From: Bacteroidota bacterium
GTDB taxonomy: Bacteria; Bacteroidota; Bacteroidia; SXHM01
Length of the DNA stretch: 39,752 nucleotides
NCBI GenBank assembly: GCA_947479755.1
Contig: CANKAM010000033.1
Coordinates: forward strand, 1 to 39,752
Reading direction: 5' to 3'
Part shown: one piece after another, positions 1-39,752 of the stretch
Layout: the number at the start of each line of letters is the position of its first letter
How positions within the stretch are numbered: position 1 is the stretch's first letter
The notes under the pieces: generated by a model
What the model was told of the DNA's origin: nothing
Database searches by the model: none
The model's input: the letters and a program-made list of their open reading frames with translations, nothing else
Made by a program: the position numbers and the translations under genes

Positions 1-17
1 AGAATTATCTTATTTTT

Positions 18-46
18 TTGTGGAAGAGAAATCTTTTTTAGCTTTG
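18..46 (+). promoter_or_regulatory. Promoter of tRNA-Phe (Bacteroidota type)
   Basis: TAGCTTTG at 39-46 matches the Bacteroidota -7 consensus TAnnTTTG exactly, and a TTG at 18-20 lies 18 bases upstream, close to the usual -33 spacing. The predicted start near 53 is about 12 bases before the tRNA. The same TAGCTTTGC string recurs at 795, before the next plus-strand gene. Confidence 0.6.
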
Positions 47-64
47 CGCCCTCTTTTTGAGATT

Positions 65-137
65 GGTGCCTTAGCTCAGTCGGTAGAGCAAAGGACTGAA
101 AATCCTTGTGTCGCTGGTTCGATTCCAGCAGGCACCA
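65..137 (+). tRNA. tRNA-Phe (anticodon GAA)
   Basis: Folds as a complete cloverleaf: acceptor arms 65-71 and 130-136 pair over 7 bp; the D stem is GCTC/GAGC at 74-77 and 86-89; the anticodon stem 91-95/103-107 encloses loop CTGAAAA with anticodon GAA at 98-100; the T stem 113-117/125-129 encloses TTCGATT. The discriminator base is A137. The 3' CCA is not encoded (the next bases are CT), so it must be added by the nucleotidyltransferase encoded at 30791-32197. Positions 36-38 of the loop are A-A-A, the context MiaA needs for isopentenylation of A37. Confidence 0.97.
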
Positions 138-140
138 CTA

Positions 141-169
141 AAAAAGCCCCGCAATTGCGAGGCTTTTTT
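141..169. terminator. Terminator shared by tRNA-Phe and miaE
   Basis: A hairpin (AAAAAGCC-CGC, loop AATT, GCG-GGCTTTTTT, one A/C mismatch) has a T run at each end when read from either side. It lies directly after the tRNA and 5 bases beyond the miaE stop, so it can end both converging transcripts. Confidence 0.85.
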
Positions 170-173
170 GGTT

Positions 174-755
174 TTATCCGTGTATCGTTTCTTTCTTTCC
201 GTATTTAGCAATCACCGTTGCTTCATATTCCAGAAACTCTTTCCAGCGTTTATCCACATCTTCGCCTTTAGCATATTTCTTTGCCAGCTTTATAAACGTG
301 GTGTAATGATTAGCTTCGCTCACCATCAGATCGCGGTAAAAATCAGAAAGCTCTTTGTCCTGAATATTTTCTGAAAGTACCCGAAAACGCTCACAGCTGC
401 GGGCTTCAATCATGGCAGAGAAAAGCAGCCTGTCAACCAATACAATTTCTCGTTTGTATCCTTTTCTTACAAACAAATACAATTCATTTACATATTCATC
501 TCTGCGCTCTCTGCCCAAAACATTTCCTCGTTTTTTTATCAGTTCATGTACTTGGTTGAAATGATCTAACTCTTCCTGCGCCAGTGCAATCATCTGCTCT
601 ACCAAGTCAGGATATTCTGGAGCAAACACAATTAATGAAATAGCATTGGTTGCAGCTTTTTGTTCACAAAAAGCATGGTCGATCAGTATCTCATCAATGT
701 TTGTTTCAACAATGTTTACCCATCGCGGGTCGGTTGGTAATTTAAGTCCCAGCAT
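174..755 (-). CDS. miaE: tRNA-(ms2io6A)-hydroxylase MiaE
   Basis: A 193-residue ferritin-like diiron enzyme that hydroxylates the isopentenyl side chain of (ms2)i6A at tRNA position 37. The expected iron-ligand pattern is visible on four helices: E31 (EQKAA), E62 with H65 (EELDHF), E117 (EARSCERF), and E147 with H150 (SEANHY). Length is typical of the family. The gene converges on tRNA-Phe, one of the tRNAs bearing the modified A37. The miaA gene for the first step of the pathway is at 29097-29990; no miaB is seen in the window. A near-consensus box TAATTTCG (779 to 772, minus strand) lies just upstream of the ATG. Family is clear; whether the substrate is ms2i6A or i6A here is inferred. Confidence 0.92.
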   Translation of the reverse strand: MLGLKLPTDPRWVNIVETNIDEILIDHAFCEQKAATNAISLIVFAPEYPDLVEQMIALAQEELDHFNQVHELIKKRGNVLGRERRDEYVNELYLFVRKGYKREIVLVDRLLFSAMIEARSCERFRVLSENIQDKELSDFYRDLMVSEANHYTTFIKLAKKYAKGEDVDKRWKEFLEYEATVIAKYGKKETIHG

Positions 756-794
756 TTTAAATTATTTCCTGCGAAATTAGGAATAATAAATTTT

Positions 795-802
795 TAGCTT
801 TG
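795..802 (+). promoter_or_regulatory. -7 promoter box for the 822 gene
   Basis: TAGCTTTG matches TAnnTTTG exactly. The predicted start near 809 is about 13 bases before the TTG start codon at 822. No clear -33 TTG is visible at the right distance. The identical octamer drives tRNA-Phe. Confidence 0.45.
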
Positions 803-821
803 CTTCCATAGTTTTACAGTC

Positions 822-1346
822 TTGTTCCTCAAAAAACTTCTGCCTTTATCGCTGCTGCTAATTCTGCTGTTCAATATCAGCGGGCATTTGATCTCATTCA
901 AAGTATCTCAGCACTCGATAAAAAAAGAGATAAAAAGAAAAATTAAAAGCCATGTGCCTGAAACTGAATTAACCGTTTTCACTTTTAGAATTGCTGACCT
1001 GAACAATATTGAGTGGGAAGAAGAAGGAAAAGAATTCTGGCTCAACGGAAACTTATATGACGTAGTAAAAAAACAAGAGACTGCCGACAGCATAACCTTC
1101 CACTGCATCAACGACAAACAGGAAAAAACGTTATTTGCCAATCTGGAAGAACTGATAACCCGCCAGATGAATTCTGATGCTCAGACCAACAACACCTCAC
1201 TTAAAAAATTCCAGTCCGATTATTTTTTCATTCAAACATACCTACAATTTTCTTTTAAAGAAATCAGTTGCTTGCCAATTGAAATAAAAGACAAACTGCT
1301 GAAAGGTTATTTATCTGAAAACCTTCAGCCGCCTGAACAGGCTTAG
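822..1346 (+). CDS. Hypothetical secreted or membrane-anchored protein, companion of TonB receptor
   Basis: Not recognised as a named family. The 174-residue product begins with a hydrophobic stretch (residues 4-20, LLPLSLLLILLFNISG) after two lysines, so it is either a signal peptide without an obvious cleavage site or a single membrane anchor. The rest is mixed charged and soluble, with only two cysteines (C95 and C151, approximate) and a proline-rich end. The start is TTG at 822; no in-frame ATG fits better, and the -7 box at 795-802 agrees with it. It lies 72 bases upstream of the TonB receptor on the same strand and probably shares its transcript. Short secreted proteins preceding metal or heme TonB receptors are common in Bacteroidota; a role in the same uptake process is inferred from position only. 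Confidence 0.75.
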   Translation: MFLKKLLPLSLLLILLFNISGHLISFKVSQHSIKKEIKRKIKSHVPETELTVFTFRIADLNNIEWEEEGKEFWLNGNLYDVVKKQETADSITFHCINDKQEKTLFANLEELITRQMNSDAQTNNTSLKKFQSDYFFIQTYLQFSFKEISCLPIEIKDKLLKGYLSENLQPPEQA

Positions 1347-1370
1347 ATTTCCAAAGGCTATCTATCAATG

Positions 1371-1393
1371 ATACTTCAGTGCTTGTGAAGTAT
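1371..1393. promoter_or_regulatory. Perfect hairpin or operator between 822 gene and TonB receptor
   Basis: ATACTTCA (1371-1378) and TGAAGTAT (1386-1393) are a perfect 8-bp inverted repeat around a 7-base loop, 26 bases before the receptor ATG. There is no immediate T run, so it is a poor terminator. It could be a dyad operator or an RNA hairpin setting the ratio of the two gene products. Confidence 0.45.
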
Positions 1394-1418
1394 TCTCTCA
1401 TTAATTTTTACTCTTAAT

Positions 1419-3620
1419 ATGAAAAATCATATTCTATTACTATATGCCATGCTCTTGTTTTCTCCTTTATTAAAGGCGCAAGAAACAGATACATTAAAAC
1501 ATAATTTCAATGAAGTCATTATTTCGGCCAGCAAGTTTGAAGAAAAGAGATACGACATACCTCAACCTATACAAAGTATAACGTTAAAACAGATTGAACA
1601 AACCAATGCACAAAATGCAGGCGACCTTTTAGTTTCTACCGGAACAGTACTTGCCCAAAAAAGTCAGGCAGGTGGCGGAAGCCCCATCATTCGTGGATTT
1701 GAAGCAAACAAGGTTTTGATTGTTGTGGACGGTGTGCGCATGAACAACGCTATTTTCCGTGGCGGACATTTGCAGAATGTTATGACCATTGACAACTCTA
1801 TGCTGGAACGTGCAGAGATTGTATTTGGCCCTGGCTCGGTTGTGTATGGCAGCGATGCATTTGGCGGTGTGATGCACTTCCACACCAAGAAACCTGTTTT
1901 TGCTGAAGGCGAAGAATCCTTTGCTTTTAAAGGAAGCGCTTACACCCGTTATGCAACTGCCAACCATGAGAAGACAGGACATCTGGATTTTAGCCTGGGC
2001 GGCAAAAAGTTTGCCTCACTTACCAGTTTTACTTATTCCGACTTTGACGACATGCGTCAGGGAAACATCCGCAAAGACTCGCTTTCTGATGTTTGGAAAC
2101 GCAGGTATTATGTGCAACGCATTAATGGTGCAGATGTATTGGTTGCCAATGATGACATTAATATTCAGAAATTCTCAGGCTACAGTCAGTATGATATTTT
2201 GCAGAAATTCTCATTCAAACAAAGTGATAAGGTTACACACAACCTGAACTTCCAGTTCTCTAACTCCTCCAATCTTCCTCGCTACGACAGGCTTACCGAC
2301 CTTAAAGGTGCGGGACTTAGTAATGCCGAATGGTATTACGGTCCGCAGCAACGTTTGATGGGTTCTTACCGTCTTGATTTAAGCGGTGAGAATGCACTTT
2401 ACAACAATGCACAGGTTATTCTTGCTTATCAAGATATAAAGGAAAGCCGAAACCAACGTAAGTTTGGAAAAGATAATCTGGCGCATCGTAACGAGCATGT
2501 AACTGTATATTCATTGAATGCTGACTTCAAAAAAGATCTGGAAAAGCATACAGTTAAATATGGTATTGAAGTTACTTATAACAATGTAGCCTCAACTGCT
2601 GAGAATGAAAACATCGTTACAGGCGAAATAACACCATTAGATACACGCTACCCTAATGGCGGAAGTACACAGCTCTCTGCCGCAGCTTACATTACCGATT
2701 CATGGAAGCTTAGTGAAAAGTCAAGGCTTTCTGCCGGTTTGCGATACAGTCATGTTGGATTAAAAAGTTCATTTAACGACAAAACCTTTTTTCCGTTTCC
2801 CTTTGATGAAGCAAAACAAAATAACGATGCCCTTACCGGAAACATCGGCTACATTTTCTCACCCGGTAAAGACTGGCATTTATCAGTGTTAGGTTCTACC
2901 GGTTTCCGCTCACCCAATGTTGATGATATGGCAAAGGTTTTTGAATCGGGCAATGGAACACTTATTATTCCGAATCCCGATTTAAAACCGGAATATGTTT
3001 ACAACGGTGAACTTGGAATTTCAAAAGTCATTGCACGTAAAGTAAAAGTGGAAGCAAGCGGGTGGTATTCTTATATCACCAATGCAATTGTCACCAAACC
3101 ATTTACACTAAACGGTGAAGAAACAATTGTGTTCAATGGCGATACAAGCGCAGTCGTTGCAAGTCAGAATGCACAAACTGCATTTATCACTGGCGCTTCA
3201 GTAAACGTTGAAGCACATCTTACCAAATGGCTGGTTTTTAACACTGCGCTCACCTACACCTACGGAAGAATTTTTTCAGATACAGGACATGTGCCACTCG
3301 ATCACATTCCACCAATCTTCGGAAGAACTGGAATTCAGTTGAACTTCAAAAAGCTGAATGCAGAAGTGTATGCGTTTTATAATGGCGAGAAAAAACTTAC
3401 GGATTACAGATTAGGAGCTGAAGACAATGAAGTTTATGCTACTGCTGCCGGAATGCCTGCGTGGTGGACATTGAATGCACGTGCAGGATACAAGTTCAGT
3501 CAGCATGTGACCTTGCAGCTTGCGCTTGAAAATATTCTGGATGCAAATTACCGTGTGTTTGCATCGGGTATCAGCTCACCCGGACGGAATTTTATTGCTA
3601 CGCTGAGAGTTAAATTGTAG
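1419..3620 (+). CDS. TonB-dependent outer membrane receptor, heme/hemoglobin-receptor-like
   Basis: A 733-residue outer-membrane receptor that imports a ligand using TonB energy. Signal peptide at residues 1-20 (ends PLLKAQ). A plug domain follows with the typical elements EVIISASK, GGGSPIIRGFEANKVLIVVDGVRMNN and YGSDAFGG; the rest is a beta-barrel ending in an aromatic-rich strand (FIATLRVKL). There is no N-terminal carboxypeptidase-regulatory domain, unlike SusC-type receptors. GFRSPNVDDMAKVFE followed by NPDLKPEYV resembles the FRAP/NPNL boxes of heme and hemoglobin receptors, suggesting heme or a metal complex as ligand. The gene is downstream of the 174-residue orphan and is followed by a long palindrome. 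The TonB receptor call is firm; the ligand is inferred. Confidence 0.9.
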   Translation: MKNHILLLYAMLLFSPLLKAQETDTLKHNFNEVIISASKFEEKRYDIPQPIQSITLKQIEQTNAQNAGDLLVSTGTVLAQKSQAGGGSPIIRGFEANKVLIVVDGVRMNNAIFRGGHLQNVMTIDNSMLERAEIVFGPGSVVYGSDAFGGVMHFHTKKPVFAEGEESFAFKGSAYTRYATANHEKTGHLDFSLGGKKFASLTSFTYSDFDDMRQGNIRKDSLSDVWKRRYYVQRINGADVLVANDDINIQKFSGYSQYDILQKFSFKQSDKVTHNLNFQFSNSSNLPRYDRLTDLKGAGLSNAEWYYGPQQRLMGSYRLDLSGENALYNNAQVILAYQDIKESRNQRKFGKDNLAHRNEHVTVYSLNADFKKDLEKHTVKYGIEVTYNNVASTAENENIVTGEITPLDTRYPNGGSTQLSAAAYITDSWKLSEKSRLSAGLRYSHVGLKSSFNDKTFFPFPFDEAKQNNDALTGNIGYIFSPGKDWHLSVLGSTGFRSPNVDDMAKVFESGNGTLIIPNPDLKPEYVYNGELGISKVIARKVKVEASGWYSYITNAIVTKPFTLNGEETIVFNGDTSAVVASQNAQTAFITGASVNVEAHLTKWLVFNTALTYTYGRIFSDTGHVPLDHIPPIFGRTGIQLNFKKLNAEVYAFYNGEKKLTDYRLGAEDNEVYATAAGMPAWWTLNARAGYKFSQHVTLQLALENILDANYRVFASGISSPGRNFIATLRVKL

Positions 3621-3625
3621 GCTGA

Positions 3626-3678
3626 GTCACCCTGAGCGTAGTCGAAGGGCATTATGCTTCGACTACGCTCAGCATGAC
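3626..3678. repeat. Palindromic repeat element between convergent genes
   Basis: A near-perfect inverted repeat: CTGAGCGTAGTCGAAG (3632-3647) pairs with its complement at 3657-3672, extended outward by two mismatches and a further 4-bp GTCA/TGAC pairing. The 22-position stem carries a 9-base loop. It fills the gap between the receptor stop (3620) and the transporter stop (3686). Words of this kind (CCCTGAGCGTAGTCGAAGGG) are, from general knowledge, high-copy interspersed repeats in many environmental bacterial genomes; it may also act as a bidirectional terminator. Confidence 0.8.
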
Positions 3679-3685
3679 AAAACAC

Positions 3686-4675
3686 TTAGCTTCCATGCTT
3701 CTTATTACTCAACACATTCTCTAACTTCCATTCTATCTTTCTCTCCATGGCAAATTGCCTCACCTTACAATCATTCTTCTGACAAATTTTGCACGATGTC
3801 GGTATGCAAGGGTCAGTATGAATAAAGAATTCAACATCACCTTGCTTTTTAGTGTTAATCAGCTTGTCTAACTTCTCTGCTTCATCATGTGATTCGCGCA
3901 GGTTCAGAAACCAGGGAAGTGTGATATGACAATCCACATGTAGCTTTGAGCCGTATTTGATGACACGCAGGTTATGAATATCAACCCAGTTATTCAACCT
4001 GTTTTCGTTCATGATTGAAATGAGTTCTTCAACCAGATGAATGTCTGCTTCATCCATAATTCCTGCTAATGAAGAGCGAACTAATTTATAGCCGATATAA
4101 AAAATATAAATACCAAGAAGTATGGCAACAACGTTATCAAGCTCTTTAATACCGGTTAAAAAAATAAGAAACAACCCTGCAAGCAAACCCGCGCTCGACC
4201 ATGCATCGCTTTGCAGGTGTTTTCCTTCGGCCATCATGGCATGTGAATTTGCTTTCTCGCCTTTTCTGTTCAAATAAAAACCAAGAATATAATTTACAAT
4301 GCCTGTAAAAGCAGTAATCGCAATACCGATATCAAGACTGTGAACTTCTATAGGATAGAAAAAATTATACACCGCTTTCCCGGCCATATAAACACCTGCA
4401 AGCGCAATAAAGGCACCTTCCAATCCCGATGAAAGAAACTCCACTTTACCATGCCCGTAAGGATGGTCGGTATCTTTAGGCCGCGAGGCAATCACCAGAC
4501 TCCACAAAGCAAATGCACCTGCAACAACATTGATAATTGACTCCAATGCATCAGTAAGAATAGCATTAGAGTGCGTCAGATACCACGAAAAGAACTTGAG
4601 CCCAAGCACTACTGTTCCTATAATAAGAACAGTTCGCTGGAAACGGATATTGGCTTTGGATACTGTGTCTGACAT
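3686..4675 (-). CDS. Cation diffusion facilitator (CDF) transporter
   Basis: A 329-residue inner-membrane metal-cation/proton antiporter of the CDF family, probably exporting zinc, iron, cobalt or a similar divalent ion. Visible are about six membrane segments in residues 14-205, the TM2 motif TDALESIINV (D42), the loop motif HPYGHGK (72-78), and the TM5 metal-site motif H154-x3-D158 (HLQSDAWSS). A cytoplasmic C-terminal domain follows (about 210-290, HVDCHITLP). An unusual four-cysteine tail lies at about C291, C296, C299 and C304 (PCIPTSCKICQKNDC), a possible extra metal site. A -7 box (4687 to 4680) lies only 4 bases before the ATG, implying an almost leaderless mRNA. The metal is not decided by the motifs. 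Confidence 0.92.
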   Translation of the reverse strand: MSDTVSKANIRFQRTVLIIGTVVLGLKFFSWYLTHSNAILTDALESIINVVAGAFALWSLVIASRPKDTDHPYGHGKVEFLSSGLEGAFIALAGVYMAGKAVYNFFYPIEVHSLDIGIAITAFTGIVNYILGFYLNRKGEKANSHAMMAEGKHLQSDAWSSAGLLAGLFLIFLTGIKELDNVVAILLGIYIFYIGYKLVRSSLAGIMDEADIHLVEELISIMNENRLNNWVDIHNLRVIKYGSKLHVDCHITLPWFLNLRESHDEAEKLDKLINTKKQGDVEFFIHTDPCIPTSCKICQKNDCKVRQFAMERKIEWKLENVLSNKKHGS

Positions 4676-4679
4676 GCGA

Positions 4680-4687
4680 CAAAAGTA
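4680..4687 (-). promoter_or_regulatory. -7 promoter box abutting the CDF start codon
   Basis: On the minus strand, TACTTTTG matches TAnnTTTG exactly and is followed by TCGC and then the ATG at 4675. Transcription starting about 7 bases after the box would begin at or next to the start codon. The box sits just downstream of the glyA terminator, consistent with an independent promoter. Confidence 0.45.
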
Positions 4688-4691
4688 AAAT

Positions 4692-4721
4692 AAAAAGCCC
4701 CGCTAATGGCGGGGCTTTTTT
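4692..4721 (-). terminator. Terminator of glyA
   Basis: AAAAAGCCCCGC (4692-4703) pairs perfectly with GCGGGGCTTTTT (4709-4720) around a 5-base loop. Reading the minus strand, it starts 18 bases after the glyA stop and ends in a T run. Confidence 0.9.
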
Positions 4722-4738
4722 ATAGTTATAATCTTCAA

Positions 4739-6013
4739 TTACTCCGCAAACAACGGAAACTTGCTCATCATCTTATTCACTTCCTTCTTCACTGCTTTCA
4801 ATACTGCGTCATCTTCGGTGTTCATCAGCACAATATCAATAAGGTCAACAATAGCAGGAATATGTTTTTCTTTCAGTCCGCGTGTTGTAATGGCTGCCGT
4901 GCCAACACGGAAGCCCGAAGTAACAAATGGTGATTTATCATCAAAAGGAACCATGTTCTTGTTTACGGTTATATCAGCTTTTACCAAGGTATTCTCAGCT
5001 ACTTTTCCGTTCAGGTTTTTGCTGCGCAGGTCAATCAGCATACTGTGGTTATCCGTGCCGCCCGAAACCACATCATAGCCTTTCGCCATAAATTCTTTGG
5101 CCATCAGTTGTGAGTTTTTCACTACCTGCACGCAGTATTTTAAGTAGGAGTCAGAAAGTGCTTCGCCAAACGAAACAGCTTTTGCAGCAATCACATGTTC
5201 CAACGGTCCGCCCTGTATTCCCGGAAACACAGCCCCGTTCAATACTGCTGACATCATTTTAATTTCTCCTTTGGGTGTTTTATGGCCCATCGGGTTTTCA
5301 AAATCTTTGCCCATCAGAATAACACCGCCTCTTGGTCCGCGCAACGTTTTATGAGTTGTTGAAGTTACAATATGGCAATGCGGCATCGGGTCGTTCAGTA
5401 AGCCGCGGGCAATCAGTCCCGCAGGATGAGCAATATCAGCCAAGAGCAACGCACCAACTTTGTCTGCAATTTTGCGCATGCGTTTAAAATCCCAGTCGCG
5501 CGAGTGTGCCGAAGCACCTGCAATAATCAGTTTTGGTTTTTCTTTAATGGCAGTTTTTTCCATCGCATCATAATCCACTCTGCCGTTTGACTTTTTCACC
5601 CCATAAAAAACAGGGTTATACAACATACCCGAATAGTTCACCGAAGAGCCGTGCGATAAATGTCCGCCCATGGATAAATCCAACCCAAGGATGGTATCAC
5701 CGGGCTTCAATACAGCCAGCATCACCGCTGCATTGGCCTGTGCTCCCGAGTGTGGTTGCACATTCGCATATTCGGCATTGAACAACGCTTTCAGACGGTC
5801 GATAGCCAATTGTTCTACAATATCTACTAGCTCGCAGCCACCATAATAACGCTTGCCGGGATAACCCTCTGCATATTTATTAGTAAGCACCGATCCCATT
5901 GCTTTCATCACATCATCGCTCACATAATTTTCCGATGCTATGAGTTCAATTCCCACTGTCTGGCGGTGGCGTTCTTTTCTGATTAAATCAAAAATGGCTG
6001 TATCTTTTTTCAT
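4739..6013 (-). CDS. glyA: Serine hydroxymethyltransferase
   Basis: A cytosolic PLP enzyme interconverting serine and glycine with transfer of a one-carbon unit to tetrahydrofolate. The chosen start, ATG at 6013, gives 424 residues ([11 protein letters not shown]), the usual family length. The open frame extends to 6118, but that would add a spurious hydrophobic leader and overrun the divergent promoter and gene. Motifs include the N-terminal [30 protein letters not shown], and the PLP-lysine motif [14 protein letters not shown] with K222. It is divergent from the nitronate monooxygenase gene across 61 bases and ends at a strong terminator. Confidence 0.96.
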
Positions 6014-6033
6014 TTGATAATTGTTTGTTTTGG

Positions 6034-6041
6034 TACTTTCG
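6034..6041 (+). promoter_or_regulatory. Possible -7 box for the nitronate monooxygenase gene
   Basis: TACTTTCG is one base from TAnnTTTG, and TTTG at 6013-6016 lies 17 bases upstream as a possible -33 element. The box is 33 bases before the ATG at 6075. It faces the glyA promoter within the same 61-base gap, so the two promoters overlap. Confidence 0.35.
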
Positions 6042-6049
6042 TGCGGCAG

Positions 6050-6057
6050 CAAAAGTA
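6050..6057 (-). promoter_or_regulatory. -7 promoter box of glyA
   Basis: The minus strand reads TACTTTTG, an exact TAnnTTTG match. The expected transcription start near 6043 gives a leader of about 30 bases before the ATG at 6013. The position also supports the 6013 start rather than the longer open frame. Confidence 0.5.
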
Positions 6058-6074
6058 TTACAACACCTAATGAT

Positions 6075-7022
6075 ATGAAGAACAGGATAACAGAACTTTT
6101 CAACATAAAATACCCCATAATTCAGGCAGGAATGATTTGGTGCAGCGGCTGGCGTTTAGCCTCGGCTGTCAGCAACAGTGGCGGGCTCGGTTTGCTCGGT
6201 GCCGGCTCTATGTATCCCGATGTTTTGCGCGATCATATCCGCAAATGCAAGGCAGCAACCGACAAACCTTTTGGCGTAAATGTGCCGCTTCTTTATCCCG
6301 ACGCTAAACAATTGATGGATATCATTGTTGAGGAAAAAGTGCCTGTAGTTTTTACCTCTGCGGGAAGCCCTAAAACATGGACAGGCTTTTTGCACGAACA
6401 CAAAATAAAGGTAGTGCACGTTGTTTCCAGTGCCAAGTTTGCCTTGAAAAGTCAGGAAGCAGGAGTAGATGCAGTAGTAGCAGAAGGCTTTGAAGCAGGC
6501 GGCCACAACGGACGGGAAGAAACAACAACACTTTGTTTAATCCCGATGGTAAAGGAAGCAATAACTATCCCTCTCATGGCAGCCGGAGGAATTGCATCGG
6601 GAAGAGCAATGCTGGCAGCAATGGCATTAGGCGCTGACGGAGTGCAGGTAGGAAGTCGTTTCGCTGCAACATTAGAATCATCGGCACACGATAATTTCAA
6701 GAATAAAATTGTGCAGACCGAAGAAGGCGGAACATTATTAACCATGAAGAAATTAGTTCCGGTACGTTTGATAAAGAACAAATTCTTCGAACAAATGCAG
6801 GAAGCGGAAAACCGTTCTGCATCATTGGATGAAATGGTTCAACTCTTAGGAAGAGCACGTGCCAAGAAAGGAATGTTTGAAGGCGACCTGGATGAAGGTG
6901 AATTAGAGATAGGACAAATTGCCGGCTACATTCACGATGTAAAACCTGCCGCACAGGTAGTAGAAGAAATGATTAAGGAATACAACGAAGCAAAAGCGGA
7001 GTTGAACAAAACAAATTTCTGA
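6075..7022 (+). CDS. Nitronate monooxygenase / FabK-like flavoprotein
   Basis: A 315-residue FMN-dependent TIM-barrel protein of the 2-nitropropane dioxygenase/FabK superfamily. The start ATG at 6075 ([20 protein letters not shown]) was chosen because the upstream 18 residues of open frame are unlike the family and lie over the promoter gap. Motifs are IIQAGM near the N terminus, [12 protein letters not shown] (33-44), [11 protein letters not shown] (137-146, with H144 at the catalytic-histidine position), and the flavin-phosphate site [28 protein letters not shown]. It may oxidise alkyl nitronates or act as an enoyl-ACP reductase; sequence by eye does not separate these. It is 4 bases upstream of the M16 peptidase and probably co-transcribed. 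Confidence 0.85.
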
Positions 7023-7026
7023 AAAG

Positions 7027-8268
7027 ATGATACAATTTGAAAAACATACACTAAGTAACGGGTTAAAAGTGATTGTTCACGAAGACCGCTCTACTCCTAT
7101 TGCAGCTATGAACATATTATATGATGTAGGCGCCCGCGATGAGGATGCAGACAAAACAGGTTTCGCCCATTTATTTGAGCATCTGATGTTTGGCGGTTCG
7201 GTAAATATTCCCAACTATGATGAGCCTTTGCAGAATGTGGGCGGTGAAAATAATGCCTTTACCAGCAACGATATTACCAACTATTATTTAACGCTTCCTG
7301 CACAAAATCTGGAGACAGGTTTTTGGCTCGAAAGTGATAGGATGCTGAGCCTTGCTTTCTCTGAAAAAAGCCTGGAAGTGCAGCGCAGTGTGGTAATTGA
7401 AGAATTTCGTCAGCGCTACTTAAATCAGCCTTACGGTGATGTGTGGCTGAAATTGAAACCCCTTGCCTACAAAGTGCATCCTTATTTATGGAACACAATA
7501 GGCAAAGAAATTTCGCACATTGAAAATGCTACGATGGATGATGTAAAAGCATTTTTCAAAAAACATTACCTGCCTAACAATGCTATTCTTTCTGTTGCCG
7601 GAAACGTGAAAACAGATGAAGTATTAAAGCTGGCAGAAAAATGGTTCGGTCCAATTGCGAAAGGCGAAAAGAAGGAACGTAAGCTTCCGGTTGAGCCACC
7701 GCAAATAGAAGAACGTAAAGAGGAAACCACTGCTGATGTCCCTTACGATGCTATCTATAAAGCATGGCACATGTGCGACCGTAAAAATCCCGACTACTAT
7801 ACCTTTGATGTTATCTCAGAATTATTCTCGCGCGGAAAATCTTCACGTCTGTATGTTGAACTGGTAAAGAATAAAAAGCTTTTCAGCGAAATCAACGCTT
7901 ACATTTCTGGTGATGATGATCCGGGATTATTGGTAATTGCCGGAAAAGTTTCGGAGGGCGTTGACATGAAAACAGCTGAAGCCGGTATTGCCGAGGAAGT
8001 AAATAAGCTGTGCTCAACTGTTGTAGATGCAAATGAACTTCAGAAAATAAAAAACAACATGGAAGCATCACTTGTTTTTTCTGAAATGGGAGTTGAAGGA
8101 AAAGCGCTGAACCTTGCCATCTTTGAACTGATGGGTGATGCAGAGGGAGTAAATCAGGAAGCTGAAAAATACCAATCTGTAAGAGTTGAAAAGGTAAAAG
8201 AACTTGCCGAAAAAACGCTGGTAGATACCAATTGCTCAACACTTTATTATCACGCTAAAAAATCTTAA
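7027..8268 (+). CDS. M16 family zinc metallopeptidase, catalytic subunit
   Basis: A 413-residue peptidase of the pitrilysin/processing-peptidase family. The inverted zinc motif HxxEH is HLFEH at residues 48-52, and the third ligand glutamate lies about 77 residues on, in VIEEFRQRY (E125/E126). Substrate-channel features such as GGENNAFTSNDITNYY are present. There is no signal peptide, so it is cytosolic or exported by an unseen route. It pairs with the adjacent non-catalytic M16 gene, the common two-gene arrangement for heterodimeric bacterial M16 enzymes. Its stop codon lies at the edge of a palindromic repeat. Confidence 0.92.
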   Translation: MIQFEKHTLSNGLKVIVHEDRSTPIAAMNILYDVGARDEDADKTGFAHLFEHLMFGGSVNIPNYDEPLQNVGGENNAFTSNDITNYYLTLPAQNLETGFWLESDRMLSLAFSEKSLEVQRSVVIEEFRQRYLNQPYGDVWLKLKPLAYKVHPYLWNTIGKEISHIENATMDDVKAFFKKHYLPNNAILSVAGNVKTDEVLKLAEKWFGPIAKGEKKERKLPVEPPQIEERKEETTADVPYDAIYKAWHMCDRKNPDYYTFDVISELFSRGKSSRLYVELVKNKKLFSEINAYISGDDDPGLLVIAGKVSEGVDMKTAEAGIAEEVNKLCSTVVDANELQKIKNNMEASLVFSEMGVEGKALNLAIFELMGDAEGVNQEAEKYQSVRVEKVKELAEKTLVDTNCSTLYYHAKKS

Positions 8269-8330
8269 CCGCAAAGACGCTAAGAACGCAAAGTAGATTA
8301 AACTTCGCGCCCTTTGCGCCTTAGCGGTAA
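8265..8330. repeat. Palindromic repeat between the two M16 genes
   Basis: CGCTAAGAACGCAAAG (8278-8293) is complementary to CTTTGCGCCTTAGCG (8312-8326) apart from one bulge/mismatch zone. TTAACCGC at 8265-8272 also pairs approximately with GCGGTAA at 8324-8330. It fills the 72-base gap between the two peptidase genes. The CGCTAAG/CGCAAAG word pattern resembles a high-copy interspersed repeat seen in environmental bacterial genomes (general knowledge), and its sequence is unrelated to the palindrome at 3626. Confidence 0.75.
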
Positions 8331-8340
8331 AACAAAAACT

Positions 8341-9627
8341 ATGGAAACCTTAGACAGAACCCAAGAACCCTCAGTAAAACCCTTTCCTGATATTGAATTA
8401 CAGGAAGCAGAACATATTACCCTTGCAAACGGATTACCGCTACATATCCTGAATTCAGGAACACAGGATGTATTGCAGGTAGAATTTCTTTTTTCGGCAG
8501 GAGCACTGAAGCAGCCGGCACGCCTGGTTGCAGCAATGACAATCGAAGCCATAGGAGAAGGAACTGACTCGCGCACTTCAAAAGAAATATCGGAGCAATT
8601 AGATTTCTATGGCGCTTACATGAAAACCGATTCTTCACGTGACACACCTGCGCTGGTGCTTTATACGCTGAGCAAACATTTGGACAAAACCCTGCCTGTA
8701 ATAAAAGATGTATTGCTGAACGCTTCGTATCCCGAGAACGAGCTGAAAACCTACCGTGAAAACAGCAAACAAAAACTAATCTCGGGCGAAAAGAAAGTTT
8801 CTACCCTGGCTTCAAAACTTATCTACGGAATGCTTTATGGAGAAAATCATCCTTTCGGATACCGGGTTATTCCTGAAGATTTTGATAAGGTAACTCGCGA
8901 ACAATTATTAGATTTTCATCGTGCACACTACCGCTCCTTAGATTGCGATGTTATTATTTCGGGAAGAGTAACTCAGGAAGTTATAGAAACTTTCAAAAAA
9001 GAATTTGGAAGCGTTCCGACAAAGATTTCGGCATTTAATAACAACACACCCACTCCCCTGCCTTCTTCCGAAAAAAAGCAGGTACATGAAGTGCCGAATG
9101 TTGTGCAAAGTGCTATTAAACTTGCCCGTCCGCTGTTCAGCAAAACGCATCCTGATTATATTCCGTTGCAGGTTTTGAATACGGTGTTTGGCGGTTATTT
9201 CGGTTCGCGCCTTATGACCAATATCCGGGAAGATAAAGGCTACACGTATGGAATTGGCTCAGGACTTATTCCGTTGGGAACCACAGGAATCTGGTCAATA
9301 GGCAGCGAAGTTGGAGTTGAAGTAACCAAGGCAACACTGAAAGAAATTTATGCTGAGATGAAAATCCTGCGCGAAGAACCTGTGTCGCAGGAAGAATTAG
9401 ATACCGTTAAAAGTTATATGCTGGGTGTATTCCTTAAAGATGTGGATGGCCCATTTGCATTGGCAGAAAAATACATCAGCTTGCTGAAATACGATTTAGA
9501 TTATTCATACTACCAGTGCTGGATAAAAACAGTGAAAACTATTACTCCTGCTGAAATTCAGGCACTCGCCAACAAGTATTTGCGCGAGGAAGATTTTTAT
9601 GAATTGGTGGTAGGGAAACTGGGATAA
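8341..9627 (+). CDS. M16 family peptidase-like protein, non-catalytic subunit
   Basis: A 428-residue partner of the upstream M16 peptidase. The start ATG at 8341 (METLDRTQEPSV) is preferred over an open frame from 8314, which runs through the palindromic repeat. It has the M16 fold signatures LANGLPLHILNSG, FLFSAGALKQPAR and GGYFGSRLMTNIREDKGYTYGIGS (the C-terminal R/Y motif region), but where the catalytic subunit has HLFEH it reads VAAMTIEAIGEG. Zinc binding and catalysis are therefore lost. The R-Y motif retained in the C-terminal half is known to help bind substrate in heterodimeric M16 enzymes. It ends one base from the stop of the convergent glycosyltransferase. Confidence 0.9.
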   Translation: METLDRTQEPSVKPFPDIELQEAEHITLANGLPLHILNSGTQDVLQVEFLFSAGALKQPARLVAAMTIEAIGEGTDSRTSKEISEQLDFYGAYMKTDSSRDTPALVLYTLSKHLDKTLPVIKDVLLNASYPENELKTYRENSKQKLISGEKKVSTLASKLIYGMLYGENHPFGYRVIPEDFDKVTREQLLDFHRAHYRSLDCDVIISGRVTQEVIETFKKEFGSVPTKISAFNNNTPTPLPSSEKKQVHEVPNVVQSAIKLARPLFSKTHPDYIPLQVLNTVFGGYFGSRLMTNIREDKGYTYGIGSGLIPLGTTGIWSIGSEVGVEVTKATLKEIYAEMKILREEPVSQEELDTVKSYMLGVFLKDVDGPFALAEKYISLLKYDLDYSYYQCWIKTVKTITPAEIQALANKYLREEDFYELVVGKLG

Positions 9628-9628
9628 G

Positions 9629-10705
9629 CTAACAGGAGACTAGAAATTCTTTCACATTTTCTGAAAGCAATTCTGTTTCTGAAAACTCAGAAAAGCCATT
9701 GAACGCTGATACCTGTTCAATGGCTTTTGCAACATTCAATTCATCTTGCTTAACGCATAAGTGAAGTTTTTTCTGATGGTATAAATTACCTAAATACTCT
9801 TGCTCCGTTTGTCCGGGCGTAGGGACAAAAATTGCTTTCTTCTGCATCACCGCTAAATCCATAATGGTAGAATAACCGGGACGAGTAAGCACCAATTCAC
9901 TTGCTGAAATTGCACTGAACAATTGTTCTGCATTTAAGTGTGAGATGATATCAGCGTTTCCTATTCTCTCTTTCTTCTCTTTATTTTCAGGCTTTCCCAA
10001 AACAACTAACGTTCGTTGCGGAAGGTTGGAAACCTGCTGCACAATCAGTTTTTCAAATACCGTACGTTGCGGTTCAGGACCTGAAATGATGACTGATAAA
10101 TCGTATTTCTTTTCTGCTTTTTCATTTTGCGGGAAAGATGAAAAACGAGATAATGCACCAACAAATCTTGCATTATCAGGCAAAGGATATTGATGCGCAA
10201 GGTCATCTGATAAATTATTTTCTCCAGGAAAATCAGGAACCCAGGAGAAGGAGAATTGCTTTACATAATTGAGTGTGATTTGATGCAGAAGACTTTCACC
10301 GAACGGAGATTTTATCATCAACTGGTGTAATAGCAGAACGGTGGGGGCATCCGTAATACCAAGTCCGTAACGATTATCTGAAATTACACCATCTATTTTT
10401 TCTTGCTGTACAATCTTCTTTAAAAACTTTTTCTCTTCACTTATCTTTCTGAGGATTTTTGGAACGGAAAAAGCCATTTTAAAAACCATGCTGACATTCT
10501 CGGGATACGCAATTTCATAACCGGGAAAAACAATAAACTGTAATTGCGGAAATTCCTGTTTCAATAATTCCAACGGCCGTTTGTCAGCAGCAATTACCAC
10601 CTCTGCGCCTTGCCTCTGCAATTCGTGAATAACAGGAATGCAGCGCGTAGCGTGACCTAAGCCCCAATCGAGCGGGCAAACAAGGATTCGTTTTTTTGTT
10701 TTCAC
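9629..10705 (-). CDS. Glycosyltransferase, MurG/GT28-like fold
   Basis: A 358-residue GT-B type glycosyltransferase. The N-terminal half starts with a KKRILVCPLDWGLGHATRCIPVIHEL loop, the glycine-rich/histidine motif for donor or acceptor phosphate. The C-terminal half holds the nucleotide-sugar site ASELVLTRPGYSTIMDLAVMQKKAIFVPTPGQTEQEYLG, typical of the GT28 C-terminal domain shared by MurG and UDP-glycosyltransferases. It has no signal or membrane segments, so it is cytosolic or peripheral. A minus-strand TAAATTTG box (10757 to 10750) could drive it. It is tail-to-tail with the M16 gene and divergent from the aldonolactone oxidase. Sugar donor and acceptor are unknown. Confidence 0.82.
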   Translation of the reverse strand: MKTKKRILVCPLDWGLGHATRCIPVIHELQRQGAEVVIAADKRPLELLKQEFPQLQFIVFPGYEIAYPENVSMVFKMAFSVPKILRKISEEKKFLKKIVQQEKIDGVISDNRYGLGITDAPTVLLLHQLMIKSPFGESLLHQITLNYVKQFSFSWVPDFPGENNLSDDLAHQYPLPDNARFVGALSRFSSFPQNEKAEKKYDLSVIISGPEPQRTVFEKLIVQQVSNLPQRTLVVLGKPENKEKKERIGNADIISHLNAEQLFSAISASELVLTRPGYSTIMDLAVMQKKAIFVPTPGQTEQEYLGNLYHQKKLHLCVKQDELNVAKAIEQVSAFNGFSEFSETELLSENVKEFLVSC

Positions 10706-10756
10706 AGCACGAGTTTAAGAAAATATACACATTTGCATTTCATTGATTTCAAATTT

Positions 10757-12055
10757 ATGGCATATAAATTCAAAAACTGGGCAGGAAATGTAACCGGAAC
10801 TGCTGAAAATTATTTTCAGCCTTCGGGTGAAACTGAAATAATTCAAATCGTAAAGAATGCAGTTGCCAAAGACAAAAAGATAAAATTGGTTGGTGCTGCA
10901 CATTCCTGGTCGGCATTGGCTTTGCCTTCACATTACCTTATTAATCTTGACTACTACAGCAAGATTTTAAAAATTGATAAAGAGAAAAAACAAGTTACAG
11001 TTCAGGCAGGAATTCGTTTAAAAAATCTGAACGTTATTCTTCGAGATAACGGACTTTCACTCGCCAATCTTGGCTCCGTTTCTGAACAAAGCATTGCAGG
11101 AGCAACTGCAACAGGAACTCACGGAACAGGAATAAAATTCGGAAACATTTCAACGCAGATTATTGGCATGAAACTGATTTTGGCTGATGGTTCGGTTTTA
11201 ACAATCAGTGAAAACGAAAATGCAGAACTGCTTCCGGCAGTAAGAATTAATCTGGGCGTTCTGGGGATTGTCTCGGAACTGACTATTCAATGTGTGGATG
11301 TTTTTAACCTGCGTGATGAGTCGTATGCTTTGCCATTTGAAGAAACGTTGGAGAAAATCCCAGAACTTATTCAAACCACCGACCATCTGAAACTCTGGTG
11401 GTTTCCACATGCACCATTAGTTGGCGTTTACAGGTATTTCCGCACACAGGAAGAATTGAAACCGCGCTCTTCTTTTCAAAAATTTATGGATGATTCATTT
11501 CTGGTAAATGTGTTCTTTGCTTTTATGCTGCGATTGGGCGATTGGTTTCCAAAATCAGTTCCACCCATCAATAAACTGATTAATAAAATTCATTTCAAAA
11601 AGGTTTCGCGCATTGAAAAAACATGGGAAGTTTTTAATGTACCCATGCCACCCATCCACTTTGAAACAGAATATGCCATTCCGGTTGAACATGCTTCGGA
11701 AGCTTTGAAAAAAATGAAAGAGATGATTGAGCGCAAAAAGCTGCACATCAATTTTGTGGTGGAAGTGCGATTTGTAAAAGCCGATGATACCTGGCTTAGC
11801 CCGGCTTATAAACAAAATGCCTGTTACATAGGAGCCTATCAATATGGTAACCGCTATTGGAAAGAGTACATGACCGGTTTTGAAGAACTGATGTTTTCTT
11901 ATAGCGGAAGACCGCACTGGCCCAAAGAATTTACGCCCGATGCCGCAAAAATCAGCGCATGCTTTCCCGAGTTTGAGACGTTCAGGGAACTGAAAAATAA
12001 ATTAGACCCGAAAGGTGTTTTTAATAATAGGTTGACCGAGCATTTGTTTGGTTAA
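10757..12055 (+). CDS. FAD-dependent D-arabinono/L-gulono-1,4-lactone oxidase family protein
   Basis: A 432-residue VAO/PCMH-fold flavoprotein. The start ATG at 10757 (MAYKFKNWAGN) matches the usual N terminus of the family (xNWAGN); an earlier in-frame ATG at 10733 only adds eight residues. Motifs are the FAD-binding VGAAHSWSALA (H49 may carry the covalent flavin), ATGTHGTG (118-125), and the HWPK motif near residue 403 that defines the aldonolactone oxidoreductase C-terminal domain. Members oxidise sugar lactones or polyols such as xylitol or sorbitol, producing H2O2 or reducing an acceptor. The exact substrate is not evident, and no linked sugar-catabolic gene is nearby. Confidence 0.88.
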   Translation: MAYKFKNWAGNVTGTAENYFQPSGETEIIQIVKNAVAKDKKIKLVGAAHSWSALALPSHYLINLDYYSKILKIDKEKKQVTVQAGIRLKNLNVILRDNGLSLANLGSVSEQSIAGATATGTHGTGIKFGNISTQIIGMKLILADGSVLTISENENAELLPAVRINLGVLGIVSELTIQCVDVFNLRDESYALPFEETLEKIPELIQTTDHLKLWWFPHAPLVGVYRYFRTQEELKPRSSFQKFMDDSFLVNVFFAFMLRLGDWFPKSVPPINKLINKIHFKKVSRIEKTWEVFNVPMPPIHFETEYAIPVEHASEALKKMKEMIERKKLHINFVVEVRFVKADDTWLSPAYKQNACYIGAYQYGNRYWKEYMTGFEELMFSYSGRPHWPKEFTPDAAKISACFPEFETFRELKNKLDPKGVFNNRLTEHLFG

Positions 12056-12322
12056 AATCTATGTTTATATGTGCCTATCTGGTAAAAAAATAGTTTGCAT
12101 AATAATACAAATAGCACTATTGTTCCCTATAATATAATTATTTTTCCGAATAGTTAAATTATTTTTATGTAATTTATTAAATTATATCAGAATTATTATT
12201 ATTTTTATATGTAATTTAATATTATTTTTCAGTATTAATTTATTAGCTATCTGTTGTTTACTTGTATTTTACTGAACATTATTCTTATTTTTCAGTAAAA
12301 TAGCAACATCTATCACAAAAAT
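12056..12322. other. Extremely AT-rich intergenic region with direct repeats
   Basis: This 267-base gap contains no gene. G+C over 12061-12300 counts to 42 of 240 bases (17.5 percent). It holds near-identical direct repeats: TTATTTTTAT(AT)GTAATTTA at 12159-12176 and 12199-12218, and an exact 13-mer TTATTTTTCAGTA at 12222-12234 and 12285-12297, the latter 25 bases before the next start codon. The repeats may be regulatory sites, or the area may be the AT-rich flank of a transferred cassette. Confidence 0.7.
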
Positions 12323-12952
12323 ATGATAAAATATATTAAAAAAGCACACACCAGACTATCAGAACTTAAAGCCGGCATCAGCAAGAACTCCGCAGCCTGG
12401 TTGGGCCAGCCCGATTCTTCCGCTTCGGTTCAGGCAGAGATTGATGCGTTAACCACCTTGGACGATGAGATTGAATTGCTCAAAGACACCTTATCGCAAA
12501 AGCTCACGCAAGCCCGTACCCTTACCGCTCAAAAAAACATCATTGTAAAGAACATAGAAAAAAGAGCAGAAAGCATCCACAGCACCGAACCGCTTAAACT
12601 GATTGACTATAAAATCACCCCGCCCGGAAAAAGAAAACCACGCCCCCTTCCCGCAAAGGCGGTGATTAAAAAGATAACGGATGATGATGACGGCACCGGG
12701 TTCAAAATTTTCATCAAAGGCCAAGGCCGAACCGTTGAAACCTGGGAGGTGCAGCGGGGAGAAATAACCACTGCCGGCACCACCGGAACCGTTACCATCT
12801 TGCAGCCGCCCTATCCCTTTTTGCGTACCACCACAAAATTGGTGTTTACAGACAATGATGTGGAACCGGGTGTGCGCTATTTTTACCGTGTGCGCGGCAT
12901 AAACAACAAAGGAGCCGGTGAGTGGAGCGAGCCCGTAAGTGCGGTTCAGTAA
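12323..12952 (+). CDS. Fibronectin type III-like domain protein with helical N-terminus
   Basis: A 209-residue protein without a signal peptide. Residues 1-95 are predicted helical and charged (AEIDALTTLDDEIELLKDTLSQ, a possible coiled coil; quoted in part). Residues about 110-209 look like a single fibronectin III-type beta-sandwich, with the late-strand signature GVRYFYRVRGINNKGAGEWSEP. G+C in sampled 60-base blocks is about 47-57 percent, well above the neighbours and in stark contrast to the 17 percent gap upstream. This suggests recent transfer or a spreading gene family. Similar FN3-like proteins with a helical N-terminus occur in multiple copies in Bacteroidota genomes (general recollection). 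Function is unknown. Confidence 0.75.
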   Translation: MIKYIKKAHTRLSELKAGISKNSAAWLGQPDSSASVQAEIDALTTLDDEIELLKDTLSQKLTQARTLTAQKNIIVKNIEKRAESIHSTEPLKLIDYKITPPGKRKPRPLPAKAVIKKITDDDDGTGFKIFIKGQGRTVETWEVQRGEITTAGTTGTVTILQPPYPFLRTTTKLVFTDNDVEPGVRYFYRVRGINNKGAGEWSEPVSAVQ

Positions 12953-12961
12953 AACACGCCA

Positions 12962-12982
12962 CAGGTTAATAGCAGGTTAATA
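12962..12982. repeat. Short tandem direct repeat
   Basis: CAGGTTAATA occurs twice, at 12962-12971 and 12973-12982, separated by one base, in the gap before the large T9SS protein. It could be a two-site regulator binding element. Confidence 0.35.
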
Positions 12983-12994
12983 ACACTAATAGCC

Positions 12995-13025
12995 TTGCTA
13001 ATCAAAACATTGTTTCGTATTTTTA
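12995..13025 (+). promoter_or_regulatory. Possible promoter of the T9SS type B protein gene
   Basis: A TTG at 12995-12997 is followed, after 20 bases, by TATTTTTA at 13018-13025, one base off TAnnTTTG. The spacing fits the Bacteroidota consensus, and the box is 20 bases before the TTG start codon. Confidence 0.35.
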
Positions 13026-13045
13026 CCACCTATTAAATTCAATTC

Positions 13046-16000
13046 TTGAAGAAGTTTTTATTAGGTCTTTTAGTATTGCTGCTTTCAACCGAAAGCATAA
13101 AAGCCACGCACCTTATGGGTGGCGAAATAACGTGGGTTTGCCTTCCCAACGGGCAATTTCAGTTTACATTAAAAGCATATCGCGACTGCAATGGCTCTGT
13201 AATAGGGATTGATGTAAGTTCCGGATTACTGATTTCTAATTACCCTACCACTGGTTCACCTACTGTGACTATACCCCTTATTTTAATTTCACAAACCGAT
13301 ATTTCACCACTGTGCAATGGCACAGGCCCAAACATCACGTGCGCAAATCCTGGTGGCTCTTCGGGGGCAGTAGAAGAATTTATTTTTCAAACCGCACCAC
13401 TAACCTTAACAGGAACACCACCACCCGAAGGCTGGGTATTTTCGTATGACGGATGCTGCCGCAACGCAGCAGTAACCAATCTGCTGAATGCCGGAAACGA
13501 AGGCTTTGTGCTGCGCGCAAAAATGTTTGCCTACAACGGGCAAAACACAAATCCATGCTACGACTCATCACCTCAGTTTATTGAAAAACCTGCCACCATT
13601 ATTTGCGCAGGATATCCTTTCACCTACAACCACAATGCGGTTGACAGTGAATTGGATTCACTCTCCTACCAATGGAGCAATGCGCTTGACGATTTTTTCG
13701 GATCATGGACATCAACCAATCCTCCTCAACTCACTTACATTGCAGGTTACAGCCCAACCAGTCCGCTTCCGGGCACTACGCAAAACGGAGCAAATGTTCC
13801 TGCACAACTAAATGCAAATACAGGCGAGGTTTCGTTTACCTCCTTCACGCCCGGAAATTTTGTAACCATTGTAAAAGTTGAAGCCTGGAAGTGTGGAGTT
13901 TTAGTAGCCGAAATTTATCGCGAAATACAGGTAACTATTCTTGCAGGTTGTGCGCTGAATACCAAGCCTGCTGTACCTCCTCTCGGAGGGATTTTCACTA
14001 ATTTTTCTACTACCGTAACGGCAGGCGATTTAGTTACATTCAATTTATCAGGGGTTGACCCTGAATTTTTACCCAACGGAAATCCGCAAACCGTTAGCAT
14101 TGATGCAACAGGAAGCCAGTTTGGAACAGGATACACCAACACCGGAGCAGGGTGCTTAAATCCACCTTGTGCCACCTTAAATCCGCCACCGCAAATTTCG
14201 GGACCACAAGGTGCAGCTACAACATTTACCTGGCAAACAGACTGCAATCACATTGCTTACAACGATATTTGCGCCACCACTTCCAATACTTACACCTTTG
14301 TATTTCGAGTCGCAGATGATTTTTGCCCGGCACCTGCAGTAAGCATTATTACCGTTTCTGTAACTGTTGAAGCCTGGGCTACCGTTCCGCCACCTTCTCT
14401 GCGTTGTGCTTCGGTTCTTCCTAACGGTGATGTGCAACTCAGTTGGGTGCCACCACTTGATCCCGAAAACCGATTTGACAGTTATCACATTTATGAATCA
14501 ACAACAGAAGCCGGACCTTATACTGTAATCGACAGCATTTTCAATATCAATACCACCACCTACACCCACATAGGAGCAGGGGCAAATACAGCTTCTCATT
14601 ACTACTATATGCGAACCCGCTCTGGCTGCAATGGTGAAGTTTACACAGAACCAACTGATACGCTGCAAAGTATTTTATTAGATGTTGTAAACCCCGGAAC
14701 AGGCTTTGCTGCACTTTCGTGGAATGCACTGGCAGTGCCACTTCCAACAACTACCTACAGCGGATATTACAGAATTTATCGTGAGTTTCCTACGGGAACT
14801 TGGACATTGATTGACTCAACACAAGGCTTAACCTATGAAGACGAAATAACCTTATGCGATGCCTTCATCAATTATCGCGTGGAAATAGAAGACGATGCCG
14901 GATGTGTTTCCGTTTCATCAGTTGATGGTGATTTATTCGCAGATTTAACACCACCGGTTTCACCCTCCATTGATTCGGTAAGCGTAGATGTTTTAGCAGG
15001 ATTAAATCAAGCGGGAATTGGCTGGAATGCTAATCCATCGGGCGACACAGAAGGTTATATTATTTATCAGAACATCAATAATTCGTGGACACCAATTGAC
15101 ACCGTTTGGGGATTGAACAACACGTATTACCTCAACGGAAACTCAGCCGCAGGAACAATTTCAGAAACCTATCGCATAGCAGCAATAGACAGTTGCGATA
15201 ATACCAGTCCGCTGGGAGATATTCACAGTTCCATTTTCCTTGGCGCTAATGTTGACATTTGTCTGCGACAGGCAAACCTTGCATGGAATGCCTACACAGG
15301 TTGGAGCAACGGAGTTTCGCAATACGAAGTTTATTATTCACAGGATGGTGGAGCAAGAACACTGGCAGGAAGCGTTGGCGGAACAACTACAACATTCATT
15401 CATCAAAACCTGGTTGCAAATTCAATATACTGCTATTATGTTCGAGCGTGGGATGCTTCGCAAACAAAATCAGCAGCTTCTAACGACACCTGCATTCTGG
15501 CCGAAATTCCGATAGCTCCGCTGTTCACTTACATCCGCACCGTTACTGTTCCGCTAACAGGAGGCGTTGATCTTTACGCGCACGTTGACATAGCAGCAGA
15601 TGTGATTGAATATAAAATTTCACGATCTGAAGACAATGTGCTTTTCAACACCATCGGCACAACTCCATTCACGAATTTACCCACCATTTATTACTTTGAC
15701 AATACTGCTTTAAGCAGCGAACGCAGTTACTATTACAAAGTAATTTCAGTTGACAGTTGCGGTGCTGATGTTGACACCTCTGAATATGCCCGCACCATTT
15801 ATCTTGCAGCAGAAGGAAAAGCCGACCGCAAAAATTATCTGAACTGGAATAAATACGAAATTTGGCTTGGCAATGTAGCTGCCTACAACATTTACCGCAG
15901 CATTGACGGAGTTTTTAATCCCATTCCGCTTGCAACGGTTAATCCCGCTGATACTTTTTTTGTAGACAATGTTGCAGATATTGTAGAAGGTGATGGAACT

Positions 16001-16366
16001 TTCTGCTACTACATTCAGGCACTTGAAGATGTTGGCAACCCTTATGGTTTTACTGAAACAAGCACATCCAATGTTGCTTGTGCTTATCAGTTGCCTAACT
16101 TTTTTGTACCTAATGCTTTTGCTCCCGAAGGGCTGAACAACATTTTTATTCCCGTTACACTTTTTGTTGCAGACGAAAACTATACCATGGAAATATTCAC
16201 CCGTTGGGGCGAACAAATTTTTATGACAAATGATAAATACGAAGGCTGGACAGGGATTTTGGAAGGAAAACTTGTGCCACAAGGTGTTTATGTTTATTCG
16301 TTCCACTTCCAGTCCGCTGCCGGTTATCAGTACACCAAAACCGGAACTGTAACTCTGATTAAATAA
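13046..16366 (+). CDS. Large T9SS-exported surface protein with FN3-like repeats and type B (CHU_C) C-terminal domain
   Basis: A 1106-residue secreted protein. The start is TTG at 13046, giving a clean signal peptide (KKFLLGLLVLLLSTESIKA) followed by THLMGGEITW, a sequence characteristic of large gliding-associated proteins of this phylum. Residues 21-330 form a conserved N-terminal region with several Cys pairs. From about 448 there are roughly six FN3/Ig-like modules (starting near 448, 545, 632, 730, 827 and 917), each with a W core and a YxIYR/YYYK-type strand. The last 90 residues are the gliding motility-associated C-terminal domain (FVPNAFAPEG, TRWGEQIF, W..G, VPQGVYVYSF), which directs export by type IX secretion. 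It probably acts in adhesion or matrix; no enzymatic motif was seen. Confidence 0.9.
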   Translation: MKKFLLGLLVLLLSTESIKATHLMGGEITWVCLPNGQFQFTLKAYRDCNGSVIGIDVSSGLLISNYPTTGSPTVTIPLILISQTDISPLCNGTGPNITCANPGGSSGAVEEFIFQTAPLTLTGTPPPEGWVFSYDGCCRNAAVTNLLNAGNEGFVLRAKMFAYNGQNTNPCYDSSPQFIEKPATIICAGYPFTYNHNAVDSELDSLSYQWSNALDDFFGSWTSTNPPQLTYIAGYSPTSPLPGTTQNGANVPAQLNANTGEVSFTSFTPGNFVTIVKVEAWKCGVLVAEIYREIQVTILAGCALNTKPAVPPLGGIFTNFSTTVTAGDLVTFNLSGVDPEFLPNGNPQTVSIDATGSQFGTGYTNTGAGCLNPPCATLNPPPQISGPQGAATTFTWQTDCNHIAYNDICATTSNTYTFVFRVADDFCPAPAVSIITVSVTVEAWATVPPPSLRCASVLPNGDVQLSWVPPLDPENRFDSYHIYESTTEAGPYTVIDSIFNINTTTYTHIGAGANTASHYYYMRTRSGCNGEVYTEPTDTLQSILLDVVNPGTGFAALSWNALAVPLPTTTYSGYYRIYREFPTGTWTLIDSTQGLTYEDEITLCDAFINYRVEIEDDAGCVSVSSVDGDLFADLTPPVSPSIDSVSVDVLAGLNQAGIGWNANPSGDTEGYIIYQNINNSWTPIDTVWGLNNTYYLNGNSAAGTISETYRIAAIDSCDNTSPLGDIHSSIFLGANVDICLRQANLAWNAYTGWSNGVSQYEVYYSQDGGARTLAGSVGGTTTTFIHQNLVANSIYCYYVRAWDASQTKSAASNDTCILAEIPIAPLFTYIRTVTVPLTGGVDLYAHVDIAADVIEYKISRSEDNVLFNTIGTTPFTNLPTIYYFDNTALSSERSYYYKVISVDSCGADVDTSEYARTIYLAAEGKADRKNYLNWNKYEIWLGNVAAYNIYRSIDGVFNPIPLATVNPADTFFVDNVADIVEGDGTFCYYIQALEDVGNPYGFTETSTSNVACAYQLPNFFVPNAFAPEGLNNIFIPVTLFVADENYTMEIFTRWGEQIFMTNDKYEGWTGILEGKLVPQGVYVYSFHFQSAAGYQYTKTGTVTLIK

Positions 16367-16370
16367 TATT

Positions 16371-17528
16371 GTGAAATCATTTTTAGAAAAAAGTTCAGTC
16401 TCTCCTGAACTAAAGAAAATAGCAGAAAAAATTTTCAAATCAGAACGCATCTCCTTTGACGAAGGTCTTTTGTTATATAAAAAAGGAGAGCTTGGTTTTC
16501 TGGGAACACTGGCAAATTACATTCGTGAAAAACGTCATGGCGATTACGTTTATTTCAATCGCAATTTTCATGTGGAGCCAACAAATATTTGTGTGTTTGA
16601 TTGCAAGTTCTGCTCCTACTCTCGCCTGTTGAAAGAAAAAGGAGAAGGCTGGGAGTTAAGCGAAGAACAAATTCTGGACAAGCTAAAAAGCTATGCCGGT
16701 AAACCGATTACTGAAGTTCATATTGTTGGCGGTGTGCACCCAAAGATGGGTTTGCATTATTTTGCCAGCCTGATAAAAAAAATAAAAGAAATACGCCCTG
16801 ATATTCATGTGAAAGCCTTTACCGCTGTAGAGTTGGAATACATGTGCCGCAAAGCAAAAGTGAGTTTCCGTGAAGGCTTGCAATTACTGAAAGAACACGG
16901 ACAAAACTCATTACCGGGCGGTGGAGCAGAAATTTTTCATCCCGAAATACGTAAACAAATTTGTGAAGATAAATGCACAGCCGATGAGTGGCTGGAAATT
17001 CATGAAACCGCTCATTCATTGGGAATGCCAAGCAACGCAACCATGCTTTACGGACACATTGAAAAATTTGAACACCGTGTTGACCACATGGAACGGCTTA
17101 GAAATTTGCAGGATAAAACCAAAGGGTTCAACACATTTATTCCGCTAAAATTTCGCAACAAAGACAACCAAATGTCGCACCTTGCCGAAGTAAGTACGAT
17201 TGAAGATTTGCGCAACTATGCCATCGCACGTATTTACATGGATAATTTCCCACACATCAAAGCTTACTGGCCTATGATTGGAAGAAACACGGCACAACTC
17301 TCCTTACAGTTTGGAGTAGATGATATAGACGGTACGATTGATGACTCAACAAAAATTTACTCAATGGCAGGTTCTGAGGAACAGTCACCTGCCCTTACAA
17401 CCCAAGAATTAGTGGAACTTGTAAAACAGGTAAATCGTCATCCCGTTGAGCGCGACACACTTTACAACATTCTTACTGATTACAACAATTACGATTTCTC
17501 AAAAGAAGAGAAAATTGTTACCGCCTGA
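16371..17528 (+). CDS. mqnE: Aminofutalosine synthase (radical SAM)
   Basis: A 385-residue radical SAM enzyme of the futalosine route to menaquinone, joining SAM and the enolpyruvyl-benzoate product of MqnA to form aminofutalosine. The [4Fe-4S] motif CX3CX2C is C74-x3-C78-x2-C81 (CVFDCKFCSY). LPGGGAEIF and TMLYGHIE are diagnostic of the MqnE/MqnC group, and LPGGGAEIF with this length favours MqnE over MqnC. The start is GTG at 16371, 4 bases after the upstream stop. No other mqn gene is in the window. It ends convergent to the GNAT gene. Confidence 0.88.
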   Translation: MKSFLEKSSVSPELKKIAEKIFKSERISFDEGLLLYKKGELGFLGTLANYIREKRHGDYVYFNRNFHVEPTNICVFDCKFCSYSRLLKEKGEGWELSEEQILDKLKSYAGKPITEVHIVGGVHPKMGLHYFASLIKKIKEIRPDIHVKAFTAVELEYMCRKAKVSFREGLQLLKEHGQNSLPGGGAEIFHPEIRKQICEDKCTADEWLEIHETAHSLGMPSNATMLYGHIEKFEHRVDHMERLRNLQDKTKGFNTFIPLKFRNKDNQMSHLAEVSTIEDLRNYAIARIYMDNFPHIKAYWPMIGRNTAQLSLQFGVDDIDGTIDDSTKIYSMAGSEEQSPALTTQELVELVKQVNRHPVERDTLYNILTDYNNYDFSKEEKIVTA

Positions 17529-17533
17529 TAATA

Positions 17534-18130
17534 TCAGCTCATTAACTTTTGCAGTTCATTCAATAATTCAGGCAGTATTTGCAACTGTGGCTTTTCATTA
17601 GAAATAGTTGCAGCAAACCGTTTAAGTTTTTCAGAAGCTTTTAAATAATTCTCCTTTTCAAGCACGTAAATGTCAAAACTGCTGTCGTTTGATGTTTCAT
17701 GCAAACGAAAACCCAACGTAAGATTGTAGCGAACTGCAACTGAATTTTCGCGACTAACCTTTGCAAAATAGTTCAGTAAGCCAAAGTTTTCAAAGAAACA
17801 CTCTAACATAGCAAGCGAAGCAAGAACAGGAATATGAGTTCCAAGATAGTTTTTGTCCCATATAAACAAACCTGCATCGGCTGTCTTGTCTTTCCAGTTA
17901 ATATGTGAGGTATGAATCAAACCGACTTTTACGCCCTTGTAATTAATGAGAAAATAAAAATCAGAAAGCGGGTTTAATGAATTATACCACATTTTCTGCT
18001 CTTCTTCTGTTATGAATTTCTGATATTCCATAACACTGCTTATTTCTTTTGAATTACGCCAATAGCGAACCAATTCAACATCTTCAAGCGTAAGTTGTGA
18101 AAGTGTAATTCCGAAATTGCGGATAATCAT
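17534..18130 (-). CDS. GNAT-family N-acetyltransferase, PseH/RimJ-like
   Basis: A 198-residue cytosolic acyltransferase of the GNAT fold. The N-terminal region ITLSQLTLEDVELVRYWRNSKEISSVMEYQ resembles PseH-type enzymes that acetylate 4-amino groups on dideoxy sugars (xxELVxxWRN); the acetyl-CoA-binding strand-turn region is about residues 95-135 (DKNYLGTHIP). Last gene of a four-gene minus-strand operon after ACP, KAS III and GT2. Its ATG overlaps the GT2 stop as TGATG, indicating translational coupling. With an ACP and KAS in the same operon, the acyl donor may be acyl-ACP rather than acetyl-CoA; that is inference. Substrate unknown. Confidence 0.8.
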   Translation of the reverse strand: MIIRNFGITLSQLTLEDVELVRYWRNSKEISSVMEYQKFITEEEQKMWYNSLNPLSDFYFLINYKGVKVGLIHTSHINWKDKTADAGLFIWDKNYLGTHIPVLASLAMLECFFENFGLLNYFAKVSRENSVAVRYNLTLGFRLHETSNDSSFDIYVLEKENYLKASEKLKRFAATISNEKPQLQILPELLNELQKLMS

Positions 18131-19050
18131 CAGAGAACAGTTTTCACGGTATAAGATGGTTTTCCTGTTTCACCAATATAAAGCCTGCGGATATACTCAC
18201 CAATAATACCAAGGCTGAAGAGTATTAATCCTGTTGAGAAAAAAATGGAAACAATCAGCGTAGTAAAACCGAGCTCAGCTCCGTAATTATATTTCATGTA
18301 GATGAAATAACACACAAAACCAAGACAAATAAGTGCAGATAATAAACCAAACCATGAAATTATTTTCAGTGGAAATGCGGTATAACCCACGACTAATTTC
18401 AGCGTTATTTTAAATAATTTAAACAGCGTGTAACCTGATTGCCCTTCTTTGCGAGGCAAATGTTCTACTACAACATGTTCAATATTATCAGTATGCCAGG
18501 CAAGAATTTCGTCCAAAAAAAACATGCGATAGTTGCGTGAAATGACTTTTTCCGTTACTGAAGAATTGATGAGTTTAAACGAAGAACCTTTGCCGGACAT
18601 ATTGGCAAAGTTTTTAAAGATTTTGCCAACAAACCAACTTCCTGCATTACGAATCAAGGAATGCTCTTTCTTTTCATAGTAACCGTAAACCAACTCTGCT
18701 CCTGTATTTTCCTGTGCAAGCAAAAGCTTTTCAATCTCTTCCGGTGGTGTTTGCAAGTCATCGTCAATGGTTATTACCCACTCTCCTCTTATAAAAGTTA
18801 GTCCGCAAAAAAGCGCATTGTGCTGACCGTAATTTTGTGTGAGTTTTACGGCAGTAACAGTTTGTGGATTTTTCTTCTTTAACGATGAAAGTACTTCCCA
18901 ACTCTTGTCTGCGCTGCCATCATCAACAAAAATAACTTCGAATGACTTTTGCTTTTTGGTAAAATATTTTTCGATGCGCAGATAGAGATCTGCCAACGTT
19001 TTCTCGCTGTTATAAACCGGAACAACTATTGAAAAATCTTTCTTATCCAT
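18130..19050 (-). CDS. Family 2 glycosyltransferase, ArnC/GtrB/DPM1-like, membrane-anchored
   Basis: A 306-residue GT-A glycosyltransferase that likely transfers a sugar from a nucleotide donor to polyprenyl phosphate on the cytosolic face of the inner membrane. Motifs are FSIVVPVYNSEKTL (6-19), VDDGSADKS (42-50) and the DxD-type IDDDLQTPPEE (95-105). Two strong C-terminal membrane helices lie at about 228-250 and 262-290, followed by GEYIRRLY, as in ArnC and GtrB. The start abuts the KAS III stop with no gap; the stop overlaps the GNAT start by one base. The combination with ACP and KAS III is unusual for this family. Confidence 0.88.
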   Translation of the reverse strand: MDKKDFSIVVPVYNSEKTLADLYLRIEKYFTKKQKSFEVIFVDDGSADKSWEVLSSLKKKNPQTVTAVKLTQNYGQHNALFCGLTFIRGEWVITIDDDLQTPPEEIEKLLLAQENTGAELVYGYYEKKEHSLIRNAGSWFVGKIFKNFANMSGKGSSFKLINSSVTEKVISRNYRMFFLDEILAWHTDNIEHVVVEHLPRKEGQSGYTLFKLFKITLKLVVGYTAFPLKIISWFGLLSALICLGFVCYFIYMKYNYGAELGFTTLIVSIFFSTGLILFSLGIIGEYIRRLYIGETGKPSYTVKTVL

Positions 19051-20094
19051 TTAGATTTCTATTAATGGAAGGCAGGCTATTTTGTCTGTTTCCAGGATGG
19101 CAGTTCCCCATGAAAGCCCTACACCAAAACCTGAAAGCAGCAAAGATAATTTTTCGTTTGTAAGTTGCTCACGCAGTTGGGTTACCAGCGTAGTTGGGAT
19201 AGAAGCCGAACTTGTATTCCCGAAATCTTTCAATGAATACGGAACTTTTTCAGGTGCTATAGCAAGCTTCTTTCTTATAGCTTCATTCATCAACAAATTA
19301 GCCTGATGAAAAACAAAATAATCAACATCCTTAGTGTCTTTTCCGCAATAGGCAAGTAGCTGCTTTGCATCGGGAGCAACTTCTCGTAAGGAAAAGTTGA
19401 ACACATCCACGCCATTCATTATTAAATGTGTTTTGTTGCGCTCAATTCCTTCTGATATTTTTTCACTCCATAATGAAGCAGGTGAAATTTTATTTTTCAA
19501 TCCGCCATCAGGAATAATAATGGCATTGTATCCTTCCCCATCGTTATGCAGGCTGAAATGAATCACACTATCAGAAACATCCATTAAAGTTGCGCTGCCG
19601 GCATCGGAAAAAATGGGCGAAGTGCTTTTATCTTTTTCTGAAACAACGGAAGAAGAAACATCACCAACAAGCAATAATCCTTTTTTTGCGCCTGTTGTTT
19701 TAAGTAAGGATGACATAACCGAAAGTCCATATACATAGCCTGAACAACCCAGATTAATATCAAGTGCAATGCAGGCTTTTGGCAATCCCAGACGATGTTG
19801 CAATCTGATAGCAGTTGGTGGAATAATCCAATCGGGGGTTTGAGTAATAAAGAGCAAAACACCTATTTCAGATTTAACGCATTGCGTTTCGTGCAGCAGT
19901 TTTTCTGCTGCTTCAAAACATAGATCTGACGCGGTTAGCCCTTCAGGTGCTATTCTGCGGTTTTCTATTCCTGTGGTTTTAATAAATAATTCCTTCTCCT
20001 TGATTGTAGCAAAAGGATAGTCGTTATTAGAAACCTTTTGTTTCGGCACACTTACAGCAAGTCCGCTTAGTTTTATGCCTGAAACAGTAAACAC
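19051..20094 (-). CDS. 3-oxoacyl-ACP synthase III (KAS III/FabH-like)
   Basis: A 347-residue thiolase-fold condensing enzyme. The catalytic triad is intact: C117 in INLGCSGYVYGL, H263 in FVFHQAN, and N293 in DFGNTSSASIP. FabH normally starts fatty-acid synthesis by condensing acetyl-CoA with malonyl-ACP; homologues in glycan and lipid clusters make short acyl chains. Here it is flanked by its own ACP (16-base gap) and an ArnC-like glycosyltransferase rather than by fab genes, so a dedicated acyl-chain role is more likely than housekeeping synthesis. The TTGIENRR motif near the N terminus is standard. Confidence 0.9.
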   Translation of the reverse strand: MFTVSGIKLSGLAVSVPKQKVSNNDYPFATIKEKELFIKTTGIENRRIAPEGLTASDLCFEAAEKLLHETQCVKSEIGVLLFITQTPDWIIPPTAIRLQHRLGLPKACIALDINLGCSGYVYGLSVMSSLLKTTGAKKGLLLVGDVSSSVVSEKDKSTSPIFSDAGSATLMDVSDSVIHFSLHNDGEGYNAIIIPDGGLKNKISPASLWSEKISEGIERNKTHLIMNGVDVFNFSLREVAPDAKQLLAYCGKDTKDVDYFVFHQANLLMNEAIRKKLAIAPEKVPYSLKDFGNTSSASIPTTLVTQLREQLTNEKLSLLLSGFGVGLSWGTAILETDKIACLPLIEI

Positions 20095-20110
20095 AAATCA
20101 GATTTTGGGG

Positions 20111-20356
20111 TTATGAATTAAGTATAGTCTTTTTATTCTGAACAACGGAAAATAAATCAGATACGGTTACGCAATCATGCAGGTTTTCAGCGGTGAGCGT
20201 TACTCCATATTCAGCATCAACCATGGCAATTAAAATCAGTGCTTGCATAGAATTCCAGGCATCTAATTGCTTATAAGGAGTTTCGGGCAGTATGGTGCCG
20301 GGAACAATATCAGCCAGTTCGGCTTCAAATATTTTTATAAAATCTTCGAGTTGCAT
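20111..20356 (-). CDS. Acyl carrier protein
   Basis: An 81-residue acidic carrier protein. The phosphopantetheine attachment serine is S36 in LDAWNSMQAL, replacing the usual DSL with NSM, as seen in specialised rather than fatty-acid-synthase ACPs. Helix II continues as ALILIAMVDAEYGV. It opens the operon ACP - KAS III - GT2 - GNAT; the start ATG at 20356 lies about 14 bases after an exact -7 box, fixing it as first gene. A holo-ACP synthase is not encoded nearby. Partner is presumably the adjacent KAS III. Confidence 0.88.
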   Translation of the reverse strand: MQLEDFIKIFEAELADIVPGTILPETPYKQLDAWNSMQALILIAMVDAEYGVTLTAENLHDCVTVSDLFSVVQNKKTILNS

Positions 20357-20370
20357 TTGCGGTAAAAAAG

Positions 20371-20378
20371 CAAAGATA
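20371..20378 (-). promoter_or_regulatory. -7 promoter box of the ACP-KAS III-GT2-GNAT operon
   Basis: The minus strand reads TATCTTTG, an exact TAnnTTTG match 14 bases before the ACP start codon. The predicted leader is about 8 bases. No distinct -33 TTG was found. Confidence 0.5.
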
Positions 20379-20462
20379 ATTTTAAAACCTAAATAGCATT
20401 AATGATTGATAGTCTATTTGGTTTTGGTGTGAGAGCGCTTTACACGGCCTCTAATATAAATT

Positions 20463-21320
20463 CTAAGACAACAACTTTAAACTTGCCTTATAGTCGTGGG
20501 GAATAAAACCCAGTTTTTTTAAATCGTCTGAGAACTCAACCCTTCTCAATGCCTTTAGTCCGACCAGGCTTTCTTTGCCAACTCCAGTGTTAATTCCCAG
20601 CAGTTTGGTGAGCGAAAGAATTATCTCCATGAGGGGGTAAGAGATATTGAACGTCAGCACCTTTTTGTTCAGTGCTTTTGCAAGCTCTTTGTAAAAATCG
20701 CAGTAAAGAACAGGTTCGGTTTCGGCAACCGTGAATGTTCCGTTCAGATTTTTGGTAATGATAATTTCAATGGCTTTCATGATATCTAAACTATGAACGG
20801 TATAAAGCGGCTGTTTACCTCCGTCAATAAGAGGAACAATGCCTTTTGACTTAATGTGTTTTACCATCTCCAGGAACAAACCTCCGTTGCCAATTACTAA
20901 TCCTGGGCGAATGATGGCATCGTCTTTTGCGTTAAACTCTTTTTCCAGAAGAAATTTCTGTTGTCCGTAAGCGGAAAGAGCATCAGCATGAGCCGACATA
21001 CTGCTGAAGAAAATATTTTTCTTCACTCCTGCATTGCGTGAAGCTTGCAGCAGCTTTTTTGTTCCTTCTATGTTTATGTTTTTTGCTTCTTCGCCTTTTA
21101 AATAAGCGCAATGAATAAATATGGTTGCATCATTAAAAAGATTTTTATCAAGTGGTTTTTCAAGACTGGATATTCTGTATTCAACACCCTGCACACGTTG
21201 AGCTGGTATGTTTCTGCAAAAGCCGATTACGTGATACCCCTGCTGAATAAAATGAGCGCAAAGCTGCGAACCGATAAAGCCGGTAGCGCCTGATATTGCT
21301 ATGGTTTCGTTTGTGTTCAT
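20463..21320 (-). CDS. NAD(P)-dependent epimerase/dehydratase (extended SDR)
   Basis: A 285-residue Rossmann-fold enzyme of the extended short-chain dehydrogenase family. The nucleotide-binding motif ISGATGFIGSQL gives G11xxG14xxG17. The active site is Y118-x3-K122 (AYGQQKFLLE) with serines in FFSSMSAH upstream. Substrates in this family are nucleotide sugars, sterols or other secondary alcohols; the short C-terminal domain does not decide. It is the last gene of a five-gene minus-strand operon and overlaps the GMC oxidoreductase by 4 bases (ATGA type), so it probably acts on the same or a sequential substrate. Confidence 0.87.
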   Translation of the reverse strand: MNTNETIAISGATGFIGSQLCAHFIQQGYHVIGFCRNIPAQRVQGVEYRISSLEKPLDKNLFNDATIFIHCAYLKGEEAKNINIEGTKKLLQASRNAGVKKNIFFSSMSAHADALSAYGQQKFLLEKEFNAKDDAIIRPGLVIGNGGLFLEMVKHIKSKGIVPLIDGGKQPLYTVHSLDIMKAIEIIITKNLNGTFTVAETEPVLYCDFYKELAKALNKKVLTFNISYPLMEIILSLTKLLGINTGVGKESLVGLKALRRVEFSDDLKKLGFIPHDYKASLKLLS

Positions 21321-22930
21321 TTCAGCGCGTTGAGTGCAACGTTATGTGCGTTTGCCATTAAACTCAATGTTAAGCCTTTTGCAGGAAGAAAGCGAAATCC
21401 GGAACCATCGGCTACAAAAATATTTTGTGTTCCGTGCAGTCTGCCATCGGATGAAAGAGAAAATGATTTCTCTTCTTTTTCAAAGGGAAGAACTCCTGCA
21501 TAGTGAATGCTGGAGCCCATTCCGGGGTCAATCATTTTTACAGGAAAGGCTCCGAGTTTGCGCATGGCTTTTTTGAACAGGCTGTTGCGTTCGGTGATTT
21601 TTTGTTTCTCTATTTCACTTAAGAGGTATTCGGCCTGCAAGTTGTCTCCTGAGATTTTTTTAGTGTCTTTTATAAGGCTCAATAACTTTTTACCTCCGCT
21701 TTTTTCGGGATGAAAAAGGCCCATGATGACAAAGGCCGGCATGAGAAAGTTCATCAATGAAATTCCATCGCGGAAGTTGACAGGTGCTTCTTTAATGATG
21801 CGGAAGAGCATGAGCGATTTGAAGCTGTAGAGCGATGCCATGGCAATGTCATCGCCCTGCATGTTGTTATCATGGAAGAGCGAGAGTTGTGCAAAGCCGG
21901 TAGTGTTGCGTTCAAAAGTTTTGCCGAGTTGCGAAATGTTGATGCAAGGGAAATAAGCGTAAGGATTGCAGAGCAGCGGCAGTGTTTGGTTTTCTTTACC
22001 GAAGGAACGAAGCACGATGCGTGCTGTGCCCAGCACACCTGGTGCAAGCACCAGTTTATATGTGCGGTAAATCTCTTCTTCGTTTTTTTCTTTGTTCCAG
22101 GTTGTGATTTCGACAACCCCATTCTCGATTTCTTTAAACTGCTTTAGAATGATACCGCCCTTGTAAGTGAAGTTGTTTTTCTTTTTCAGTTCGTTAACCG
22201 TAATCCAAGGGCGGTAGGCACTCTCGCCTTTGTCGGAATAAAAATCAAAGTCTTGTGGTTGATAAGCTTTGCGGTTGTTGTAATCTTTAGTAATCAATGC
22301 TAGAGCCGTGCGGCCGAGGGAGAAATTATTGGCTTTAAACCAATCTACTTTTCTTTCATAGTTGTTTTTCAGGCTTTGCTGGCTGGAGTCAACCGGTGGC
22401 GGGGGCATGATGTTAGTTAGAAAAGAGGTCGTATAGTTTTTGATGTCGTCTTGTCCGCCTGAGATGCCGATGCGGTCGGCAACGGTTTGGTAGGCTGCTT
22501 TCATTTTTACAGGGTTGAGACCTGCGGCATTAAGTTCTGCATCGGAGAAAACGCATGAGCCGAGACCCCAACCGTTGCCGAGACCACCATAGGCAAGACT
22601 TTCAACGGGGAAGAATGTTTTGGAAAAAATATCAAGAAATTTTTCGACTTCAGTGACCATGAATTTTCGCGGAGGCGTGAGTTGTGAACCGCTTCCGATT
22701 TTGTCCCACGAAATGCTTTCGAATTTTTTGCCGAGCAGGTAGTCGCTCTGGTTTTCATCGGTCTGGCGGAATGCTGTGAAATCTTTTTCGGGAATGAGCT
22801 TTGTGTAGGTATCATCGGTGATTCCGGCATCGAGCATGAGGACTTTTATACCTGCTTCAACAAGGGTTTGTGCAGCCATAGCACCGGTGCAACCGGAGCC
22901 GACAACGATGTATGGATGCACTTCGCTCAT
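21317..22930 (-). CDS. GMC family FAD-dependent oxidoreductase
   Basis: A 537-residue flavoprotein of the glucose-methanol-choline oxidoreductase superfamily. The FAD dinucleotide fold is IVVGSGCTGAMAAQTLVEAG (8-27) with LMLDAG after it; YGGLGNGWGLGS matches the second GMC signature region. The C-terminal active site is SIHYAGVLPF (catalytic His) with a following VADGSGFRFLPAKGLTLSLMANAHNVA, where N or H replaces the second catalytic residue. It overlaps the genes on both sides by 4 bases, so it belongs to a tightly coupled operon. No export signal is seen. It oxidises an alcohol that cannot be named from sequence. Confidence 0.88.
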   Translation of the reverse strand: MSEVHPYIVVGSGCTGAMAAQTLVEAGIKVLMLDAGITDDTYTKLIPEKDFTAFRQTDENQSDYLLGKKFESISWDKIGSGSQLTPPRKFMVTEVEKFLDIFSKTFFPVESLAYGGLGNGWGLGSCVFSDAELNAAGLNPVKMKAAYQTVADRIGISGGQDDIKNYTTSFLTNIMPPPPVDSSQQSLKNNYERKVDWFKANNFSLGRTALALITKDYNNRKAYQPQDFDFYSDKGESAYRPWITVNELKKKNNFTYKGGIILKQFKEIENGVVEITTWNKEKNEEEIYRTYKLVLAPGVLGTARIVLRSFGKENQTLPLLCNPYAYFPCINISQLGKTFERNTTGFAQLSLFHDNNMQGDDIAMASLYSFKSLMLFRIIKEAPVNFRDGISLMNFLMPAFVIMGLFHPEKSGGKKLLSLIKDTKKISGDNLQAEYLLSEIEKQKITERNSLFKKAMRKLGAFPVKMIDPGMGSSIHYAGVLPFEKEEKSFSLSSDGRLHGTQNIFVADGSGFRFLPAKGLTLSLMANAHNVALNALK

Positions 22931-23304
22931 GCCAGTTTTACGAGTATAACACCGAACAGACCTGTAAGGACTGCACGTGTTCCGTGTAGAGCGGTTTTGA
23001 AAAATCCGTTTGCAGTTTTTTTATTGTAGGATGATGAAAGTAAGGGGAAATATGCGGGACGGGTTTCGAGGATGCAGAGGATGATGTAGATATTTTTGCG
23101 ATACAAGGAAAGTGGTTGTGTAAGCGCAAGACCACCGTCAATAAAGGAAATGAGAAAGGGGAAACGCATTGAGATCTGGTGTAAACGGTTTTCCTTTTCA
23201 GTGAATTCTATTTTATGATGCGCTATTGCGGCATGGTATAGTTCCAATGATTTTGCATCGGGATTTTTTCCGCTGAGGTAACGGAAATAGATTTCAGGCT
23301 GCAT
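22927..23304 (-). CDS. Unrecognised 125-residue protein, possible GMC small subunit
   Basis: Not recognised. The ATG at 23304 (MQPEIYFRYLSG) is preferred; the open frame continues to 23466, but those 54 residues overlie the upstream DUF2304 gene in another frame and look non-coding. The protein is basic (His, Lys and Arg rich), with hydrophobic stretches around FPFLISFIDGGLAL and RAVLTGLFGVILVKLA that could be amphipathic or membrane-associated. The layout ILETRPAYFPLLSSSY...FFKTAL resembles the small helical subunits or N-terminal domains that accompany some GMC oxidoreductases (such as gluconate dehydrogenase subunit 3). It overlaps the GMC gene by 4 bases and the DUF2304 gene by 11. Low confidence in function, good confidence it is translated. 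Confidence 0.6.
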   Translation of the reverse strand: MQPEIYFRYLSGKNPDAKSLELYHAAIAHHKIEFTEKENRLHQISMRFPFLISFIDGGLALTQPLSLYRKNIYIILCILETRPAYFPLLSSSYNKKTANGFFKTALHGTRAVLTGLFGVILVKLA

Positions 23305-23650
23305 TTTGTTTTTCGCTTGATTGGTGGTGTGCGCGCATGTTTGCGAGTTCCTGTGTAAGGCGTTTATTTTGTTCCTGCAGTTTGGAAACCACAATGGAAA
23401 GATGCAACAGGTAAATAAGAATTGCAAGAATGGAACCGATAAAAACAATATTGGGTGGTGAGGCAACTTCCACTATAGAGGCAACTACATCCAGACCACT
23501 GCGCCAGAAAGAGAAAATGATGAGAATAAGGGTACAGATTATCCATACGATGGCGTATTCTTCGCGCAGTTTACCTTTTATAATAAGCCGTGCAATAAAA
23601 ATAAGAAACAGAATACTTGCTGCTATGGCAATGATTTGAATTCTTTGCAT
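23294..23650 (-). CDS. DUF2304-type small membrane protein
   Basis: A 118-residue integral membrane protein. Three hydrophobic segments lie at about residues 3-22, 34-51 and 66-88, with the signature KGKLREEYAIVWIICTL between the first two; a short cytosolic coiled coil ends the protein (VSKLQEQNKRLTQELANMRAH). This matches the DUF2304 family, usually found next to a DPM1-like glycosyltransferase. Here the GT2 gene is 2 bases upstream. It may anchor the soluble GT2 to the membrane; that is inference from gene order. Confidence 0.82.
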   Translation of the reverse strand: MQRIQIIAIAASILFLIFIARLIIKGKLREEYAIVWIICTLILIIFSFWRSGLDVVASIVEVASPPNIVFIGSILAILIYLLHLSIVVSKLQEQNKRLTQELANMRAHHQSSEKQNAA

Positions 23651-23652
23651 GA

Positions 23653-24375
23653 TTAGTTAGTTTTTTTCAATCTCAAATATGTAAAAAAAATCGCCAGTGT
23701 AACCTTAAACATATAATAAACCGAGCCGGCAGTGTTGATGGAAGAAACGCCTCCCTGCCGCTCATTCATCTGCACAGCAAACTCACCGATGTTGAGTTTA
23801 TTTACTGCATAGAGTACAATGGCTTCGGGCTCGGGATACTCATCAGGATAATATTCGCTGACTACTTGAAGTGCTTTGCGGTTGAGCATGCGCATGCCGG
23901 AAGTAGAGTCTTTTACAGAAACGCCTACCAGCCAGTTATTAAGGTGATGAAAATAATTGATTCCCATTCTGCGCGCAAAGGTTGACTGAAAACCTTCGTT
24001 GGTAAGAAAACGGCTGCCTATGATGACATCTAAGTTTTTTGTTTTCAACTCTTCCAACATTTGGGGAATAAATTCGGGCGGATGTTGTCCGTCACCATCA
24101 ATTTGTATGGCGTAGTCAAAACCGTTTTCAAACGCGAAAATAAAACCGGTTTGCACTGCACCTCCAATGCCTAAGTTAACGGCAAGGTGAACGGGAATGC
24201 AATCGGCTTTGTCAATGATTTCGGCTGTGCGGTCTTTTGAGCAATCGTTGATAACTATAGGAATGTAGCGGGTTGCAGAAGCAGAACTATTGAGTGCATT
24301 GACAGAGGCGATGACGGCTGCAATAGCGCTTTCTTCGTTATAAGCAGGAATGATGACGGCTATCTTTTCAGACAT
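23653..24375 (-). CDS. Family 2 glycosyltransferase, DPM1-like without C-terminal membrane helices
   Basis: A 240-residue GT-A enzyme, predicted polyprenyl-phosphate glycosyltransferase. Motifs are IAVIIPAYNEESAI (5-18), VINDCSKDRT (41-50), the metal site IDGDGQHPPEF (92-102; D93 and D95), and the STSGMRMLNR acceptor region. It lacks the paired C-terminal membrane helices seen in the GT2 at 18130-19050, consistent with the DUF2304 gene immediately downstream supplying membrane attachment. It opens the five-gene operon and is preceded by a 150-base repeat-like intergenic region. Confidence 0.87.
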   Translation of the reverse strand: MSEKIAVIIPAYNEESAIAAVIASVNALNSSASATRYIPIVINDCSKDRTAEIIDKADCIPVHLAVNLGIGGAVQTGFIFAFENGFDYAIQIDGDGQHPPEFIPQMLEELKTKNLDVIIGSRFLTNEGFQSTFARRMGINYFHHLNNWLVGVSVKDSTSGMRMLNRKALQVVSEYYPDEYPEPEAIVLYAVNKLNIGEFAVQMNERQGGVSSINTAGSVYYMFKVTLAIFFTYLRLKKTN

Positions 24376-24525
24376 AAATTATCAAGCAACAAATGGCAAA
24401 TGACAAATAAATACCAAATTCAAAAAAAGCAAAAAAACAAAACGAAGACATCCGGCTATTGTTTTCATTTTTGAATTTTTAACTTTTGTAAATTAATTGA
24501 GTTTTGTTTTTTGACTTTTGGAACT
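24376..24525. repeat. Low-complexity intergenic region with imperfect inverted repeat
   Basis: No gene here. The 150 bases contain CAAATG/CAAATA-type words in series (24387-24415) and then an imperfect inverted repeat: CCAAATTC...CAAAAAAACAAAAC (24416-24441) against GTTTTGTTTTTTGACTTTTGG (24502-24522). Such CAAATGACAAATACCAAATTC-like strings resemble a degenerate dispersed element seen in other environmental Bacteroidota genomes (recollection). Confidence 0.4.
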
Positions 24526-25497
24526 TCAGATAAGTCCTTCGCGCAATAAATCATGTAAATGAATAAATCCAACGAACTTTTCGGCATCTGTAACAACGAG
24601 TTGTGAAATGTTGTTGTCGCGCAAAATTTTCAAAGCATCCACCGCCATTTCGGTTGAAGAAATTGTTTTAGGATTTTTGTTCATGATGTCGGCAGCCTTG
24701 AGGTTGCTGATATTTTCATCGCGTTCCATCATTCTGCGCAAATCACCATCGGTAATTATTCCTGCCAATTTTTCTCCGTCAAGCACGGCCGTTGCGCCTA
24801 GTCGCTTGGAAGAAATTTCGAGGATGGCAGTTTTTATGCTGTCGCCTGCATTAACTTTTGGCGTTGCATTGTTTTTGTAAATGTCTGCAACGGTGAGGTA
24901 AAGTTGTTTGCCCAACGAACCACCGGGGTGAAAGTGTGCAAAATCTTTGCTCGTAAAATCGCGGCATTTCAAAAGACAAACTGCGAGTGCATCGCCCAGC
25001 GCCATTTGTGCAGTAGTGCTTGATGTGGGTGCTAAATTATTAGGGCAGGCTTCTTTTTCAACAGTGGCGTTCAATACGTAATTGGCTTGTTTTGCAAGAA
25101 ATGAATCGGTGTTGCAAACTAAGGCAATCAGTTTATTTCCGCTGCTTTTAAGTAAAGGAACCAATACTTTTATTTCGGGCGAGTTTCCACTTTTTGAAAT
25201 GCAGATAACCACATCATCGGTTTGTATGGTTCCTAAATCGCCATGCACAGCATCGGCAGCATGCATAAAACTGGCGGGAGTTCCCGTAGAATTTAGCGTT
25301 GCCACAATTTTATTAGCGATGATTGCGCTCTTCCCAATTCCGGTTATAACCACTCTTCCTTTTGAATAAAAGATGGTTTCAACCGTTTTTACAAAATCAG
25401 AATCGATGAACTGCACGAGGTTTCGCACGGAATCTGCCTCTATTGCTAAAGTTTCACGGGCTATATGTATTAGTTCATCGGCACTTTTCACGGGCAA
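24526..25497 (-). CDS. kdsD: D-arabinose-5-phosphate isomerase, KpsF/GutQ family
   Basis: A 323-residue cytosolic enzyme converting ribulose-5-phosphate to arabinose-5-phosphate, the first step of Kdo synthesis for lipopolysaccharide. An N-terminal SIS domain (about residues 30-170) has GRVVITGIGKSAIIANKI and ISKSGNSPEI; two CBS domains follow (about 205-323, TAVLDGEKLAGIITDGDLRR and SQLVVTDAEKFVGFIHLHDLLR). The start is not ATG: TTG at 25497 or GTG at 25491 (VKSADELI) are both possible. A minus-strand TACTTTTG (25590 to 25583) is an exact -7 box within the divergent gap shared with recQ. Confidence 0.92.
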   Translation of the reverse strand: MPVKSADELIHIARETLAIEADSVRNLVQFIDSDFVKTVETIFYSKGRVVITGIGKSAIIANKIVATLNSTGTPASFMHAADAVHGDLGTIQTDDVVICISKSGNSPEIKVLVPLLKSSGNKLIALVCNTDSFLAKQANYVLNATVEKEACPNNLAPTSSTTAQMALGDALAVCLLKCRDFTSKDFAHFHPGGSLGKQLYLTVADIYKNNATPKVNAGDSIKTAILEISSKRLGATAVLDGEKLAGIITDGDLRRMMERDENISNLKAADIMNKNPKTISSTEMAVDALKILRDNNISQLVVTDAEKFVGFIHLHDLLREGLI

Positions 25498-25610
25498 GTA
25501 GAATTTTTAAAAAATGTTTGATTGAAAAGAATGTAATTTTGGCAAAAGACTTATATTAGCATTTGGAAAAATCAAATTTGTACAAAAGTATTTAATTAAC
25601 AATAAAAGAA

Positions 25611-27812
25611 ATGAACGTTGAATTAGAAGTGCCGTTGACAGATTATCTTGAAAAGTATTTTGGTTACAAAAAATTTAAAGGTGCGCAGGAAGCAATTATC
25701 AATAATGTGCTTGCCGGCAAAGATACATTTGTAATTATGCCTACCGGAGGCGGTAAGTCATTGTGCTACCAGCTTCCGGCATTAATAAGACCGGGAACAG
25801 CCATTATTATTTCACCGCTGATTGCCCTGATGAAAAACCAGGTTGATGCCATCCGCAACTACGGTTCGGAAGTAGGCATTGCACACTTTCTTAACTCATC
25901 ACTTAATAAAGCAGAGATTACCAAAGTACGCGAAGATGTAATTGCCGGAAGAACTAAAATGCTGTATGTGGCGCCCGAGTCGCTTACAAAAGAGGAGAAT
26001 GTTGAGTTCCTTAAAAAGATAAATGTATCGTTTGTGGCGATTGACGAAGCTCACTGTATTTCGGAATGGGGACATGATTTCCGCCCGGAATACCGCAGAC
26101 TGCGCCCGATTATTGAAGCTATCGGCAAAGTGCCCATTATTGCTTTAACGGCTACTGCTACTGAAAAAGTACAGCAAGACATTCAGAAGAATCTGGACAT
26201 GATGGATGCCAAACTTTTCAAGGATTCATTCAATCGTCCTAACCTTTATTATGAAGTTCGTGCAAAGAACACAGACGTAATTAAAGACATTATCCGTTAC
26301 ATCAAAAAGCATCCGGGCAAGTCAGGGATTATTTATTGCCTGAGCCGCAAAAAAGTAGAAGAGATTGCACAAACGCTGCAAGTGAATGGTGTGCGTGCTC
26401 TTCCTTATCACGCTGGATTGGAGGCACCGGTAAGAGCAAAGACTCAGGATAATTTTCTGATGGAAGATATTGAAGTGATTGTAGCAACCATCGCCTTCGG
26501 AATGGGAATTGACAAGCCGGATGTGCGCTATGTTATTCACCACGATATTCCAAAAAGTCTGGAAGGTTATTATCAGGAAACAGGCCGTGGCGGACGCGAT
26601 GGCGGTGAAGGAAACTGCGTTGCTTTCTATCACTACGATGATATTGTGAAGCTGGAAAAATTCATGAAAGGCAAACCAATTTCTGAACAGGAGATTGGCA
26701 AACAGCTTTTACTGGAAACGGTTTCTTACGCAGAATCATCTGTATGTCGCAGAAGACAACTGCTGCACTATTTTGGTGAACAATATAAAGAAGAGAACTG
26801 CGGCAACTGCGATAACTGCAATAATCCGCGCGAAAAATTTGAAGGAAAAGAAGCTGTAGAATTATTACTGGAAGCAGTGCTTGCGGTTAAAGAAAAATTC
26901 AAAGCAAAACACATTGTTCAGGTTTTAACGGGGCTTGAAAACTCTGCTATAAAATCATACAAACACGACCAGTTAGAAGTGTTTGGCGAAGGAAGCGAGG
27001 AAGACGAGAAATATTGGAATGCAGTAATCCGTCAGTCTTTGATAAACAGATTTCTGGTTAAAGACATTGAAAGCTATGGCTTATTGAGTGTAAGCGATGA
27101 AGGAAAGAAGTTTTTGAAAAAGCCTTATTCCATTATGCTTACCAAAGACCACGACTACGATGGTGATGGTGAGGATTCAGATGATGATATAGTTGCAGGC
27201 GGGCAAAAAGGCGGTGGCGGTGATGAGGCGCTTTACAAAATGTTGAAAGATCTGGTTGTAAAAGAAGCGAAGAGAGCAAAACTTCCTCCTTACGTTATTT
27301 TTCAGGAAACATCACTGGAAGAAATGTCAATCAACTATCCTATTACTATTGATGAGCTTTCAAAAATTGCAGGAGTTGGACCGGGGAAAGCAGCAAAATT
27401 CGGTAAACCATTTATTGAAGTGATTGCCCGATACGTTGAGGAGAATGAGATAGAGCGCCCGATGGATATGATTGTGAAATCGGTGGTGAATAAATCAGGA
27501 TTGAAAGTTTATATCATCCAGAATATTGACCGCAAACTTCCACTTGAAAGCATTGCAAAAAGCAAACAACTTAGTTTCAGCGATCTACTGGATGAGATTG
27601 AGCGCATTGTTTCATCAGGTACAAAAGTGGACATCAGCTATTACATCCGCGAGAATGTTGATGAAGAGAAACAACGCGAGGTACTTGATTATTTCAAGGA
27701 ATCCGAATCCGATTCAATAGGTGATGCACTGAGAGAATTGGGTGAGGATGATTATACGGAAGAGGAAGTAAGGTTGATGAGAATCAAGTTTATTTCGGAT
27801 TTCGGGAACTAA
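25611..27812 (+). CDS. recQ: ATP-dependent DNA helicase RecQ
   Basis: A 733-residue 3'-5' superfamily II helicase for repair and recombination. Helicase motifs in order: motif 0 around YFGYKKFKGAQ; Walker A MPTGGGKSLCYQLP (43-56); DEAHCISEWGHDFRPEY (about 145-161, including the RecQ-specific aromatic-rich loop); SAT-equivalent ALTATAT; motif V ATIAFGMGIDKPDVRYVIH; motif VI QETGRGGRDG. A zinc site follows with four cysteines (CRRRQLLHYF...CGNCDNC), then winged helix, an acidic/glycine linker (DYDGDGEDSDDD), and an HRDC domain (about 545-615). The remaining 115 residues are a C-terminal extension. A TAATTTTG box at 25534-25541 is 70 bases before the ATG. Confidence 0.96.
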   Translation: MNVELEVPLTDYLEKYFGYKKFKGAQEAIINNVLAGKDTFVIMPTGGGKSLCYQLPALIRPGTAIIISPLIALMKNQVDAIRNYGSEVGIAHFLNSSLNKAEITKVREDVIAGRTKMLYVAPESLTKEENVEFLKKINVSFVAIDEAHCISEWGHDFRPEYRRLRPIIEAIGKVPIIALTATATEKVQQDIQKNLDMMDAKLFKDSFNRPNLYYEVRAKNTDVIKDIIRYIKKHPGKSGIIYCLSRKKVEEIAQTLQVNGVRALPYHAGLEAPVRAKTQDNFLMEDIEVIVATIAFGMGIDKPDVRYVIHHDIPKSLEGYYQETGRGGRDGGEGNCVAFYHYDDIVKLEKFMKGKPISEQEIGKQLLLETVSYAESSVCRRRQLLHYFGEQYKEENCGNCDNCNNPREKFEGKEAVELLLEAVLAVKEKFKAKHIVQVLTGLENSAIKSYKHDQLEVFGEGSEEDEKYWNAVIRQSLINRFLVKDIESYGLLSVSDEGKKFLKKPYSIMLTKDHDYDGDGEDSDDDIVAGGQKGGGGDEALYKMLKDLVVKEAKRAKLPPYVIFQETSLEEMSINYPITIDELSKIAGVGPGKAAKFGKPFIEVIARYVEENEIERPMDMIVKSVVNKSGLKVYIIQNIDRKLPLESIAKSKQLSFSDLLDEIERIVSSGTKVDISYYIRENVDEEKQREVLDYFKESESDSIGDALRELGEDDYTEEEVRLMRIKFISDFGN

Positions 27813-27831
27813 TCACTTCCGTTTGAAAAAC

Positions 27832-27864
27832 AAAAAAGGGACGCGAAAATCGCGTCCCTTTTTT
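27832..27864. terminator. Bidirectional terminator between recQ and the MFS gene
   Basis: A perfect 14-bp stem: 27832-27845 pairs with 27851-27864 around loop AAAAT, with core GGGACGCG/CGCGTCCC and an A/T tract at each foot. It lies 19 bases after the recQ stop and 3 bases from the MFS stop, so it closes both converging transcripts. Confidence 0.92.
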
Positions 27865-27867
27865 GTT

Positions 27868-29109
27868 TCAGATACTTTCATATTTGTTCTGTAACTTTTT
27901 ATAATCCTGAATAAGGAAATGATACCAGATTACACCTAAAGCATAAAGTGATGAAGTAATAAGAAAAACTTTAGAATAGGAGAAATCCATTTCACGCAGG
28001 GTTTTAAAAATACGTGAACTGATAAACCAACTTCCTGACCAGATGGCGGTTGTCATGGCACTCACAATTTCGCGGTTGCGCTGACCAACATAATTCATCA
28101 CCAGTTCTGAAGTCATGGGCGCTGCCATGTTCATTAAAGGTGTACGCATAACATAAAACAAAACTGCCAGCGGCATGGCGAAAATCCACTCATTATACCA
28201 TTCGGTTGAAGCGAGTAAAACCAACGCAAGAACAGCAAGTGATTGCGAGAGTGTAATTGCATAGTTATAGCCCCACTTGCGTTTTACATGAGGAACGGCA
28301 ACGGCACCGATAAAAACAAATATGCCTGACAAAGAACCGATAACTGAAAAACGGTTGTAGTCCAACCCGTGAATTTTATAGAAGAAAAGACTAATGAAGG
28401 GAATTGTTAATCCTGCACCGGTGGCGATAATCAGCGTTGGGATAAGTGCTTTAATAATTAATGTCCAATCAAAATCACTCAGGTCGGTTCTTCTGGAAGT
28501 AATGGCGGGTATATTTTCTTTTTTGCTGATTTTCAGTGCGAAGAAGAAAGCTATAAATCCACCAAACGAAATGAGGTAAAGAATAATTTTCTCATCAAAA
28601 ATTGCAGGAGCAAAATTGGAAAGCGCAAAGATGATTGCCCCTGCTATGATTGTTCCAAGGCTACCTGTAGCATAACTAAGCGAAATGGCTTCACTCAATG
28701 TTTCCTGTTTTGCATTACGCAAAATAAAAGGCAGTGAACTGACTGTAATAAGATTGAATGCAACTCCCCAAAAGAAAAGGGAAATATGAAGTAGTGTGTT
28801 ATAATGAAATTGAATAGCGTAAACAATAAGAATTGAAAAAACCGGAACTGCAATTCCTGAAGCAAGAATAAGCGGACGAAGTTTGCGACCTTTTATATAA
28901 AGCCCAAGCGGAAGGGCAAACGCAATTACACCAAGAAAACGATAAGAAATAAAACCTGCTGCTTCGTGGTCGGGATAGCCCATCTTATCCATGAAAATAA
29001 GCAGGATAAGAAAGAAAGCAGCGTTAATGATGTGAAGAAAAAGCTCAGAAAGAATGAGGAGCTTTACTTCGTTGGAAATCTCTAAATAACGTTCAACTAT
29101 GCTGCGCAT
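27868..29109 (-). CDS. Major facilitator superfamily transporter
   Basis: A 413-residue polytopic inner-membrane protein with about 12 hydrophobic segments spread over the whole length. It has MFS-like loops (LYIKGRKLRPLILASG between TM2 and TM3, KRKWGYNYAITL in the second half), conserved RTPLMNMAAPMTSEL, and short charged termini. Substrate is not evident. The start at 29109 lies inside the 3' end of miaA (13-base overlap), so the two are translationally coupled; this is the last gene of the eight-gene minus-strand array. Confidence 0.87.
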   Translation of the reverse strand: MRSIVERYLEISNEVKLLILSELFLHIINAAFFLILLIFMDKMGYPDHEAAGFISYRFLGVIAFALPLGLYIKGRKLRPLILASGIAVPVFSILIVYAIQFHYNTLLHISLFFWGVAFNLITVSSLPFILRNAKQETLSEAISLSYATGSLGTIIAGAIIFALSNFAPAIFDEKIILYLISFGGFIAFFFALKISKKENIPAITSRRTDLSDFDWTLIIKALIPTLIIATGAGLTIPFISLFFYKIHGLDYNRFSVIGSLSGIFVFIGAVAVPHVKRKWGYNYAITLSQSLAVLALVLLASTEWYNEWIFAMPLAVLFYVMRTPLMNMAAPMTSELVMNYVGQRNREIVSAMTTAIWSGSWFISSRIFKTLREMDFSYSKVFLITSSLYALGVIWYHFLIQDYKKLQNKYESI

Positions 29110-29990
29110 ACATTGATAATTTTCTCAATATCATCAGGTAAAAACCATTGGATTTCTTTGTCTTTACGAAACCATGTGAGTTGGCGCTTCGCATATCTGC
29201 GACTGTTGCGTTTAATTAAATCTACAGCTTCATCCAATGATGTTTTATTTTCAAATAAATCAAACAACTCTTTGTACCCAACTGTTTGCAAGGCGTTCAA
29301 GTATTTCAATGAAATTAATTTTTGGGCTTCTTCCGCTAAACCTGCTTTCATCATTTCGTCAACACGTTCATCAATTCGTTTGTAAAGCACTTCGCGCGGA
29401 AGCTCAAGCCCGATTTTAATAATCCTGAAATCTCTTGGATTTTTCTTTCCTTCTCTTAATATGGAATAAGGCTTCCCTGTTCCCATGCAAACTTCTAATG
29501 CACGCATCAAACGTTGCGGATTATTCAGATCAATCTTATTGTAATAATCAGAGTCAAGTTCTTTTAATTTTTTCTGAAGTTGGTCAATTCCTTCTGTTTC
29601 ATACAAATCCTGCAGCTGTTTTCTAATCTCCGGAAAAGAAGAAGGAACTTTATCAAAACCATTGCAAACGGCATCTATATAAAGTCCGGAACCACCAACT
29701 AAAATTGAATACTTATTTTGCGGAAAGAGTTTACCAAGTAATTGCAAAACGTCTTTTTCATAAGCACCTGCATTGTAGTCTTCATCAAGGTTGCGCGATG
29801 CAATAAAATGGTGTTTTACTTCTTTTAACTCCACATCAGATGGTGGAGCAGAACCGATTTTAAGTTCTCTATAAATTTGCCGAGAATCAGCAGAAATAAT
29901 TTCTGCTGAAAAATGTTTAGCAAGTTGTATGGCAAGTTTTGTTTTTCCGGAAGCAGTTGGACCGCAAACTACAATAAGGGTTCCGCGCAT
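29097..29990 (-). CDS. miaA: tRNA dimethylallyltransferase MiaA
   Basis: A 297-residue enzyme adding a dimethylallyl group to N6 of A37 in tRNAs reading UNN codons, including tRNA-Phe. Motifs are the P-loop GPTASGKT (10-17), DSRQIYRELKIGSAPPS (catalytic Asp), GGSGLYIDAV, LNNPQRLMRALEV, and the C-terminal NSRRYAKRQLTWFRKD. Length is standard. It lies 14 bases after the pRiA4b ORF-3-like gene and overlaps the MFS gene. Its product is the substrate lineage for MiaE at 174-755. Confidence 0.95.
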   Translation of the reverse strand: MRGTLIVVCGPTASGKTKLAIQLAKHFSAEIISADSRQIYRELKIGSAPPSDVELKEVKHHFIASRNLDEDYNAGAYEKDVLQLLGKLFPQNKYSILVGGSGLYIDAVCNGFDKVPSSFPEIRKQLQDLYETEGIDQLQKKLKELDSDYYNKIDLNNPQRLMRALEVCMGTGKPYSILREGKKNPRDFRIIKIGLELPREVLYKRIDERVDEMMKAGLAEEAQKLISLKYLNALQTVGYKELFDLFENKTSLDEAVDLIKRNSRRYAKRQLTWFRKDKEIQWFLPDDIEKIINVCAA

Positions 29991-30004
29991 CAGGAAAATA
30001 TATG

Positions 30005-30703
30005 TCAGACTTCTTCGTCAGAAACCATGTCCTCGAAGCCACCCTCCTCACCTTCTCCAAATTCACCTTCAGCAAGATCCTCGCCTCCTTCAGACACTTC
30101 TGTTTCTCCATCGGCTGTAATTTCAACTTCGCCTTCCGGCAATTCAGATGCATCTGCAATCAGAGAATCTGCTTCTTCCAAATCATCTTCACTTGGTTCT
30201 TCAATTGAATCAAGGCTTGTCATTTTTGCATCAAACTCTGCAAGTTCAGGATCAAGAAAAGCTGCTGTGGTTTCTTCTTTTATGCCATTCAGCATATTGA
30301 AAAGCAATTTTGGAAATTCACCAGCTGTAGCTGCTGTTCGGGGGTATGTAGTTTTAAGACTATCAGGAAGAATTTTCATTAATTCAACCAGAAAAACAAT
30401 TTCGGTGAGCGCACGAACTGAATATAAAAAACGTTGATGCGGATCATCAATAAATTTAACTAATCGTTGCTTTCCTCCTGCTACATCATCTGCTTTTGTT
30501 TCTTTAGGAAAAGCAACCACATCGGTTACTTTATGCCATCTATCATCACTCACATAAAAAACGGAATCCCAATCTTTATTTATGCTGTAAGCACTAAGAA
30601 TTGCCTGCCGGAAATCCATAAAATTCTGTGTTGAACTTATTTCAACATCACGATGTATCTGATCATCATCTTCAAACGTTACTCTGAACTTATATACTGC
30701 CAT
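30005..30703 (-). CDS. pRiA4b ORF-3-like (PRiA4_ORF3 family) protein with acidic tail
   Basis: A 232-residue soluble protein. Residues 1-120 fit the plasmid pRiA4b ORF-3/IS1096-passenger-like family: AVYKFRVTFEDDDQIHRDVEISS, then FRQAILSAYSI and SVFYVSDDRWHKV. Residues 150-232 are strongly acidic (GEDLAEGEFGEGEEGGFED), which gives a long proline/serine-rich open frame on the other strand that should be ignored. In Bacteroidota the family occurs as a stand-alone chromosomal gene; no transposase or inverted repeats are nearby. Position between cca and miaA hints at RNA metabolism, but function is unknown. A TAATTTCG box (30745 to 30738) precedes it. Confidence 0.75.
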   Translation of the reverse strand: MAVYKFRVTFEDDDQIHRDVEISSTQNFMDFRQAILSAYSINKDWDSVFYVSDDRWHKVTDVVAFPKETKADDVAGGKQRLVKFIDDPHQRFLYSVRALTEIVFLVELMKILPDSLKTTYPRTAATAGEFPKLLFNMLNGIKEETTAAFLDPELAEFDAKMTSLDSIEEPSEDDLEEADSLIADASELPEGEVEITADGETEVSEGGEDLAEGEFGEGEEGGFEDMVSDEEV

Positions 30704-30790
30704 TTTTTATGATTTGTCATTTTTATAGAATAATGCCCGAAATTAGTTATTTCAGTAAAACCGAAAATTTATTTCTGAGAAAAATCAGGG

Positions 30791-32197
30791 TTAAATTACA
30801 GGCTTTAACCCAAGTTCAGCGCCTTTTAAAAGCATAAATTTATATGCTTCGTCATAATTACTCCCAATTTCACCTTCCAGTATTGCTTCTCGTATTGCGT
30901 TTTTAATAATCCCAATTTCTCTGCCGGGAGTTAAATTAAACGCTTTCATTATTTCTTCTCCTGAAACAGGTGGCTGCCAATTGCGCAGATTATCTTTTTC
31001 TTCCACCTCCTTCAACTTCAATCTTACTATTTCAAAATTTTTGAGGTAGCGTTGAACTTTACGATCATTTTTAGAGGTAATATCAGCTTCACATAAAGTC
31101 ATTAAATCATCAATATCATCACCTGCTTCAAATAATAATCTGCGCACTGCCGAATCGGTCACCACATCTTTGGAAAGCACAATTGGTCGCAGATGCAGCA
31201 AGACAAGCTTCTGCACATATTTCATTTTTTCATTGAGCGGAAGTTTTAGTTCAGCAAAAATCTTAGGAATCATGCGCGAACCTTTGTCTTCATGTCCATG
31301 AAATGTCCAACCGATATTATTCTCAAAACGTTTTGTTGCTGGCTTTGCAATATCATGAAGTATGGCAGACCACCGCAGCCAGAGGCTATCGGTGTTTTTT
31401 GAAATATTATCGAGCACCTGCAAAGTGTGATAAAAATTGTCTTTGTGCGAAACGCCATCTTTTATTTCCACGCCATGCAGCTTTACCATTTCGGGGAAAA
31501 TGAGGTTCAATAATTTCGAATCGAACAGCAATTTAAAACCAACGGAAGGAACTGCTGAAAGAATGATTTTGTTCAACTCATCTGCGATACGTTCTTTTGA
31601 AACAATGCTAATTCGTTCTGAATTCTTGCAAATCGACTGAAAAGAATTTTGCTCAATGACAAAATTCAATTGTGATGCAAACCGGACAGCGCGCATCATA
31701 CGCAAAGGATCATCTGAATAAGTGATATCGGGATCAAGCGGTGTGCGGATGATTTTGTTTTCAATGTCTTTCAATCCTCCAAACGGATCCACTAATTCAC
31801 CAAAATTATCTTTCTGCAAACTCAGGGCAAGCGCATTCATGGTAAAATCTCTGCGGTTTTGATCATCTTCCAATGTTCCGGGTTCCACATCAGGTTTTCG
31901 CGATTCCCCACGATATGATTCTTTACGTGCTCCAACAAACTCAATCTCCAAATCACCGAACTTCACATTTGCTGTTCCGAAGTTTTTAAAAAAAGAATAA
32001 TGGCTGTCTTTTAATTTTCCGGAAACTCTTTTTGCAAGTTCAATTCCGTCACCGGTAGTAACTATATCAATGTCTTTTGATTCCTTGCCGAGAAAAATAT
32101 CGCGCACAAAACCACCAATCACATATGCGTGAATATTAAGTTCTTCAGCTGCTTCTGAGACAACAGAAAAAACAGGATTGTCTAAATGCTTTTTCAA
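30791..32197 (-). CDS. cca: CCA tRNA nucleotidyltransferase with HD domain
   Basis: A 468-residue class II nucleotidyltransferase that adds or repairs the tRNA 3' CCA end. Motifs are [22 protein letters not shown] (metal-binding D42 and D44), [12 protein letters not shown], and [16 protein letters not shown]-terminal HD domain follows ([20 protein letters not shown]). The tRNA-Phe in this window has no encoded CCA, consistent with a true CCA-adding role rather than poly(A) polymerase. The gene lies 5 bases downstream of tsaC in the same array. The start at 32197 gives a typical N terminus ([11 protein letters not shown]). Confidence 0.92.
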
Positions 32198-32202
32198 AAA
32201 AT

Positions 32203-32787
32203 TTATTTCCTGATGATTTGTATCTCTCCTTTCAATCCAACCTTAATTATTGAAGAAGGTGAAGCCGGAGTTTTTTCTTCCTGTCGCAAATCTACCACAT
32301 AATCTACAGCGCTTATTATCTCTTCATCAATATCTGAAAAGTTCTCGGGCGATGCGTTACCACTAATATTGGCGGAGGTAGAAACCAATCCATTATCAAA
32401 CGAGCGGATAAGGCTTTTGCAAAAAATATCAGAAGTAATACGGATAGCAATACTCTTATCGGGACCAATCATATTTTTAGCAACGTTTTTTCCTTCCGGA
32501 TAAACAATAGTCAAAGGTTTATCGCTGAATTGCATCAACTCCCAGGCAATTTCGGGAACAGTTTTTACATAACGTAAAAGGCGGGCATCATTGTCAACGA
32601 GCAAAACCAAACTTTTAGAAGAATCTCTTTTTTTGATTTTGAAAATTTTATCTACTGCCCGTTCGTTGGTGCAGTCGCATCCAATTCCCCAAACTGTGTC
32701 GGTCGGATACAATATAGTTCCACCTGAATGCAATGCTGCCAAGGCATTGGTCAATTCTCTGTCAAGTATTCTTTTATCGATTAGCAT
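32203..32787 (-). CDS. tsaC: Threonylcarbamoyl-AMP synthase (TsaC/YrdC/Sua5 family)
   Basis: A 194-residue enzyme making threonylcarbamoyl-AMP from threonine, bicarbonate and ATP for t6A37 in ANN-decoding tRNAs. Motifs are [37 protein letters not shown] (the KRxxxKP-type ATP region), TIVYPEGKN, and [14 protein letters not shown]. This is the short, TsaC-length form without a Sua5 C-terminal domain. The partners TsaB, TsaD and TsaE are not in the window. It is 3 bases downstream of the heptosyltransferase gene and 5 bases upstream of cca. Confidence 0.92.
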
Positions 32788-32790
32788 AAA

Positions 32791-33786
32791 TTATTTAGTC
32801 AAAGAAAGCGAAATTACGTCTTGAGCATTGATACTTTCTGCGCAATTAAAATGTTTCTCGGGGCATGAACTTTTTCCATGCAAGCCGCAGGGACGGCAAA
32901 GAAGATTTACTTTTGTCTGCGCAACAAAAGATTTATCGCTCAACGGACCGAAACCAAATTCGGGAACGGTAGAACAGAATACAGCTGTTACAGGAGCATT
33001 AACAGAGGAGGCTAAGTGCAAAGGCGCTGAATCATTTACGTAATTCATTTCTGCGTCTTTCATTAATGCTGCGGATTCTAAAAATGAGAGGTTTCCTGAA
33101 AGATTAACAATTGATGATTTATGATTGACAGTTGATGATTTTATTTCATCACACAATGAAAAATCGGAAGGCGCCCCCAGCAAGTAAACATTTTGTTCAA
33201 TAGGAATTAAATTAATCAGTTCAGCCCATTTATGTGCGCTCCATTGTTTGGTAAACCAGACAGAAGCAGGGGCAATGCATACGTATTTTTCAGTTTTGTA
33301 TTCTGATACCTTTTGAAAATCCATTTCTGAAGGACAGAGCTTCGGTTTAGATGATTTCTCGTTTGTAAGCGTAGTTATGAGCTTCTTGTTGCGCTCAGTT
33401 TCATGAATTCCGTTGCCAATTTTGTGCTCATATTTTTCAGTAAAAAGAAACGAAAATGGGTTTTTGTCAAACCCGATTTTGTTCTTTGCACCTGAGAACG
33501 CTGTTATAAATCCCGAGCTGGCAAAGCGATGAAGATTGATGACATAATCGTAGTTCTCTCTTCTTACTTCACCTGCTATCCTGAGTAATTCTGAGACTTT
33601 GTTTTGCTTTTTATCCCAAATCAACACTTTATTTAAAAAAGGATGTGAAGCAAAAAGACTCTCATTTCCTTTTCGAAGTAAAAAATCAATTTGAGAAGTT
33701 GGGTGAAATTCATACAACTTCTCAACCACTGATGTTGCAAGGATTACATCACCCGGAAAAGCTGTTTGTATGACTAAGAATTTCAT
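32791..33786 (-). CDS. Heptosyltransferase-like GT9 glycosyltransferase
   Basis: A 331-residue GT-B enzyme of the lipopolysaccharide heptosyltransferase family. Motifs are FLVIQTAFPGDVILATSVVEKL (residues 3-24; GDV in place of GDVL/GDA), YDYVINLHRF, GFDKNPFSF, CIAPASVWFTKQW (the family W/K site) and VNDSAPLHLASSVNAPVTAVF (donor-binding). It likely adds heptose or a related sugar to LPS core. An in-frame duplication of 21 bases (33100-33141) inserts KSSTVNH/KSSIVNL in a loop before SGNLSFLES. The start abuts the dapD stop (1-base gap). Confidence 0.88.
   Translation of the reverse strand: MKFLVIQTAFPGDVILATSVVEKLYEFHPTSQIDFLLRKGNESLFASHPFLNKVLIWDKKQNKVSELLRIAGEVRRENYDYVINLHRFASSGFITAFSGAKNKIGFDKNPFSFLFTEKYEHKIGNGIHETERNKKLITTLTNEKSSKPKLCPSEMDFQKVSEYKTEKYVCIAPASVWFTKQWSAHKWAELINLIPIEQNVYLLGAPSDFSLCDEIKSSTVNHKSSIVNLSGNLSFLESAALMKDAEMNYVNDSAPLHLASSVNAPVTAVFCSTVPEFGFGPLSDKSFVAQTKVNLLCRPCGLHGKSSCPEKHFNCAESINAQDVISLSLTK
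33100..33141. repeat. In-frame 21-base tandem duplication inside the heptosyltransferase gene
   Basis: Two adjacent 21-base units (33100-33120 and 33121-33141) match at 18 of 21 positions. On the coding strand they give seven-residue repeats KSSTVNH and KSSIVNL. The unit contains TTGATGATTT and resembles AT-rich dispersed words seen between genes in related genomes (recollection), here tolerated in frame in a surface loop. Confidence 0.65.
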
Positions 33787-34593
33787 TTAAACGGCAACGT
33801 TGTGCTCACGTAAAGCATCATTCAGCGAAGTTTTTAAATCGGTGCTTTCTTTGCGCTGTCCGATTATTAACGCACACGGTACGTGAAAATCACCTGCCGG
33901 AAATTTCTTGGTGTATGAACCCGGAATAACAACAGAACGCGAAGGAACAAAACCTCTGTGTTCAACAGGTTTTTCGCCCGTAACATCAATAATTTTAGTT
34001 GATTTAGTAAGCACCACATTTGCACCAAGCACCGCTTGTTTCTGCACATGCACACCTTCCACGACAATGCAACGCGAACCGATAAAACAGTCATCTTCAA
34101 TAATAACGGGTGCAGCCTGCACCGGTTCTAAAACACCGCCAATACCCACTCCGCCACTGAGATGGACATTCTTTCCAATCTGTGCGCATGAACCAACCGT
34201 AGCCCAGGTATCTACCATTGTTCCTGAATCAACATAAGCACCAATGTTTATATAACTCGGCATCATAATCACACCTTTTGCAACAAAAGCGCCATGGCGA
34301 GCAATGGCATGAGGAACCACACGCACACCAAGTGCTGCATAATTTTTCTTCAGTGCAATTTTATCGTGAAACTCAAACGGACCAACTTCAATAGTTTCCA
34401 TTTTTTGAATTGGGAAATAAAGTATTACTGCTTTTTTCACCCACTCATTTACCTGCCAGCCATTTGGTGTTGGTTCAGCAACTCGTAATTCACCCCTATC
34501 AAGTAAATTGACAACTTCATTGATTGTCTCTCTTGTTTTAGGTTCTGAAAGTAATTCGCGGTTATTCCAGGCGCTTTCAATTATCTGCTTCAT
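33787..34593 (-). CDS. dapD: 2,3,4,5-tetrahydropyridine-2,6-dicarboxylate N-succinyltransferase
   Basis: A 268-residue left-handed beta-helix enzyme of the succinylase branch of lysine and meso-diaminopimelate synthesis, so it also feeds peptidoglycan. The start ATG at 34593 (MKQIIESAWNNRELL) matches the family N terminus; the open frame to 34617 adds eight residues with no support. The hexapeptide core runs IGAYVDSGTMVDTWATVGSCAQIGKNVHLSGG (quoted loosely) through EDDCFIGSRCIVVEGVHV and VLGANVVLTKSTKIIDVTG; the end VIIGQRKESTDLKTSLNDALREH is typical. Confidence 0.95.
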   Translation of the reverse strand: MKQIIESAWNNRELLSEPKTRETINEVVNLLDRGELRVAEPTPNGWQVNEWVKKAVILYFPIQKMETIEVGPFEFHDKIALKKNYAALGVRVVPHAIARHGAFVAKGVIMMPSYINIGAYVDSGTMVDTWATVGSCAQIGKNVHLSGGVGIGGVLEPVQAAPVIIEDDCFIGSRCIVVEGVHVQKQAVLGANVVLTKSTKIIDVTGEKPVEHRGFVPSRSVVIPGSYTKKFPAGDFHVPCALIIGQRKESTDLKTSLNDALREHNVAV

Positions 34594-34636
34594 ATATTTC
34601 TCTGAATTGATTTGCAAAAATACGGATTAAGAAGAA

Positions 34637-35245
34637 CTATTTAGTTCTAAGAATTTCTGATGCGTCAGGCCCAACATTAAATAACAAATCAAGAATACTA
34701 AGATTAGGAATAAAGCCATGGCGCTCTTCAAACACCTGATTATATTGGAAAGTTGGAAATACGAGTAAATCATTTTTTCGCAAATCAAGAACAGAATTCC
34801 CATACTCTGAAATATATTTTTCTGTGAACCCAACTCTGTATTCCACTTTTAACAATTTCATTACAACCTGATGCAGCGACATATTAAGATCAAACAATAA
34901 TTCAGTTTTTGTTTCAAAAAATGGTTGAAACTCATCAGCATAATATTCAAAATAAGGCGAGTTGCGATAGGCTGAAACAATAGAACGCCAATGGATTTTC
35001 TGCCAGTCTTCTTTATAGCTAATCTGCACGTCCATTATAGGAATATGATTTCCCCTTTTTTCAACAGGAACGGAAAGTAACTGCTTCCCATTTGCTCCGT
35101 AAATCTCGCAGCGGCTGCGAATGGTCTGCTTTACAAAATTCTCGTGCTGTTCAAAAATTATTTTGTCGCTTCTGAAGATTGTAGCATATACAGCTACAGG
35201 AGCAAAATAACTTACCGGAACAACTACACAATCTGCCGATTTCAT
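34637..35245 (-). CDS. WbqC-like family protein
   Basis: A 202-residue cytosolic protein of the WbqC-like family (first noted in O-antigen loci). Visible are the N-terminal SYFAPVAVYATIFRSDKIIFEQHENFVKQTIRSRCEIYGANGKQLLSVPV region and IPIMDVQISYKEDWQKIHWRSIVSAYRNSPYFEYYADEF (both quoted only as landmarks). Biochemical role is unsettled. It heads an eight-gene minus-strand array and is separated from dapD by about 43 bases. It is divergent from the deiminase gene across a 52-base gap with no clear -7 box. Confidence 0.85.
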   Translation of the reverse strand: MKSADCVVVPVSYFAPVAVYATIFRSDKIIFEQHENFVKQTIRSRCEIYGANGKQLLSVPVEKRGNHIPIMDVQISYKEDWQKIHWRSIVSAYRNSPYFEYYADEFQPFFETKTELLFDLNMSLHQVVMKLLKVEYRVGFTEKYISEYGNSVLDLRKNDLLVFPTFQYNQVFEERHGFIPNLSILDLLFNVGPDASEILRTK

Positions 35246-35297
35246 AAATATGAAAAAGTTAAAAAATACTAACTTGCAACATTAAAACACAAATTTC

Positions 35298-37031
35298 ATG
35301 AGGGCAAATCTACTTTTCTTCTTTCTTGCATTTTTTATTTTTTCAAGTAATTTAATTGCACAAGATCTGCCTAATTACATGACAGAGGAAGAGCAAATGC
35401 TGATGCCTGCTTACCTGCAATCGCGTTCTGCTAAATCCATTACCCACCCACCAACATCACCTGTTCGCGCTATGGCTGAATGGGAAGAAATAAGTGGTTT
35501 GTGTATCCGCTGGACATCAAGCCAGCAAACTATTTTGAGACAAATTATTGTTGCTGCTAAACTTGAAACCATGGTTTACATTGTTTGCAGCGATTCAAAT
35601 TCTGTAAGAAGTTACCTGACATCAAACGGAATTAATTTTACGAATATTAAATTCGTTCAAAAACCATCAGACAGTATATGGATGCGTGATTATGGCCAAT
35701 GGAATGTTTACAAAAATGATGTGGATTCACTTTATCTTATTGACTGGATTTATAATCGTCCGCGTCCTAATGATGATGCGGTTCCCTCAGAAATTGCAAC
35801 CGCAACGGGTTTACCTCTTTATGAAATGGTTAATTCTCCAAATGATTTAACACATACCGGAGGAAATTACATGGTTGACGGGTGGGGAACTGCATTTTCA
35901 TCTAAACTTATACTTGATGAAAATACAGATAAAACAGAATCTGAAATTGATAACATCATGCAAGACTGGATGGGAATTGACCGTTACATAAAAATGCCAA
36001 CACTGCCCTATGACGAAATTCACCACATTGATATGCACCTGAAATTATTGGATGAAGAAACTTTATTGGTTGGCGAATACGCTTCAGGAATTGCTGATGG
36101 ACCTCAGATAGAAGCCAATCTTCAATACGTTTTAAGTAACTACAACTCAGTTTTCGGAACGCCTTACAAAGTTGTACGCATTCCCATGCCCCCTGATGGT
36201 AGTGGTGATTACCCTGATAATTTTGGTGATTACAGAACTTATACCAATTCTACTTTTATAAATAAAACATTGATAGTGCCCACTTATGCTCAGCAATACG
36301 ATACAACAGCACTAAGAATTTTGCGGGAAGCCCTTCCCGGATATACAGTGGTTGGAATCAACTGCAACAATATTATTAATCAACTTGGCGCGCTACATTG
36401 CATTACAAAAGAAGTTGGCACAAGTGACCCGCTATTAATCACTCATCAACCTTTGCAAAATACAACCAACACAACCACACCTTACCAGGTTGATGCCTGG
36501 ATAAAGCATAAAACAGGAATTCAAACAGCTACACTTTATTATACAACAGACACAACACAAGGCTACCAATCAGTAAATATGAGTTTTACTAATGTTCCAT
36601 CTGATACATGGACCGGATTCATTCCTGCACAACCCGCAGGAACTGTAGTATTCTACTACATCCATGCTCAGGCAAATTCAGGAAAACAACAGGTGAGACC
36701 AATTACTGCTCCTGATGGCTGGTGGAAATTTAATGTTGTTGGCTTCACAACTATTATTGAAGATGAAGACACTGAAAACGGAATGTTGAGTTCATATCCA
36801 AATCCCTCTCATGGAATCACCTGTATTCCTATAAAGACAAGCAGTGAACTAAACGGAAAATTATTTTTAGCTGATGTTTCAGGAAGAGAAATAACAACTA
36901 TTTACACAGGAATATTTTTTAGGGGAGAAAAGAATTACTTCATCAATACATTAAACCTAAATGCCGGAAATTATCTGCTTATTCTGCAGACTGAAGATGG
37001 AAATTCTGTTCAGAAATTAATAGTAAAGTAA
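35298..37031 (+). CDS. Secreted peptidylarginine-deiminase-like protein with T9SS sorting domain
   Basis: A 577-residue exported enzyme of the agmatine-deiminase/PAD_porph (guanidino-modifying) family. Signal peptide 1-21 (FFIFSSNLIAQ). The catalytic domain (about 55-375) carries IWMRDYGQW (R130, D131), HTGGNYMVDG (187-195), HHIDMHLKL (H243, D245), TNSTFIN (N317 region) and GALHCITK (C368), the full set of the superfamily. NRPRPNDD places R154 and R156 at about the spacing of the two arginines that give P. gingivalis PPAD its C-terminal-arginine preference. An Ig-like domain (about 400-485) and a type A T9SS C-terminal domain (YPNPSHG...LNAGNYLLILQ...QKLIVK) follow. It likely citrullinates arginine outside the cell. 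Confidence 0.88.
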   Translation: MRANLLFFFLAFFIFSSNLIAQDLPNYMTEEEQMLMPAYLQSRSAKSITHPPTSPVRAMAEWEEISGLCIRWTSSQQTILRQIIVAAKLETMVYIVCSDSNSVRSYLTSNGINFTNIKFVQKPSDSIWMRDYGQWNVYKNDVDSLYLIDWIYNRPRPNDDAVPSEIATATGLPLYEMVNSPNDLTHTGGNYMVDGWGTAFSSKLILDENTDKTESEIDNIMQDWMGIDRYIKMPTLPYDEIHHIDMHLKLLDEETLLVGEYASGIADGPQIEANLQYVLSNYNSVFGTPYKVVRIPMPPDGSGDYPDNFGDYRTYTNSTFINKTLIVPTYAQQYDTTALRILREALPGYTVVGINCNNIINQLGALHCITKEVGTSDPLLITHQPLQNTTNTTTPYQVDAWIKHKTGIQTATLYYTTDTTQGYQSVNMSFTNVPSDTWTGFIPAQPAGTVVFYYIHAQANSGKQQVRPITAPDGWWKFNVVGFTTIIEDEDTENGMLSSYPNPSHGITCIPIKTSSELNGKLFLADVSGREITTIYTGIFFRGEKNYFINTLNLNAGNYLLILQTEDGNSVQKLIVK

Positions 37032-37038
37032 AACTGCA

Positions 37039-38049
37039 TTATTGATTGCAGATTACCTTGCCTTCGTTCTGAAAAAACTGTTTTCCGTTTTTATTTCCAA
37101 GGTCAGCAGCCACTTTGATATCGCTGCAGGCATCAGCAGGTTTATCAAGTATAAGTTTTTCAATGCCTCTGTTCAAGTAAGCTTCATCATCTTCAGGAGA
37201 AAGTTCAATAGCTTTTGAATAATCCTGAATTGCTTTTTGATGATCATCAATTTTGCTGTGAGCAATTCCTCGGTTATAGTAAGCTACTGCGTTAGTGGGA
37301 TTATACGTTACCGCACTGGTGTAATCTCGTATGGCAAAGTCAAATTCTTCCATGTAACGGTAAATAACACCTCTGCACAAATACGCATCTGAATTTTTAC
37401 TATCCATTGTGACTGCTTTATTTGCATCAGCAAGAGCTTCATTATACTTTTCAAGTTTAAGATAGCACTTAGAACGTTCAATAAATGCCTGTACATTATC
37501 TGATTTAATTTTTATAGCAGTATTAAAGTATTCTACAGCTTTTGCATCGTTATCAAGATTTTGATTTGCAATTCCAAGGTGCAACCAAATGTCAAAATTG
37601 TTAGGGAAAAGAGCTGAAGCAACTTTCAAATTATCATTTGAGCGTTTGTATTCACCAAGGGCATTACAGGTTTTTCCACGCAAAACGTAAGCATCAATAA
37701 AGTTGATATCGTATTTCACTGCTTTATCCAAGTCATTAACTGCATCCTCTTTTTTCCCGGTTGCAGCAAGCCCTACTGCCCGATAATAATAGGTTTGAGA
37801 AAGTAATTTAGTTTCGTTACCCGGAACAGGATTATCGCCTACAAGTTTTTCGGGAAAATCTCTTTCAGCCGCTTTTATTGATTCCGTAAAATCAACAATA
37901 GCTCCATCTAATTGTCCTGCCTTAGCTTTTGTTAAGCCGCTGTTGAAAAATTCTTTTTGTTTTACACTCTGTGCAAACACGTCCACCGAAAAAAGCAGAA
38001 TAAATAATGCAAGTGAAACTATTTTAAATTTCCCACCTGCGTTATTCAT
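37039..38049 (-). CDS. Secreted tetratricopeptide-repeat protein
   Basis: About 336 residues. The start at 38049 (MNNAGGKFKIV) puts a signal peptide (IVSLALFILLFSVDVFAQ) close to the N terminus; an upstream in-frame ATG at 38076 adds nine residues. The remainder is about eight TPR units with the classic pattern of W/Y-L-G-Y-A-Y-A-P (ADANKAVTMDSKNSDAYLCRG, AVAYYNRGIAHSKI, and AIQDYSKAIELSPEDDEAYLNRG are three, quoted loosely). It is a periplasmic or surface protein-protein scaffold. It lies 19 bases after the SpoIIE-family gene on the same strand and may be co-transcribed with it. Confidence 0.85.
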   Translation of the reverse strand: MNNAGGKFKIVSLALFILLFSVDVFAQSVKQKEFFNSGLTKAKAGQLDGAIVDFTESIKAAERDFPEKLVGDNPVPGNETKLLSQTYYYRAVGLAATGKKEDAVNDLDKAVKYDINFIDAYVLRGKTCNALGEYKRSNDNLKVASALFPNNFDIWLHLGIANQNLDNDAKAVEYFNTAIKIKSDNVQAFIERSKCYLKLEKYNEALADANKAVTMDSKNSDAYLCRGVIYRYMEEFDFAIRDYTSAVTYNPTNAVAYYNRGIAHSKIDDHQKAIQDYSKAIELSPEDDEAYLNRGIEKLILDKPADACSDIKVAADLGNKNGKQFFQNEGKVICNQ

Positions 38050-38095
38050 TAAAGCTGTAGCTATTTTTAAATCCATTTTTTAATTATAAAAATGT

Positions 38096-39752
38096 TTAAA
38101 CTCTTACTCCTAATACAACAATGTCATCAACCTGTTCATTTGAACCCTGCCATTCTTCAAGGGTTTTCTCAATTTCTTTAAGTTGTTCATTCATAGATAA
38201 ATTACTGATCCGCAGCAACATGTTTTTGAATTCACGTTTCTTAAATTTCTTAATAAACGGCCCTCCAAACTGGTCTGCATAACCATCAGAGAAAACATAA
38301 ATTGCATCACCTTTTTTCAGTTCAATTTCGTGATTGACAAACTTTTTCAATTTTTCACCTACAAAAACACCAATCGGGAATTTGTTGGCTTTCGTCTCTA
38401 TCAACTCACCTTTACGAATAATAAAAACAGGGTTGTAGGCTCCTGCATATTCAAGAATCATTTTATTAGTATCAAGGGAGCACAAGGCAATGTCCATACC
38501 ATCTTTAACGCTTGATTCTTCATAGGTCTGATGAAGCTTGTTTGTTAATCCTGAATTTACTTCATCTAAAATAGATGATGGCTTTGTCAGTCCGTGTTCT
38601 GTTATTGCATGATTTAAAAGGTTATTTGCTACAAGCGACATAAATGCCCCCGGAACTCCGTGTCCTGTGCAATCCACAGCTGCAAAAAGGACTTTATCAT
38701 CTTTCTTTTCTACCCAATAAAAGTCACCGCTTACAATTGCTTTTGAACGGAAAAACACAAATGAATCGGGAAGTAATTTTTTAATGTCTGAATTTGTCGG
38801 GAAAATTGCACGTTGTATCCGTTTCGCGTACTTAATACTGTCAGTAATGTTTTTAACATTTCGCTGAATTTCATCTCTGTTCTTTTCAATCTCTTCTTTT
38901 TGGGCAACCACTTCAGTTGTTCGCTCTCTAACTAGTTTTTCAAGTTCTTCTTTATCACTTATAAGCTTGAATGTTCTGTAACGAATTACTCCGTAAATAC
39001 CAGAAATAACAGCAGTAGTGAAAAATAATATAAACCACCATGTTTTCCAAAATGGTTTTGCAATTCTAAATTCAAACACTTCAGGAGTTGTGCTCCAAAC
39101 ACCATCAGCATTACTTGCCAGAACCATAAATTTATAACTGCCTTCTTCAAGTCTTGGATATCTTGCATAAGCTAAATTGGAAGGCTCCGACCATTGAGAT
39201 TCAAATCCTTCTAATTTATATTTGTATTGAATTTTTTCAGGGCGAGAAAACGAAACTGCCACGAACTCAAATTGTACGAGGTATTTTTTATATGGCAATG
39301 CAAGATTCGGTTCCAAATCAACCAACTCATTAAATAATTTGAGGGCAGTGATGGTAACTTTGTTTTCAAATACTGATGATATATGAAGAGACGGGTCATA
39401 TTTTACGGCACCGTTGGTTGTACCAAACCACAATATTCCTTCTTTATCTTTGTATACCGCATTAGTATTGATATTGTCGTTAAGACCCGCTTCTACAAGG
39501 TGTTTAAATGTTTTATTTTTCTTTGAAAAAATACTTATTCCTCCTCTGTGACCAATCCAAACATTGTCATAATTATCTGAAATAATATCGTAGCAAAAAT
39601 CTGAGTAAAGACCATTAGCAGAAGTATAATGTTCGGCATTCTTACCATCATACATAAAGATTCCTTTACCGTCAGTTCCAAACCAGATGTTCTTATCTTC
39701 ATCTTCGGCTATGCAGTTTACAGTAGTAATATCGGCAGCATTGCCTGTTTCA
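38096..39752 (-). CDS. Two-component-propeller/Y_Y_Y/SpoIIE phosphatase protein (partial, 5' end outside window)
   Basis: The reading frame is open to the window end; it continues past the internal Met at 39655 as TGNAADITTVNCIAEDEDKN and then IWFGTDGKGIF, a beta-propeller sensor repeat, so the true start is upstream. The order is propeller repeats (NIWFGT, NVWIGHRGGIS, GILWFGTTNGAVKYD); a Y_Y_Y domain (IQYKYKLEGFESQWSE, LEEGSYKFMVLASN); one membrane helix (WWFILFFTTAVISGIYGVI); a coiled coil; and a PP2C-type SpoIIE phosphatase (VSGDFYWVEKKDD, FAAVDCTGHGVPGAFMSLVANNLL). It senses an external signal and dephosphorylates a cytosolic serine/threonine target, probably an anti-sigma antagonist. 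Confidence 0.9.
   Translation of the reverse strand, partial: ETGNAADITTVNCIAEDEDKNIWFGTDGKGIFMYDGKNAEHYTSANGLYSDFCYDIISDNYDNVWIGHRGGISIFSKKNKTFKHLVEAGLNDNINTNAVYKDKEGILWFGTTNGAVKYDPSLHISSVFENKVTITALKLFNELVDLEPNLALPYKKYLVQFEFVAVSFSRPEKIQYKYKLEGFESQWSEPSNLAYARYPRLEEGSYKFMVLASNADGVWSTTPEVFEFRIAKPFWKTWWFILFFTTAVISGIYGVIRYRTFKLISDKEELEKLVRERTTEVVAQKEEIEKNRDEIQRNVKNITDSIKYAKRIQRAIFPTNSDIKKLLPDSFVFFRSKAIVSGDFYWVEKKDDKVLFAAVDCTGHGVPGAFMSLVANNLLNHAITEHGLTKPSSILDEVNSGLTNKLHQTYEESSVKDGMDIALCSLDTNKMILEYAGAYNPVFIIRKGELIETKANKFPIGVFVGEKLKKFVNHEIELKKGDAIYVFSDGYADQFGGPFIKKFKKREFKNMLLRISNLSMNEQLKEIEKTLEEWQGSNEQVDDIVVLGVRV

Follow-up and report, generated by a model that had tools for sequence, protein, structure and literature searches.

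Searches of the literature for earlier descriptions of modules combining a GT2, a GNAT, an ACP and a KAS returned solely a paper on the O-antigen locus of Flavobacterium psychrophilum (PMC6519341). In this locus, wfpC and wfpE are annotated as KAS genes, wfpD as an ACP, wfpF as a ketoacyl-ACP reductase and wfpG as a PglD-like acyltransferase (PMC6519341). The 3,5-dihydroxyhexanoyl sugar of that strain was established by NMR, and the authors propose, on the basis of gene roles which are themselves predictions, that the acyl group is built and subsequently attached to UDP-Qui2NAc4N (PMC6519341).

The window considered here is a stretch of 39,752 nucleotides, namely contig C33 of a 3.9 Mb Bacteroidota genome estimated to be 99.6% complete. 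It contains an ACP, a KAS III, a GT2 and a GNAT in a single minus-strand operon (Table 1; 17534-20356). We lean, with modest confidence, towards the view that these four genes would form the core of a Bacteroidia pathway leading to an N-acylated amino sugar on polyprenyl phosphate.

Table 1. Features of the four-gene operon, in window coordinates.
Feature	Position	Strand	Description
Putative -7 promoter box TATCTTTG	20371..20378	(-)	TAnnTTTG, ~15 bases upstream of ACP start
ACP	20111-20356	(-)	81 aa; Pfam PP-binding
KAS III	19051-20094	(-)	347 aa, GTG start; Pfam ACP_syn_III + ACP_syn_III_C
GT2	18130-19050	(-)	306 aa; Pfam Glycos_transf_2
GNAT	17534-18130	(-)	198 aa; Pfam Acetyltransf_3

The reading frames and the gaps between them (16 bases for ACP/KAS III, 0 for KAS III/GT2 and -1 for GT2/GNAT) are exactly as claimed in an earlier note on this DNA. 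That note extended the locus to 20378, where a TAnnTTTG box has its 5' end; we take this sequence to be the -7 element of Bacteroidota promoters. The core of the box, AAAATTATCTTTG, is invariant in six members of the genus despite differing upstream genes and sequence; the operon thus probably begins at the ACP. The epimerase and GMC-type oxidoreductase found upstream are probably a separate block. Among the genomes searched, the taxonomic order to which the window genome belongs is represented by one genus with seven species, and every genus locus of sufficient length keeps the gene order ACP-KAS-GT2-GNAT, convergent with a radical SAM gene. No gene set of the flexirubin or aryl-polyene type was found in the window.

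The earlier note had also described a dedicated ACP with an NSM attachment site and an intact condensing enzyme, and both descriptions are borne out by the alignments. The ACP scores 23.3 bits against the Pfam PP-binding model (cut-off 20.8), and its predicted phosphopantetheine site, Ser36 in the motif WNSM (codon 20249-20251), is matched by serine at the aligned position in all relative ACPs. The Cys117, His263 and Asn293 of the KAS are invariant across 104 sequences.

Given that the KAS III belongs to the FabH superfamily, it might serve as a second initiation enzyme of fatty acid synthesis, accepting branched starters and standing beside glycan genes by chance. However, it scores 218 bits against the FabH model TIGR00747, below the cut-off of 292.1, it is not the sole KAS III of its genome, and wherever the contigs of a module genome are intact it occurs together with the GNAT. 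We regard this explanation as highly improbable. Substitution of the module's KAS III for housekeeping FabH, which the earlier note had offered as grounds for doubting its own proposal, was likewise rejected as unlikely, since a separate FabH-like gene (29% identity, ACSG motif) is encoded elsewhere in the window genome. A further alternative holds that the KAS III and ACP are a pair which loads acyl groups in the absence of chain building, as in CerJ/ChlB3, with the GNAT modifying some other amine. KAS III relatives with acyltransferase function do exist, ChlB3 being one (PMC9573744), and the window genus has no ketoreductase of its own. Against this, the condensing Cys-His-Asn triad is kept in all relatives, and the SDR ketoreductase which most of them carry within the operon fits a condensation product. 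This alternative also appears improbable to us.

To assess how the module is distributed, 395 Bacteroidia genomes were sampled, with the GNAT family counted at E <= 1e-40 and the KAS at E <= 1e-50. Members of the GNAT family are present in 71 of these genomes, representing 17 families, and nearly always adjoin the same ACP, KAS and GT2. Fifty-nine have a KAS match, lying within 5 kb of the GNAT in 54; in nine further genomes the KAS is more diverged but all four genes are adjacent, while in the last three the module is cut or split by contig ends. Even split operons keep both halves (on two contigs in G251; 23 kb apart in G114), and the KAS and GNAT occur together wherever the module genome has intact contigs. 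Recurring in 17 families, the four-gene arrangement is beyond chance. Wide separation of the genes in relatives, to which the earlier note had looked for counter-evidence, is thus not what we observe, and their conserved co-occurrence supports its notion of a dedicated acyl-sugar operon with a GNAT and a GT2 of the polyprenyl-phosphate type.

The commonest arrangement in relatives is a long form, KASa-ACP-KASb-SDR-GT2-GNAT, the SDR of which is an adh_short_C2/FabG-like reductase. Neither the window nor its genus has the second KAS and the ketoreductase that most other module loci contain; the statement that no other fab genes are nearby therefore holds for the window but not for most relatives, where a second KAS III and a FabG-like SDR occur within the operon. 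No SDR orthologue was detected in the window genome, the best match reaching 29% identity, and reduction would consequently fall to a general FabG. With the FabH-like genes of the window genus as its root, the KAS III tree groups the window KAS among the KASb sequences of long modules (support 0.93), which indicates that the genus most likely lost KASa and the SDR. The four-gene form also occurs in a separate clade, in other families: the KAS proteins of the short-form loci L114-L123 and of L087/L090/L095, the latter likewise devoid of a second KAS or SDR, branch outside the KASb clade (support 0.87-0.94). In these lineages the form would be either independent or ancestral. Its repeated appearance suggests that the bare four genes are the functional core, and the set in the window is the short form of a class-wide module rather than a local oddity. 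With the second KAS and the SDR missing, the acyl group made by the window genus may differ from that of its relatives. The epimerase at 20463-21320 was considered as the absent ketoreductase and set aside: the protein belongs to the extended SDRs, a separate promoter box precedes the ACP, and the gene is not a constant neighbour of the ACP within the genus (L039 and L041 have intervening genes, and in L038 the ACP does not have it upstream).

Turning to the GT2, the architecture of polyprenyl-phosphate glycosyltransferases (a GT-A domain, a DxD motif and two C-terminal helices) is present. The motif takes the form DDD at residues 96-98, with DDD kept in all aligned relatives, and two hydrophobic stretches span residues of about 225-254 and 258-287. 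The nearest solved structures are GtrB sll0501 and ArnC (E about 1e-38). Scores against the corresponding models are far under the equivalog cut-offs, at 158 bits for ArnC (cut-off 529) and 125 bits for PgfS, and the protein is accordingly not an ArnC equivalog. We predict a transferase of the ArnC/GtrB/PgfS type that would load a sugar onto polyprenyl phosphate, with donor and acceptor both putative; the earlier assignment to this type, with two membrane helices, is supported by the architecture and by relatedness to GtrB and ArnC.

The module could instead supply O-antigen precursors in the manner of the wfp locus, delivering an N-acyl nucleotide sugar to repeat-unit assembly in which the GT2 is an ordinary transferase. 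The KAS/ACP/KAS/SDR core is indeed shared with wfpC-F, related cores are found with DegT and/or PglD genes (L049, L050, L055, L056), and Wzm/Wzt-like exporters adjoin some of the short modules. Yet the GT2 retains the GtrB/ArnC architecture in 37 loci, all without PglD, and many long-form loci lie outside O-antigen loci, next to unrelated genes (for instance those encoding S12, S7 and EF-G). We therefore consider a role in O-antigen assembly rather unlikely.

The GNAT scores 40.9 bits against Pfam Acetyltransf_3 (cut-off 25.4). Its nearest NCBIfam model is PseH, though at 55.2 bits it is under the equivalog cut-off of 93.1 and is not recovered as a PseH equivalog. Its predicted structure, a model of moderate quality (pLDDT 69), is consistent with the GNAT fold, matching 4ri1 (PseH) with a Foldseek E-value of 3.9e-9 and also SpeG structures at about 1e-9; in profile as well as in fold the protein thus resembles PseH and SpeG. 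The [QR]xxGx[GA] loop, which contacts the CoA pyrophosphate, is absent in 38/38 family members. Such an absence fits an ACP-bound acyl donor and suggests that the GNAT may use acyl-ACP. In several loci an OlsC/LpxO-like acyl hydroxylase gene directly follows the GNAT, which again points to an acyl product.

The order of acylation and lipid transfer merits separate consideration. The earlier note envisaged a variant in which the GT2 makes a polyprenyl-phosphate amino sugar and the GNAT then acylates the lipid-linked sugar. Sequential action of this kind would fit the order of the two genes and their overlap of one base, but the GNAT seems to be a soluble protein, and its closest counterpart, PseH, works on UDP-sugars. 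In the available precedents, moreover, modification comes first, namely acylation for wfpG and formylation for ArnA. The acyl-sugar operon itself survives from the earlier proposal, while acylation of the nucleotide sugar ahead of the GT2 has the better precedent (wfpG, PseH, ArnA). Acylation after transfer is, in our estimation, unlikely.

An aminotransferase was noted as missing, and none is present in the operon. A good candidate is nevertheless encoded on another contig of the window genome, where a WecE equivalog (G000:C8:60902-62017) scores 527 bits against a cut-off of 375. WecE is a dTDP-4-amino-4,6-dideoxygalactose transaminase. It occurs in 61/71 module genomes versus 85/324 others (Fisher p 6e-21, uncorrected for ancestry) and, counted by genus, in 28 of the 30 with the module versus 51 of the 167 without (p 5e-11, uncorrected for ancestry above the genus). 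PseC, included as a control aminotransferase, was found in 8/71 and 63/324, respectively, and was rejected as the module's enzyme for want of association. In G015, G111, G142 and G140 a WecE-type gene lies no more than about 2 kb from the module, and in G069 a weaker relative is close by; WecE is otherwise common in Bacteroidia and rarely beside the module. The "missing" aminotransferase is probably this WecE, and dTDP-Fuc4N is the favoured candidate for the GNAT acceptor. WecE itself also serves other glycans. GT-C genes near WecE did not differ consistently between 20 module-positive and 20 module-negative genomes.

The neighbourhood of the module offers some insight into a last step. In many relatives it is adjoined by a membrane protein with C-terminal TPRs, such a TMTC-like gene occurring within 10 kb of the KAS in 17 of 30 module genomes (0.8 expected) and in 11/17 genera. 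Ten of 20 members match Pfam TMTC_DUF1736 and five of 20 match PMT_2, these being weak profile matches. The polytopic N-terminus bears DD, YRP and R-x-E/D motifs, which resemble motifs M1-M3 of the TMTCs, proteins that model best on ArnT (PMC7801869). The model of the TMTC-like protein (4 sequences) has a pLDDT of 71, with a weak membrane part. In the window genus no TMTC-like gene adjoins the module; about five copies are present elsewhere in the window genome, and the genomes examined hold from 1 to 14. Polyprenyl-phosphate sugars are the established donor type of ArnT and its GT-C relatives, and the association therefore supports the assignment of the GT2.

Taken together, our observations concern gene order, conservation, the intactness of active sites, and associations; from these we infer substrates, products and chemical steps, including the identities of the acyl group, sugar and acceptor. 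Firstly, the KAS III would condense malonyl carried by the dedicated ACP with a starter acyl-CoA, and the 3-oxo group would be reduced by the module SDR in most relatives and by housekeeping FabG here; the short 3-hydroxyacyl-ACP so formed would most likely carry 3-hydroxybutyryl. Where the long form is present, its second KAS and SDR would extend the acyl group, in line with the prediction made for 3,5-dihydroxyhexanoyl in F. psychrophilum. Secondly, the GNAT would use the acyl-ACP to N-acylate a nucleotide-linked 4-amino-4,6-dideoxy sugar, for which dTDP-Fuc4N from WecE is the likeliest candidate. Thirdly, as homology suggests, the ArnC/GtrB-like GT2 would pass the acyl-sugar to polyprenyl phosphate. 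Finally, the product may be flipped and transferred to a periplasmic protein or glycan by a GT-C transferase, in relatives often the neighbouring TMTC/ArnT-like TPR protein; the decoration of surface molecules is its probable purpose. The overall plan would be that of the Arn pathway, with formyl exchanged for an ACP-built acyl group.

More tentatively, and as a possibility we hold to be doubtful at present, this may be a class-wide system of Bacteroidia for decorating surface or secreted proteins, in which a miniature polyketide line makes a hydroxyacyl group and N-acylates dTDP-Fuc4N, and the polyprenyl-phosphate product is the donor for TMTC-like O-glycosyltransferases. The pathway proposed for the four genes would unite ACP-built N-acyl amino sugars with lipid-linked single-sugar donors of the Arn/Gtr type, a combination not found in the literature searched. 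It predicts that many environmental Bacteroidia contain one particular glycolipid, polyprenyl-phosphate N-acyl-4-amino-6-deoxyhexose, which their TMTC-like transferases might use as donor, and it would render a seemingly isolated acp-kas pair recognisable as part of a glycan pathway.

Judged by published annotation, the KAS-ACP-KAS-reductase order of wfpC-F equals the first four genes of the long module, and both systems pair a dedicated ACP with an adjoining condensing enzyme and are proposed to furnish a 4-amino sugar with a short hydroxyacyl group in amide linkage. They differ in that wfpG is PglD-like (a left-handed beta-helix) and its product enters O-antigen, whereas the module has a GNAT and a GtrB/ArnC-like GT2 and often lies outside O-antigen loci; the window, in addition, lacks the second KAS and reductase. 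PseH, an N-acetyltransferase of UDP-4-amino sugars, has the GNAT fold in common with the module family, which is without the CoA pyrophosphate motif. TMTC1-4, GT-C O-mannosyltransferases with TPRs, are similar in motifs and TPRs to the relatives' neighbour, which is, however, bacterial, has a donor that is probably not mannose, and is not adjacent in the window genus. GtrB sll0501 and PgfS share full-length sequence relatedness, the DDD motif and two C-terminal helices with the GT2, although the donor of the latter is presumably an N-acyl amino sugar. The Arn pathway (ArnB-ArnA-ArnC-ArnT) employs formyl, ArnB and ArnT where the module would use an ACP-built acyl group, a WecE-type aminotransferase and a TMTC-like protein, and the GT2 is not an ArnC equivalog, but the logic proposed for the module would be the same: an amino sugar, its N-modification, an ArnC-type transfer to undecaprenyl phosphate and, putatively, an outer GT-C transferase.

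The gene block upstream of the ACP is separable from the ACP-KAS III-GT2-GNAT operon, and its conservation was seen across the window genus. The gene for the KdsD/KpsF-type isomerase adjoins envelope genes. On the GNAT side, the gene for the secreted 1106-aa protein is an operon neighbour conserved in the genus, and the C-terminal end of its product, as judged by eye, resembles the signal domain of type IX secretion substrates. The radical SAM gene, convergent with GNAT at a distance of 5 bases, is likewise a neighbour retained throughout the genus.

Elsewhere in the window genome, the transaminase WecE, a candidate supplier of the amino sugar, is encoded in an operon whose WecE/GT2/PMT_2-type GT-C/membrane-protein arrangement was not found around WecE genes in 40 other genomes. 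The TMTC-like TPR membrane proteins number 1-14 per genome among the module genomes examined. For the protein antisense to short-form modules (ACP-KAS-GT2-GNAT), the L119 copy had no match in Pfam or NCBIfam. The ACP/KAS/SDR core may not be confined to Bacteroidota, since it is present in a Thermoguttaceae-labelled contig (L055) and, as a further occurrence, in a Chitinivibrionia contig (L053).

Coordinates of features in the window, the window genome (G000, contigs C) and fetched loci (L)
Feature	Position	Strand	Description
Secreted protein	window 13046-16366	+	large, repetitive, 1106 aa
Radical SAM protein	window 16371-17528	+	CofH/MqnC C-terminal domain
Second gene block	window 20463-24375	-	NAD epimerase-type reductase, GMC-like oxidoreductase, 126-aa orphan, DUF2304, DPM/PpgS-like GT2
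Arabinose-5-phosphate isomerase, KdsD/KpsF-type	window 24526-25497	-	SIS and CBS domains
WecE operon	L134:12540-17533 (G000:C8)		tight; WecE, GT2, PMT_2-type GT-C, second membrane protein
Paired TMTC-like TPR membrane proteins	L137:6362-12000 (G000:C53); L136:5458-9567 (G000:C10)		643-941 aa
Conserved protein	L119:7586-8503; L115:7420-8340; L122:7569-8474	antisense	~300 aa; directly past GNAT in short-form modules
ACP/KAS/SDR core	L055:8672-13606		contig label Thermoguttaceae

Follow-up and report, generated by a model that had tools for sequence, protein, structure and literature searches.

A Bacteroidota operon pairing a GMC oxidoreductase with an undescribed protein and tentatively assigned to the epimerisation of a lipid-linked sugar

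The 39,752-nucleotide stretch of Bacteroidota DNA analysed here (the window; contig CANKAM010000033.1) carries five contiguous genes whose products behave as one functional set: a GT2 glycosyltransferase paired with a DUF2304 protein, an orphan protein of 125 residues, a GMC-type oxidoreductase and an SDR. With a probability of about 0.45, we read these genes as a membrane-associated sugar-remodelling operon in which a lipid-linked sugar would be epimerised by the GMC enzyme and the SDR, with the orphan holding the oxidase at the membrane. Searches of an open-access literature collection for DUF2304-, GMC- or polyprenyl-related systems yielded no description of this module.

All five ORFs are encoded on the minus strand between positions 24375 and 20463. 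The operon opens with a gene (23653 to 24375) for a 240-residue GT2 glycosyltransferase of the polyprenyl-phosphate-sugar synthase type, which has no transmembrane anchor of its own. This is followed, after a gap of 2 bases, by the gene for a small DUF2304 membrane protein of the GacJ/Rv3632 type (23294 to 23650). The orphan gene (22927 to 23304) overlaps the DUF2304 gene by 11 bases and the GMC gene (21317 to 22930) by 4 bases, ATGA, and a further overlap of 4 bases joins the GMC gene to the last gene of the set, which encodes an extended, epimerase/reductase-like SDR of 285 residues (20463 to 21320; PF01370, 9e-13). The overlaps of 11, 4 and 4 bases had been recorded in a preliminary description, and we find them as described. 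Its further claim of a single transcript-like unit is supported. Five congeners keep all five genes in the same order; the junction overlaps are identical in two of these (L002 and L003) and nearly so in the remainder.

The distribution of the set was examined in a sample of 395 Bacteroidia genomes by means of a GMC profile and an independent orphan profile made from 27 sequences. The GMC enzyme was found in 34 of the 395 genomes and the orphan in 33, every one of which is among the 34 (hypergeometric P about 2e-47 without regard to lineage). The sole GMC genome without an orphan, G300, is 72% complete. Searches of the DNA around the 34 GMC loci with iterated HMMs placed the orphan immediately upstream of GMC at 27 loci and an SDR homologue at 29. 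Where the orphan lies away from GMC, as it does in six genomes, it is beside a DUF2304 gene in five, and in one genome (G052) the set is divided into a GT2-DUF2304-orphan group and a GMC-SDR group. The combination of orphan and GMC is present in at least 13 families, in several of which (e.g. f9, f20, f41 and f45) only some genomes have it, so it reflects more than the inheritance of one clade. As P values for co-occurrence ignore shared ancestry, the absences within families and the unlinked copies provide the better argument. Taken together, the co-occurrence, the linkage, the unlinked orphans beside DUF2304 and the split in G052 indicate that the genes behave as one functional set. The 33/33 co-occurrence supports the view that the 125-residue protein and the GMC enzyme are true partners; because GMC is not beside the orphan at seven loci, a physical partnership between the two proteins is something we only infer.

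The nature of the likely substrate is suggested by the GT2 and DUF2304 pair. The GT2 has a catalytic domain of the DPM/GtrB type (PF00535, 1.1e-25); its best match in the PDB is DPM synthase (5mlz, 1.3e-11), followed by GtrB sll0501 and ArnC. Its best NCBIfam match is PpgS (3.3e-24), at a score of 85.5 bits that lies far below the curated cut-off of 370 for the PpgS equivalog NF058614. The adjacent membrane protein matches DUF2304 (PF10066, 2e-26) and is kept within the genus. DUF2304 is typical of GacJ-like proteins encoded beside GacI homologues (PMC8327497). In Streptococcus, GacI and GacJ, a GT2 and an adjacent DUF2304-type protein, yield C55-P-GlcNAc, and in M. tuberculosis PpgS acts with the small membrane protein Rv3632 to yield polyprenyl-P-GalNAc. 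We take Rv3632 to be a DUF2304 protein, in agreement with a control match in Corynebacterium glutamicum. Both systems share with the operon a soluble GT2 gene followed by a gene for a small DUF2304-type membrane protein, and by analogy the DUF2304 protein is likely to be the anchor or activator of the GT2, in agreement with the membrane anchor that the preliminary description had supposed. The operon differs in that orphan, GMC and SDR genes come next, which are absent from those systems as described.

Outside the genus, DUF2304 is present in 21 of 28 GMC genomes and in 37 of 360 others (Fisher P 7e-14, lineage ignored). Among the seven GMC genomes that lack it, four (L051, L061, L062 and L064) have a gene for an ArnC-like GT2 close to that for the orphan or for GMC, as if an ArnC-like anchored GT2 had replaced the soluble GT2 and its DUF2304 partner. 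In general, the module would thus be fed by a polyprenyl-phosphate-sugar synthase, made up either of GT2 and DUF2304 or of a GT2 with membrane helices of its own. Genes for a polysaccharide deacetylase and a GNAT flank the module at three loci (L053, L058 and L061), and genes matching these in size and position occur at L060 and L062. Such neighbours suggest an amino sugar.

The GMC protein, of 537 residues, belongs to a distinct subfamily. Pfam recognises it weakly (PF05199, 2e-4, slightly short of the gathering cut-off), yet it has both the N-terminal FAD motif and the C-terminal domain of the superfamily, with profile matches to GMC structures. Within the family, G11, G13 and G16 of the dinucleotide-binding GxGxxG motif are invariant, as are His476 and Lys518. 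GMC enzymes normally carry a second catalytic His or Asn. In our alignment the usual place of this residue is taken by Gly519, beside the invariant Lys518, and therefore catalysis may differ from that of the usual GMC enzymes. Profile comparison with the PDB gave weak matches, for the most part in the FAD-binding N-terminus, to cellobiose dehydrogenase (1e-8) and pyranose oxidase (5e-8); also among the nearest were glucose and fructose dehydrogenases and paromomycin C 6-oxidase. The protein thus has in common with GMC sugar oxidoreductases (pyranose oxidase/C-glycoside 3-oxidase, cellobiose dehydrogenase and paromomycin C 6-oxidase) the FAD-binding N-terminus and the C-terminal His motif, and it differs from them in having Lys518/Gly519 at the second His/Asn place and an obligate orphan partner. 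The mycofactocin GMC protein MftG was considered and rejected, as the score was 28.9 bits against a curated cut-off of 400. Distant relatives with about 24% identity occur on Rhizobium plasmids; in one record the relative lies in a cluster of sugar genes with a GHMP kinase, an HAD-IIIA hydrolase, an epimerase and an adjoining NAD(P)-dependent oxidoreductase. A structure predicted for the GMC protein from a six-row alignment had a pLDDT of 31 and was left unused.

The active site of the SDR is intact: the GAxGFxG motif, Ser106/107 and Tyr118-x3-Lys122 are invariant in 29 of 29 homologues. To our knowledge, the main examples of two enzymes jointly epimerising a sugar on a lipid carrier are DprE1/DprE2 and their homologues. 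This mycobacterial decaprenyl-phosphoryl-ribose epimerase is an oxidase and reductase pair that acts on a lipid-linked sugar (PMC11127046). The operon resembles it in combining a flavin oxidase with an NAD(P)-dependent SDR reductase that keeps its active-site residues, and in the lipid-linked sugar proposed as substrate. The differences are that the oxidase is of the GMC type, that the donor would come from a GT2 and not from a phosphoribosyltransferase, and that there is an additional orphan protein. Pfam assigned GMC and general FAD families to the oxidase and no DprE1 family; the likeness to DprE1/DprE2 is therefore one of analogy only.

The orphan is an undescribed protein family, for which searches of Pfam, NCBIfam, PHROGs and the PDB, by sequence and by profile, gave no convincing match. 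Structure prediction and a fold search had been proposed earlier for this protein. The prediction, made with AF2 from six close homologues, delivered an all-helical model of seven helices (mean pLDDT 69), the last of which covers residues 101-124; the search of the PDB with this model returned no fold match. In nearly all of 27 orphans, the 19-residue stretch of highest hydrophobicity is found no more than about 28 residues from the C-terminus. The exception is L003, where the maximum lies further upstream; for the window's orphan, the scanned ORF had been taken from an upstream TTG, and its maximum falls in the artefactual extension. A role as membrane-docking or assembly subunit for the GMC oxidase would be the least risky to assign. 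A phylum-wide genome sample contained no orphan outside the window's own genome and, within that sampling, the family seems to be restricted to some of the Bacteroidia.

Under our preferred reading, the GT2 together with DUF2304 would load a sugar from UDP onto polyprenyl phosphate, most likely undecaprenyl phosphate; GlcNAc and GalNAc are the probable candidates. The GMC flavoenzyme, which the orphan would tether to the membrane, would then oxidise a single hydroxyl on the ring of this sugar to a ketone, and the SDR would reduce the ketone with NAD(P)H to give a net epimerisation. In some relatives the amino group might also be de-N-acetylated and then re-acylated. Once flipped, the product would finally serve as donor for a GT-C transferase whose gene lies elsewhere; the five-gene operon itself contains no flippase or GT-C gene, and GtrA and PMT_2 homologues are present elsewhere in the genome. 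The earlier suggestion that the operon builds and oxidises a lipid-linked molecule is supported, the lipid-linked substrate being presumed. The mechanism is favoured by the sugar oxidoreductases nearest to the GMC profile, by the sugar genes around the Rhizobium relative and by the intact catalytic residues of the SDR. The likeness of the GMC protein to sugar oxidases is weak and centred on the FAD-binding region, which counts against the mechanism, as do the Gly519 at the second His/Asn place and the lack of a flippase or GT-C gene in the operon.

A bolder version, which we consider possible and hold with considerable doubt, is that the GMC enzyme represents a new subfamily in which the orphan is an obligate subunit, either docking the oxidase at the membrane or transferring electrons, and which works with the SDR to epimerise an amino sugar linked to polyprenyl phosphate. 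The operon would then have converged on the solution of DprE1/DprE2, and Bacteroidota would have reached it with an unrelated oxidase and accessory protein. If true, there would be a second, unrelated route of epimerisation on a lipid carrier in Bacteroidota; sugars would be made on the carrier in a manner that was not expected, with the help of a protein family so far undescribed. The pairing of orphan and GMC offers a simple experimental handle, as these are two co-occurring genes that are easily co-expressed and assayed.

The same enzymes could also act in other ways. Oxidases of the 6-hydroxyparomomycin type convert a C6 primary alcohol to an aldehyde or acid, and the GMC profile matches 6'''-hydroxyparomomycin C oxidase, an amino-sugar 6-oxidase, in the C-terminal domain (E 1.7e-4). 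The GMC enzyme might accordingly oxidise the C6 primary alcohol of a lipid-linked amino sugar, while the SDR, which belongs to an epimerase family, served as a separate epimerase or reductase on a nucleotide or lipid sugar. We regard this as unlikely, since the tight adjacency of GMC and SDR better suits coupled oxidation and reduction and no conserved transaminase or aldehyde-using gene was seen beside GMC. It is improbable, too, that the substrate of GMC and SDR is a lipid alcohol other than a sugar (fatty, isoprenoid or carotenoid), which the GT2 glycosylates to make a glycolipid. Cholesterol oxidase and alcohol oxidases are members of the GMC group, and a fatty-acid desaturase or LigB-type dioxygenase lies close by in some loci of family f37; these neighbours are, however, specific to that lineage, polyprenyl phosphate is the substrate of the characterised GT2 and DUF2304 pairs, and the deacetylase and GNAT neighbours indicate amino sugars.

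The preliminary description had also tentatively joined the five genes to the operon directly downstream in a single nine-gene lipid or glycan pathway, and had named a failure of the two operons to co-occur in other genomes as the outcome that would speak against it. This second unit (17534 to 20356, minus strand), termed the ACP operon, encodes ACP, KAS III, an ArnC-like GT2 with transmembrane helices and a PseH-like GNAT, and is separated from the SDR gene by an intergenic gap of 106 bases (20357 to 20462). The two operons share a strand and are directly adjacent in the window and in L004, and KAS III, which is present in 70 of the 395 genomes, is enriched in GMC genomes (16/28 against 48/360; Fisher P 3e-7, lineage ignored). 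Nevertheless, a joint pathway is very improbable and, judged by the outcome which that description had named, largely refuted. Outside the genus, KAS III is near GMC at 0 of 28 loci, and it is absent from 12 of the 28 GMC genomes and present without GMC in 48. Even within the genus it lies about 6.5 kb from GMC, with other genes between, in L003 and L006, and the fragmented assemblies G003 and G005 have the two on different contigs. Nor do the two track each other within families: the single GMC genome of f9 lacks KAS III and seven other f9 genomes have it, all three GMC genomes of f13 are without it, and most f20 genomes with KAS III are without GMC.

The intergenic gap also holds a promoter-like TATCTTTG box at 20378-20371, 15 bases before the ACP start, which is kept in L003, L004 and L006, whereas the sequence upstream of it differs among those relatives. 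We take TATCTTTG to be the -7-like element of Bacteroidota. As the ACP operon is unlinked to GMC outside the genus, has this conserved box of its own and does not track with GMC within families, it is a separate, more widespread unit outside the GMC module. In other families (five loci opened) it takes the form of a KAS-ACP-KAS-SDR-GT2-GNAT operon of its own, or one close to it. For the R-group genes of the Flavobacterium psychrophilum O-antigen, the predicted function is the synthesis, on ACP, of an acyl group destined for an amino sugar (PMC6519341). On gene content, the only level of this comparison, these genes (wfpC-D-E-F-G) and the ACP operon with its relatives are alike in two KAS, an ACP, a reductase and an acyltransferase, whereas the ACP operon of the window has one KAS and no reductase, together with a GNAT and an ArnC-like GT2.

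Upstream of the GT2 gene, the window carries a KdsD/KpsF-like gene (24526-25497), judged by eye to be of the SIS/CBS type. In the congener loci L002, L003 and L006, 3-4 bases lie between the end of this gene and the GT2 gene, and therefore the transcript may begin at the KdsD/KpsF-like gene in some relatives. Sensor-like genes and response-regulator-like genes separate the five-gene operon from the ACP operon in L003 (12502-16235) and L006 (12497-16305). The MAG records of L002, L003 and L005 bear the title Chitinophaga pinensis, a label that is probably wrong, as the order assigned in the genome search has only seven genomes.

At three loci of the family f37 (L052, L057 and L069), the GMC gene is followed directly downstream by a LigB-like dioxygenase gene, and the orphan gene lies away from the GMC gene, adjoining DUF2304 in several genomes. 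Four f37 genomes (loci L086, L087, L088 and L089) carry a hexapeptide-repeat, gamma-carbonic-anhydrase-like gene upstream of the unlinked orphan gene or its DUF2304 gene.

At locus L070 (genome G061, 7977-9595), the GMC gene is broken into two reading frames and contains a TGA codon in frame, representing either a pseudogene or a sequencing error; the orphan and SDR genes are both intact despite this split.
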